From: a virus
IMG/VR virus record: IMGVR_UViG_3300010883_000064
Span: 1-46,303 of that record
Reading direction: 5' to 3' (one strand)
Length of the DNA: 46,303 bases
Part shown: positions 1 to 46,303 of the stretch, one piece after another
How the letters are laid out: each line of letters begins with the position of its first letter
Position numbering within the stretch: the first letter of the stretch is position 1
Notes under the pieces: model-generated
Database searches by the model: none
The model's input: the letters and a program-made list of their open reading frames with translations, nothing else
What the model was told of the DNA's origin: nothing
Made by a program: the position numbers and the translations under genes

Positions 1-25
1 GCATCAGTTCCATATCAATTCCCAT
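1..25 (-). CDS. 5' end of next gene (partial)
   Basis: Only the first eight codons lie in the window; they read M-G-I-D-M-E-L-M. The start is the ATG at 23-25, preceded on the minus strand by CAGGAG about 9 bases upstream. It is the first gene of a new transcription unit, because a sigma70-type promoter lies just upstream (78-106). Too little is present to name a product. Confidence 0.6.
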
Positions 26-55
26 TTTAGTTTTCTCCTGTTGTTGGGTAAAGTA

Positions 56-74
56 AATCAAGCTTTCCTTGATT
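56..74 (-). other. 5' leader stem-loop
   Basis: Minus-strand AATCAAG and CTTGATT form a perfect 7-bp stem with a 5-base loop. It lies between the candidate -10 box (78-83) and the ribosome binding site of the gene at 1-25, so it would sit near the 5' end of the transcript. No T-run follows, so it is not a terminator. It may stabilise the mRNA or modulate translation; that is inference. Confidence 0.4.
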
Positions 75-77
75 CCT

Positions 78-106
78 ATTGTAATACACTCAACGTAGCT
101 TGTCAA
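78..106 (-). promoter_or_regulatory. sigma70-type promoter
   Basis: Read on the minus strand this is TTGACA (101-106), a 17-base spacer, then TACAAT (78-83). That is a perfect -35 box, ideal spacing and five of six bases of the -10 consensus. It overlaps the stop codon of the gene at 103-942 and points at the gene starting at position 25. It differs from the CTATTTAT elements seen upstream of structural genes. It therefore probably marks the change from late genes to an early or middle unit read by host RNA polymerase. Confidence 0.7.
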
Positions 107-942
107 GTGTAATTTTGAATTGCGTTAGTGTGGGCAACGCAGAGCCCAAAGTCTTTGTGTTCTGTTTCATAAATTGCATAAGAAATTTTACGAAATGCAT
201 TACGAGGCTTCTCCTTCAACATATCTACAATCCTCTTATGCAATCCTCCTTCTTTCTCTAACCGTTCTCTATTGATACATAAATAATAACATACATCGCG
301 TTCCATGTCAAGCTCATAAAGCCATTTTTCTTCAAGATTTTTTATATTTAAAATTCCGTAAGTTCTTATACGATTAATATCGAGTGGCTGTGTTACCATG
401 CCAATTTCTGGCTCTGCATGATTAAAATAATTTATATAATGAACTGTTGAAAAGATCGAATCATTAAGTTTATCATAGTATGTTTTAATAGGAATGTCTC
501 CAATAGATTTTTCAACCAAAACGTTCGATATAGGAGTAAATGAGTTTAGTAAACCGGATCTTGCGTATTGCTGCAGCACACTAAACACTATCTTATCAAG
601 TAATTTGGGAACACCGGTCATCAACTCTGCATCAGGTTGTATATAAAAAACATCTACTTTTTTATCTTTAAGTTGCTCTAAAATGCCGAGAGTATAATTC
701 GAACTAAATGAAGATCCAACAATAAAAAACTGTACGCGATCACCAAGCTCAGCAAAAAACTTTTTTACATTTGGGATATTGGCTTCATATTTCTCGGGAT
801 CTTCAAACGACTTTAGTTTAAACTTATATTTTGAATTTTTCTGAACTTTGTCGCTCATCACATAAATATTATAATTCTTTGTCTGTTTAAATTTCTCGGC
901 AATTTTTGAGGCGGCGGTGCCCAATCCCACAATCGATATCAT
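103..942 (-). CDS. divergent tubulin/FtsZ-fold protein (putative)
   Basis: A 279-residue protein. The layout follows the tubulin/FtsZ GTPase domain. There is an N-terminal beta strand with a G-x-G turn (residues 1-10, V-G-L-G). A strand-loop-helix at 71-92 has a Ser-rich loop (V-G-S-S-F-S-S-N) where FtsZ has its Gly-rich signature loop. Next come a strand ending in Y-I-Q-P-D (100-104), a helix, I-S-N at 138-140, and a helix with K-L-N-D (158-161), like the guanine-contacting region of FtsZ. Then P-L-D-I-N-R-I-R stands where FtsZ has its catalytic N-x-D-x-x-D loop. The Gly-rich loop and second Asp are missing, so canonical GTP hydrolysis is doubtful. At about 280 residues it is shorter than FtsZ or PhuZ. 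Its ATG overlaps the polymerase stop (ATGA), indicating translational coupling. The fold is inferred from pattern only. Confidence 0.42.
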   Translation of the reverse strand: MISIVGLGTAASKIAEKFKQTKNYNIYVMSDKVQKNSKYKFKLKSFEDPEKYEANIPNVKKFFAELGDRVQFFIVGSSFSSNYTLGILEQLKDKKVDVFYIQPDAELMTGVPKLLDKIVFSVLQQYARSGLLNSFTPISNVLVEKSIGDIPIKTYYDKLNDSIFSTVHYINYFNHAEPEIGMVTQPLDINRIRTYGILNIKNLEEKWLYELDMERDVCYYLCINRERLEKEGGLHKRIVDMLKEKPRNAFRKISYAIYETEHKDFGLCVAHTNAIQNYT

Positions 943-2114
943 AGCTTAATCTCATTTAGATTATAATAATCTTTTCCTGCTCTAAAGTTCGACAGATATC
1001 CGTCTTCGAATACCTCTCTAATTCCTACTACGATGTTTCTATCCTCGTCTGCATAGTCAATTACTATTTCATCATGAATGATGTGAGAGATAAAAGACTT
1101 TTTACCTTCGAGCATCTGATCAATTAAAACTGCTTTTGCCAACACTCGATCTGCTGTCGTACTCTGAATGAGGTAGTTTAACGCTTTTCTCTGTTCTACT
1201 TTGATTTTGCGTCCGTATGGAGTATAAATATAACCATCTATGTAGTGCTTGTCAAGAACTTTTTTGCGATCATAATAATCTGAATCAATATCGTTCGAAT
1301 CTGGATTATATAGCCAAGCAAAAAAGTAGAGCTTTGCTTCTTCTCGCCTCATCTCTAAATCATTGATAATATTCTGAATATTCCACTCATGAACGTCATA
1401 GGGTGGCTGTTCTTGTCCACAAAGATCAAGAAGTGTGCGAATTTCTGCGCCATTATAATCGAGACTCATCAGGAGATCATTGTGGGGCTTAATAATTCTT
1501 CTCAATTCTTTTTTGAGAGTCAGTATTGGAAATGATTCAGGATGTGTTGTCAGGCGGCCGGTGATGGTTCCAAACATATTGTAATCAATTGTTTTATAGT
1601 TCTTCATCAGTTCCTGAATCTTTTGACGATTCATTGAAGAATAAAAAAGCTGCTTACAATCTTCGCCGCTTAAGTTTAACCTCTGGTATCTAATTTTATG
1701 TAATAGTTTGTACACGCTATTTAGGTGCTCGTAGTTTTCAGGCTGCTCAAAGCTTTCAAACACATGCTCTGTGATTTTATTTTTGATCTCGCAGAAGTGC
1801 ACAAGAAAGTCGTGAGGAATCAAATCAAATATACAGTGATCCATCATATTCACTTTAGCGATCGTGAAAGACTTGAGATAAGCCTTCATTTTTCTTTGGG
1901 CAGCCTGAAGCTCATTACACAAATCTTCTGGGCAGCAATCGGCAATATTGCGCCCCCCAGCGCGTATCCAGGCATACTCCACCGATGGGTCGGTGATGGA
2001 TGCGCTATGGCGCCATGTTTTTGTTAGATTTTCCGGAAAGCTATCAAACGATAATTTGCCGTCTGCGTAAATTCCAATGCATTCTGACTTATCGTCAAGC
2101 GCCTGAAATATCAT
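939..2114 (-). CDS. compact family A DNA polymerase (polymerase core only)
   Basis: A 391-residue protein with the motifs of the Pol I family in order: T-G-R-L-T at 185-189; motif A D-Y-N-G-A-E-I-R with catalytic Asp219; motif B as R-x3-K-x3-F-x3-Y (Lys261); T-P-Y-G-R-K; Q-S-T-T-A-D; and motif C H-D-E (347-349, catalytic Asp348). The two glycines usual in motif B (F-G..Y-G) are Ala and Asn here. No 3'-5' or 5'-3' exonuclease domain is visible, and the motif A-B and B-C spacings are shorter than in Klenow fragment. The ATG at 2114 is chosen over an upstream GTG because GGAG lies 5 bases before it. It starts 10 bases after the preceding stop and overlaps the next gene by 4 bases. DNA synthesis is inferred from the conserved carboxylates. 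Confidence 0.85.
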   Translation of the reverse strand: MIFQALDDKSECIGIYADGKLSFDSFPENLTKTWRHSASITDPSVEYAWIRAGGRNIADCCPEDLCNELQAAQRKMKAYLKSFTIAKVNMMDHCIFDLIPHDFLVHFCEIKNKITEHVFESFEQPENYEHLNSVYKLLHKIRYQRLNLSGEDCKQLFYSSMNRQKIQELMKNYKTIDYNMFGTITGRLTTHPESFPILTLKKELRRIIKPHNDLLMSLDYNGAEIRTLLDLCGQEQPPYDVHEWNIQNIINDLEMRREEAKLYFFAWLYNPDSNDIDSDYYDRKKVLDKHYIDGYIYTPYGRKIKVEQRKALNYLIQSTTADRVLAKAVLIDQMLEGKKSFISHIIHDEIVIDYADEDRNIVVGIREVFEDGYLSNFRAGKDYYNLNEIKL

Positions 2115-2124
2115 TTTTACTCCG

Positions 2125-3546
2125 TTATGATTCAGAATCACGATTGCGCGGATCTATGGTTCCCAATGGAGGATCCCATGGCGCGCGAACGACGGGATCC
2201 TCCTGCCACCAATCTGTTGCCAGTGGTCCGATCGGCTCTCCATCTTGTGTCGCTGTCGACGCAAGCTCTCGTTCGGAATTTTTGCGGCTTTGAGCGGGGG
2301 TATTTGGGGAAGTTCTACCTCTTCTAAAATCATCAGCTCGCCGTTCTCTTAGTGCTGTCTTAATATAACTCACTGAGCCAACATAGTCAACTGTTTTATT
2401 TAAAATAAATTCAAAGAAAAACAAATAAACATTAAGATTTTTATTATCAGCATTATATAATCTTATCACATCTTCAATAATTTGTTGTTGCTTTTCTTCC
2501 GTAAATTGTGACTCCTCTTCCATAAACCTGATTTTAAAATAAGTTCTTAAGAAGTATTCTTCTGAAATTTCATCTCCAAAAAGGTTCGGGTCATATGTTT
2601 CTGTGGCTGAGAGAATATGCTTCTGGGTGCCACTTCTTTGGCAATATTCAGCTTCTTTAACAAAACGAGGGGTTGATATGTTGTACAATTTCAATAGATA
2701 ATGTTTAAACGCTGCATAATAATCTTCATGAACTATATCATAGAATCTGTTAAACAAGGTCTGCTTTTGATAAATTCCATACGTCGGTCCAGCATATTGT
2801 TCTAGATATTCTGTGTTTCCTATATCTGCTATTAGTCTCCAAGGAATGTCTTTATCTATCATGAATCCATAGGCATTGCAAGCATTTACATAAAAGTCCC
2901 AATTCTTACTATTTACAAATTTATCAATTTTGTCTTGGTCATTAGCATAAGATAGGTCAGCAATCTCAATTGCCAATCCGCTACAAGCAATGGGGCATCG
3001 TCGACTTTTAACAAAGCCGGTTCTTGTAAATGGTTGCTGGCGTACCGAGTTTTTAATCATTGGTAACAATTTGTTCATAAATTGCTCAAAGTATACTGGA
3101 GGATTTTCTTCTTTCCTAAAGGCAGAGGCAATTGCTCTAGAATATATTTTAAAATATTCAGCATACATTGTACTTGAATTTTGATAACCCTTATAGGCTC
3201 TTAAACTAGACAAAAAAGGATCGTCGGAAGCTATTTTTCCTGTTGCGGCGGCTTTTTCAAATTGTAAGGAAAGCTCTTTAAATGCATCTATTACGAAATT
3301 TACTGCTCCTATTTGTGTCTCTCCCGGAGCAGTATTGGGAAGATAGTTTATATTCTTGGGTCTCAATACAATCGGAATATAATGCATGTCTACTCGGCCA
3401 AAAAGAATTTTTTCACCAAAGTTAAAGTCCGTTATGTTTCTATGGGCATTTTTTTTTATACTATTTAACATTCCCCCGTAAATTACGCGCTGCAAATAAA
3501 CATCGATCGTGCCGCCTTTGTTGTTCTTTCTATAATTGCCAGCCAT
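2125..3546 (-). CDS. putative tail/baseplate-region protein, unknown
   Basis: A 473-residue protein I do not recognise. It is soluble-looking, rich in aromatic residues, with no signal peptide or membrane helix. The last 70 residues are low in complexity, rich in Arg, Pro and Ser, and probably disordered. It follows the 1402-residue baseplate-type gene with an 11-base gap and precedes the polymerase, so it is the last gene of the tail block. AGGAT lies upstream of the ATG. The last 170 bases of the gene are noticeably more GC-rich than its AT-rich body, which could mean a recently acquired tail. A baseplate or virion role is inferred from position alone. Confidence 0.6.
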   Translation of the reverse strand: MAGNYRKNNKGGTIDVYLQRVIYGGMLNSIKKNAHRNITDFNFGEKILFGRVDMHYIPIVLRPKNINYLPNTAPGETQIGAVNFVIDAFKELSLQFEKAAATGKIASDDPFLSSLRAYKGYQNSSTMYAEYFKIYSRAIASAFRKEENPPVYFEQFMNKLLPMIKNSVRQQPFTRTGFVKSRRCPIACSGLAIEIADLSYANDQDKIDKFVNSKNWDFYVNACNAYGFMIDKDIPWRLIADIGNTEYLEQYAGPTYGIYQKQTLFNRFYDIVHEDYYAAFKHYLLKLYNISTPRFVKEAEYCQRSGTQKHILSATETYDPNLFGDEISEEYFLRTYFKIRFMEEESQFTEEKQQQIIEDVIRLYNADNKNLNVYLFFFEFILNKTVDYVGSVSYIKTALRERRADDFRRGRTSPNTPAQSRKNSERELASTATQDGEPIGPLATDWWQEDPVVRAPWDPPLGTIDPRNRDSES

Positions 3547-3557
3547 TTTAATCCATC

Positions 3558-6500
3558 CTATAAATATTCAGTGGGTGCCTCTAAAGAGACGCCATCTACT
3601 GTGGTTCCTCCCAATCCGCCAGACTCATCTTTTCTTAAGGCGCGAGATGTTCCGCACGCTGTTGATTCGGTTCCGGCGCTTAGCTCTTCAACAGTTTGGA
3701 CTGTACCACATTTTGTATGTTCATCGTCATCGGGATCGTGACCTATCTTATTCACCCATTTTGCAACAATCTTAGTTGTGGGTGGGGTACCAGCCGATAT
3801 AGTGTGCTCTGAGTTAATAATCATGTAATAGCCGCCTATACCATATTCGGTTAAGTTATTGTCAGAACACGGGATCAAATTACTGCTGGGATCAAAGCCG
3901 CGTGGGTCAACAAAGAGATATGTTCCCGGAAATGTTTTAATATTTAGATAAGTTTCAATATCAACATCATATTGTACAAGCAGCTGCTTAAGTCCATCAT
4001 AACCAGATTGTTCAAATCTTACTTCTTGGAGACCCGGGGTCTGGGTTTTTTGAAGATTTATGCTCTTGATGATTCCTTTATCTCTTCCGAGTATATAGTG
4101 AAATATACCCCTCTCTTCATCAAAAGTTTTATTCCCCTTCATATATTCAGCCGGCTGGGTTCTTCCCACCGAATAAATCATATAATTGATTTCTTCCCCA
4201 ACACCAGGGTTGCCCTCGTCGGGCTTGCCGCGGGCGCCGCCTACCTGTAACAGTGGTTGATATTTTCCTATATTAACATCTGCCATGCGCAGTCTACCGT
4301 TAAATGTTGGTAAACTGCCAGGGCCTTCGGGGGTCCATTCACCTTTAACCCCAGCAAGATGATGGGTTATTTCATCGCGAGATTGTCCATATACGTTGGC
4401 AGGCGGTCCTTCCCTGTACGAGGAGATCGCACTTTGGTTTAACGATACTCTCTGATTGGTTTTTACATCCCAACAAGTATCATCATTAAGAAATGTACGC
4501 ACCAAGCCGTTTATAATGTCGTTCATAAATCTCGATAAAAGGTATACGCCCTCTTCTTTGCTTGATAATTTTTCTGTCAAAAATTCCACAAAATATTTTA
4601 CAGAAACGGGAATGTCGCCTATATTAATAAATTTTGTCTTACCTGCCCGGGGAAACTGTTCAATTTCTAACGGTCCCAATACAACTCTATAGTTTTCAAA
4701 ATTTGCTCGGAACGCTTCGAGTTCCTGCCGTTTGTTAACCCTGTCGCATAGATTTGTTGTAAATCCCCACTCGCCCGCCTCGGCTGTATATTCATGAGGG
4801 ACTTCTTCAAGAATAGTGCCCAATTCATTGAACGAAAGATCTATTCCTTCTAAGATATTATCTATTAAATCGCTCAGGTAAAAAAACGAGATATACTCGG
4901 AATTGGGATTAGTAACAGTTAAAGAAAATGCAACTGATCCTTGATCTTCTTGACCGTAACGTTTTAGTGCAGTCTCGATCGAGGCTTTAAGGTCTTTGGG
5001 AAATGTGTCATTTGATGGTATTAAAGACATCGGTGTGGGGGCGCCCGGCGGATCGCGGAAAGGTCCGCCTTGCATATACTCTTCCATTTGTGCAGAATTC
5101 GCTCTAATATTAAAGATTTGTTTTTTTTCAACCAATCTCTTAATTAAATGAGAAACGCTTCTTCTTTTTTCCTCAAGAATAAGCTCCCCATAGCTGTCTT
5201 TTATATTAGTTAGCTCTTCAGAATTGCACAAAGCGTCCCAATGTTTATAGGTTAGCCCCCTCAACATTTGGGGGATTAAAACGTCCTTATTTGTAAAAAT
5301 ACTAAATTGTTCTTGATCGAAAAAGTCCTCTATATAAGCTAAATAATTAATACTCAGCACGACGCGACCCATCTCGTCAATCTCAAAATTATGTACAGTA
5401 GGAGTTAAATTTATTGTCACATAAGAATCATATATTGCGTCTTTTATTTGAGAATTGCTTAGGTGGCTAAGGTTTCCATTAGCCTCATTCCAGCCAACGA
5501 CCGCCTTCAACCTAAAATTTAATTTTGATAGTGCCGTGTTTTCCTGTTGAACACTATTTTCACATGTTGACCATTCGCCCGCCTTGTCGCCGGGGATCTT
5601 GTTCTTTTGGCTATCGCCGCCGGTTTTTAGAGCCAAGTCTACATATCGATAACCTCCGGGGCGAGGTCTCAATAATTCTGTAAAGTTGGCTGCAAAAATC
5701 TTCAAATTAGCTTTAATGCTTTTTTTAACTGCAAAAGGATTGCTACCGTCAAATTTAATGTTAAAGCTCTTCAGCCCGACTCCAAAACTGCGTCTTTCTT
5801 TATTTTTGGTGAGACTTTCAACGTCTTCAGGCGTAGCATATTGATCAAAATTAAATTCTTTTTCACTAAACGTCCGGTAACCGGAGCCGGCTTCATAATC
5901 CGAAGTTGTAATTTTATATAATCTTACCATCGGCATAAATGTAGAAATATCTTGAGACATCGCTTCAAAAAGATATTTTTGACTAGGCGATTGCGTTAAT
6001 CTATTAATAAAAGCATATGGCTCACCATCAACCATAAGGCTGGCATTTGTGTGCTGATTGTAATTTTCTAAATATGTTTTATTAAGTTCATCCGGTCGGG
6101 CGGTGGGCTTCTCTTCATATGGAAGTTTCTTGGGGCGCCACATGCCCAGCTTATCATACCACGCGTGACCTACAGGCAGCCCAGTCTTAGGAACGGCATA
6201 ACTAGTCCAATTAGGGCGATTAAAAGCCGGTCTCTCCAGAAGATCATGCTTCCAATCAGATATCTTGTGCATGCCGCTTAGCAAAAAGCACTGCTCTCTA
6301 TAAAGTTCTTTCTTCCTGTAGTCTGAAGTTAGTTCTATGACAGATGCGTCTTCGATGGCATCGCGCTCTTCTTTAAGGCGGGTCGCTTCAGCGAGATCTT
6401 CCGGATCCTCGGAGTCTTCCAGATCCTTGATCTCCTTGTCGTACACGTCGAGCGCCTTGGTCTTGGCGCAATAAAGCTCCTGAGCTTTATCTTTAGCCTC

Positions 6501-7766
6501 CTCCAGCTTTGCCATAAACTCGTCGTACACTTTCTTGACCTTGTTGAATTCCTTTTTGAGATCACTATGGTCCAGCTCGCGCATCGGTCCGCCGCGCTTC
6601 CAGGCGCTGTTGGGTGCGACGTAGCGGGATCCCCCCACTGTTCCCCTGAATGTCTGGGCGCCCTGGTTGGCGGTCGCTGGCTGTCCGGCGCCGGAACCCA
6701 AGCCACCAAGAGGATAATTCCATTGGTACTCCTGGTAATTCATGGTGGTTGATGTATCTCCCGCGGGCACGGTTGCTGATTTGTCAATGTAAGCATAACT
6801 TCCATCTCGGTTATCCATAAAGCATGTGTTGGTTTCCCAAAAAAGGAACCTATCATTGACCGTCCACTCGCTGCCGCCACCTTGTTTGTGCTCGCCGCCG
6901 GGGTAGTCTTTCATACCGCCACAATTTATATAGATTAGTCTAAAAAGGGAATATTGACCAGCACCGGTGTGGTGCGTGCTAGCGTCTCCATCTTCGGAAT
7001 ATTTTGTGAGTTCTTTCCACTGGTCAAGGTGATCCAATATCCAGCAATTCTCCTCTCCTATTGCTCTTTCGTAAGCTTTTTCTAAAGCTTCCTCTTGTTT
7101 GGTTTTGCCGCCGGCGCCGGCGGACGAAACATCGTTAAGATCGTTCATTACGTCTGAGTCCGTCATTCCATACGAGCTTGGAAAACAGTTGTGAGTGTAA
7201 GCGGTTGTAGACATGGCATCCCAAGAATATTGAAATTCTCCCCAGACGCCGGGGACATTGGATTTAAAGCTTGTTTCCGTCCTCGTCGGGTCGGTGTAGA
7301 AGTCGGAGAAATTGTCACCGCCCGGGTAGTCTGCTGCAAAGCCATGGGCAGGGCCTGCCCATGTTGTAAAAAAAGGCTTATCGGCGCCGCCGTTGTCGTA
7401 ATACGACCCGCATTTCGAGGCGACGAGCCGGGAATTCTTGCCACACCACCGCCATTGCCATCCGATGGCTTCACCGGCGTTGGCAGCGATCGCGGCGGCG
7501 CCTTCTGTAGTGTCTGGCCAATCATATCCTTTATATCCCCCCCAGATGTCCTTTATGTCGCCGCTGCCGTGATGATACACTTCATGAGCAAGCAGATCGT
7601 CCATACCTGCTATTACCTTATCATTTAATGAATTCAAAGTATTTGCTGCTCCAGGATAATAACCCTTCCACGCGTCAGCAGCTTCATTTATCAGGACCCT
7701 TGCCGCTGCCACATTCTCGGGCTTGGTCTCTTGGCAGCGGATTGGATTGGCTTTACATTTTGCCAT
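3558..7766 (-). CDS. large tail/baseplate protein (1402 residues)
   Basis: The largest tail-block gene after the tape measure. Residues 1-430 are rich in Gly, Trp, Asn and Asp and contain H-E-V-Y-H (61-65), an HExxH zinc-protease-like motif. Residues about 400-480 are charged and coiled-coil-like. The region from about residue 560 onward is beta-rich and resembles virion structural modules (for example G-V-G-L-K-S-F-N-I-K-F and P-M-V-R-L-Y-K). The C-terminal part, with Y-M-I-I-N-S-E-H-T and I-V-A-K-W-V-N-K, suggests a baseplate hub or wedge domain. It lies between the gp53-like gene and the end of the tail block, with the start 4 bases after the preceding stop. I cannot match it to one T4 protein. 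The GC-rich N-terminal segment contrasts with the AT-rich remainder and may be a separately acquired domain. Confidence 0.6.
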   Translation of the reverse strand: MAKCKANPIRCQETKPENVAAARVLINEAADAWKGYYPGAANTLNSLNDKVIAGMDDLLAHEVYHHGSGDIKDIWGGYKGYDWPDTTEGAAAIAANAGEAIGWQWRWCGKNSRLVASKCGSYYDNGGADKPFFTTWAGPAHGFAADYPGGDNFSDFYTDPTRTETSFKSNVPGVWGEFQYSWDAMSTTAYTHNCFPSSYGMTDSDVMNDLNDVSSAGAGGKTKQEEALEKAYERAIGEENCWILDHLDQWKELTKYSEDGDASTHHTGAGQYSLFRLIYINCGGMKDYPGGEHKQGGGSEWTVNDRFLFWETNTCFMDNRDGSYAYIDKSATVPAGDTSTTMNYQEYQWNYPLGGLGSGAGQPATANQGAQTFRGTVGGSRYVAPNSAWKRGGPMRELDHSDLKKEFNKVKKVYDEFMAKLEEAKDKAQELYCAKTKALDVYDKEIKDLEDSEDPEDLAEATRLKEERDAIEDASVIELTSDYRKKELYREQCFLLSGMHKISDWKHDLLERPAFNRPNWTSYAVPKTGLPVGHAWYDKLGMWRPKKLPYEEKPTARPDELNKTYLENYNQHTNASLMVDGEPYAFINRLTQSPSQKYLFEAMSQDISTFMPMVRLYKITTSDYEAGSGYRTFSEKEFNFDQYATPEDVESLTKNKERRSFGVGLKSFNIKFDGSNPFAVKKSIKANLKIFAANFTELLRPRPGGYRYVDLALKTGGDSQKNKIPGDKAGEWSTCENSVQQENTALSKLNFRLKAVVGWNEANGNLSHLSNSQIKDAIYDSYVTINLTPTVHNFEIDEMGRVVLSINYLAYIEDFFDQEQFSIFTNKDVLIPQMLRGLTYKHWDALCNSEELTNIKDSYGELILEEKRRSVSHLIKRLVEKKQIFNIRANSAQMEEYMQGGPFRDPPGAPTPMSLIPSNDTFPKDLKASIETALKRYGQEDQGSVAFSLTVTNPNSEYISFFYLSDLIDNILEGIDLSFNELGTILEEVPHEYTAEAGEWGFTTNLCDRVNKRQELEAFRANFENYRVVLGPLEIEQFPRAGKTKFINIGDIPVSVKYFVEFLTEKLSSKEEGVYLLSRFMNDIINGLVRTFLNDDTCWDVKTNQRVSLNQSAISSYREGPPANVYGQSRDEITHHLAGVKGEWTPEGPGSLPTFNGRLRMADVNIGKYQPLLQVGGARGKPDEGNPGVGEEINYMIYSVGRTQPAEYMKGNKTFDEERGIFHYILGRDKGIIKSINLQKTQTPGLQEVRFEQSGYDGLKQLLVQYDVDIETYLNIKTFPGTYLFVDPRGFDPSSNLIPCSDNNLTEYGIGGYYMIINSEHTISAGTPPTTKIVAKWVNKIGHDPDDDEHTKCGTVQTVEELSAGTESTACGTSRALRKDESGGLGGTTVDGVSLEAPTEYL

Positions 7767-7770
7767 AACT

Positions 7771-8109
7771 TTACGTAACTCCCAAAACTCTTAATGCTTC
7801 CGAAATGTTTGTTGGGATCGTTATAACGTCTCCGGGAAATATATCGGCTTCGGTAGGATACCCATTAAACCATGCTATAACCCACCAAAACCTCACATCG
7901 CCATAATATGCATCGGCTACTTGATAAAATCTATCTCCATATTTCCAAATATAAGATGTTGACGCGATCATGGCTCTGTCTGCTACGCTGGGATTTTTTA
8001 ACACAGGTGTCCCATGGTGAACAATATTTTTTACCCCTCTTTTCTTTTTGAGGGGCATATAATATTCTGTGTTATTCAAAAATAACTTGGTGTCTGAATA
8101 TCTCGACAT
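7771..8109 (-). CDS. 53: gp53-like baseplate wedge protein with LysM domain
   Basis: A 112-residue protein. Residues 52-100 form a LysM-type domain: Y-G-D-R-F-Y-Q-V-A-D-A-Y-Y-G-D, then an aromatic segment W-W-V-I-A-W-F-N, then P-G-D-V-I-T-I-P. T4 gp53, a wedge protein that joins wedges around the hub, carries the same LysM-like fold, and the position beside the tape measure and baseplate genes fits. LysM domains elsewhere bind peptidoglycan, but in baseplates the fold is structural. AGGAAT precedes the ATG. It ends 4 bases before the 1402-residue gene starts, so the two are probably translated together. Confidence 0.7.
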   Translation of the reverse strand: MSRYSDTKLFLNNTEYYMPLKKKRGVKNIVHHGTPVLKNPSVADRAMIASTSYIWKYGDRFYQVADAYYGDVRFWWVIAWFNGYPTEADIFPGDVITIPTNISEALRVLGVT

Positions 8110-8130
8110 TTTTAAATTCCTTTAATCTCT

Positions 8131-9354
8131 CTAAGTAAAATCATGCCACGTGCCATCGGCGGAAGCCCAGGTGTTTAGTTTTGTTTCGATTTCTGTGATC
8201 TTTTGCTCTGCTCCAGTCTTTCTTGATTCCCACCGGGCGCTAAAGGACATGTCTTTTCTTTCTTGACGCGTCGACCGCATTTGACCTAGCAAAGTCTTTG
8301 CTTTTGCAGCGGCGGCATCTTTGGCTGCTTGGGCGCCCAAGCCCTCCACTCGACCTTTTTCTGCAGCTTCTTCGAGTTCGGTGAGCGCGCTCCGGTTCCC
8401 AATGTTTTTAGCTTCGATATCGGAGAATTCCTTGGCGCGACTGAATTTCATGTAGGTTCCAGCACCATCGCCTGTATTGGGCTCCAGACCATATGGGCCG
8501 CCGGGGTTCTGGTGCCAGTTGCTATTATTCCAACCGCGAGGAACTTCATGTATAACATCAAACGATATCGAAACTTCGATAACTTTAGGTAGAATAAGAT
8601 TTTTGCCAGCTTCGATAACGCCGGCGTCTGATTTTTCCAAATTATGATTGATAGTTAAACTAGTAATAACGCCCAATTGTCCCATGGTCGCGCTGTTGTT
8701 GTTGCCTTGAGAAAGATTCTCAAATTGTCGACCTTGTGGGAGGTTCCAGTCATTGGTGCCTTTGGTGGCAGTTTCCCGGACCTCATTGTACAAAGCCCTT
8801 TGAGACTGTAGAAGATTCATAACCTTCATTCGAATTAATGGAGATTGAGAGATCGTTTGTGCGCTTCCGACACTAGTGTAGTTTGGATAAAGCATGTCAG
8901 ATAAAAACCCAACTTTATATAGATTTTCAAACGCTTCGCCTTCGGTGGCTGCGGGCATATTAAAATTTAGAGTAATCGATCGACCTGTATTTTTAAATGA
9001 ATAGATAGGATCTATTCTACCAAATACATGCTCAGTAGCCCAATCGCTCTTGTAGGTTTCATTAAAAGAAGTTATAAATGCTTTGCAGTAGATCGACTGC
9101 TGTGAGGGGACATGCAGAAAACTAATAATATTTCGACTGTGATTGGCATATGCATCAGACGCGTCGGCATACTGCGGTCTGTAGCCAACTGTTCTATTAT
9201 GTAGAGTTTGAGAGTCCACTGGGGCGCCTCCCGCTTCATCGAGAACATCAACGTTCTTAAGCTCGCCGACAGACTCGATTTTTTGATATTTTGTTGAACT
9301 AAAGTCTGTGCGAGGCTCCTGGGACAGCCAGCTGATATCAAGTTTTCTTGCCAT
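8131..9354 (-). CDS. tail tube/baseplate junction protein (putative)
   Basis: A 407-residue protein. Residues about 90-290 are beta-rich, with segments such as S-I-T-L-N-F-N-M-P, S-P-L-I-R-M-K-V, G-V-I-T-S-L-T-I and P-K-V-I-E-V-S-I-S-F-D-V. Paired strands of this kind are seen in tail-tube-fold proteins, including the baseplate tube-cap proteins gp48 and gp54 of T4. The C-terminal 100 residues are Ala-, Lys- and Glu-rich and probably helical. It sits directly after the tape measure and before gp53, the usual place for tube-initiation proteins. AAGGAG precedes the ATG. Assignment to gp48 or gp54 specifically cannot be made by eye. Confidence 0.55.
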   Translation of the reverse strand: MARKLDISWLSQEPRTDFSSTKYQKIESVGELKNVDVLDEAGGAPVDSQTLHNRTVGYRPQYADASDAYANHSRNIISFLHVPSQQSIYCKAFITSFNETYKSDWATEHVFGRIDPIYSFKNTGRSITLNFNMPAATEGEAFENLYKVGFLSDMLYPNYTSVGSAQTISQSPLIRMKVMNLLQSQRALYNEVRETATKGTNDWNLPQGRQFENLSQGNNNSATMGQLGVITSLTINHNLEKSDAGVIEAGKNLILPKVIEVSISFDVIHEVPRGWNNSNWHQNPGGPYGLEPNTGDGAGTYMKFSRAKEFSDIEAKNIGNRSALTELEEAAEKGRVEGLGAQAAKDAAAAKAKTLLGQMRSTRQERKDMSFSARWESRKTGAEQKITEIETKLNTWASADGTWHDFT

Positions 9355-9376
9355 TATTTATTCTCCTTTTTTATCA

Positions 9377-11995
9377 TCAACTTTCTCCATAGAGCATTTG
9401 TTTGCCCTCGTTGCCTTGAACCTCAATCACAGCATCCGCAAATTTCACTTTATCTAGTTTCAATTCTATGAGAATTGTGATTTTTCTGGATTTTTCGTTA
9501 ACAACGTTGCGGCGATCTATGGCGCCGGCGCCGCGTCCGCCGCGTCCGCCGGCGTCAGCTCTGAAGCCAGCCGATTCCGCGGCTTTAAGCGCTTTAGTCG
9601 AGGTGTTCAACAATGCTTTCATAGCCACAAGTTTTATGAGGTCTATTGAGTTAATACTTGTTGCAATATTCTTAAACGAAGTTTCAATTGGTCCCAATCC
9701 ATACTTGTCTATCTCTTTAACAGATCCGAGAATTTCACCGAGAGCAATTGCGGCGGGGCCCATTCTAATTGATGACTTTTCTAATTTCTCGAAAACTCTT
9801 CCTAAATTCCAAACACCCATTAGTGCCAACGGATTCCCCATCAGAGTAAGGGCTGCGGCTAAAGATATAATTGCCAACGAGAACATTCCCAAGAAACCTG
9901 CAAATATCCCGAATGCGGCGGCGCTTTCTGGATTTATAGCTTTGACTAGTTCTGCCATGCCCAGTGCCGCAATTCCAACACCGGCGCCCATTAAGAATAA
10001 AGCAGCTCCCAAAGCAAGAATAAGCGGATAACTCATAGCGATTGCCGGCGTTATTGTCAGTATCATATATGTAAAGCCCAGCATGACGGCGCCAAGTATC
10101 GTTAGAGCAACGCCTACTCCAATCATCTGGGCGATGTCTAAGAGAAAGAACGATTCAGCTAATTTTGAAACTCCCCAAGCAGCCAAGCCCAAGCCGGCCC
10201 CCATCATTAACACTGCCGCACCAACTGCTAAAATTACCGGCACTGATTTTGACATTGCTGCTAAATTTCTCAGTCCAGCACTGCCCATTAAATTGGCGGA
10301 AAGTGCGGCGCTTCTTTCAACAGCAGCTTTGGCTGATATGACGCCTGTGAGAAGTATAGTCAAAGTCTTATACGCAATCCAACCAGCGAGAAAGGCCGGC
10401 CAATGTGCGAGCATGTAGCCAATATATCCCATTACTGTCTTAATTGGGTCTATGAACCCCTTGACCGAAGTCTCAAGCTCTTTAAACGCGCCTCCATTTT
10501 TGAGAACCGCGTCTGCCCATTCATGAAATTTATCTAAAACTGGCAATAAAAGAGGCGTCAATTTGGCTATGATAGTTTGGAACTTTTCTTGTAGTGTTGC
10601 CATTTTTTGTTGTTTGTCTGCCATCTCCGCGTAATCTGCGGATGTTTTTCCTATTTCCCCGCCAAGAGTATTCATATCACCCGACATCATCATCGCCAAA
10701 TCGCTAACATCGCCCAAGCCCAAAGAATCGGCGTAAAACTTACGCTGATAGTATGACATGTCATCAAAAGATAAGCCGGCATTTAAGAGCGAATCACGAA
10801 GCATCTCAAAACGCTCTACCGGATCAGTGGCTGTCATCAGATCCATCGCATTTACAAAGTTTCCACCTAGAGCAGCGTTAAGTTTACCAGCTTGAGTGGC
10901 GGCGCCTTCAAACGTATCAAATTTGTCGGTCATTTGCAATAGCTTGCCCATTTCCAAGCCAGTGATCTTAGAAACTCTTGCCAAATCTTTAAAAGCCTTC
11001 TCTCCGTCTTTGCCTAATTTAGCCAAGGTGCCACCAAACTTAGCAAAATCAGAAGCTAGCTGTTTAGGGGGAACCCCCAAGTCAATCGCCGTAGCGGTCA
11101 GCTCTCTCATCGACTCGGCGGCCTCTCTGGGTCCTTGTCCCATTACCTTAGTAGCTAACTCCATCCCTTTCGCGGCATCGCCAATGGCAACTCCATATTT
11201 GCTCAGCAAAGTCACCGTATCGCCTATCTCTTCTCGCGCGGAAGCGCTGATCATCGTAAAAGTGCTCATGCCTGAATACAAGCCTTCCCACGCTGCGGAT
11301 GTTTCTTTTATGGTTGCAGTAAATTCTCTAGTTCGCGTATATGATTTAGCTACTTCATTTCCGAATTCGCGACTGGCGCCGGTTGTTCTTTGAAAAGAGG
11401 TTCTCATCCCATCAATTTCAAATATAAGACCAATTACATTATTAATGAAGCCGGTAATAATTCCGCCAGCCAAAGCACCAAGAAACGGTACTATGCCCTT
11501 TGCGCCGGCTTCTTTAAAGGTTTTGCCAATAGCTGCTATTTTTTTAACATTAAAAAGAGGATGTGTTTTATAAACAGACAGGCTGCCGGCGATGTTATCG
11601 TTCATGCTTTTGATTTGTTTAATTGCGTTTTCGCGCGCGGCATTTGCTTTCTTTAATGCGTCGAGGCGCTTTTCCTCTAATTTAACTTCGTCTCGGAGGT
11701 TCTCTAATTCCTCCTCGGTGAGCAGACCTCTTTTTATTGCTAGAGCGAGCCTCATCTTTGCGAGACGAATACCTTGTTCGTGCACCTGGATGCGCGTTCT
11801 TTCTGTCTGTTCCATGTCCCGGAGGCGAGCGAGATAGTCTTCGGCTTTATTTATATGTTCTTGTGTGATTGTTGTGGCGCCGGGTGGCGCAAAACCGCCG
11901 TCCGAGCCGGCTTCGCCGCCGGGAGCGCTAGCAAAACCGTCAAGAATCCCCTGTTTAACTGCGTTTTGTATTTCGTCTAATGAAAATTCAGCCAT
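9377..11995 (-). CDS. tail tape measure protein
   Basis: An 872-residue protein. Residues 40-150 are strongly charged coiled coil. One hydrophobic helix is near 167-190 and a long Ala/Gly-rich hydrophobic block with several membrane-type helices spans about 530-740. The middle (200-500) is helical, with A-A-E-S-M-R-E-L-like repeats. This is the usual composition of tape measures, which set tail length and pass into the cell envelope during ejection. By the general rule of about 0.15 nm per residue, the tail would be near 130 nm. It follows the gp26-like frame pair, the standard position for tail-assembly chaperones, and has its own CTATTTAT element at 12023-12030. The opposite strand is open over long stretches only because of its Ala/Gly codons. 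Confidence 0.88.
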   Translation of the reverse strand: MAEFSLDEIQNAVKQGILDGFASAPGGEAGSDGGFAPPGATTITQEHINKAEDYLARLRDMEQTERTRIQVHEQGIRLAKMRLALAIKRGLLTEEELENLRDEVKLEEKRLDALKKANAARENAIKQIKSMNDNIAGSLSVYKTHPLFNVKKIAAIGKTFKEAGAKGIVPFLGALAGGIITGFINNVIGLIFEIDGMRTSFQRTTGASREFGNEVAKSYTRTREFTATIKETSAAWEGLYSGMSTFTMISASAREEIGDTVTLLSKYGVAIGDAAKGMELATKVMGQGPREAAESMRELTATAIDLGVPPKQLASDFAKFGGTLAKLGKDGEKAFKDLARVSKITGLEMGKLLQMTDKFDTFEGAATQAGKLNAALGGNFVNAMDLMTATDPVERFEMLRDSLLNAGLSFDDMSYYQRKFYADSLGLGDVSDLAMMMSGDMNTLGGEIGKTSADYAEMADKQQKMATLQEKFQTIIAKLTPLLLPVLDKFHEWADAVLKNGGAFKELETSVKGFIDPIKTVMGYIGYMLAHWPAFLAGWIAYKTLTILLTGVISAKAAVERSAALSANLMGSAGLRNLAAMSKSVPVILAVGAAVLMMGAGLGLAAWGVSKLAESFFLLDIAQMIGVGVALTILGAVMLGFTYMILTITPAIAMSYPLILALGAALFLMGAGVGIAALGMAELVKAINPESAAAFGIFAGFLGMFSLAIISLAAALTLMGNPLALMGVWNLGRVFEKLEKSSIRMGPAAIALGEILGSVKEIDKYGLGPIETSFKNIATSINSIDLIKLVAMKALLNTSTKALKAAESAGFRADAGGRGGRGAGAIDRRNVVNEKSRKITILIELKLDKVKFADAVIEVQGNEGKQMLYGES

Positions 11996-12022
11996 GGATA
12001 ATAGATACCTTTAGTGCTAAAA

Positions 12023-12030
12023 ATAAATAG
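12023..12030 (-). promoter_or_regulatory. candidate late promoter element CTATTTAT
   Basis: Minus-strand ACTATTTATTTTT, 27 bases upstream of the tape measure ATG and 12 bases downstream of a strong terminator. The same octamer with A/T-rich flanks recurs upstream of four other structural genes or gene blocks. Position right after a terminator and right before a gene supports a promoter role. Confidence 0.5.
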
Positions 12031-12036
12031 TTTCAT

Positions 12037-12066
12037 AAAAAAAAAGCAAGACGCTCATCTTGCTTT
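12037..12066 (-). terminator. rho-independent terminator
   Basis: On the minus strand AAAGCAAGA and TCTTGCTTT (12058-12066 and 12043-12051) form a perfect 9-bp stem with a 6-base loop. A run of T follows directly. It overlaps the end of the frame at 12055-12327, and would end transcripts of the gp26-like pair before the tape measure gene. The candidate promoter at 12023-12030 then restarts transcription. Confidence 0.85.
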
Positions 12067-12327
12067 CTTAGTGGCGCCCTGTGGTATTCCCGGAGGGGGG
12101 CCGGGCTGGTTCTGAGGGGTTAGGACTTGTGAACTCGAAGAACCCGAGCCCTTAGAGGCATTCTCCATGGCATCTCTCTCTTCGTCTAGCTGTTTAACGA
12201 GCCTTAAGACAAACCACTTTCTTAATCCAACTGGCAAATTATAAGCCTCGCTAAAGCTCCAGCCGCCGGTATATTTTAAATAGAAGAATTGTTCGTATAC
12301 ATCTTCCATATATTCATCGGTCAGGCC
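12055..12327 (-). CDS. frameshift extension of tail-assembly/gp26-like protein
   Basis: This frame encodes 90 residues after the T7 run at 12328-12334: G-L-T-D-E-Y-M-E-D-V-Y, then W-S-F-S-E-A-Y-N-L-P-V, then a helical part and a Pro/Ser-rich tail. It has no credible start of its own. The only upstream initiator is a TTG at 12390 without a ribosome binding site, inside the coding region of the gp26-like gene, and the ATG at the M-E-D also lacks one. The frame is +1 (equal to -2) relative to the gp26-like gene. A slip on the T7 run (codons TTT TTT TGG) would give a 370-residue fusion. The location just before the tape measure is where many phages make a second tail-assembly chaperone by frameshifting. 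A homopolymer sequencing error is the alternative. Confidence 0.65.
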   Translation of the reverse strand, partial: GLTDEYMEDVYEQFFYLKYTGGWSFSEAYNLPVGLRKWFVLRLVKQLDEERDAMENASKGSGSSSSQVLTPQNQPGPPPGIPQGATKKAR

Positions 12328-13168
12328 AAAAAAAGTCCGCCGTAAGCGGAACCTCCATTTGCTCTTCGTGATCACAACTCTCACAAGCAAAATGCTGTGT
12401 TAAATCGATATCTGGAGCCACTTGTTTGTATACTAATCTAATGTGCCGAGCATCCATAGAGGGAAGGTTCTCGATAGTGTAATTAATCGCTTCGGAGGTG
12501 CTATTTCCATTAACAGAAACTAATGTACTTCTTAAATGCCTTGTTACGGCGCGCTCGTGTTGATTTTTGTTTTTTCGATCTGCCTCAACACCGGCAAGAA
12601 ATGATTTTTCTGATTTTCCGGTTAGCAAACAAAAAGTTGCACTTAATTGAGTTTTGGGCAATTGAGTAGTAAAAGTTCCGTTTTGATTATCAACGACCTC
12701 AAGCCCTTCCTCGGGATCCCCGTGATATATATTAGCACGATTTAAATCAAACCTATATTTTTGCACGTTAAGACAGCTTGGACAAGCAACCGATGTATCG
12801 TAATCACTGCCATATCCGGAAACTCTCGCCGCGATGATAATGGCATTTCTATCGCCAACCAACAAGTCCTCCGTGCTAATTCTTTTATCGGCAATTATGT
12901 TCAACAATACCCTGTCTAAAGCCACCCCTTTCTTAAGAAGGGTTCTAGAAGTCAATATGTCTTCTTCTTTGGCAGTCATCTGCCTAACCTCAATACTATC
13001 TTCTCCGCATAAAGGATGCCCTTCAGGATAAAATTTGCCTTGTGAAGGCAGTTCTACAAATTCAGTAGGCACCACAAATGAAAAACCGCCCCCATCATCG
13101 TGATGCGTCTGAGGAGGGGTGCTCGTATCAGGCTGCTGTGAACCTACACGATTCTTATTTCTTGACAA
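12314..13168 (-). CDS. 26: T4 gp26/gp51-type baseplate or tail-assembly protein
   Basis: A 284-residue protein of the T4 baseplate-protein family to which gp26 belongs. The signs are L-P-S-Q-G-K-F-Y-P at 40-48, a helical M-T-A-K-E-E-D region, and two Cys pairs, C-P-S-C (129-132) and C-E-S-C (262-265), that could bind zinc. The start is a TTG at 13168, supported by AGAGGTG about 5 bases upstream; no better ATG exists before the conserved region. It lies between the tail tube and the tape measure and ends within a T7 run that may direct ribosomes into the frame at 12055-12327. Two proteins, 284 and about 370 residues, could therefore be made. A tail-assembly chaperone role is inferred from position. 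Confidence 0.7.
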   Translation of the reverse strand: MSRNKNRVGSQQPDTSTPPQTHHDDGGGFSFVVPTEFVELPSQGKFYPEGHPLCGEDSIEVRQMTAKEEDILTSRTLLKKGVALDRVLLNIIADKRISTEDLLVGDRNAIIIAARVSGYGSDYDTSVACPSCLNVQKYRFDLNRANIYHGDPEEGLEVVDNQNGTFTTQLPKTQLSATFCLLTGKSEKSFLAGVEADRKNKNQHERAVTRHLRSTLVSVNGNSTSEAINYTIENLPSMDARHIRLVYKQVAPDIDLTQHFACESCDHEEQMEVPLTADFFWPDR

Positions 13169-13185
13169 TATACACCTCTTATTGT

Positions 13186-13214
13186 ATTATACTATAATTT
13201 TAGCTTTCTGTTAA
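13186..13214 (-). promoter_or_regulatory. sigma70-like promoter candidate
   Basis: Minus-strand TTAACA (13209-13214), 17 bases, then TATAAT (13186-13191). The -10 box is perfect and the -35 box matches five of six bases. It overlaps the end of the tail tube gene and faces the gp26-like gene. A start site about 7 bases on would fall at the ribosome binding site, leaving almost no leader, which weakens the case. Confidence 0.35.
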
Positions 13215-13796
13215 GCCAAAAAACTCTGTTCCGCCGGATCCCGCAACAGCGACCGAAGGCTTGGCTGTTTCCACGCGGGCCCAATCGTAGCGTAATCCGA
13301 TTGTCATTTCGATAATGTCTTCGCTACCATATTCTAAATCGCCGTATTTAACTTCAGTGATAAAAGCGTTCCACAAGGTCCATGTTTCAAGCTCTGCGCC
13401 CATGGAATCAAGCTGTGCGATTGTCACGGTGCCTAACGCGGTAGTTGCTTTTGCTTTTGAAATTGTCGAAAGAACGTTTGGATTAGCAGGAGGAGAATAA
13501 CCTGCCTGTGTGATTATATCTGAAAGAGTTGCTGTCATGTCGGGATCAACAGGATCAACCAAAGTAATAGAAATTTCTTCCCAACTTATTGATCCGGGAT
13601 AATGAAACTTGTGATTTAAATAAGTATGTTCGGTAGTTTCAACCTTAAAAGAAGGCTTTGCTGCTGTTTTAGCATACCAAAGAAGGGCGCCACCTTGTGC
13701 AGCTTGGATCCCCTGAAATGATACTATAAATCTAAATTTTCTTTTGGGATCGTTAAGTGTTTTGTCTTCACCAAAATTTGTTGACCAGAATGGCAT
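13200..13796 (-). CDS. 19: tail tube protein, gp19-like
   Basis: A 198-residue protein close in size to T4 gp19 (163 residues). It opens with P-F-W-S-T-N-F, a start common in T4-like tube proteins. It then has the alternating beta segments of the tube fold: K-F-R-F-I-V-S-F, K-P-S-F-K-V-E-T, and W-E-E-I-S-I-T-L-V-D near the middle. The last 20 residues are Gly- and Ala-rich. It follows the sheath gene, the conserved order gp18-gp19. AGGAG lies upstream of the ATG. Hexamers of this protein form the inner tube through which DNA passes. Confidence 0.88.
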   Translation of the reverse strand: MPFWSTNFGEDKTLNDPKRKFRFIVSFQGIQAAQGGALLWYAKTAAKPSFKVETTEHTYLNHKFHYPGSISWEEISITLVDPVDPDMTATLSDIITQAGYSPPANPNVLSTISKAKATTALGTVTIAQLDSMGAELETWTLWNAFITEVKYGDLEYGSEDIIEMTIGLRYDWARVETAKPSVAVAGSGGTEFFGLTES

Positions 13797-13863
13797 AATT
13801 TGAAACTCCTCTTATATGTTTTAATTAGTGTTGCGGGACAAAAAAGCTTGTCCCTTGTTTTTT

Positions 13864-16800
13864 TTAATCATCAAAAGAAGCACCCGTGGACGCAATCACA
13901 AAGTCAATGGCAATATATTCAATCGCTCTAGCTGGCTTGATCATGATCTTTGCATACAAAATATTTTGATCAATTAAATCTGGGGTTGTAGTTGATTCAT
14001 CAAGAATTAACTTATAATCAGTAATACCAAACTTTGTCTGAACATTGGCTAAGAATGGTTCCACTAAACCCTTAAATCGACCCCATGTTGCTTGAACGTT
14101 TTGCTCAAACAAAACCTGCGTGGAAAGAATGGAAATCTGCTTCTTCATGAAAATAACCAGTCTTCTCACATTAATTCTATCAAGAGCAGACTGTCTCTCC
14201 TGCAATGTTTTTTGTCCGAAAACGACTATTCCTGTAGATGGAAAAGATGCAATTGGATTAATGTTATATTCGTAAAGAGTGTCTCTTTGTTTAGATGTTA
14301 ATCTCTCTGTAATTCCAGTAACTGGGATCCCAGCGGCGCCCTCAGTTAAGCCGCCGCGATTAAAGCCTGCGGGAGCAAACCAAACTTCAGAAACAGCCTG
14401 AGAGCTTGCCATGACACCCAGCATAGCGACACTGGGGGGCACCCACAATAACCTACCATTAGCTGCATCTCTAGTTTGCACCCATGGATAGAATGTACAA
14501 CCATAGCTTGAATCAATTCTTCTATCTCGAAGTGCAGTAGAAGCCGCTTGCGGAGTTGTTCCAATTCTATCTGCCTTGGCGCTCTTATATATTTCATGAG
14601 ACGGAAGATAGACACTAGCAAGATCGATGACGGCGATCGCATCTGCGCGATCTTCACAAACATCTATCATATGTCCCGTGAGGGCATCTTTGGTGAGACC
14701 AGGAGCAGTCATGACGTTCATATCCAACAGCTCAGGATCTGCTAAGGTATCAATTGCGCGGAGCCACGAATAATATGCATAATTCGTTGTTTCTGTGGGA
14801 GAAGAGCCCATTCCTTCGTTATAGTAAGGATCTGGCGCCTTGATGTCTTCGCCATCGTGTCCTCCGAAAAATGGAACAACGAAGCTATCGATTCCGGCAT
14901 CCAACAACGTTGTGTAGCTTCCGCCGGCGGAAACAGATGTTTCGCGGGCACGAGAGCCAGAGGCATAATAATAGCCATTAGTAATGCTTGAGTCTAGCTG
15001 AACATCATCCATAGTAAAAACATACGAATATGGATCGATTCCGGCGCCCCATGTTGTCGTTGAGGGATCGTCACCGATATCGGCATATAGCCTTCTGTGG
15101 AAATCTTCAATTCCCAAGCGCCCACCTCTTGTGCTGGTCTGCGTCCTTCTGCTAGCTATACCGAACGATGCCTTTGTAACATCAGACATTCCGCCGTCAG
15201 AAGCCGAAACTCTGAGCGGAGCATATGGCATCTCTATTGAAGCTGTTAAAGTCCATGGAGCGGCTACATCGCCGGCGAGCATCGACTTAGCGCCGAAAAG
15301 AATAGCACCAGAAACTGCAAGATCGGCGTGCACGTTAACACCGCCGGAAATAAAGGCTTGATTGAAGGCAACTCGACCGGAGCCGGCAGCGGTACCGCGG
15401 GTAAATCCGTCAGTGACATAGTAAGCTTTCGCAGAATCACCATCAACGATATCCGCTCCGTCAGCTTCCCAAAGCGTTGTCACGCGGTTCATTCCGGAGA
15501 ATCGTGGAGGACCAAAATATCCGAATGGAAGAAGCTTGGCATTTGTGGCGCCGGCGGCAACATCAGTGTTCATGTCTACATAAACATATTTAGAATTATT
15601 GTTATATTCGCCATAACTTTTAAGGCGCCTAGCGGTGGTATCCCATTTCGTGAATTTATCACCAATTCTGCGCTCAACGTAGTTTACAGAAGTCGGATCT
15701 AAAGTTAAATTATCGAACCTCTCTAAAACAATTGGATTTGCATCAGTATCGGAAATCTTTCTGATAACCACCGAAAATGTTCCGTAATCATCTGTTAAAG
15801 ATGTCGACTGGCGAATTTTTTCAACACCCACTTTGCAGTTCTTGTGGAGCCACTCGCCATGTCCACGACCCTTAAGTCGGAAAAGCTTCTGCTTATTAAA
15901 AGGAACATTGTTCGCGGCAGTGCCAAGATCCTGTCCGATAAACCATCCTGCAATAGCATCTTGAAATCCTGCAGGGGATCCCACTGATTGCATTTTAGCG
16001 GGACCATTGCCGAAAGAACTACTGCCAAGAGGCAAAATGAAACCTAGCTTCGCTTGTGTATCAAGAGAGTTCCATCTTAAATATTGCTCAAATGTTTCTC
16101 CAAGCCAATAACTCTCATAAGAGGCAGACGGATAAAAAGCCCCCTTTGTAGAAGCTAACTGAGGATTTGTGTTAAACTTGCTTCTGATGAAGGTGTCGGC
16201 GCTGTCATCAAATCCAAATGTGATATTCTCTGTTGATTCCGCAGAACTAAGCGCATCTTGCGTAATAAGCGAGACTGTGAACAGGTTATTGGAATCTGTT
16301 GCGATAACGGCTCCGTAAGAAGCTGTAGCGTTAATTCCCAAATCGCCACCAGTGCCTGCGGGGGCTGTTGTGGTCACACCGGTTCCGCCGTAAAGCGCTC
16401 CACTTAATTTTACGTGAGAGCCAGAGTCAACATACCAAACAGCCGCTAAGCTAGCTGTTCCCAAAAGAGCAGTAGCTGTCGAACTAGACGCAATAACGAA
16501 AAGACCATAAGCGCCTCCATTATCCGAAGTACACGAAGCCGGTGTTTTTGTTGTTACCCAACCAGAATATCCTGAAGTCGCATCAGGACTTTGAGTACCT
16601 AACAATCGAATGTAGGTAAGAGGAGCAACATTCGAAGCCAAAAATGCTTTTGCGGCGTAAGTTCCATACATGGGAGCCTGATAGTTACCATAGCGGTATA
16701 CATCTCCGCCTCCATTACCAGGAACGGTACCGCCGAATACTTCTACAAACTCTTCGTAAGACTGTACTTTAATCGGTGTTAAAGCCATTCCTTGGGGCGC

Positions 16801-16911
16801 CCGACCTATTACTACGGGCCCGATAGCGTCTGCAGTCTTGGGGATAAATGAGTTATCAATCTCATTAATAAACACTCCAGGAGATACAAATTTAAAACTT
16901 TGTGCTGACAT
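13864..16911 (-). CDS. 18: tail sheath protein, gp18-like
   Basis: A 1015-residue protein. The N terminus has the sheath signature S-P-G-V-F-I-N-E-I-D (10-19), and the C-terminal quarter keeps the conserved sheath core. That core includes P-W-V-Q-T-R-D, P-P-S-V-A-M-L-G, L-Y-E-Y-N-I-N-P-I-A and the terminal Y-I-A-I-D-F-V-I-A. T4 gp18 has 659 residues, so the middle 350 or so residues (rich in Gly, Ser, Thr) are probably surface domains inserted in the core. AGAGG lies upstream of the ATG. It sits between the gp15-like and gp19-like genes as in T4-like phages. Contraction of this sheath drives the tube through the cell envelope. Confidence 0.92.
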   Translation of the reverse strand: MSAQSFKFVSPGVFINEIDNSFIPKTADAIGPVVIGRAPQGMALTPIKVQSYEEFVEVFGGTVPGNGGGDVYRYGNYQAPMYGTYAAKAFLASNVAPLTYIRLLGTQSPDATSGYSGWVTTKTPASCTSDNGGAYGLFVIASSSTATALLGTASLAAVWYVDSGSHVKLSGALYGGTGVTTTAPAGTGGDLGINATASYGAVIATDSNNLFTVSLITQDALSSAESTENITFGFDDSADTFIRSKFNTNPQLASTKGAFYPSASYESYWLGETFEQYLRWNSLDTQAKLGFILPLGSSSFGNGPAKMQSVGSPAGFQDAIAGWFIGQDLGTAANNVPFNKQKLFRLKGRGHGEWLHKNCKVGVEKIRQSTSLTDDYGTFSVVIRKISDTDANPIVLERFDNLTLDPTSVNYVERRIGDKFTKWDTTARRLKSYGEYNNNSKYVYVDMNTDVAAGATNAKLLPFGYFGPPRFSGMNRVTTLWEADGADIVDGDSAKAYYVTDGFTRGTAAGSGRVAFNQAFISGGVNVHADLAVSGAILFGAKSMLAGDVAAPWTLTASIEMPYAPLRVSASDGGMSDVTKASFGIASRRTQTSTRGGRLGIEDFHRRLYADIGDDPSTTTWGAGIDPYSYVFTMDDVQLDSSITNGYYYASGSRARETSVSAGGSYTTLLDAGIDSFVVPFFGGHDGEDIKAPDPYYNEGMGSSPTETTNYAYYSWLRAIDTLADPELLDMNVMTAPGLTKDALTGHMIDVCEDRADAIAVIDLASVYLPSHEIYKSAKADRIGTTPQAASTALRDRRIDSSYGCTFYPWVQTRDAANGRLLWVPPSVAMLGVMASSQAVSEVWFAPAGFNRGGLTEGAAGIPVTGITERLTSKQRDTLYEYNINPIASFPSTGIVVFGQKTLQERQSALDRINVRRLVIFMKKQISILSTQVLFEQNVQATWGRFKGLVEPFLANVQTKFGITDYKLILDESTTTPDLIDQNILYAKIMIKPARAIEYIAIDFVIASTGASFDD

Positions 16912-16959
16912 ATTGTTTTCCTCTTATTAAAATTCACGCAAATGATGCTGCAATCATAA

Positions 16960-16968
16960 ATTAAATAG
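16960..16968 (-). promoter_or_regulatory. weak late-promoter-like element
   Basis: Minus-strand TACTATTTAATTTATG shares ACTATTTA with the element found upstream of other structural genes but departs from it after seven bases. It lies 48 bases before the sheath ATG, within the 105-base gap between the gp15-like and sheath genes. Sheath is needed in large amounts, so a promoter here is reasonable, but the match is imperfect. Confidence 0.25.
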
Positions 16969-17016
16969 TATTTTGAGTCTCAAAAAGCTGTTCAGGAACT
17001 ATAAAAAACCTATCTT

Positions 17017-17901
17017 TCACTTCAGGATGTCACCAAACGTATTTGGTATCCCCGGAGGGGCTATAGATTCTTGTGGGTAGCTAACTTGTACCACATTCTC
17101 TTCTAGCCGAACTATTGGGCGATCGTCGCTCTCTCCTTCACCAATTAAGTAGCCCAATACCTTAATAGTGATCTCGCTCGTAAACAGTCTTATATCTTCT
17201 CCCATCGCACCGACGTTGTTGCTGTGCGTAAAACTCTGATCGATGAAACCTTCGTATACATGTCCATTTCTGTGCATCGTAAATGCATTAATTTGTCCAG
17301 TACGTGTTATAAAAGGTTGCATTAGCTCATTAATTTGCTGTTGATACTCTGTTCTTATGGAGATTTTATATTCAAGGTCAACATATACAGGAATTGGAAT
17401 TGATAAAAACTGAATTACTACTTTCTTGTTGGTTCTCGGAGAATGTCTTTGTGACTTTTGACCAACATTGTTTCTCGTGCCAGTCGCAACAGCAAAATTT
17501 CTAGTTTTATCTTGAACTATTCTTCTTCCAACTATAAAGCGACCCGAACGACCGTTTTTATCTTGAGAATAAAGATGCGCTTGAAACGTTCCTTTGCGGG
17601 ATGGATCTTTTGTTATTCCTGTTCTCTCGACGCTTATAAGCGGAAGTATTAAGCCACCGGCATCATCTCTAAGGCTCTTGTCGTTTTTAATTTGAAAAGC
17701 TCTTTCTGGGGCTTGCCACAAAATAGGCACTTTCTTAAAACCCGAATTGGTTGTAGTGAGTAGGTTTAAGTCTTCTTTTATCCACGACATCAATGCATAA
17801 TCAACACTTTCAATAGAAGAACCCAACATTCCAACTTCTTTCAAAGTAAAGTGAGCACTTCCAGTAGGAAGCATTGCAAAATCAAAATTATCAGGTAGCA
17901 T
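17017..17901 (-). CDS. 15: tail sheath stabiliser/tail terminator, gp15-like
   Basis: A 294-residue protein. The arrangement resembles T4 gp15 (272 residues). A first half carries basic and variable segments. Then comes P-I-P-V-Y-V-D-L-E-Y-K-I-S-I-R-T-E-Y, with Q-Q-Q-I-N-E-L-M-Q-P-F, matching the gp15 segment in which a strand precedes R-T/Y-E and a helix ending in P. T4 gp15 caps the finished tail and joins it to the head. The ATG at 17901 is preferred to a TTG just before it because GGAAGG lies about 9 bases upstream. It overlaps the preceding gene by 11 bases and precedes the sheath gene. Confidence 0.65.
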   Translation of the reverse strand: MLPDNFDFAMLPTGSAHFTLKEVGMLGSSIESVDYALMSWIKEDLNLLTTTNSGFKKVPILWQAPERAFQIKNDKSLRDDAGGLILPLISVERTGITKDPSRKGTFQAHLYSQDKNGRSGRFIVGRRIVQDKTRNFAVATGTRNNVGQKSQRHSPRTNKKVVIQFLSIPIPVYVDLEYKISIRTEYQQQINELMQPFITRTGQINAFTMHRNGHVYEGFIDQSFTHSNNVGAMGEDIRLFTSEITIKVLGYLIGEGESDDRPIVRLEENVVQVSYPQESIAPPGIPNTFGDILK

Positions 17902-18379
17902 CAAAAAGTCCCTTCCTTGCTCTCTTACATATGGCCGCTATTTCAAGTTCTTTGTTATTTTGACCAAATAACAATTTTGGCTCAGTTAGTTTAACTATCT
18001 CGTAATAATAATCATTATACAAAATAAAATCGCCTTCACGAACATACAGATCTTGATCTTCTTCTAATCTTCTTTTGTGAAAATGTATCAATACTTCCCA
18101 AGTCTTATCGATGCCAAAACCATCCATATATTCAGTCGAAAAATCTGTGTATTCGACTAACGCATATACTCTAATCGGCGGTAAAAACGTTTTTTCTATA
18201 GCCTCCCCATATAACTCATGAAATTTAGTAGTTTTCAAATCAATTGAATAATAAAGAACCTGCTGTCCAATGACTTTCTCAATTAATTCATCATTTACTT
18301 GTTTTACAAGATCTCGCTCCTTTTTCCCAAGAAAGAGAGGAGGAGGCGGAGTTTCTGGCTGTTTCCATTCGTTACCCAT
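17891..18379 (-). CDS. 14: neck protein, gp14-like
   Basis: A 162-residue protein. The N-terminal helix (K-K-E-R-D-L-V-K-Q-V-N-D-E-L), Y-Y-S-I-D, P-P-I-R-V-Y-A-L-V-E-Y, and R-E-G-D-F-I-L-Y-N-D-Y-Y-Y-E-I suit a head-tail connector of the gp14 type seen in marine T4-like phages. T4 gp14 itself is longer (256 residues). It is placed between the gp13-like and gp15-like genes, which is the T4 order. The GGATAA sequence upstream of the ATG is a weak ribosome binding site, and the gene starts 8 bases after the previous stop, so translation is probably coupled. Confidence 0.6.
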   Translation of the reverse strand: MGNEWKQPETPPPPLFLGKKERDLVKQVNDELIEKVIGQQVLYYSIDLKTTKFHELYGEAIEKTFLPPIRVYALVEYTDFSTEYMDGFGIDKTWEVLIHFHKRRLEEDQDLYVREGDFILYNDYYYEIVKLTEPKLLFGQNNKELEIAAICKRARKGLFDAT

Positions 18380-18387
18380 ATTTTAAC

Positions 18388-19686
18388 TTATCCTACAAAA
18401 ATTGGCAGCGGAGTAATCTTAATAACGCTAGCTGCGGCGTCTGCAATCTCCTGATCTTGTTTCGCAAGAGCCGCGTACTCGGTCTCTTTTAGAACTTCCA
18501 TCAATTTATCTTTAAGCGTGGTTTGTTCTTCTTTTGCCTGAGAGAGTAATTCGGCGTGATTCAAGGTTACGCTTTCGCCAGGAATTGGAATTGTCGTAAA
18601 TTTGCCTCGAATTTGACCAAGCATTTCTTTGCATAAAGCAAGAGAATATTTTCGAATCCATTGTTTCCCTATCGCATTAATACGATCATAAGGTATATTA
18701 TCGAACGGCAATGTATTAAGATTATTGATGCCCTTTACACCCGATCGGTAGTCATCGTTTTCTTCCCATGGATCCGTGTCAATATAAAATCTAAACCAAA
18801 TCCTATCTAAGGCGCCGAAGTCCCAATAACTCGGATTAGGATACAGTCTTAGTCTGTTATTGATGATCTCGTATGAATAGTGAGAAGTTCGCGTAAATAA
18901 CGAATCTTCATACATAACAGCTTGTAATTTATTTTGCCATGTTGGAATAACTTCAAAAGTTGAATCATCGGCATATTGACCATATGTTGAATAATTTCCT
19001 ACCACGCCAATGCCTCCATAATAGCCGTAAAAGCGCCACATTGCCGCCGGAGACATATAAAAAACTTTCGTTATATAAATGCGCAGATCTGAAACTTTTC
19101 CAGAAAAATCTACTGCCTGACCGGAATCATCCACGCCGGAAGAAGAGGCATCTTCAACAATTTTCTGCAAATCATAATCTTGTATGCTGCTATTGGGCTG
19201 AAAGGAACCCGAATATTGACGCAAGGTACCTCCAAAGCCGCCGGCGGCTGCAGCGGCGTCTCCAACGCGGCGAGAGTATCCCAGGGTATATCTAGGGTAT
19301 CTAAGTTGAACATGGGAACCGCTGAGGTCATCTCCTCCTCTAAGCTGACCATTGTGATCAAAGGCGCCGGTCGCATTTCCCAAAACATTGGATAATACGT
19401 TTTTTCCTTGATGCAAGTTAAAGATGTAGGAATATTCTAACACTGCTTCTTCGTAGGCAGCATAAACATTAGAAACGGCTAATTCAATATCAACAACATC
19501 GCCGCCAAGCTTTCTATAAACATAAGATACTTGATCAGACGCCCCACTAATGAAATCGTATGAGCCAGTATACATACCAAAAACAACACCATTTTTAACA
19601 TCGTCTCCGGTTCCATCTGAAAGGTTTCCGGTTGCTGGTAATATAACGGCGCTAGTTGTTGACTTTGGGCTTAAATCAGTGGGCAT
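18388..19686 (-). CDS. 13: neck/head-completion protein, gp13-like
   Basis: A 432-residue protein. Its first third has V-S-Y-V-Y-R-K-L-G-G-D-V-V-D-I-E-L, matching the start of neck and adaptor proteins (hydrophobic helix, then V-x-I-E-L). The C-terminal part, I-R-K-Y-S-L-A-L-C-K-E-M-L-G and I-P-G-E-S-V-T-L-N with a following helix, is the most conserved gp13-type segment. T4 gp13 has 309 residues, so the middle Gly/Tyr-rich region is an expansion. The protein likely forms the ring under the portal to which the tail is attached. AGGAGG precedes the ATG. It follows a terminator at 19717-19744. Confidence 0.65.
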   Translation of the reverse strand: MPTDLSPKSTTSAVILPATGNLSDGTGDDVKNGVVFGMYTGSYDFISGASDQVSYVYRKLGGDVVDIELAVSNVYAAYEEAVLEYSYIFNLHQGKNVLSNVLGNATGAFDHNGQLRGGDDLSGSHVQLRYPRYTLGYSRRVGDAAAAAGGFGGTLRQYSGSFQPNSSIQDYDLQKIVEDASSSGVDDSGQAVDFSGKVSDLRIYITKVFYMSPAAMWRFYGYYGGIGVVGNYSTYGQYADDSTFEVIPTWQNKLQAVMYEDSLFTRTSHYSYEIINNRLRLYPNPSYWDFGALDRIWFRFYIDTDPWEENDDYRSGVKGINNLNTLPFDNIPYDRINAIGKQWIRKYSLALCKEMLGQIRGKFTTIPIPGESVTLNHAELLSQAKEEQTTLKDKLMEVLKETEYAALAKQDQEIADAAASVIKITPLPIFVG

Positions 19687-19716
19687 AAACAGTCCTCCTA
19701 CAATAATTAGTTCTGA

Positions 19717-19744
19717 TAAAACAAAACCCCAGACAAGCTAGGGT
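19717..19744 (-). terminator. rho-independent terminator
   Basis: Minus-strand ACCCTAG and CTGGGGT (one G-T wobble) pair as a 7-bp stem around a 5-base loop, followed by TTTTGTTTT. It lies just after the stop of the histone-like gene (19759-20109) and before the gp13-like gene. Confidence 0.6.
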
Positions 19745-19758
19745 GTGTTTGCAAAGAT

Positions 19759-20109
19759 TTAACTATTTTGCGCAGGGGTGGTGGTTGTGTTCTTTTTTGG
19801 TGCTCTTTTTCTGGCTGAAGTAGATCTTTTTCGCGGTGAAGTTGTAGTTTTCTTGGCTTTTGCCGTTTTCAACTTGGGCTTGGGCGTTGTAGGTATAGTT
19901 AAAGTTGGGGTCTCGGCTGCTTTCTGTGTTAATTTCGGTTCTGGAGCGATTTCTTCAACTTTTAAATCCAGCGCGGGCGTCGGTTCTTCAACAACTTCAG
20001 GTTCGACTGTTTTTGGCATCATTTGAGCCAAAAACTTGGCTCTCGGGTGATTGCTGTGTTTTACGTTAAATTTTGCTTTGGCGGATTTTAGTCTTCTTTT
20101 CTTGCCCAT
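19759..20109 (-). CDS. small basic histone H1-like protein
   Basis: A 116-residue protein with no hydrophobic core. Residues 1-30 are Lys/Arg-rich (G-K-K-R-R-L-K-S-A-K-A-K). Residues 35-65 are Pro- and Glu-rich. The last 45 are Lys/Arg/Ala/Thr/Pro-rich with K-T-A-K-A-K-K-T-T-T and R-K-R-S-T-S-A-R-K-R-A-P-K-K, like the tail of histone H1. It may bind nucleic acid, either packaged DNA or RNA. CAGGAG precedes the ATG, and a terminator follows. It sits with head-completion genes, consistent with a virion or DNA-condensing role. No family assignment is possible by eye. Confidence 0.7.
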   Translation of the reverse strand: MGKKRRLKSAKAKFNVKHSNHPRAKFLAQMMPKTVEPEVVEEPTPALDLKVEEIAPEPKLTQKAAETPTLTIPTTPKPKLKTAKAKKTTTSPRKRSTSARKRAPKKNTTTTPAQNS

Positions 20110-20197
20110 AAAAAACTCCTGGTTTGTATAGTAATTAGTCTAAAAAAACGAAAATCTCAAAAAATTACGGGCGAAAAAAATGACAGATCGGTGTTTT

Positions 20198-20449
20198 TTA
20201 TTCTTCCTGCGGTTCAGCAACAACTTGTATTAACTCGCGGAAATTGTCTAACAAGTTTTTGTGCGCCTCTAAAAGCATTTTGACCAGTTGTTCTACTTCT
20301 TGGACTCGCGCTTCTATAGTAAATTTATCTTGTATTTCTCTTACTTCGGCTTCTAAAAATTCTATTCTTTGCTTGGTATGAAACATGCTCCGCCCTTCAA
20401 TTGGTATGCGGTTATCTTCGGCAGGGGTTGGTACCTCTTTCTTTTCCAT
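20198..20449 (-). CDS. small coiled-coil protein, unknown
   Basis: An 83-residue acidic protein. Residues 24-75 form a continuous heptad-like helix (R-I-E-F-L-E-A-E-V-R-E-I, V-Q-E-V-E-Q-L-V-K-M-L), so it is likely an oligomeric coiled coil. There is no signal peptide or Cys. GGAGG precedes the ATG, and the CTATTTAT element lies 19 bases upstream, just after the terminator at 20491-20518. It may therefore be read from its own promoter together with the histone-like gene. The function is unknown; head assembly is a guess from position. Confidence 0.75.
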   Translation of the reverse strand: MEKKEVPTPAEDNRIPIEGRSMFHTKQRIEFLEAEVREIQDKFTIEARVQEVEQLVKMLLEAHKNLLDNFRELIQVVAEPQEE

Positions 20450-20468
20450 TATTCCTCCAATGGTTATA

Positions 20469-20476
20469 ATAAATAG
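20469..20476 (-). promoter_or_regulatory. candidate late promoter element CTATTTAT
   Basis: Minus-strand AACTATTTATTATAAC, 14 bases downstream of the terminator stem at 20491-20518 and 19 bases before the ATG of the coiled-coil gene. The order terminator, element, ribosome binding site, gene is the same as at 12.0 kb. Confidence 0.5.
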
Positions 20477-20490
20477 TTACCAGATAAAGG

Positions 20491-20518
20491 AAACCCCCAG
20501 CCAATTGGCTGGGGGTTT
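20491..20518 (-). terminator. rho-independent terminator
   Basis: A perfect 28-base inverted repeat; the minus strand reads AAACCCCCAGCC, AATT, GGCTGGGGGTTT. It lies 28 bases after the stop of the head-surface protein gene. The T-run is short (TTTCCTTTAT), but the stem is very stable. Being palindromic, it would work on either strand. Confidence 0.85.
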
Positions 20519-20545
20519 CATATCGCTTATAAACTATGTTCTAGT

Positions 20546-21796
20546 TTACTCGTTGATAAGGCGACTCATAGCTATATAATGAACATCGAGGGCCTCAGCG
20601 GCTGCGGCGCCTGCCTCAATTCCGATATAAGGAATAAGGTCGATATCATTAGTAAGTGCTTTAGACTTCGATGTAGAGCTATATGCTGGCTGACCGTAGT
20701 TGAACAACTCAACATCATTTGCAACTGTAGCGTCGAGCGTCTTCAATGTGATCTGAGTAGCACTGTCAACTGATTGGACAATGCCAATCGGAACGGCAGT
20801 GTCGGCAACATAGACATAATCGTCAGCTTTAAAAGCAGTCAGCGCGGTTGTTCCATCGACGGTTATAGCGATTGGGACCGTGGAAGTAGATCCGCCAGAG
20901 GCGCCATTAACAACAACATTGCTTGAACCCCATAACGCGTTATCGGTACCAGAGTTGGTGCTTGTGTGTCCACTGTCATTAACTAATCCATATTGAGTTC
21001 CGTTAACGAAGACGGAAGCCTTCCGGTCCGAGTCGATAACAATCTTAAGATGATACGTTGTGTTTGCTGCGACAGCAAGATCCAAGCGAGTTGTGTAAAA
21101 TACATCAGCGATTGAGTAAACAACATGCCATCCCATGCCACTACCGTCGACTGCCATAGCCGTGTTGTCGGTGGTGGAAAGAGTCTGACCGTTGGTCGCG
21201 TCTGTGTTGTAGCAGAACCAGACTGAGTTAGCATCAGTGATGGCCAATTGGTCCTTGGTCAGCTTCAAACCTGCCCAGACTTTCTGGTTGTCGATAGCAT
21301 TCGTGGAAATACTACATTCCCACTCCACTGAATTTTCGGTACCCCATTTAACGGCTGTCCATGCAGTCTGTTTGGTGTCCAGGTGTGGCAGGATGATGGA
21401 TTGGTCCTGATCGGCGCCGGCTCCCGTTATTGTAATTCCTGCGCGGCCGACTGTATTTGCGCCGGCATCGAATGTGACTAAAGCAGTCGTCATATTGGTG
21501 CCGAGTACTTCGAAGTTTTTGTTGGCTACATTATGAATTAAAGTATTGGCTGCATCTTCTGAGGTAGCTAGGACAGCATTGAGTCCCGGACACTGGAGAA
21601 AATGTTCTTCAAGATAATAACGTCCGATGTCGCCGATAGAGCTGCCGATGGCGTTTGCATCCCAATACGTGAAAGTAGGCTCTACAGTCGTTGTAATGGT
21701 GCAGTTTGTCAGTGTTGCATCCACGAGATTTATATCCCTCTTTAAGCCCTCTAATAATGCCTCGATTCGTGCGAGACCCACTCTTTTTGTACCCAT
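20546..21796 (-). CDS. putative head-surface/virion protein with lectin-like domain
   Basis: A 416-residue protein. It opens with G-T-K-R-V-G-L-A-R-I-E-A-L-L-E-G-L-K-R, a helix, followed by short beta-rich stretches. Around residues 150-300 the pattern V-E-W-E-C-S-I, G-W-H-V-V-Y and Y-H-L-K-I-V-I-D-S-D-R-K-A-S-V-F-V-N-G resembles a concanavalin/LamG-type jelly roll, which often binds sugars. It directly follows the major capsid gene, so a capsid decoration or head fibre role is reasonable. The ATG at 21796 is chosen because GGGAGG lies 9 bases upstream; an open frame extends to 21946, but that part overlaps a terminator and leader. T4 has no obvious equivalent. Confidence 0.6.
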   Translation of the reverse strand: MGTKRVGLARIEALLEGLKRDINLVDATLTNCTITTTVEPTFTYWDANAIGSSIGDIGRYYLEEHFLQCPGLNAVLATSEDAANTLIHNVANKNFEVLGTNMTTALVTFDAGANTVGRAGITITGAGADQDQSIILPHLDTKQTAWTAVKWGTENSVEWECSISTNAIDNQKVWAGLKLTKDQLAITDANSVWFCYNTDATNGQTLSTTDNTAMAVDGSGMGWHVVYSIADVFYTTRLDLAVAANTTYHLKIVIDSDRKASVFVNGTQYGLVNDSGHTSTNSGTDNALWGSSNVVVNGASGGSTSTVPIAITVDGTTALTAFKADDYVYVADTAVPIGIVQSVDSATQITLKTLDATVANDVELFNYGQPAYSSTSKSKALTNDIDLIPYIGIEAGAAAAEALDVHYIAMSRLINE

Positions 21797-21856
21797 AGTT
21801 AAAAACCCTCCCTTTATAATCATGTCCCTGTATTGGTTTATTTCAGCAATACTAGG

Positions 21857-21876
21857 GGGTAGCTCAAAGTCTACCC
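21857..21876 (-). other. leader hairpin 2
   Basis: Minus-strand GGGTAG and CTACCC pair around an 8-base loop. It lies in the leader of the gene at 20546-21796, between hairpin 1 and the ribosome binding site. No T-run follows. Confidence 0.4.
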
Positions 21877-21889
21877 GATAACTTTTGGT

Positions 21890-21906
21890 GTGAACTATTT
21901 GTTCAC
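21890..21906 (-). other. leader hairpin 1 / inverted repeat
   Basis: Minus-strand GTGAAC and GTTCAC are a perfect 6-base inverted repeat around a 5-base spacer (AAATA). It lies just downstream of the candidate promoter element at 21911-21919. It could be an operator or an RNA stem-loop in the leader. Confidence 0.4.
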
Positions 21907-21910
21907 TGCC

Positions 21911-21919
21911 TATAAGTAG
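21911..21919 (-). promoter_or_regulatory. late-promoter-like element (one mismatch)
   Basis: Minus-strand CTACTTATA differs at one base from CTATTTATA found at 29.9 kb. It lies just after the terminator at 21933-21960, repeating the terminator-then-element order. If used, it gives a leader of about 110 bases containing two hairpins. Confidence 0.3.
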
Positions 21920-21932
21920 TTTCAGACAAACG

Positions 21933-21960
21933 AAAGCCCCCGTCAAAAGACGGAGGCTTT
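21933..21960 (-). terminator. rho-independent terminator of the capsid gene
   Basis: Minus-strand AAAGCCTCCGTC and GACGGGGGCTTT form a 12-bp stem with one T-G wobble and a TTTT loop. CGTTTGTC follows, a weak T-run. It begins 22 bases after the stop of the major capsid gene, so it should end most capsid transcripts. Confidence 0.85.
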
Positions 21961-21982
21961 ACATTTATATTGCGACTAAGGT

Positions 21983-23839
21983 TTAGCTAGTTGCGCCAGC
22001 CTCACCAAGGAGTCCGCGAACGACAACTAAGCCATACATATCGGGACGAACCATCTTCTTGGCATAACGAGTCATGACTCCCTTACGGGGCACGAAGTCC
22101 TCTGGTCCAAAGATAGTAGGTGTGGTCTGCAGTGGCACATAAGGCGCGTACACATATCCGCTTTCAAGGAAAGAAGATCCGCGTCGACCAACCAAGACGA
22201 GTGAGCGTGGGAAGTAGGGGTCTACCATCACATCAAACTTCTTGGAAAGGCTGCCAACGCGAACAGCTCCAATGGAACCCTTCTCGTCATCAGACGTGAC
22301 CATGGCACGGAATCCGGCAGTGAACTCAAGGATGTTAGCAACTTCGGGTCCGCAGACAACGAAGTTAGCTCCACCACGAAGAGTCTTCCTGTGGATCTGG
22401 GCCGACACATCATTGATTGTCTCAATGAGGGTCTCATACCACTCGCTCACTGTACCCGTGAAATCGGGAGCAGCAGAGCTAGCACCAATCTCGCCGCCGG
22501 TTGTACGATTAACGAACAAGCCGGGAGAACGAGACCAATACATTGTAGCGGCGGTAGCACCACGAACAAGATCGCCAAGGATCTCACGATCGATTTCAAG
22601 GGCAATCTGCTCAGACAGAATACTGGTAAGCTCGACCTCGGCATCAAGGTTGTGGTAAGCGTTAAGATCCTGTCCTAACTCTGGAGTCCACTTAGCCTTA
22701 AGCTTTTTGGTCTGAGCGGTAACAGCAATGCTATCCACCTTGATGTCGATCTCGGGGATCCGAGGCTCTTCTTCAAGACCCCACGCTGTGGCACCCTTAA
22801 GAGAACCTAAAGCGTTGCTCGTTGCAAAGTTATCATCGATTGGGAACCGAAGATTAACTCGACCTGAATCCACCACACCAGTAAGAGCCGAGAGCATTCC
22901 ATAATCGGTAGTACTGCCGACATCTAGAGCCACAGCGCCACTCTTCTGAGTGAAGACAAGGACCATCTTGTAATTAGCAGAGCTTGGATCGTTCTCATTA
23001 GAACCAGTGCTAACCTGAGTCAACCGACGAACAAGCGTGCATGCATTTAGAATAGCAGTGTCGCTAGTGGTTGCGTGAACCTGCATACCAACAAGATTCT
23101 GGATAGCCAACTGATCAAGATCTCCAGTAGTAGAACCTGTAATCTCGATAGCAACGGCAGCTGAACCAGAAAGATCTGGGTCAAACTGACAAAGCTTATC
23201 AAGGGTATCCTGCTGTGCCTGAGTCTGATAGTTAGGAGCAGTTGCTGCATCTCTGCCAACAACACCGGAGGCTACAACAACCCAACCAACATTCCATGAC
23301 TTGGCGCTAATTGTTGCAGAACCAGTAGCGGAAGCATAACCGTTATTTAATGCATAAGGACCAGCCTCAGCACTAGTACCGGAAAGACTCACACCGCCTG
23401 TCAGTGCGGCACCAACGACTCCACCACCGTAGAGAGACTCTGCAGTAGAGCCATATCCCAAACGGGGGAGCCCACCCGAACCACCATCACCTACGTCATT
23501 AGACGTAACGAAGTCCAGGAAGAAAATGAGTCCCGAGGGGAGACTCATGGGCTGAACACTAACGAGATCGTTAGCAATTAAGCCTGCGAAGACACGACGA
23601 ACGATGGGGAATGCGACGGCGGCAAAGCCTTCAACATCACCAGCACTCATACTCACTGCCTCGCGGAGAAGCTCTTTAGCCTGATTTTCAAGCAGCCGAG
23701 CCATTCCAGTTTTTTTACGTTCACTACCAAGACCCTCTAAGAGTCCTGTGCGCTCCCACTTTGTTAACAAAGCGTGACCTTCGGTGCGCATATCACGATT
23801 AACGATACCTTCCGTTAATCTTTCAACGATTCCTGACAT
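21983..23839 (-). CDS. 23: major capsid protein, gp23-like
   Basis: A 618-residue protein with the T4-like capsid N terminus (E-R-L-T-E-G-I, K-W-E-R-T-G-L-L) and the hallmark V-S-V-Q-P-M-S-L-P-S-G near 93-103. L-R-E at 58-60 followed by Ala61 is a likely prohead protease site; T4 gp23 is cut at residue 65, so the processed form would begin at A61. The C-terminal half contains the conserved capsid core. The start is the ATG at 23839, not the GTG nine bases before it. The reason is that AAAGGAGGTGAT (23844-23855), complementary over twelve bases to the 3' end of 16S rRNA, ends 5 bases upstream of that ATG. It follows the scaffold gene, as in T4. Confidence 0.95.
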   Translation of the reverse strand: MSGIVERLTEGIVNRDMRTEGHALLTKWERTGLLEGLGSERKKTGMARLLENQAKELLREAVSMSAGDVEGFAAVAFPIVRRVFAGLIANDLVSVQPMSLPSGLIFFLDFVTSNDVGDGGSGGLPRLGYGSTAESLYGGGVVGAALTGGVSLSGTSAEAGPYALNNGYASATGSATISAKSWNVGWVVVASGVVGRDAATAPNYQTQAQQDTLDKLCQFDPDLSGSAAVAIEITGSTTGDLDQLAIQNLVGMQVHATTSDTAILNACTLVRRLTQVSTGSNENDPSSANYKMVLVFTQKSGAVALDVGSTTDYGMLSALTGVVDSGRVNLRFPIDDNFATSNALGSLKGATAWGLEEEPRIPEIDIKVDSIAVTAQTKKLKAKWTPELGQDLNAYHNLDAEVELTSILSEQIALEIDREILGDLVRGATAATMYWSRSPGLFVNRTTGGEIGASSAAPDFTGTVSEWYETLIETINDVSAQIHRKTLRGGANFVVCGPEVANILEFTAGFRAMVTSDDEKGSIGAVRVGSLSKKFDVMVDPYFPRSLVLVGRRGSSFLESGYVYAPYVPLQTTPTIFGPEDFVPRKGVMTRYAKKMVRPDMYGLVVVRGLLGEAGATS

Positions 23840-23843
23840 AATT

Positions 23844-23855
23844 ATCACCTCCTTT
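23844..23855 (-). promoter_or_regulatory. extended ribosome binding site of capsid gene
   Basis: AAAGGAGGTGAT on the minus strand matches the complete anti-Shine-Dalgarno complement, with GGAGG eight bases before the ATG at 23839. Other genes here have 4-6 base sites. It decides the start codon and fits the very high output needed for a capsid protein. Confidence 0.8.
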
Positions 23856-23873
23856 TATATAATGATTTTATGT

Positions 23874-24983
23874 TTATTTTATTCCAGCTAGTTTCTTCAT
23901 CCTTTCTTGGAAAGGATCAGAAGGTGTGCTCTCTTTACGAGAAGCACGAATTACAGTGGAACTAGAACGACGATTAATTGCCTCGCTCAGCGATTGGGGT
24001 CCACGTTTTGGTGTAGACTGCGCTGTGCTTTGAAGCGTATCAAAAATTGTCCTTGCTTCTGTAACTGAACCAGCACGCGAAATAGCTTCGACAATTCTAT
24101 CTTTTTGTCGCTCATTTAAGGAGGTATTTCTTAATACACGGTTCGTGTAAAGCAAGCGGGCATTAGAAAGGTTTATATTTTGTAGACCCTCTTTAAGCTC
24201 ATTAGTTGCTTGCTTATATTGTTTGTTTTGCTCACTGAGTTGTTTATTTTCGAAAACTAACTCTTCTTGAGCTTTCTTTAAATCTTTTAATTCTTCTTCG
24301 ACTTCGGTACTTCGGCGATGAGCCATCTCTTTCTCCATTTCCCATTTCATGTCGTATTGTCCTCGACCGGCCCAACCTGATAAATCGGCGCCCATATCGA
24401 CGGTAAGCTTTTCTACGATGGAGTCAATAACCTCATCAGTAATATTCAGCCCCTCATCGGTGCCGCCATAACCAGAGGCTTCTTCTTCTTCTTCTTCTTC
24501 GCCAGTCGAATCTTCATCGGAAACGCTAACGGTGTCATCGTCTTCTTCCGAGAGAATATTTATAAGCTCCGACCGATCGATTTCAATTTCTTCGGACTCG
24601 CTTAATTGTTCTTCTAGGGCGTTAATAGCCTCTTGTAGTGTATCTAGATCCACATTGAATTCAACTGGGTCACCTAGGTCAGGCAATGAGCTTAAATTTT
24701 GACCTTGTTCATTAGAAAGTCCATCGGTTGAAGACAGGGGAATATTTTTTACGATCTCTTCTGGCTCTTCTTCTTCTTCGACGGCTCCCATTGCAGGATC
24801 TGCTGCAGCGGGATCTGCTGCAGCGGGATCGTCAGTAAAAATATCTTCTTGTTCTAAAAGCTGATCTAATGTCTTACGAAATTCATCAGAATACTTCTCA
24901 ACGATCGCAGCTTCTGCATTTTTTAACGCTGTCTCGCGCAGCGCTTTTGCATCTACTATTGCTTCTTGTAATAAACTAGACAT
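23874..24983 (-). CDS. 22: prohead core scaffold protein, gp22-like
   Basis: A 369-residue, strongly acidic protein directly before the capsid gene, the place of gp22 in T4. The first 48 residues are helical (Q-E-A-I-V-D-A-K-A-L). Residues 50-200 are low in complexity, with a tandem A-A-A-D-P unit encoded by a perfect 15-base repeat (24800-24830) and long Glu runs. Residues about 205-270 are coiled coil. The C terminus (D-P-F-Q-E-R-M-K-K-L-A-G-I-K) is basic, like the capsid-binding tails of scaffold proteins. Scaffolds of this kind fill the prohead and are later degraded by the gp21-like protease. TAGGAG precedes the ATG. Confidence 0.85.
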   Translation of the reverse strand: MSSLLQEAIVDAKALRETALKNAEAAIVEKYSDEFRKTLDQLLEQEDIFTDDPAAADPAAADPAMGAVEEEEEPEEIVKNIPLSSTDGLSNEQGQNLSSLPDLGDPVEFNVDLDTLQEAINALEEQLSESEEIEIDRSELINILSEEDDDTVSVSDEDSTGEEEEEEEASGYGGTDEGLNITDEVIDSIVEKLTVDMGADLSGWAGRGQYDMKWEMEKEMAHRRSTEVEEELKDLKKAQEELVFENKQLSEQNKQYKQATNELKEGLQNINLSNARLLYTNRVLRNTSLNERQKDRIVEAISRAGSVTEARTIFDTLQSTAQSTPKRGPQSLSEAINRRSSSTVIRASRKESTPSDPFQERMKKLAGIK

Positions 24984-25014
24984 ACAGGTGCTCCTAAAAA
25001 AATACTAATTCAAA

Positions 25015-25022
25015 ATAAATAG
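25015..25022 (-). promoter_or_regulatory. candidate late promoter element CTATTTAT
   Basis: Minus-strand CACTATTTATTTTGAA, 31 bases upstream of the scaffold ATG, in the 74-base gap after the large fibre gene. It would allow scaffold and capsid to be made independently of the long fibre transcript. Confidence 0.5.
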
Positions 25023-25057
25023 TGTTCCTACGTCGAAAAAGCATTATATTATTACTA

Positions 25058-28000
25058 TCAGAATCCTGTAGTATCATATTCCCAAATTAAAGTTACGTTC
25101 ACTTTGCCAGGGTTGTTCACAGGGTCCACAGTGAATGCAATGGCATCCCCAGCAACCCAGTGTGCAGAGCCACTTGTGTTGTAGATTCCCACGGCATGGG
25201 CGCCCCCCTGAGATACCACTACCTGTTCGATCTCGTCTGATGAAGCCCATGTAGCAATATCGGCGCCGGCGGCTATCTTGAGTATGCGGAAGGTAACATT
25301 TGCATCTTGAGCATTTTGGGTTCTTATATACGCTCTTGCAAATCGACCATCGAAGGGCGCCACAAAAGAATGAACAGAGTCCAAATTGGCGAGGGTGGAC
25401 TCACCAACAATATGCATCGGAACACTTCTCTCGTCGGCGGAGGTGGATTCATACTGAGCATAGTGCTCGCGGATAGAACCTGATGCTCTAATTTGACCAC
25501 CAACGATCATCTTGTGGTTGGCATCAATTGACAGCGAGTTGTTTGCGACAGTGCCATCAAAAGCAGCGTCTGTGTTGATGATAAAGGTGTCAGCGCTATC
25601 GTCAATTCCCATAATGGTCTTGAGGGTGCTGTGTCCAAAAATAACTGTTCTGTCCACGCCATCAGCGTCGGTCCCAAGATTAACAGTACCAGCGATGGTC
25701 GTAACAGAACTGGGACCACTTCCAATCGCAACGTCAATTTCACCGTCTGCATCACCGTCTTGCAGTACTAAGCCGGAAGTAACTGTGCCGTCATTCTCTG
25801 CAACGTTAAACGATAATCTACCACCCTCAGAGCCCCCGGTCATATCTGCGACGGTGGCAACAACCGCAGCATACATATGAACATTGTCACCATCGTCTTC
25901 GCTAACAAACGCTATATTACCAATGACATCGTTATCTGCTACACTGCTACCGTTTTTAGTGAACTGTAGCGAGGATCCGTTGGCATCAGCGTTTGTATTT
26001 TTGATCTCGATATTAGGCTTCTCAGAGGTTGCACTGGAAATGACTACGGAAGGACCATCAATTGTAACCGCAGTTGAAGCATTGATATCAACGGTTGGTG
26101 CCGTCATATCAAGAGTTGTGCCGGCATTGATCTCAAGGTGTCCGTTTGCGGAGGCGAAAATGTGTTCTCCACCACCAGAACTGTCATCATGAAAATTAAG
26201 CTTTGTTGTGGCGGCTAAGACTAATTCATCGCGCGCCATGTTCCAATGAATATATTTGCCAGATGTTTCACCGAAGAATTTAAAATCAACACCATGATCG
26301 TCGGCCCCACCAATTAACATTCCCTCAGTATTGCCATCTGCATCCCATTGGATGCCTACATGCGCTGAAGTGCCGGCAGTATAAAGGAAAGCATCAGCAC
26401 CAGAGCCGGCGGCAGTTCCTACTTTAACAGAACCTGTTGTCTGAAGCGAACTGCCGAGCGTGGTAGCACCAACAATATGAGCAGTGCTTGAGCCAGAAAA
26501 GGTGCCAACCAGACCAAGAGCAGAGCCATTAAACGTGAGATTTGCCTCGCCATTTAGCGCATCTGAAGAGCTAAATGTTACAATTCTGTTGTTCGCGCCG
26601 TTTGCAACAGCAGATACCGCGCCGGCACTAGCAGCTTCCCATCCGGGAACTGCACCATCTAATGTAAGTACATGATTATCGCTACCAACAGCGACTCTGG
26701 TTAAAACACCGCTGGAGTTATTATAATACATATCACCAGATGCATCCGATCCCAGAGCAAATCCGCCATTTGGTATATCTAAGTCGCCTGCAATTGTGGT
26801 GAGAGAATCTGCGCCGTTACCAATTGTAACATCAACTTCGTCCTCTGCATCGCCGTCGCCTATAGTTAAGCCGGGCTGTAATTCTCCGTCGTGAGAGGCG
26901 ACTGCGAATTGCATCTTACCGCCTTCTTGTCCATTGGTGTGCACGGCAACACGTGTTCTAATGCGTCCGAATAGCACCTGATCTTGGCTTGCATCATCGC
27001 CGTAGAATTCAATTATTCCCACATTATCATTAGCGGCGCCCGCGGAGCCCTTATCTTTAACGAAGCGTAAAATGGCACTGTTTGTATCATTGGTGGTGTT
27101 CTTGAGTTCTAAACGTGGCTTGCTAGCTGTGGCAGATGCAATGACAACGGAGGGGGTGTCAAGCGTGACTGCTGTTGAAGCATTAACGTCAACAGTTGGT
27201 GCCGTCATATCAAGAGTTGTGCCGGCATTGACCTCAAGGTGTCCGTTTGCGGAGGCGAAAATGTGTTCTCCACCACCAGAACTGTCATCATGAAAATTAA
27301 GCTTTGTTGTGGCGGCTAAGACTAATTCATCACGCGCCATGTTCCAGTGAATATATTTGCCAGATGTTTCACCGAAGAATTTAAAATCAACACCATGATC
27401 GTCGGCCCCACCAATTAACATTCCCTCGGTGTTTCCGTCAGCATCCCATTGAATACCTACGTGAGCTGCCGTGCCGGCTGTATAAAGAAAGGCATCAGCG
27501 CCCGAGCCGGCTGCAGTTCCTACTTTAACAGAACCTGTTGTCTGAAGTGTGCTTCCAAGAGTGGTGGCACCAACAACATGAGCGGTGCTTGAGCCAGAGA
27601 AGGCGCCGGCTGCTTTAACAAATCCGCCGGCAGTTAGGGTGAGGTGGCTACCATCGCCGGCAATGTATTCGCCACCTTTATCATAAAAGTATAGCCTTCT
27701 ATCGTCTGCGACTCTTATTACTTCATTTCCATCATACTGTTGAAACACAAGATCATCAGTATCGACCATGGTCTTCATAACAACAACACCGGAGGTTCCA
27801 TCTAAATCAAATCCAATCTGATCTACCCCGCCGTCCTGGAGCCTGATATCACCAAGGGTTGTGCTAAGATGCAATTGACCAGTAGCATCAATGGAAATTG
27901 GATTTGCAGCAATTGTTAGTCCGGTTGTGCCATCGTGTGTTAAAGTTGCGTCTGCGCCGATGCCCAAAGAAAGAATTGCCGAGTCAGAAGCAAGAAGCAA

Positions 28001-29617
28001 ATCATCGCCAACGGATACGTTGGCAGTTACAGTAACCGAATCTACAAAAGCATCCTTCCATCTAACGCCTGTTGTTCCTAAGTCAACGTCGCTATCAGAC
28101 TGTGGTCCAAATATATTATCAGCCACATAAACTTGTTCAACATTTGCTGCATAAAAATGAATTTCATCAACAGTTTCAAAATCAATCTTTGTTTCATCAT
28201 CTTCGCCAATTTTAACATCGGTTGCAAGAATAGAAGTAATAGTTGTTTGGGCGGCGCCGACAGCTAAACTAACGGTTCCGCTGGTGCCTCCTCCCGAAAG
28301 TCCAGTGCCTGCTGTCACGCCAGTGATGTCACCGACGAAAGCCATTCCGGTACCGGACGTGATCTGAATATCGTCGCCGGCATCTGTTGTATAATATAGT
28401 TGGTTTGGCGTGGTGTTTTTGACCCAAAGCTGACCAAGTGCCGCTGTATCGCTATCAGCTGCGGCTTGCTCAGCAAGAGTAATCGAACCCGAAACGGTTA
28501 GTGCAGTACTGGGGGAAGTAAGTCCAATTCCGACTTTTCCAGCGCTAGTAATGCGCATTCTTTCACGATCAGTGCTTGGCACTTGATCATCAGTTGCAGT
28601 ATGGAAAACCATAGCGGCATCAGAATCAGCATCACTAGCGACTTCGCGAATGACTGCCACCGTACCACCGTAATTAGAACCACCAGTTTCACCAACATAG
28701 AAATCAATCCCAGGACCATTGCCAATGTTCATGTCAACGCCTTCGTCTTTAATCTCTAATCTCATTATTTCTTGGTGCGCACCAGCTGTAGTAGCCGCCT
28801 TTTGTAGAACAATCGGGTCTCCCTTGATTGTTACGCCTGTTGTTCCATCATGAGTAATTGTGAAGTCATCCCCGGCGCCCATTGAAAATACAGCGGAATC
28901 ACTATCAAGTCGTAAATCATTCTCTACTCTAACTTCTGAGGAACCAGAAAGCACGATGTCGGTGGTGGAGTCTAGTGTTAGATTGCCAGTTGAATTAACA
29001 GAAACCGGCGTTGCAGCAATTGTGAGACCAGTTGTGCCGTCATGTGTTAAAGTAGCATCATTGCCAATACCCATTGACAATACAGAAGAGTCGCTATCGA
29101 GTCGAAGATCGTTTTCAACTCTAACATCGGTTGATCCTGAAAGCGTAACAGTCGCGGCGCCATCAATTATAGATGTATACACAGCACCAGCTGAACTATA
29201 AATAACACCCTTGCTGTTAACAACTGTTCCAGCGGAGGAACCATCAAGCAAATTAAGCTCTGCGGGAGTTGAGGAAACTGCGGTTGTGCTTGCTACCGCC
29301 AAAACAGGCAGATAATAGCTACCAGCACTCATAGCCGGCAGGTAAATAGTAGTATCAGCTCCGGGAGCAGCTCCTGTCCCGTCACCACCAGCATGAAGAG
29401 TAGTTTCATGCGCGTCTGCAGGCCCCTCAAAGGTAAGCGAACTGGTAATATTGACAGCGGTGCTATTAACGGTAGTTGTTGTACCCTCAACAGTTAAATT
29501 ACCAGCCATATAAACATTACCAGTGACTTGCATAGAGCCAGTAACTTTAAAAGAACCGGAAACAGTTGTAGTATCTCCCGTTGTTGGTAAAATGTTATTT
29601 ACATAAATTGTCGACAT
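25058..29617 (-). CDS. large tail-fibre-type protein with internal duplications (1519 residues)
   Basis: A repeat-built fibre. N-terminal residues 20-70 are rich in V-T-G-S. A module with D-L-x-L-x-S-D-S-A and T-H-D-G-T-T-G-L-T-I occurs three times in the first 600 residues. A 144-residue block (residues about 671-814) is repeated at 1038-1181, from DNA copies at 27176-27607 and 26075-26506. Each is followed by a module ending in G-D-A-D/E-x-E-V/I-D-V. The protein ends in a beta-rich globular tip with V-N-V-T-L-I-W-E-Y-D-T. Such repeats make long trimeric beta fibres that touch the host. AAGGAAA precedes the ATG. Whether it belongs to tail or head is not shown by sequence. Confidence 0.75.
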   Translation of the reverse strand: MSTIYVNNILPTTGDTTTVSGSFKVTGSMQVTGNVYMAGNLTVEGTTTTVNSTAVNITSSLTFEGPADAHETTLHAGGDGTGAAPGADTTIYLPAMSAGSYYLPVLAVASTTAVSSTPAELNLLDGSSAGTVVNSKGVIYSSAGAVYTSIIDGAATVTLSGSTDVRVENDLRLDSDSSVLSMGIGNDATLTHDGTTGLTIAATPVSVNSTGNLTLDSTTDIVLSGSSEVRVENDLRLDSDSAVFSMGAGDDFTITHDGTTGVTIKGDPIVLQKAATTAGAHQEIMRLEIKDEGVDMNIGNGPGIDFYVGETGGSNYGGTVAVIREVASDADSDAAMVFHTATDDQVPSTDRERMRITSAGKVGIGLTSPSTALTVSGSITLAEQAAADSDTAALGQLWVKNTTPNQLYYTTDAGDDIQITSGTGMAFVGDITGVTAGTGLSGGGTSGTVSLAVGAAQTTITSILATDVKIGEDDETKIDFETVDEIHFYAANVEQVYVADNIFGPQSDSDVDLGTTGVRWKDAFVDSVTVTANVSVGDDLLLASDSAILSLGIGADATLTHDGTTGLTIAANPISIDATGQLHLSTTLGDIRLQDGGVDQIGFDLDGTSGVVVMKTMVDTDDLVFQQYDGNEVIRVADDRRLYFYDKGGEYIAGDGSHLTLTAGGFVKAAGAFSGSSTAHVVGATTLGSTLQTTGSVKVGTAAGSGADAFLYTAGTAAHVGIQWDADGNTEGMLIGGADDHGVDFKFFGETSGKYIHWNMARDELVLAATTKLNFHDDSSGGGEHIFASANGHLEVNAGTTLDMTAPTVDVNASTAVTLDTPSVVIASATASKPRLELKNTTNDTNSAILRFVKDKGSAGAANDNVGIIEFYGDDASQDQVLFGRIRTRVAVHTNGQEGGKMQFAVASHDGELQPGLTIGDGDAEDEVDVTIGNGADSLTTIAGDLDIPNGGFALGSDASGDMYYNNSSGVLTRVAVGSDNHVLTLDGAVPGWEAASAGAVSAVANGANNRIVTFSSSDALNGEANLTFNGSALGLVGTFSGSSTAHIVGATTLGSSLQTTGSVKVGTAAGSGADAFLYTAGTSAHVGIQWDADGNTEGMLIGGADDHGVDFKFFGETSGKYIHWNMARDELVLAATTKLNFHDDSSGGGEHIFASANGHLEINAGTTLDMTAPTVDINASTAVTIDGPSVVISSATSEKPNIEIKNTNADANGSSLQFTKNGSSVADNDVIGNIAFVSEDDGDNVHMYAAVVATVADMTGGSEGGRLSFNVAENDGTVTSGLVLQDGDADGEIDVAIGSGPSSVTTIAGTVNLGTDADGVDRTVIFGHSTLKTIMGIDDSADTFIINTDAAFDGTVANNSLSIDANHKMIVGGQIRASGSIREHYAQYESTSADERSVPMHIVGESTLANLDSVHSFVAPFDGRFARAYIRTQNAQDANVTFRILKIAAGADIATWASSDEIEQVVVSQGGAHAVGIYNTSGSAHWVAGDAIAFTVDPVNNPGKVNVTLIWEYDTTGF
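26075..26506. repeat. 432-base direct repeat, copy 1 (fibre gene)
   Basis: Nearly identical in length and sequence to 27176-27607; both copies are 432 bases (144 codons) with no gaps by eye. They include stretches of about 100 bases without any change, even at silent positions. This suggests recent duplication or gene conversion. Confidence 0.85.
27176..27607. repeat. 432-base direct repeat, copy 2 (fibre gene)
   Basis: Partner of 26075-26506, in the same orientation and reading frame, 669 bases apart. Differences are concentrated in the last third, where codons diverge silently. Confidence 0.85.
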
Positions 29618-29646
29618 GATTGTTGGTTTCCTTCTTTAAACTGATT

Positions 29647-29865
29647 TTATGTGCAGCATGAATTTACATCTTGAATATCTATAATCTTTAGAGTGGCGCC
29701 GGCATTGACCACCAGCGAAGCGCCAGAAGCAATAATTATTGGCCCATATAAAACGGCATTGTAGCTTGCAGGGATCGAAGCGTTCATATTGGCAGTGAAA
29801 GTGGTAGCGTTCGACGGCAGGTTTAGCCCTGCTGCGTTAATGTATGCCCATCCAAAATTCGCCAT
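29647..29865 (-). CDS. small fibre-cluster protein, unknown
   Basis: A 72-residue protein, rich in Ala, Asn, Thr and Ser with short beta-type repeats (A-N-M-N-A-S-I, G-P-I-I-I-A-S-G-A-S-L-V-V-N-A-G-A-T-L). It ends in a Cys pair (S-C-C-T). The composition resembles a single turn of a beta-helix or fibre cap. It lies between the two large fibre genes with AAGAGG before the ATG. It may be a fibre chaperone or a small tip protein; this is unproven. Confidence 0.7.
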   Translation of the reverse strand: MANFGWAYINAAGLNLPSNATTFTANMNASIPASYNAVLYGPIIIASGASLVVNAGATLKIIDIQDVNSCCT

Positions 29866-29866
29866 A

Positions 29867-29917
29867 TTAGAGCAACCTCTTAAGATTTTGAGTATTTATT
29901 ACGTTGCTTATCACCAT
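29867..29917 (-). CDS. candidate 16-residue leader peptide
   Basis: ATG at 29915-29917 with AAGAGG about 9 bases upstream, 16 codons (M-V-I-S-N-V-I-N-T-Q...), stop TAA at 29867-29869. The stop is one base before the ATG of the next gene, and the ribosome binding site of that gene lies within the peptide frame, so it could couple translation. The candidate late element is 18 bases upstream. Coding is unproven; an ORF this short can arise by chance. Confidence 0.2.
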   Translation of the reverse strand: MVISNVINTQNLKRLL

Positions 29918-29935
29918 TTAATATTCCTCTTCACT

Positions 29936-29943
29936 ATAAATAG
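29936..29943 (-). promoter_or_regulatory. candidate late promoter element CTATTTAT
   Basis: Minus-strand TTCTATTTATAGTGAA in the 119-base gap after the 644-residue fibre gene, upstream of the 72-residue gene and the large fibre. No terminator stem is visible before it. Confidence 0.45.
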
Positions 29944-29984
29944 AAGCTGAACCGATAAGAGGCATTAAGAAATGGTAAAATGTA

Positions 29985-31919
29985 TTATCCAGTCGGAGCT
30001 GAAATTAACCAATGATATAAGGCTAGCCTAACCTTTCCGCCTCCGGACGCCGCGGCATTGTGAGTAATTCGGAGATCTCCAGCAGTTGGAAACACCGTTG
30101 TTCCCGCATTATTTGAGAACAGAACAAAAGTAGCATCTGCTGCCTCAATTTGTCCATCAGTAAATGCATTTGCTGTGAACATGTCATCATCTGCAGTCGT
30201 TCCTACCTTGGTAATAAACGCATTATTGGTTAATGCAACTGTCACTCTTCCGCCGATAGCAATTGGAACCGAGCCGGCTGGGAAGAAGCTACTAACATCT
30301 GTAGTTGTGGCGCCAGTAGCTAATGTTACCTCCTGCTCTGCAACTTTAAGCTGCATCGCCGAACCATTAGCTCCGTAGGCAGCATAGATCAAAGGACCGG
30401 TAGAATCTTGATCCAGATTAATCAACGATGTGCCTGTTGCACTCGCGTGATCATTAGTCAACTTAAGTACAGCCTGATTATTTGTAGAAGTTCCACTATA
30501 GGCTGCATTAATCATCACTCCGCCATTTAAACTATTGTTGCTGCACGTTACATCAACCCCCTTACCACTTGTTAGCCCGTCAACAGAAAGCGCGATACCC
30601 GTTGATGTTGTAAGAGCATCAGCCGTAATATTCACCGCGGCTGCGTCAATATTTGCAGCCTCAATGTTTAAGGCAATTTGGTTAGTGTCGTCATTGTCAA
30701 TTAAAAGAGCGGCGGTGCCGCCATCAGAAGCATTTGCGACCTCAACTGGCCATGCAATATTGACCTGAGCTTCAGAGCCATCAAGCTGCAAAACATTTGT
30801 AGTATTCATACGAAGGATTATATCATTCGCAGCGACCTCTTGCCTTATAAAGAAGTGCTCTGCGGAATTCATATACATACTAACCTTGTCTGCCCCATCG
30901 TTTTCAAGAACAATCTCTCTCGTATCACCATCAGCTTTATTGATTCTCAACGCTTCGCTAGAAGAGCCGTCTAAAAACAGGACGCCCGGCACGGTAACAA
31001 TAGATGCTGCGCCGGCTCCGATAGTTACATCGATTTCGCCGTCTGCATCGCCGTCTTGTAGCAAGAGGCCAGTGGTAACGGTACCATCATGCTCTGCCAC
31101 CTGAAGGCTTAGTTTTCCACCTTCGGTGCCCGAAGATGCATCTGAAATTTCTGCGAGGATTCCTGCGTATTGTTGAGCGCTCGGTGTTCCATCGTCATTT
31201 CCCCAAAAAGTAATACTACCAAGATCGTCGGCATCGGCGCCGTCGTTGCCGGCTTCTGTATTATTAAACTTAAGAATTCCAGCCGTGGCGCCATTATTTG
31301 TGTTTTTGATTTCAAATACTGGCGTACTAGCTGCCGAAGATTCGAGGGTTAGTCCAGTATCGTGCACATGAGTTAAGACAATCTCCTTGTTGACGCCAAA
31401 ATTAATGATGGCGCCATCTGATATCAGATCCAAGTCATCACCAATAACTGCGCTCAGAGCAACCGAAAGTCCACCGTCAGTTTGAAGTGAGCCGTCCGTT
31501 GTTGTGGTTGCCTCGGTTGCATCATCGGTGATGATTCTTCCGGCAAAAGTCGCTAATTGGGCAGAATCTAATCTCATAGCTTCTGCTAGTGAGCTTCCGT
31601 TGTGAGTTGACAGAATCAAATCGCCCTTAGTGTCATTAGCGGTTCCATCATGACTGCCTTGAATTACAGCAAGAGAAGCATTTGCATGATCCTCAAAAAT
31701 AATCTTACCTTCGCAGCCACCGTCTGAATTTTCAGCCGTTGAATTTTGAATTGTGAGGTATGGTGCGGTTCCTTTGACTTGAACTTGCGTACCAGGAACG
31801 GTATCTCCAATTCCAACACGATTATTTGTTGCATCGATTGACAGAGTTCCGGAATCGACCTCTAAGTCGTCGGTAGTAATTGTTGTTGAAACTGTATTGC
31901 TTGGTTTAAACGCACCCAT
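29985..31919 (-). CDS. second fibre-type protein (644 residues)
   Basis: A fibre built from the same modules as the 1519-residue protein. It has V-I-G-D-D-L-D-L-I-S-D-G-A-I (near 155), then E-I-K-N-T-N, then E-G-G-K-L-S-L-Q-V-A-E-H-D-G-T-V-T-T-G-L and G-D-A-D-G-E-I-D-V-T-I-G-A-G, then repeated A-L-N-I-E-A-A-N-type segments. The C-terminal 90 residues are a different beta-rich domain ending H-W-L-I-S-A-P-T-G. It begins 4 bases before the end of the previous gene's stop region and has AGAAGG before the ATG. It is likely one of two receptor-binding or spike proteins. The shared modules point to recombination between the two fibre genes. Confidence 0.7.
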   Translation of the reverse strand: MGAFKPSNTVSTTITTDDLEVDSGTLSIDATNNRVGIGDTVPGTQVQVKGTAPYLTIQNSTAENSDGGCEGKIIFEDHANASLAVIQGSHDGTANDTKGDLILSTHNGSSLAEAMRLDSAQLATFAGRIITDDATEATTTTDGSLQTDGGLSVALSAVIGDDLDLISDGAIINFGVNKEIVLTHVHDTGLTLESSAASTPVFEIKNTNNGATAGILKFNNTEAGNDGADADDLGSITFWGNDDGTPSAQQYAGILAEISDASSGTEGGKLSLQVAEHDGTVTTGLLLQDGDADGEIDVTIGAGAASIVTVPGVLFLDGSSSEALRINKADGDTREIVLENDGADKVSMYMNSAEHFFIRQEVAANDIILRMNTTNVLQLDGSEAQVNIAWPVEVANASDGGTAALLIDNDDTNQIALNIEAANIDAAAVNITADALTTSTGIALSVDGLTSGKGVDVTCSNNSLNGGVMINAAYSGTSTNNQAVLKLTNDHASATGTSLINLDQDSTGPLIYAAYGANGSAMQLKVAEQEVTLATGATTTDVSSFFPAGSVPIAIGGRVTVALTNNAFITKVGTTADDDMFTANAFTDGQIEAADATFVLFSNNAGTTVFPTAGDLRITHNAAASGGGKVRLALYHWLISAPTG

Positions 31920-31922
31920 TTA

Positions 31923-32393
31923 TTAAGCCTTCTCCGTTACGCCCGAGCCGGTAAGCTCGTACATCGATCCAACACTGATGTTTGTTAATTCTGCAAAAAC
32001 TTCATAGGTCGCATTATCGCCGTCACCATTAGGTCGAGAAATGTATATCCGATGACACTTAGAGTCCATTGTCAAGGAAGAGTTACCGGGAGGGATTGAA
32101 ATAAAGTGAAACCCGGCGAGAACATCATCTGTAGTGGCAATTGTTGCGGCGCCGGCATCACCGGGAACCGTTATCGGAGCCACATTTGAGCCGCTCTGAA
32201 AATGTAACCTTAAATCACCGCTGCTATTTGTGTTTATAACAGTGAAAGATTTACAGACAAACGGAAATTCAATCATATGAACTTTATCTTCATCTAAATT
32301 GGTCGATCCTGTTATAAATGGATGTCCTGAAACTTGGTATGAGCCAACGTTTCGTAGTCCCGGTGAGGGCCATCTTTCTCCTGGGTCGGGCAT
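31923..32393 (-). CDS. putative virion protein of fibre cluster
   Basis: A 156-residue protein. The start P-D-P-G-E-R-W-P-S-P-G-L-R-N-V-G-S-Y-Q-V-S-G is followed by P-F-I-T-G, a pattern I associate with small structural proteins of marine phages. Beta segments (V-H-M-I-E-F-P-F-V, S-F-T-V-I-N-T) dominate. There is no signal peptide or membrane helix. TAGGAG precedes the ATG, and a CTATTTAT element lies 25 bases upstream. It is first in the fibre transcription unit and could attach fibres or decorate the head. Confidence 0.65.
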   Translation of the reverse strand: MPDPGERWPSPGLRNVGSYQVSGHPFITGSTNLDEDKVHMIEFPFVCKSFTVINTNSSGDLRLHFQSGSNVAPITVPGDAGAATIATTDDVLAGFHFISIPPGNSSLTMDSKCHRIYISRPNGDGDNATYEVFAELTNISVGSMYELTGSGVTEKA

Positions 32394-32418
32394 TTTTTAT
32401 CTCCTAGTTGTGCTTAAT

Positions 32419-32426
32419 ATAAATAG
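32419..32426 (-). promoter_or_regulatory. candidate late promoter element CTATTTAT
   Basis: Minus-strand GACTATTTATATTAAG, 25 bases upstream of the ATG at 32393, directly after the bS21 gene. It would start a fibre-cluster transcript. Confidence 0.5.
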
Positions 32427-32429
32427 TCA

Positions 32430-32672
32430 TTAATTTCTTCTATTACGTCTTTCTTGCGCTCTTGTTATTTTTTGCTGTTCTCTTAAGCGTTTTTTTGCAG
32501 CTCGAAGCCTTTTTTCTTTTTTAGCAATAGAGGGTTTTTTATAATATTTACGATCTTTTATTTCTTCTATAATTCTGTTCTTCTTTACTTTCTTCATAAA
32601 TTTTCGAATCATTTTCTCATGATTGCCTCTACATTCGCGAGATGTAACTTGAGTGTTTATTTTTTTTGCCAT
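32430..32672 (-). CDS. rpsU: ribosomal protein bS21 homologue
   Basis: An 80-residue, very basic protein. The segment F-M-K-K-V-K-K-N-R-I-I-E-E-I-K-D-R-K-Y-Y followed by K-P-S and K-K-E-K-R-L-R-A matches bS21 (E. coli S21 has 71 residues). bS21 sits near the mRNA channel and anti-Shine-Dalgarno region of the small subunit and helps initiation. Phage copies are known from pelagic phages and could replace the host subunit to favour phage mRNAs. ATAGGT precedes the ATG. It lies inside the structural operon, between virion genes, so expression is probably late. No host-type operon (rpsU-dnaG) surrounds it. Confidence 0.85.
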   Translation of the reverse strand: MAKKINTQVTSRECRGNHEKMIRKFMKKVKKNRIIEEIKDRKYYKKPSIAKKEKRLRAAKKRLREQQKITRAQERRNRRN

Positions 32673-32679
32673 TATATAC

Positions 32680-33087
32680 CTATTTCATTGCCTTCCAAAT
32701 CTGAGATGCGTTTCCCATCATTGACGATATATCAATTCCAGCATTACCAGCATCACCAATATTAGGGAGACCCGGGTCTGGTTCGTTATTAGCGCTGGGT
32801 TGCGTATTCTCAAATAAATCAATTCCATTATATGCATCAGAATCAATAGAATTCATTAATTTAGCGCGATGCTCTTTTATCTTGACTCTCGATTGGTCAG
32901 CCTTACGTTGGATATGTGAACTATCTATCACCTTTGTCTTTGGTGCACTCTCAACTATAAGATTACCCCGCATTCCTTTTGCAACCTCAGCAACAACATT
33001 AGATAGAAGCCCTTCTTCAAGAAGGACTTCATGTATACATTCTTTTACGAGAGGCTTGATCAATTGTTTTAAGTCGGCTTTCTTCAT
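32680..33087 (-). CDS. small putative packaged virion protein
   Basis: A 135-residue protein. The first 30 residues are amphipathic helix (K-K-A-D-L-K-Q-L-I-K-P-L-V-K-E-C-I) ending in L-E-E followed by Gly at about 26, a possible prohead protease site. The middle is Lys-rich helix; the C-terminal 45 residues are Pro/Asn/Gly-rich. A-A-G-G-G-G precedes the ATG. It lies between the 800-residue protein and bS21. It shares the 'K-x-x-L-x-x-L-I' type start with several small genes near 43-46 kb, suggesting a capsid-delivered protein. No enzymatic motif is visible. Confidence 0.7.
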   Translation of the reverse strand: MKKADLKQLIKPLVKECIHEVLLEEGLLSNVVAEVAKGMRGNLIVESAPKTKVIDSSHIQRKADQSRVKIKEHRAKLMNSIDSDAYNGIDLFENTQPSANNEPDPGLPNIGDAGNAGIDISSMMGNASQIWKAMK

Positions 33088-33090
33088 GCA

Positions 33091-35493
33091 TCACCCCTTG
33101 ATGATTCCTGCAATCTTAGCCCAACGATCAAGTGTTAGACCTTCTTCAAGCATATTGGCATGTCGAGATACCTGTTCTTCGTAGCCGACCGGACCGCCGA
33201 TCTCTTTTTCATGACGCTTTTTAGCTGCAAATATGGACTCGGGTTTACAGCCACCCTTACCGTCCGGAACTTCGCGTTCTCCACACTTTTCTGGGGCTCC
33301 TTCTTCTTCGCCGGGCGGCGGATTGTAAGGAGTTCCAAAAGGCACGCAGGCGCCTGCAGGATTGCGCTGCTTTCCGGGCGGACATTTTTCTTCCTTGTCG
33401 CCGCCAGGAGTCTCAGGACCGGGAGGCGTCTCAGGACCAGGAGGGGTGGGCCCCGGAGGTGCTTCGCCCTCTTCGCCCTGTGCAGGACGAAGAGCCATGC
33501 TGGACTGAGGATCTAGTACGACCTTGTGTTGTCTAAGCATTTGAACAATCGCAGCCTTCGCCAATTCTTTCTGAGTCGGATCTTCAATTTGTTCTAGAGC
33601 CTCAAGTGTTTGTACGAGGGTGATACGCTCTCTCTTTGCTTCTTCAAGAACGTTAAATCCGGCAGAGGTTAAATCAGCACGGAGACCTTTTAGCATTCGA
33701 CTCATATCTTTGCCCTTAATACCGCCTTTCGCGAATTGTGATTGCATGCCCTTGCCAGCTTTACCCCGGAATACATAAATGTCACCCCGGGCTGCCGCTA
33801 TTGCAGGGGGAACCTCGGGTCCAGGAGGTTCATCAATCCCAGGAGGAGTTGGTACTCCAGGAGGTTCATCAATCCCAGGAGGAGTTGGTGTGCCTATGGG
33901 CGGTCCAGGAGGTTCATCAATCCCAGGAGGGTCGACTGGAGTGACCAGAGGTCCGACAGGGCGATTAATGTCTGGTCCCGGAGTTGGACCTTCAATTGGG
34001 TTTCCGGTCACAGGATCAACTGTGTCTGGGGGCTCTTCCTCGCCCTTAGTGCGTGGTGGAATTTCCTGGGGTCCTCCCTTGAGCGGAGATTTCGCCTCTT
34101 CGGCTTCTGGAAGGGGTTCCAGCATGTTAAGAAGATCGCCTAATTGCTGGGTACGTGAAGACTTATGCATCTTCCATCTTCCAATAGCGAGTGCTACAAC
34201 TCCAGTGGCTATGCCGCCAATTCCTAACATAGTGGCAGTAGATAATCCAGCGCCGGCTTGTCCTACAGCGGTAGCACCGCTAGCAGCTGCGCCGGCTTGT
34301 TTAACTTTCTCGGCGCCACCGCCATCGTCATCGTCATAACCCGCCTGTTCTGACTCGCCATATTCATCCTCATAACCCGCCTGTTCTGACTCGCCGCCGC
34401 GGTCGATCTGGGGACCGGCATCGGGAATGCGGGGATCCGCGTACGGTTCCGCGACTCTTGGCTCATCATCAGAGGGGGGTGCTTCTCGTCTGCCTTGTTT
34501 CTCCGCGTCAGACATCAACTGACCTTCGGATGCATCGTCACCAAAGCCGGCGTCTTCTAAGCGCTCCTGGGCATCAGATTGCCTACGGTTTAGGGATCCC
34601 CCTCTATCCTCTTTTCTTCCCTGCATTCTTGCAAGCTTATCATACATGCGCTTGCCTTTCTGGACTTGCCTGACCGTCTGGCGCCCTTTCTTAACCATAT
34701 TCCAAATATCGAAGGCAGCACCAACGTTGATCTCAGTCATCAGCTCTTGCTCGGTTAATGGCTTAGCGTTCCAATTTCGATTTTCGTTAGTATGCTTGTA
34801 AACATCAGCTAGTTCATATTCGCGAGCATATTCAACAACTTGTCGTAGTGCCTTAATAATGCTGTTTGCTGCGACAGGATCATATTTTCCGGAGGCGGCT
34901 GCGTCCTTAACAGAATCATACAATTCACCAAATTCAAGCGCAGCGGCTTTAAACTCTTCGGTACCTTTGGTATTTGGCCAGCCAGGATACTTATCTTTTA
35001 GGCCCTTAACAAGATCTTGCACGCCCTGATCAGCAGATGCGTCAAGCGCCTTTTGTAGTTCTTCTTGGGCTGCTGCGGTTTTGGCGCCTCTGCCAAACAT
35101 TGAGCCGCCTTTTTCTAAGGAGCCGGCTTTAGCCAAGAAATGCTTAAAGCCTTCCCAGCGACTATATCCGCCACCGCCACCGCCTTCAGCGGCTTCCTCG
35201 CCTTCGGCGCCTTCAGCACCTTCTTCACCTTCGAGAGGTGCTTGTTCGTCTTCATCACCGCCGCGACCAAACATTTTGCCGACGCCGCTCTTTAGCTTGT
35301 CCCAGGCGCCTTCATCAATTGAGTTAATGTCAATGGGGTGCCCCACTCTGTTCTCAAGTAAATTCTTGATAAAAAGACTTTCGAAATCTTCTCTCCGGGC
35401 TGCAAGCTTTTTGTGCTCTTTTAAAAGTTTCTTATTACGCTTATACTGCGCCTTTTCTTCTTCAATAATTCTTCTTAAAGTTTTTTTATCCAT
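33091..35493 (-). CDS. large low-complexity head-region protein (800 residues)
   Basis: Not recognised. Residues 1-35 are a basic amphipathic helix (L-R-R-I-I-E-E-E-K-A-Q-Y-K-R-N) of the capsid-targeting type. Then come a Glu/Gly-rich stretch (90-125), a helical domain (about 130-270), and an acidic region with two E-S-E-Q-A-G-Y units. A membrane-type helix (T-M-L-G-I-G-G-I-A-T-G-V-V-A-L-A-I) lies near 420-440. Three P-P-G-I-D-E-P-P-G units follow (500-560). A helical domain of about 100 residues comes next. Near the C terminus are two Cys motifs of the form C-P/G-x6-G-x-C. It overlaps the protease stop by one base. It is likely a core or internal head protein, or one ejected with DNA; that is inferred from position and the N terminus. 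Confidence 0.6.
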   Translation of the reverse strand: MDKKTLRRIIEEEKAQYKRNKKLLKEHKKLAARREDFESLFIKNLLENRVGHPIDINSIDEGAWDKLKSGVGKMFGRGGDEDEQAPLEGEEGAEGAEGEEAAEGGGGGGYSRWEGFKHFLAKAGSLEKGGSMFGRGAKTAAAQEELQKALDASADQGVQDLVKGLKDKYPGWPNTKGTEEFKAAALEFGELYDSVKDAAASGKYDPVAANSIIKALRQVVEYAREYELADVYKHTNENRNWNAKPLTEQELMTEINVGAAFDIWNMVKKGRQTVRQVQKGKRMYDKLARMQGRKEDRGGSLNRRQSDAQERLEDAGFGDDASEGQLMSDAEKQGRREAPPSDDEPRVAEPYADPRIPDAGPQIDRGGESEQAGYEDEYGESEQAGYDDDDGGGAEKVKQAGAAASGATAVGQAGAGLSTATMLGIGGIATGVVALAIGRWKMHKSSRTQQLGDLLNMLEPLPEAEEAKSPLKGGPQEIPPRTKGEEEPPDTVDPVTGNPIEGPTPGPDINRPVGPLVTPVDPPGIDEPPGPPIGTPTPPGIDEPPGVPTPPGIDEPPGPEVPPAIAAARGDIYVFRGKAGKGMQSQFAKGGIKGKDMSRMLKGLRADLTSAGFNVLEEAKRERITLVQTLEALEQIEDPTQKELAKAAIVQMLRQHKVVLDPQSSMALRPAQGEEGEAPPGPTPPGPETPPGPETPGGDKEEKCPPGKQRNPAGACVPFGTPYNPPPGEEEGAPEKCGEREVPDGKGGCKPESIFAAKKRHEKEIGGPVGYEEQVSRHANMLEEGLTLDRWAKIAGIIKG
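33814..33930. repeat. proline-rich tandem coding repeats
   Basis: A unit of about 27-45 bases containing CCAGGAGGTTCATCAATCCC on the plus strand is present three times, encoding P-P-G-I-D-E-P-P-G. A second pair of 24-base repeats (34337-34360 and 34373-34396) encodes E-S-E-Q-A-G-Y. Confidence 0.75.
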
Positions 35494-36101
35494 TATTCAA
35501 AATCTCCTAAAATATCGTTTAAAACTCTGTTAATTCTGTCTGCCTTAGTAAACACTCTATTGTTAAATTCTTTCGCTTCTCGCATCATAAAAGCATTCGG
35601 TGTTGATGGCTCTGATACGAAATCAAAACAAATTAACTGAAAGTCATCTTCAACCATCGTTTGTCCTGCGCTTTCTGTAACGGAGCCCATGCCCCGAGAA
35701 GAAATTCCAAGTTTAACACCATCGCCCACAAGCTCTTGAAGAATTTTACCAGAGGGGGTATTAAGAACCTTAACCTTGCCCATCACAGACTTGTTATCCC
35801 ACCAGACTTCGGTGATCATATGAGAAGCATTTCTAAGATTGATGACCGAATCCTCGGGGTGATCCAGTTCTCCCAACGCTCGGCGTTCTTTTACGAGCTT
35901 CTGATAGTTCTTCATCTCTCGCATTAAAACTGAGTGAGGATAAACTCTGCCATTACCATTTTGAATATCTGATTCTTGTAGCTTTCCAGACAAAATCATG
36001 CCGCCGTTTGCCACGTATTTCTTTTCCTCTTCGGTTAAAAGATCTTGACAAACGCCGCCTTCGCAGAGTTCATAGTATTCTCGTAAAAGCTTTTTACCCA
36101 T
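35493..36101 (-). CDS. 21: prohead maturation protease, gp21-like
   Basis: A 202-residue protein. G-E-L-D-H-P at 78-82 (His81) and G-I-S-S-R-G at 132-137 (Ser134 or Ser135) are the catalytic His and Ser motifs of the T4 gp21 / herpesvirus-type assemblin family. The N-terminal segment G-K-K-L-L-R-E-Y-Y-E-L-C-E-G-G has L-C-E followed by Gly, a possible self-cleavage site. T4 gp21 cuts after Glu in (I/L)-x-E. The gp23-like capsid protein in this window has L-R-E|A at the right place, so a similar specificity is plausible. AAAGGAT precedes the ATG. It follows portal-associated genes, as in T4. Confidence 0.88.
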   Translation of the reverse strand: MGKKLLREYYELCEGGVCQDLLTEEEKKYVANGGMILSGKLQESDIQNGNGRVYPHSVLMREMKNYQKLVKERRALGELDHPEDSVINLRNASHMITEVWWDNKSVMGKVKVLNTPSGKILQELVGDGVKLGISSRGMGSVTESAGQTMVEDDFQLICFDFVSEPSTPNAFMMREAKEFNNRVFTKADRINRVLNDILGDFE

Positions 36102-36149
36102 AGTTACGATCCTTTACAGCATCGTCTGACTGGCTGCAGCATCCACTTA

Positions 36150-36452
36150 TTAGTCCAGCTTGTGTTCATGTTTTACTCCGTGGTCTCCAAAGACCATATT
36201 AAAAATATAAGATGTGCCCGAGGATAATCCCCCCAAAAGAAAGAGATTAAAGACAGTTACATCAAAACTAAATAGTTCCGTAAACGGAGAAAGTAGCATT
36301 AAAATCCACCCAACATGAAATCCCATGCACATAGGACAATTTGCTAGTTCTCCGAGCTTGCCTTTCTTGGGTCTTAATCTCGAAAATATCTTGCCATAGA
36401 CAAGGAGTTGTGTAAGTCCGTAGGCGCATAATATAAATGTTAAAAGTTCCAT
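36150..36452 (-). CDS. small membrane protein, DUF1360-like
   Basis: A 100-residue protein with three hydrophobic segments (about 2-20, 46-60, 67-88) and N-C-P-M-C-M-G-F-H-V-G-W at 38-49, a Cys-x2-Cys motif as in small membrane proteins of the DUF1360 group. TAGGAC precedes the ATG. It sits between the head genes and the protease, an odd place for a membrane protein. It may act at the host membrane during head assembly or lysis. The function is unknown. Confidence 0.6.
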   Translation of the reverse strand: MELLTFILCAYGLTQLLVYGKIFSRLRPKKGKLGELANCPMCMGFHVGWILMLLSPFTELFSFDVTVFNLFLLGGLSSGTSYIFNMVFGDHGVKHEHKLD

Positions 36453-36459
36453 TATAGTC

Positions 36460-37044
36460 CTATTCTTGTGGTGGAGTTACTTCTCCAAAATATCCCTTAT
36501 GTTTCATGTATTGAGCCAGCATTATCTCTGCAAATCTATCCGGATCTGGAATGCTCCTCTGCGGATCATCCTGTAGATATTGTAAAATGAAGCCTGCAAA
36601 ATTTGTTAGTACCTCATCTTTAATTGGTATTTGCATTTTATCATCAATGTTAAACAAAGTCGCTAGTGGATTTTTGCCCACCTTGTCATCTGACATTTCA
36701 ACAAACGATTTGGCGCCAATTTTTAAAACAGCACCTGCGGCCTGTGCCATTTCCTTGCTGGCCATAATTCCAGAAACTGCAAGCTTGCCACTCTTAAAGA
36801 GGGTAGAAAGACCGCTCACAACACTACCAACCGCAGGAATAGTTTTTACCATTTCAAGACCCAGTTCAAGTGCTTGGGGACCTAATTCTCCGGAAAGTGC
36901 TTTGAGTGCGGCGGTACCAGCAGCTTTTGCAGCAAGCACCGCGAGACCAATCTTTATTTTTTTTATATATTCTTCAGCTGTAACGGACTCATTTAAAAGA
37001 TATCCATTCCAGTTCTCCATTATTAATTTCATCTCATCTGACAT
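36460..37044 (-). CDS. putative head-associated protein with targeting-type N terminus
   Basis: A 194-residue protein. N-terminal M-K-L-I-M-E-N-W-N-G-Y-L-L-N-E-S contains L-N-E followed by Ser, which fits the prohead protease rule. Residues 30-110 are Ala-, Gly- and Val-rich helices (K-I-G-L-A-V-L-A-A-K-A-A-G) that could insert in a membrane or form a bundle; the C-terminal 60 residues are acidic and soluble. AGGAAG precedes the ATG. The likely role is an internal head or ejected protein; I find no enzymatic motif. Confidence 0.65.
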   Translation of the reverse strand: MSDEMKLIMENWNGYLLNESVTAEEYIKKIKIGLAVLAAKAAGTAALKALSGELGPQALELGLEMVKTIPAVGSVVSGLSTLFKSGKLAVSGIMASKEMAQAAGAVLKIGAKSFVEMSDDKVGKNPLATLFNIDDKMQIPIKDEVLTNFAGFILQYLQDDPQRSIPDPDRFAEIMLAQYMKHKGYFGEVTPPQE

Positions 37045-37055
37045 TTTTAGGCTTC

Positions 37056-37598
37056 CTATTCAAATGTATACATATAGTTTAATGAATAAGGATCTCTAAC
37101 ATAGTTTTGTTGCAACGATCCTTGATTAACTGCTTGTGGAACTTCGCCCAATTCAGTAGAATCAGGTTTCTCTGGATGAATCAGTTCATCATCTTTCATA
37201 GAAACGATAGCTTCGGTCGATTCAAAATATGGTCGCTCTTCATCAATAAATCTAGAAATATTGATAAGAGCCATCTTTGGGGCGCTTAAGTCTTCTGATA
37301 TCGTCGTTTCCATTATAGCTTCAATGGAGCCATAAAACGAGCCGGCTTGGATGGAATCAGATATAATTACTCCTTTTTTTCGTAATTCGGTGAACAACCT
37401 GTTTTGCGCTCCATAAACCAAATCACTCATTGTTTCTTTAGGAAAAGCAATAACTTTATTTTTTGCGGTAGACAAAACAATATCGATATCAGCGTGATCA
37501 AAGATCATTAAATCTCCACTCATACTTTTTCGAATGTCCATCTCAAGACGGACAAAGGCATCATCGGCCCCCTTTCCAATTCGAATCTTAATCGGCAT
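37056..37598 (-). CDS. hypothetical protein near portal
   Basis: A 180-residue protein without signal peptide, membrane helix or Cys motif. The first 70 residues read as mixed alpha/beta (I-K-I-R-I-G-K-G-A-D-D-A-F-V-R, M-I-F-D-H-A-D-I-D-I-V-L). The last 40 are Pro/Gln/Asn-rich. It overlaps the 275-residue gene by 11 bases and is probably translationally coupled to it. I do not recognise it, and position alone suggests a head-assembly role. Confidence 0.65.
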   Translation of the reverse strand: MPIKIRIGKGADDAFVRLEMDIRKSMSGDLMIFDHADIDIVLSTAKNKVIAFPKETMSDLVYGAQNRLFTELRKKGVIISDSIQAGSFYGSIEAIMETTISEDLSAPKMALINISRFIDEERPYFESTEAIVSMKDDELIHPEKPDSTELGEVPQAVNQGSLQQNYVRDPYSLNYMYTFE

Positions 37599-38415
37599 TG
37601 CTGTAGATTTCCTTAACTAATGATTGTGTTTTCAAGACAGTCATTAGGATCTCATCATTAAAATCTTGTTTTGCAAAAGTATTTAAATGTTCAATAATTC
37701 TTTTAGCCTTATTACACATCTCAGTATCGTTTTTAATTTCCTGTGCCTTAAGAGCTTCGCTAAGCTTTGATTTTAATCTCGCTATTTCTTCATTTAAAAA
37801 GACCTTCAGCCCGAGCGCATTATCTGCAAAAGAAGAAATGTAGTGTGTAAGCAACTCTTTCTGTTCGATTAACAAATCCTGTTCATATTTGTTGTTAAAC
37901 TTTTCGACGAAAGCTTTGTAAACAATACCATCTACCAAATCAGTTGATACATGTTGAATATTAGATTTCTGCATATCATTGATAATTCGATTTTCTAAAA
38001 TTACTAATGATTTAGGAGAGGTTCTATCTGAAAATAACTGCCCAATTGTAGCAAGAGATTTATAGTTCGGTACAAAATTAGCAAAGACGGAGGCAGATAA
38101 TTCTTTATTAATATCCTGAATCAGATCTGTCTGGGCATTAAAAACTTTCTTAGGATCTGATAATTTTTGTTGCAATTTTGCTTCATGCACAATTCTTCTT
38201 GAAACCTGCTTGTCGAGATCTTGCTCCTCGTATAGTGAGCGATAGCATTCTAAATCTTTTCTCAAAGTACTTCCAGGTCGAAAATATTTTTTAATTAAAT
38301 TTGATGCGCCCTTTTGCCTTTTGAGATCTTTTTTGAGGATAGCTACGGTCGCCTCCACTATCAAAGCTTCATAAACAAAGGCTGTGTTTCTTTTTTTATT
38401 GTGCTTTATCTTCAT
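37588..38415 (-). CDS. helical protein following portal, unknown
   Basis: A 275-residue Lys/Leu-rich protein, almost wholly alpha-helical by eye, with heptad-type stretches at 55-85 and 175-255. It starts M-K-I-K-H-N-K-K-R-N-T-A-F-V-Y-E-A-L, an N terminus I associate with marine T4-like phages. It overlaps the portal gene by 20 bases, so it is coupled with it. A role in head assembly or with the portal is inferred only from location. Confidence 0.65.
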   Translation of the reverse strand: MKIKHNKKRNTAFVYEALIVEATVAILKKDLKRQKGASNLIKKYFRPGSTLRKDLECYRSLYEEQDLDKQVSRRIVHEAKLQQKLSDPKKVFNAQTDLIQDINKELSASVFANFVPNYKSLATIGQLFSDRTSPKSLVILENRIINDMQKSNIQHVSTDLVDGIVYKAFVEKFNNKYEQDLLIEQKELLTHYISSFADNALGLKVFLNEEIARLKSKLSEALKAQEIKNDTEMCNKAKRIIEHLNTFAKQDFNDEILMTVLKTQSLVKEIYSNAD

Positions 38416-40375
38416 TCTTTTGCTCCGTTAATAAATTTTTAGCTTCTAATCCTTTAAGCAAACTGCGAATAGAATCGTTTATTTGAAATAATTTGTTTTC
38501 TTCTGTCTGCTCTCTTAAAGTATAATTAGATTCTTGTTCCTCATAAATACCTTTAGCAATTGGTGGTATCGCGTTAATTTCTCTTCCTTTATACAAAGAG
38601 CGGGGGGATGCGCTGTGCATTTCACTGTTTCGCTTAGCGGCATAGTTTCTAGTCCGAGGTCCTTCATACTTTCTTTTGTCTACTTTTACGGGAGTATATT
38701 TTTCGTTGCGACCATCTGTTTTTGGTGAATTGCGAGAGCCAGGGGGTACAGCGAGTAATGCAGATTCTTCAGCGCCGGCGGGCTCTTCGGCGCCGGCTTC
38801 TCCTGCTGGCATCTCTTCGCCTCCGCCAAGATCTCCACCGAGATCTCCGCCAAGGTCTCCACCGAGATCTCCACCGAGATCTCCACCGAGGTCGGCGCCG
38901 AGATCTCCGCCACCACCTTCGGCGGCGGCTGCTTCTGCAACTTGTTGTAAAGCAGCATCGTGTTTACGATCGTAATACATTTCTCTTTGATTGCGCATAA
39001 ACTCTTCATGAGACATCCCAAAAATATGTTCTGCAACCCAGCGACGAGAGAAAAATCCTTCAGTCGCAGAGCCGGCTATATCAAATTTGGACTTCCAGTA
39101 TTCAATCTCTTGAAGTTCTGCAATTTTAGATGGATTATTGAGAGCTAAATTAAAGGCCAATAAGTCATCGCCTCTGAAGCCCAAGGTATAGAGATGGATA
39201 ATTCCAATTTTCGTAAGCTCAGCTACAACGACTCTTTGTAATCTCTGAATTGTTCTGGCAAATCTAAGATCTTTTTGCGCTAAAGTTGTCTTGTCTTCTG
39301 CTGCTCCCTCACCCATAGCAAGATACGCTTGCGGAACTTTAAGTGCTGAGAATAGTTTATCGCGAAGATATTTGATATCATCGATTTGTGTTGTGTTTGA
39401 TCCCCCGGCGAGATTAGTAATGTCTGTGGCTGAACCAGCGCGAACGGGGATGAAATAGTCTTCTTCAATCGACATGGGGTTGTAGCGCAAATCAACCTTG
39501 CCAGAAGAGGGATCGACAACTTGGTGTCTTTTAAGTTGTGAGACGATCTTTTGCATATATTGCTCGACTTCATTTGGAGGAATGGCACCAACATCAATTT
39601 TAAACAATTTTCTCTCGGAAGATCTAACAATTCGATATGCCATCATCGCATCTTCCATAAGCACCAACTGTCGCCAAATACGACGGGCTGGCTCAAGAAT
39701 AGAAGTTCCGTAAGGAGCATACTTATCGTTTCCTAAAACACGAAAGTGAGAAACTTGCCAATTCTCAAATGTCATACCAGCAGAATTCCATTGATATTGA
39801 ACATAATTTGGATTCGTAGAATCTTGTCCCTCTAAGCGCTCAATCTCAGAAGGCGGTAACGCAATCACCGATTGCACGCCATATTTCTCGTCAATATCAA
39901 GATACAAAAAGAAGTCGCCATATTTAGACATCGTGCGACTCCAGCCAAAAAGATTGTATTGAAGGTTAAGAATGCTGTCATAAAGAACCTCTAAGACTGC
40001 TTTGATTTCTTCGTTTGCACATTTAACGTTAAGCATCGGACTAAGATTCGAATGAGTAGTCATTTCATCTGCATAGATATCCATTGTAGAGGCAATCTCG
40101 GGAGTATATTCCATTTGATCAAAGTCGACATATCTTTCAATGCGCCTCTGGTTAGAAATTGCGTTTGTAGCAACTGTGTCTAGAGGATTATAAAGTGATT
40201 TTTTAAATTGCTGGCCAGAGGCTGATTTGAATCTAGAGCTGAATCTATCTAAGTGCTGTCTTCTAATCTTCCTGCCCGTTTGCGAGCGATAGTTAACTAT
40301 TGGTCCAGAAAATAGTCTGGTTAACGCTTTGAATAAGCCTGTTTGATTATTAGAAGGGTTTTTATTTGGGGGCAT
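38396..40375 (-). CDS. 20: portal protein, gp20-like
   Basis: A 659-residue protein. The conserved portal core lies at about residues 60-480, with E-I-A-S-T-M-D-I-Y-A-D-E-M-T near 92, I-A-L-P-P-S-E-I near 165, F-R-V-L-G-N-D-K-Y-A-P-Y-G-T-S-I-L-E-P-A-R and P-Q-A-Y-L-A-M-G-E-G-A-A. T4 gp20 has 524 residues, so the C terminus is an extension. Residues about 485-520 hold seven near-perfect G-G-D-L units, and the last 130 residues are basic and probably disordered. The dodecamer forms the DNA entry vertex and docks the terminase, whose gene ends 8 bases upstream. Confidence 0.93.
   Translation of the reverse strand: MPPNKNPSNNQTGLFKALTRLFSGPIVNYRSQTGRKIRRQHLDRFSSRFKSASGQQFKKSLYNPLDTVATNAISNQRRIERYVDFDQMEYTPEIASTMDIYADEMTTHSNLSPMLNVKCANEEIKAVLEVLYDSILNLQYNLFGWSRTMSKYGDFFLYLDIDEKYGVQSVIALPPSEIERLEGQDSTNPNYVQYQWNSAGMTFENWQVSHFRVLGNDKYAPYGTSILEPARRIWRQLVLMEDAMMAYRIVRSSERKLFKIDVGAIPPNEVEQYMQKIVSQLKRHQVVDPSSGKVDLRYNPMSIEEDYFIPVRAGSATDITNLAGGSNTTQIDDIKYLRDKLFSALKVPQAYLAMGEGAAEDKTTLAQKDLRFARTIQRLQRVVVAELTKIGIIHLYTLGFRGDDLLAFNLALNNPSKIAELQEIEYWKSKFDIAGSATEGFFSRRWVAEHIFGMSHEEFMRNQREMYYDRKHDAALQQVAEAAAAEGGGGDLGADLGGDLGGDLGGDLGGDLGGDLGGGEEMPAGEAGAEEPAGAEESALLAVPPGSRNSPKTDGRNEKYTPVKVDKRKYEGPRTRNYAAKRNSEMHSASPRSLYKGREINAIPPIAKGIYEEQESNYTLREQTEENKLFQINDSIRSLLKGLEAKNLLTEQKNEDKAQ
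38830..38910. repeat. 12-base tandem repeats in portal gene
   Basis: Units close to TCTCCACCGAGA (plus strand), about seven copies, encode G-G-D-L. Copies differ at one or two silent positions. Such arrays change length by slippage. Confidence 0.8.
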
Positions 40376-40383
40376 TTAGTTTC

Positions 40384-41970
40384 TCACTTTATAATCCATT
40401 TGTATTGTTCATACTCTTTCTCTGCTTCAGTCATTTTATCAAATATTCCATCTCTTTTGTAGCCTTCTTGTCCTTTAATTTGAGTGTTTATGGTGGTCTT
40501 CGTGGTATAAATTGCGCTAACAAAAGCTTTTTGATAGTTTAAATCTCGCGCATTTACTTGCAGTGCCGTATCCCTTACCCAACATGCTATAGCTAGCGCC
40601 ATAATTAAGTCATCATTATAGCCTTTCATTGCCTGCGGCTTGCCATTCCTCCAAATAAAAGTCTTCATCTCATTAATAATACGAGAAGAATATATGGTAA
40701 TTAGTTTGTTTCTGATAAACTCCTCTAATTTGGCGACGATGAGAGGGCGCGTTTTCATGGAAGTGGTAAATCCCGGCACAGCTGAATTGTGAACTTCCGC
40801 TTGGTATTGTTCAATATATTCGTGCGTAGACTTAACAGAATGATAAACGTTCGGATATTGATATTCATTAATAAGTTTATCTAACACAGAATATCCTATA
40901 TTGTTATTTTCCACCACCAACATACATCCGCCGAATTCTCTACCAACGCTATTTAACATGTTTGCAAACATATCGATTGTTGGCTTGCCTTGATATTCGC
41001 CTATGATTTCTAGTGTTTCAAGTTTAATGATATGAAATGTGGAGAAATCTGCGCCATCGCCTCGGGAGACATCAGCAACTAATAGATAATTGCAAGTTGG
41101 ATCAAATTCTTCCCAAATCCAAAAGTTTCTATCAAAGCCAGTGCGGTACTTGGGATCTTTAACGGTGGATAGCATCCATGCCATACAGTCTGGATCAATA
41201 ACAGTTTCTCCCGAAGTGTTGAAGTTACACTCAAGTTCTTGCGAAATCTGGCGCTTTGACATGTTTTTGGTTTCTTTCTTATACCACTCTTTGTTCCTAG
41301 CTGGATGTACATCCCATTGAAGCGTGGTTAAGTTAAAATTGTTTGTACCGGCTTCGGCATCTGTACAGGTTTTGTGAAACCAATTACCAACGCCATTTGG
41401 CGTAGATAGGGCAATGCATCGGCCACCGGTTGATAATGTAGGATACAAACCTGTCCATAGCTCTTCAAGATTTTCAATGTGAGCCGCCTCGTCAAGAACC
41501 AAAAGAGAAAGAGCTTCAGAACGACCGGCATCGCCCGAGGTGGAAGCGGCTTTAATTGACGATGCATTAGAAAGTTCAAAAGATGTGCGGTTGTCGACAC
41601 TAATTGTCGCAATTTTCAACCAATCTGGAAGATTACGCATAATACTTTTAACTTTTTTGACTAGGTTACCTGCTGTTGCGAACTTTGTTGCCATAACAAG
41701 AATAGCTTTATCGCGATGGAACAACATCATCCATACGATATAGCCTGCAGTAATCGTTGAAATTCCAAGCTGGCGAGCTTTTAGAATAACGTTAAAGCGG
41801 TAATCATTAAAATCGGTAAGAAGTTCGTCTTGGAAGTCGAAAGTGTTAAAAAGAATAAGCCCATGTAATGGGTGTGATATTCTTGCGTAGGTGTTAAGGA
41901 AGTACGAGGGGTCTTTTCCACACTTAAGTATTTCTTTTACTCTTCGTTTTTTGTCTAATTGAAAACTCAT
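40384..41970 (-). CDS. terL: large terminase subunit, gp17-like
   Basis: A 528-residue packaging motor. The ATPase half has a Walker A variant A-R-Q-L-G-I-S-T (65-72), Walker B L-L-V-L-D-E (156-161) and a coupling motif S-T-P-N-G (189-193). The nuclease half has D300 (V-A-D-V-S-R-G-D-G-A-D), E354 (V-V-E-N-N-N) and D453/D454, the carboxylates of the RNase H-like terminase nuclease. T4 gp17 has 610 residues. It cuts the concatemer and pumps DNA through the portal, encoded next. No small terminase is obvious in the window. There is no clear ribosome binding site before the ATG; it starts 9 bases after the previous stop. Confidence 0.95.
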   Translation of the reverse strand: MSFQLDKKRRVKEILKCGKDPSYFLNTYARISHPLHGLILFNTFDFQDELLTDFNDYRFNVILKARQLGISTITAGYIVWMMLFHRDKAILVMATKFATAGNLVKKVKSIMRNLPDWLKIATISVDNRTSFELSNASSIKAASTSGDAGRSEALSLLVLDEAAHIENLEELWTGLYPTLSTGGRCIALSTPNGVGNWFHKTCTDAEAGTNNFNLTTLQWDVHPARNKEWYKKETKNMSKRQISQELECNFNTSGETVIDPDCMAWMLSTVKDPKYRTGFDRNFWIWEEFDPTCNYLLVADVSRGDGADFSTFHIIKLETLEIIGEYQGKPTIDMFANMLNSVGREFGGCMLVVENNNIGYSVLDKLINEYQYPNVYHSVKSTHEYIEQYQAEVHNSAVPGFTTSMKTRPLIVAKLEEFIRNKLITIYSSRIINEMKTFIWRNGKPQAMKGYNDDLIMALAIACWVRDTALQVNARDLNYQKAFVSAIYTTKTTINTQIKGQEGYKRDGIFDKMTEAEKEYEQYKWIIK

Positions 41971-41979
41971 TAATGATTT

Positions 41980-42390
41980 TTATTCGAATAGATCTTCTAA
42001 AATTAGCCTATCATCTGATATTGGTAGCGACCAATCGCTTGTGGAGCCAGTCCAGTCTATTTCACATAAATATTTATTCTGACCCCTTAACAACGACTCT
42101 ACCAATCTATGATAACCATCAACAACAAGAAACTTGTTTTCTTCTTTAATCCACACAACACTTAATGGTCGATTTGTTTTGCTTTTGGTGCCTTCCGTAA
42201 AATGGCGATATGCGGCCAGAATACCATAATCAGAATTGCCTTTTTCTACAATCAAATCATTATAATGCAATTCACAAACTTCAGGTATTTTATCAAAAAG
42301 ATATTTTTCAGATCTCTGGGCTGCTTCACCTACAGTAAATCTAATTTCTTCTAAAATTAGCTGCCTTAACTTAGATTTAGTAAGGCGCAC
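41980..42390 (-). CDS. ParB-like domain protein with targeting-type N terminus
   Basis: A 136-residue protein. The first 16 residues, R-L-T-K-S-K-L-R-Q-L-I-L-E-E, belong to the repeated N-terminal type and end in I-L-E. Residues 75-105 (P-L-S-V-V-W-I, then F-L-V-V-D-G-Y-H-R-L-V-E-S-L) match the N-terminal ParB/sulfiredoxin-type fold, in which D-G-x-H-R is the signature (residues 91-95). ParB-type domains bind nucleotides or act as nucleases. The start is a GTG at 42390 with AAGGAAT about 10 bases upstream; no ATG precedes the conserved peptide. It lies just before the terminase. Delivery with the virion is inferred. Confidence 0.65.
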   Translation of the reverse strand: MRLTKSKLRQLILEEIRFTVGEAAQRSEKYLFDKIPEVCELHYNDLIVEKGNSDYGILAAYRHFTEGTKSKTNRPLSVVWIKEENKFLVVDGYHRLVESLLRGQNKYLCEIDWTGSTSDWSLPISDDRLILEDLFE

Positions 42391-42393
42391 TTT

Positions 42394-42963
42394 TTAAGAT
42401 TCCTTTTTGCGACTGTCGTTCTTCGGTCTTTTGCCCTTCCAGCCACCTAATTCAACAAATTTTTTCCAAGATGCTTCGTGTTTGGCGCGGGACGGATCCA
42501 CATTTGACTCGCCGACCACGGCAACTTTGTCTAGTCCACCAATCTTATAGTGCATCTTAGCAGTTACCCAGCTTCGCACTCTAGATGTGCTCTCGACCAT
42601 AACTTCTACTTCGCCTTCTTTGGTTAAACTAACTGATTTGCCAGTAATTTTACGATATTCTTTTTTAAGATAAGAAGCAATATCAGCCAAGCGCTGCTCA
42701 ATTTCTGTTTCGAAACCATTATTATATACTTCTTTAAGCTGAACTTCTGAATGATATTTAATACACATCATGGGTCCATAAAACACAACTCCGAATCCAT
42801 CTAAAACTCTTTTATCTAGAATAAGATCGCCTTCTTCTCTTTTTAATCCAACTTCTAAAAGTTCTCCATCTTCAGTATACGCGCCATCATATGCATTGGC
42901 TGCAGCTTGAGCCAAGCCGCTCACGATATCTAAAATAGAAGCTGCTTCTTTTTTCTTAGCCAT
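42394..42963 (-). CDS. hypothetical protein, alpha/beta
   Basis: A 189-residue protein. After a helical N terminus (A-A-S-I-L-D-I-V-S-G-L-A-Q-A-A-A-N), residues 35-130 are alpha/beta with K-R-E-E-G-D-L-I-L-D-K-R-V-L-D-G-F and V-E-V-M-V-E-S-T-S-R-V-R. The C terminus is Lys/Arg-rich (W-K-G-K-R-P-K-N-D-S-R-K-K-E-S). GGAGAAGG precedes the ATG. The basic tail may bind DNA. It is not recognised, but its place between targeting-peptide genes and the terminase suggests a head-packaging role. Confidence 0.65.
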   Translation of the reverse strand: MAKKKEAASILDIVSGLAQAAANAYDGAYTEDGELLEVGLKREEGDLILDKRVLDGFGVVFYGPMMCIKYHSEVQLKEVYNNGFETEIEQRLADIASYLKKEYRKITGKSVSLTKEGEVEVMVESTSRVRSWVTAKMHYKIGGLDKVAVVGESNVDPSRAKHEASWKKFVELGGWKGKRPKNDSRKKES

Positions 42964-43295
42964 TATCCACCTTCTCCTTGATCTGTAGTGATGTCTTTTG
43001 CTTGCTTCAACTCATCTATAAGTCGCTGTACAAGCATTACAACTTTTTGATTTGCTTGGTTTCCTGGTTGAGCCATTGCTTTTTGAACGCTTTGCAGTGC
43101 GCCTACAACTTGACGTTCTCTTGGGGCAAGTTTGCCAACTTCTTGTTGAGATTCTCTCCCTTTCAGTGCCTTCTTAATGTCTGTAGCCGATGCTGCGCGT
43201 TGAGCGGTTACTTCTCCATTGGCTTCGGATAGAGCTTCTACTTCGGATAGAGCTTCTAAAATAAATCTCTTTAATTTCGCTTTACTTAGTTTCAT
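42963..43295 (-). CDS. small putative packaged protein
   Basis: A 110-residue protein. Start K-L-S-K-A-K-L-K-R-F-I-L-E-A is the clearest match to the T4 capsid-targeting peptide of the internal proteins, with I-L-E followed by Ala at 12-15. A perfect 18-base tandem duplication (43223-43258) gives two E-A-L-S-E units, each ending in L-S-E. The rest is Gln/Ala/Lys-rich helix with V-V-M-L-V-Q-R-L-I-D-E-L. GGAGA precedes the ATG. It is likely cut by the prohead protease and packaged; the function of the mature part is unknown. Confidence 0.7.
   Translation of the reverse strand: MKLSKAKLKRFILEALSEVEALSEANGEVTAQRAASATDIKKALKGRESQQEVGKLAPRERQVVGALQSVQKAMAQPGNQANQKVVMLVQRLIDELKQAKDITTDQGEGG
43223..43258. 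repeat. 18-base perfect tandem repeat
   Basis: Plus-strand CTTCGGATAGAGCTTCTA occurs twice without a gap (43223-43240 and 43241-43258) inside the gene at 42963-43295. It duplicates a segment ending in L-S-E. Confidence 0.9.
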
Positions 43296-43665
43296 TAGGT
43301 CTCCATCCTTTTAGCCATCTCTCTTCTCTATCCTCGACATATTTTATGTAGCAAGTATTACAACAATCAAATTTGACAAGACACACATCATCCATAGACT
43401 TCTTTGGAAAGGTTCCGCAGATAGGACAACATTTTAAAGATTCTCTATTAAGTAGTTTTTTCGAGATCTTAATCCCATTAACATCTACTTTTTCTTGCCA
43501 CTCTTCGCTTTTATACTGTTTCTTATAAAACTCTCGGGATTGTTGGAGATACTCTTTCTCTTTGCTCTCGTTCCAATTTCCCTTGGGATTCTGAACGGCT
43601 TCGCTGCCATACTTTTCTGCGATGGCTTTTTCTACCGCTGCAATCTTGTTCGGATCATTGCTCAT
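43282..43665 (-). CDS. zinc-ribbon protein, unknown
   Basis: A 127-residue protein. N-terminal residues 1-60 are charged helix. A four-Cys segment follows: C-C-P-I-C-G-T-F, then V-K-F-D-C-C-N-T-C-Y, typical of a zinc ribbon. It ends in an Arg/Trp-rich motif (E-E-R-W-L-K-G-W-R-P). The ATG at 43665 is used; an open frame extends upstream to 43830, but that part overlaps the preceding gene and reads as nonsense. It overlaps the previous gene by 11 bases. Zinc ribbons of this kind may bind DNA or RNA polymerase; no target is indicated. Confidence 0.65.
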   Translation of the reverse strand: MSNDPNKIAAVEKAIAEKYGSEAVQNPKGNWNESKEKEYLQQSREFYKKQYKSEEWQEKVDVNGIKISKKLLNRESLKCCPICGTFPKKSMDDVCLVKFDCCNTCYIKYVEDREERWLKGWRPNETK

Positions 43666-44071
43666 TAAAAACTCGGTATGCAGCATAAGTTGTGGTGGCG
43701 CCGGCGGCGATGCCACCAACAAACCACCACCATTTATTATTGGGCGCCTGTGCGAGAAGAGCCTCTTGTAGTGCCGTAATCTCAATATCTTTCTGATCAA
43801 CGCGCAAATCGTATTCCTGAGCCAACGCATCCAGGCGAATCTGAAAATTCTGTCGCTCTAGCTGAAACTCTGTTGCCTGTACATCAATCCGATATTCAAC
43901 TTCTAAATCGCACTCTAACCTATATTCCAAGGGAAGAACGAGCAATTCAGCAATTCCGCGTTTGTTAAACAAAACACCCTCAAAGGGCGCCGGTTCCTCT
44001 TGTCCGACAATAGTAAATTGTGGCGGCTCTGCGTGAGCTGCCATCGAGAACAACAATGCTTTAAGGAACAT
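43655..44071 (-). CDS. secreted coiled-coil protein of lysis-like cassette
   Basis: A 138-residue protein. Residues 1-14 look like a signal peptide (F-L-K-A-L-L-F-S-M-A-A-H-A then E). Residues 60-110 are coiled coil with alternating Glu/Gln/Arg, and residues 113-130 are a membrane helix (W-W-W-F-V-G-G-I-A-A-G-A). There is no lipobox Cys near residue 20, so it is not a typical Rz1 lipoprotein. It follows an Rz-like protein with 11 bases of overlap. It may be the outer partner of a spanin-like pair, but that is inference. Confidence 0.5.
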   Translation of the reverse strand: MFLKALLFSMAAHAEPPQFTIVGQEEPAPFEGVLFNKRGIAELLVLPLEYRLECDLEVEYRIDVQATEFQLERQNFQIRLDALAQEYDLRVDQKDIEITALQEALLAQAPNNKWWWFVGGIAAGATTTYAAYRVFNEQ

Positions 44072-44471
44072 ACTGAAATCCGAATGTATCTGTTACTTGT
44101 TCTGCAAGTTCTTCTTTGTTTTCGGTAAATTGCTTCCGGTTGTCGATGATTGTCTCAATTTCAACAATTCTTTCATCCACCACAATCGTAATCTCGCCTC
44201 GTTCTTTTTCATATTCTTTCTCCAATAAATCTAATGCTTGACGATAGTTCCGTAAAGCTTGTTCTTTTCTTTCTAATTCTTCAGTATGAATCGCTCGAAG
44301 ACCCTCGATCTGATTTTGAAGAGATTGCTGGCTAACCTCATAAGCTGACTCAAGCTGTTTATAATCATAATGCATTTTTCCAATAACTGTAAACAAAAGA
44401 ATAATTATTATTATTTCTTTCCAGTTTTTCTTTGCGAGACCAAGAACTTTAAGCCAGTCAACTTTTAACAT
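44061..44471 (-). CDS. Rz-like inner-membrane spanin candidate
   Basis: A 136-residue protein. A membrane helix at about 18-33 (W-K-E-I-I-I-I-I-L-L-F-T-V-I-G) is followed by a periplasmic coiled coil of some 90 residues (L-E-R-K-E-Q-A-L-R-N-Y-R, L-L-E-K-E-Y-E-K-E-R). This is the topology of phage Rz proteins, which join inner and outer membranes at the end of lysis. AAAGG precedes the ATG. It starts at the final base of the preceding holin-like gene. A host with an outer membrane would fit. Confidence 0.55.
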   Translation of the reverse strand: MLKVDWLKVLGLAKKNWKEIIIIILLFTVIGKMHYDYKQLESAYEVSQQSLQNQIEGLRAIHTEELERKEQALRNYRQALDLLEKEYEKERGEITIVVDERIVEIETIIDNRKQFTENKEELAEQVTDTFGFQYVP

Positions 44472-44665
44472 TAGGCACCTTTCATCTTCGCAATACCATC
44501 GACAACACCTTGTGCGCCGATGTAAATTGCGGAGATCATAACCCAGTCACTTGACTCAAGCCCGTAAAATGCCATTAACCCTGTGGCTGTTAACCAAACC
44601 AGAAACTTACGAGAAATCATCTTCTCAACTAATCTGTCTAATTTTCCTTTTGTATCATCCATCAT
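44471..44665 (-). CDS. holin-like two-helix membrane protein
   Basis: A 64-residue protein. A charged N terminus (M-M-D-D-T-K-G-K-L-D-R-L-V-E-K) is followed by two membrane helices, about 22-37 (F-L-V-W-L-T-A-T-G-L-M-A-F-Y-G-L) and 41-58 (W-V-M-I-S-A-I-Y-I-G-A-Q-G-V-V). That is the class II holin layout. The ATG at 44665 is chosen because AAGGAATAAA lies just before it; an open frame reaches 44704 but overlaps the previous gene. A second ATG follows directly (44662), giving a possible dual start, as in some holin genes. No endolysin is found nearby. Confidence 0.5.
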   Translation of the reverse strand: MMDDTKGKLDRLVEKMISRKFLVWLTATGLMAFYGLESSDWVMISAIYIGAQGVVDGIAKMKGA

Positions 44666-44666
44666 T

Positions 44667-45227
44667 TTATTCCTTTTTCTTTTTTTGCTCAGCCACTTGC
44701 ACATCTTCAGGGTGGGGATCCATTTTTTTCAGCTGAATCGCCATATTGATGATGTCCTCTTGAGAATATCCAATATTCAACAAGGCTATTAGCATTTTTT
44801 CAATTTCATAACTCATGTTTCCAATCTGACCTCGGATGAGCGCTATCTGTTTTTCAGAAGGAACGCCTTGTGCGGGTGCACCGTGAACTTCGTTAAGAAC
44901 TTTATTAAGTTCTTCCTCAATAATCTCGGCTAAGCTCTCTTTAAATCCCATCACGGGTCGATCTCCTTCGCCACCACCGGGCTGATAATCAGTTGGAAAA
45001 TCTTCTTCCGGTTCTTCTTCAGCGCTAGCCATTCTTTCGGCTTCGCCTTCGAGGGCGCCTTCTCCATACATTTCACCAAAGACGGCTCCGAAAATATCGG
45101 AAGTGGCGGCCGAATCGGTTCCTTGAAGCATTGCGGCGATGGCCGGTGCAGCTATATCGGGTGAAAGCCCCTCTTTAATAACTTCTTCAGTAATAATTTG
45201 TCGTAATCTTTCGGTTGTAATTTTCAT
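44667..45227 (-). CDS. small putative packaged protein, acidic
   Basis: A 186-residue protein. The start K-I-T-T-E-R-L-R-Q-I-I-T-E-E-V-I-K-E-G is of the repeated type and contains I-K-E followed by Gly at 18-21. Residues 60-90 are Glu/Asp-rich and disordered. Residues 90-115 and 125-165 are helices (L-A-E-I-I-E-E-E-L-N-K-V-L). The Lys-rich tail ends K-K-K-K-E. AGGAC precedes the ATG by 12 bases. A virion-loaded role is inferred from the N terminus. Confidence 0.65.
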   Translation of the reverse strand: MKITTERLRQIITEEVIKEGLSPDIAAPAIAAMLQGTDSAATSDIFGAVFGEMYGEGALEGEAERMASAEEEPEEDFPTDYQPGGGEGDRPVMGFKESLAEIIEEELNKVLNEVHGAPAQGVPSEKQIALIRGQIGNMSYEIEKMLIALLNIGYSQEDIINMAIQLKKMDPHPEDVQVAEQKKKKE

Positions 45228-45245
45228 TATTGATTTGTCCTGTTC

Positions 45246-45578
45246 CTAAAATCCTGCTGTAGGATCATCGGCTTTGGCAGATTTTGCAACCGCGGCCGCT
45301 AATTTTTGTAAAGTCGCAGCTAATCGCTGGGCGCCTTCGGGACCTCCATACCCTTGTTCTGCAAGATCTTGGACCATGGCAGTTATTTGTTTTTCAGCCT
45401 GCACTGTCTGCCCAAGGTTACCAGTGCCTTTTATCTTGTCCCACGCTTTTCCTTTCACGGCGCCGGCGACACCCTTAAGCGCTCGACCAATGCCAAGTTC
45501 ATCAAGCTGTTGCTCTTCAATCACGGCTCTTATCTCTTCCTTAATAATTTGATTAAGTTGTTTTTGTGTTAGTTTCAT
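45246..45578 (-). CDS. small putative packaged protein
   Basis: A 110-residue protein. N-terminal K-L-T-Q-K-Q-L-N-Q-I-I-K-E-E-I-R-A is of the repeated type, with I-K-E near 11-13. The rest is Gly/Ala/Lys-rich (A-L-K-G-V-A-G-A-V-K-G-K-A) and could be a helical or membrane-active segment. A-G-G-A-A-C precedes the ATG. DNA just upstream (45602-45618) duplicates sequence near 45.93 kb. The function of the mature part is unknown. Confidence 0.7.
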   Translation of the reverse strand: MKLTQKQLNQIIKEEIRAVIEEQQLDELGIGRALKGVAGAVKGKAWDKIKGTGNLGQTVQAEKQITAMVQDLAEQGYGGPEGAQRLAATLQKLAAAVAKSAKADDPTAGF

Positions 45579-45601
45579 TTTGTTGTTCCTATGTGGTTAA
45601 A

Positions 45602-45618
45602 CCATTCATACTTAGTAT
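45602..45618. repeat. 17-base direct repeat, copy 1
   Basis: Plus-strand CCATTCATACTTAGTAT, identical to 45930-45946 and in the same orientation. The copies lie just upstream of two genes with related N termini. They are read in different frames. Confidence 0.75.
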
Positions 45619-45904
45619 TCTTCTTCTTCTTCTTCTTCTTCTCGATACAGAAGGGGTCCATGCGGACTAAGCATCGTATCCCAGAATTGAGCCACATTGC
45701 CGAGGTCTCCCTTAGTGTTAATAGCGTCCACTATCATGTCATAAGCTTCTTTGCCTGAGGCGCACCGGGCCCCATTGAATTCATGATCTCACTGACTTCC
45801 TGCGCCATGTCCACTGCGTCGCCACGTTCGCGGGTATTTTCAATACTGTAAGCATCATGCTCTTCTTTAATAATCTGTTTAAGTTGTGTTTTTGTGATTT
45901 TCAT
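45612..45904 (-). pseudogene. frameshifted small gene with targeting-type N terminus
   Basis: From the ATG at 45904 the frame runs K-I-T-K-T-Q-L-K-Q-I-I-K-E-E and on to ...E-I-M-N-S-M-G, then hits TGA at 45734 after 56 residues. In the -1 frame the reading continues naturally for some 50 residues (G-K-E-A-Y-D-M-I-V-D-A-I, V-A-Q-F-W-D-T-M-L-S-P-H-G) and ends in a Glu run, Tyr and TAA at 45612. The shift must lie between 45788 and 45737; a GGGGCCC run at 45767-45773 is a likely place. Either a base was lost (mutation or sequencing error) or the gene is truncated. AAGGAAA precedes the ATG. Confidence 0.6.
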
Positions 45905-45916
45905 TTGGCGCTTTCC

Positions 45917-46303
45917 TTATGTCGCTAATCCATTCATACTTAGTATCGCAATCAATCCAGGCACATTCTTGCGCACGTAAACGCCAGAGAATAGTGTCTC
46001 GCATCGACCGCCAACATAAGCGATTGCGGACTCAATGTTTTTGCTAACTTTTGGATCTGCCACCATTTCCTCAGACGCCACTAAGATTAACGAACCTGCG
46101 GCGGCTTTGCCTTTTGGCGGAGGGCATGCAGAACGATTCATGCAGTTGTGTAGGATCACCGATCCAAGCTTTCCAGTATTTGGATCCTTTATCATGGTTG
46201 AGCCAAGAAAGGCTCGACCATCATTACCCAAGCATGTTTCCAGATCTTTACTATCAAAAGATTGGATCGGTGAATCCTCGGTGGAGAGTTTTAGCACCTG
46301 GGC
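45917..46303 (-). CDS. hypothetical protein (5' end outside window)
   Basis: At least 128 residues; the frame is open to the window edge, so the true start lies beyond it and the GTG at 46297 is only internal. Visible segments include Cys pairs spaced across the protein (L-G-N-D-G-R-A-F-L-G, H-N-C-M-N-R-S-A-C-P-P-P-K-G) and a C-terminal beta-rich part (L-F-S-G-V-Y-V-R-K-N-V-P-G-L). The last codons include the 17-base repeat. Not recognised. Confidence 0.65.
   Translation of the reverse strand, partial: AQVLKLSTEDSPIQSFDSKDLETCLGNDGRAFLGSTMIKDPNTGKLGSVILHNCMNRSACPPPKGKAAAGSLILVASEEMVADPKVSKNIESAIAYVGGRCETLFSGVYVRKNVPGLIAILSMNGLAT
45930..45946. repeat. 17-base direct repeat, copy 2
   Basis: Identical to 45602-45618. 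Here it codes the C-terminal I-L-S-M-N-G of the preceding gene. Sequence between this copy and the next start codon is also similar (TTCCTTATGTCGCTAAT against TTCCTATGTGGTTAAA on the plus strand). Confidence 0.75.

Follow-up and report, generated by a model that had tools for sequence, protein, structure and literature searches.

What is the function of the 90-residue reading frame that follows the putative tail assembly chaperone gene of this virus in a different register? The window, which is the whole viral record of 46,303 bases, carries T4-type head and tail genes, including those for the major head protein (phrog_138), the portal (phrog_213) and the sheath (phrog_23). A sequence-only reading had suggested that a gp26-like gene of this virus is joined to the next frame by a programmed frameshift on a run of seven T residues. 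From comparison with homologous loci, it is very probable that this bacterial virus, a relative of phage T4, makes a short and a long tail assembly chaperone by a +1 ribosomal slip near the end of one gene.

The probable chaperone gene and its second frame

The locus is organized on the minus strand as follows.

13200..13796, minus strand: tail tube gene, the upstream neighbour (phrog_4542, E 6.8e-26)
13173..13179, minus strand: Shine-Dalgarno-like AGAGGTG, 5' of the TTG start
12314..13168, minus strand: 0-frame gene of a short tail assembly chaperone of the PF12322 (T4 gp26/gp51) type; 284 aa, TTG start; PF12322 E 2.3e-15, phrog_150 E 1.1e-15; AlphaFold pLDDT 88
12328..12334, minus strand: T7 slip site in GAC TTT TTT TGG, where a P-site UUU is proposed to re-pair +1 on UUU; invariant in 80/80 loci of the window's clade (clade A)
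12055..12327, minus strand: +1-frame extension of 90 residues, predicted to be helical and distantly DUF6760-like; its position matches the C-terminal extension of T4 gp51
12055..13168, minus strand: predicted frameshift product of 370 aa, with the junction ...PLTADFFGLTDEYMED...
9377..11995, minus strand: tape measure gene, the downstream neighbour, 872 aa (phrog_167, E 4.7e-06)

The 284-residue protein matches PF12322 over residues 38-281 with 57.3 bits against a gathering cut-off of 24.5, which upholds its gp26-like identity. The gene sits between the tail tube and tape measure genes, as originally read, given that matches to phrog_4542 and phrog_167 flank it, and the order of tail tube, PF12322 gene, small frame and tape measure also occurs in named phages. 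The TTG start codon (13166-13168, minus strand) is invariant across the 80 loci of the clade, ATG being the usual choice. The chaperone (12317-13168, minus strand) contains two CxxC pairs (ACPSC and ACESC) with a zinc-ribbon-like look; the clade keeps the second pair without exception, but several distant relatives lack it. The neighbouring tail sheath gene (13864-16911, minus strand) encodes an unusually long protein of 1015 aa. No viral tRNAs were found in the window, and no known RNA families at positions 9000-17000.

The 3' end of the gene reads GAC TTT TTT TGG CCT GAC CGA TGA. The frame that is entered after the run by a +1 or -2 shift extends over 12058-12327 with its stop codon at 12055-12057, and its protein begins GLTDEYMEDVYEQ... 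A -1 shift in the window leads to a stop after two codons (TTG GCC TGA). The T7 run, the gene ending, the 284-residue product and the 90-residue next frame are all as first described, and the computed +1 fusion of 370 aa agrees with the anticipated product of about 370 residues.

T4 gp26 and gp51 are full-length members of PF12322 (215.6 and 177.5 bits, respectively), and gp51 carries 48 C-terminal residues that gp26 lacks. The C-terminal stretch of gp51 aligns weakly with the second domain, near noise (0.5 bits), and second domains match C-terminal positions 70-119 of the 121 positions in phrog_634, the gp51 family profile, with E values of 0.01 to 0.14. The Pfam family PF20546 (DUF6760) reaches 16.6 bits against the second frame, below the gathering cut-off of 27; DUF6760 matches at E values up to 0.1 were obtained for 24 of 51 relatives, the best at 0.00079. 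The short-form model (pLDDT 88) has the HK97 tail assembly chaperone 2ob9 as its top PDB fold match, a weak one (E 0.78, probability 0.51). The extension, modelled apart from the short form, is predicted to be helical; on its own, it matched no PDB fold, and a tblastn search of the phage collection gave nothing. Gene order, the family shared with T4 gp26/gp51 and the best, albeit weak, PDB fold match support a putative role in tail assembly as a chaperone. Given that the additional C-terminal stretch of gp51 lies where the second domain does, T4 seems to hold in two genes what this virus would make by frameshift.

Conservation and selection at the proposed slip site

Is the arrangement peculiar to this virus? 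The close relatives comprise 80 IMG/VR loci with 59-87% amino acid identity, and a few of their contigs end inside the second frame. All 80 have retained the T7 run, the relation between the two frames and the protein of the second frame, and GAC TTT TTT TGG is identical throughout, so that the T-run and both frames prove to be conserved in the homologues, the comparison that the sequence-only reading had called for. Distant queries, namely Flavobacterium phages immuto, Microcystis phage Mel-JY01, an uncultured large phage and Bacillus phage SP-15, added about 180 further loci; the SP-15 query matched only itself among viral contigs. An HMM of the second domain found it in 264 of the 264 loci analysed, spread over several distant clades, and in the +1 frame in 260. 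In 12 further loci from MAG contigs, the second domain likewise lies in the +1 frame. One record (L273; CP070664.1, 2763407-2770264), titled as a 2.85 Mb WOR-3 MAG chromosome, has the same slip site in a chaperone locus of the T4 type and is either an integrated virus or mis-binned sequence. In the Mel-JY01, immuto and SP-15 records, the second frame is annotated as a separate hypothetical gene, and in SP-15 and immuto the annotated ORF is truncated, starting well inside the frame.

Reduction at 90% identity left 151 representatives, 147 of them with the +1 frame. Their sites are TTT TTT TGG in most cases, and otherwise TTT CTT TGG, CTT TTT TGG, TTC TTT TGG, TTT CTA TGG or a few of the UUU_C type. 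Among the 264 loci, there is no relative with one fused gene and a T6 run, which had been named as a sign of sequencing error. A second refuting case, a relative whose second frame has a start of its own, was encountered in no more than three distant loci (L260, L265 and L088), where the domain lies in the other frame with its own ATG adjoining the stop codon; the site of the window's clade is invariant. These three loci indicate that in some lineages the second domain is expressed as a separate gene, and fusion is therefore not required in every lineage; a further locus, L089, is ambiguous.

The conservation of the site extends to the choice of codons. Among 48 representatives of the window's clade, codons 278-280 (GAC TTT TTT) never vary, and a single codon each encodes Pro282 and Asp283 wherever these residues are present. 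Outside the last 12 codons, only 2 of 101 conserved degenerate codons are the same in every sequence, and TTTTTTT occurs only three times in 115,895 nt of remaining ORF sequence, so that the site stands out from chance. The invariance of CCT GAC arises because the +1 frame codes for Leu-Thr there. The invariance of TTT TTT, however, is unexplained by +1-frame coding and marks the slip site. Past the stop codon, the second frame stays free of stops, and 72% of its codon differences are synonymous; the corresponding values for the other frames are 12% and 6%. This pattern of substitution points to selection on the protein that the second frame encodes, in keeping with the early impression of conserved content.

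Probable direction and mechanism of the proposed shift

In which direction would the ribosome slip? The T7 run of the window permits a -2 shift as well as a +1 shift, and the choice had initially been left open. Every one of the 147 representatives has, at one or both of the two codons, a triplet able to re-pair one base forward (UUU_U, CUU_U or UUU_C), as compared with 35% of FF, FL or LF dipeptides elsewhere. A -2 shift of the kind used by phage Mu, which would yield a product one residue longer (ADFFFGLT), is known from tail genes (PMC5009743), and the window, like 122 of 147 representatives, would let UUU move back by two bases and pair again. However, the remaining 25 (with TTT CTT TGG, TTC TTT TGG, CTA or UUU_C sites) do not allow re-pairing two bases back and nevertheless keep the +1-frame arrangement, so that a -2 shift is improbable. 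The comparison thus favours +1 over -2 as the direction of the shift. The two directions predict different Glu-C junction peptides, VPLTADFFGLTDE for +1 and VPLTADFFFGLTDE for -2.

Two other explanations each seem very unlikely. RNA polymerase slippage on T7, which would leave a fraction of the mRNAs one U short, is suggested by the homopolymer of seven in the window's clade. Bacterial transcriptional slippage usually requires longer runs, and relatives with TTTCTTTGG or TTCTTTTGG, whose T runs are at most four, keep the frame relation, which argues against a transcriptional origin. Alternatively, the second frame could be an independent gene reached by re-initiation or an internal start. The separate ORF with its own ATG in L260, L265 and L088 fits this explanation, as does an ATG in the window that lies 7 nt past the start of the stop codon (GLTDEYM). 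The second frame had been described as devoid of a start codon and ribosome binding site; the ATG corrects the former, and the latter stands because the ATG is without a Shine-Dalgarno sequence. This ATG is not a conserved start, being replaced by a non-Met codon in 7 of 45 clade representatives. Moreover, the +1 frame of 43 loci offers no ATG, GTG or TTG ahead of the domain, and an independent gene leaves the conservation of the T-run unexplained. A sequencing or assembly error that splits one continuous gene was also considered, given that homopolymers are error-prone, and was rejected as practically negligible in probability: the same T7 occurs in 80 independent contigs, and relatives show the same frame relation at non-homopolymer sites.

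In the +1 mechanism that we propose, most ribosomes would terminate at TGA and release the 284-aa short form. In a fraction of ribosomes, the peptidyl-tRNA-Phe on UUU would slip +1 on the U-run and re-pair with the overlapping UUU before UGG is read, and these ribosomes would continue in the +1 frame to produce the 370-aa long form with its helical C-terminal extension. If lambda gpG/gpGT is taken as the model (PMC5009743), the task of the short form would be to coat the tape measure protein and that of the extension to bring in tail tube subunits. The slippage itself, its efficiency and the chaperone function are what we infer from the conserved arrangement.

What could stimulate the slip? 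One candidate lies upstream.

12331..12356, minus strand: clade-specific 5' element GGAGGU-N-CCGC-UNNNN-GCGG-ACUUUU, a possible hairpin with a Shine-Dalgarno-like arm that overlaps the slip site

In the window's clade, TGGAGGTNCCGCTNNNNGCGGACTTTTTTTGGC is almost invariant, and the fold of the element has a z of about -4.3 relative to column shuffles. Wobble bases are fixed in the stem, whereas they vary freely in the bulge or loop. No covariation was detected in the element, the stem of which hardly varies. A locus with 49% identity (L272) retains the element apart from a single change, which still permits a U.G pair; the element is absent from the other clades examined. Because the stem contains the slip site, a ribosome positioned at that site must have disrupted the hairpin. 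The element may act as a Shine-Dalgarno-like pause, as a roadblock or in some other way. Its GGAGGT lies about 17-20 nt upstream and is conserved in the window's clade only, and a Shine-Dalgarno sequence 3 nt upstream, in the style of release factor 2, is absent. Downstream of the site, no stimulatory RNA structure turned up in the clade of the window (z about 0) or in any other clade examined.

Relation to known chaperone and frameshift systems

Tail-chaperone frameshifting, +1 included, is already known. According to a review (PMC5009743), frameshifting in tail genes is a widely conserved feature of long-tailed phages, with T4 as the exception. T4 gp26/gp51 and the proteins of this virus belong to the same Pfam family, and in both cases a short protein is paired with a longer one that is extended C-terminally at the same place; however, T4 uses two genes that lie apart, whereas here one gene and a predicted +1 frameshift would suffice. 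The lambda G/GT pair is likewise located just before the tape measure gene, with a short frame overlap and a short and an extended product. Unlike the shift proposed here, that of lambda is -1, and the likeness drawn here is one of arrangement.

With respect to the slip itself, the closest counterpart is the release factor 2 gene (prfB), in which CUU_U is the conserved bacterial +1 site, replaced by UUU_U in a few species, and P-site re-pairing is also +1 (PMC5009743). The site of the window differs in that the sense codon UGG follows instead of a stop codon, in that the Shine-Dalgarno sequence 3 nt upstream is lacking, and in that it is not known as autoregulatory. The HSTV-2 tail genes and the tail shaft and capsid genes of Listeria phage PSA likewise employ +1 for a second tail-related product (PMC5009743). 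However, PSA slips on CCC to make structural products, and HSTV-2 is an archaeal myovirus, compared here by its +1 shift. In Vandenendeviridae (phage Adele, PMC12846349), a U-rich site also lies near the end of the chaperone gene, but the shift is -1 at GTTTTT and the phage families are different.

How much of this has been seen before? A passage of PMC12846349 that cites Vladimirov et al. 2022 mentions poly-T signals in T4-like chaperone genes, so that part of the present observation may have been noticed before. According to a passage of PMC10885494 citing the same work, some T4-like phages encode the short and the longer chaperone in separate genes in place of a frameshift, and the title of Vladimirov et al. 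2022 refers to T4-type chaperones made by another mechanism. Our search, with Vladimirov et al. 2022 lying beyond it, found no report that members of the T4 gp26/gp51 family from many environmental viruses share a conserved +1 site. We raise, as a tentative idea that is less likely to be right than wrong, that frameshift-made short and long chaperones preceded separate genes in the T4-type tail lineage, that gp26/gp51 arose by duplication and that the hairpin of the window's clade is a new kind of +1 stimulator.

Since the second frame is missed or annotated separately in public records, the long chaperone would be missing from many viral proteomes. Viruses with the T4 chaperone family carry a conserved +1 site, although T4 is counted as the exception to frameshifting. 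This finding would link T4 gp26/gp51 to the logic of lambda G/GT and make their role as chaperones directly testable.
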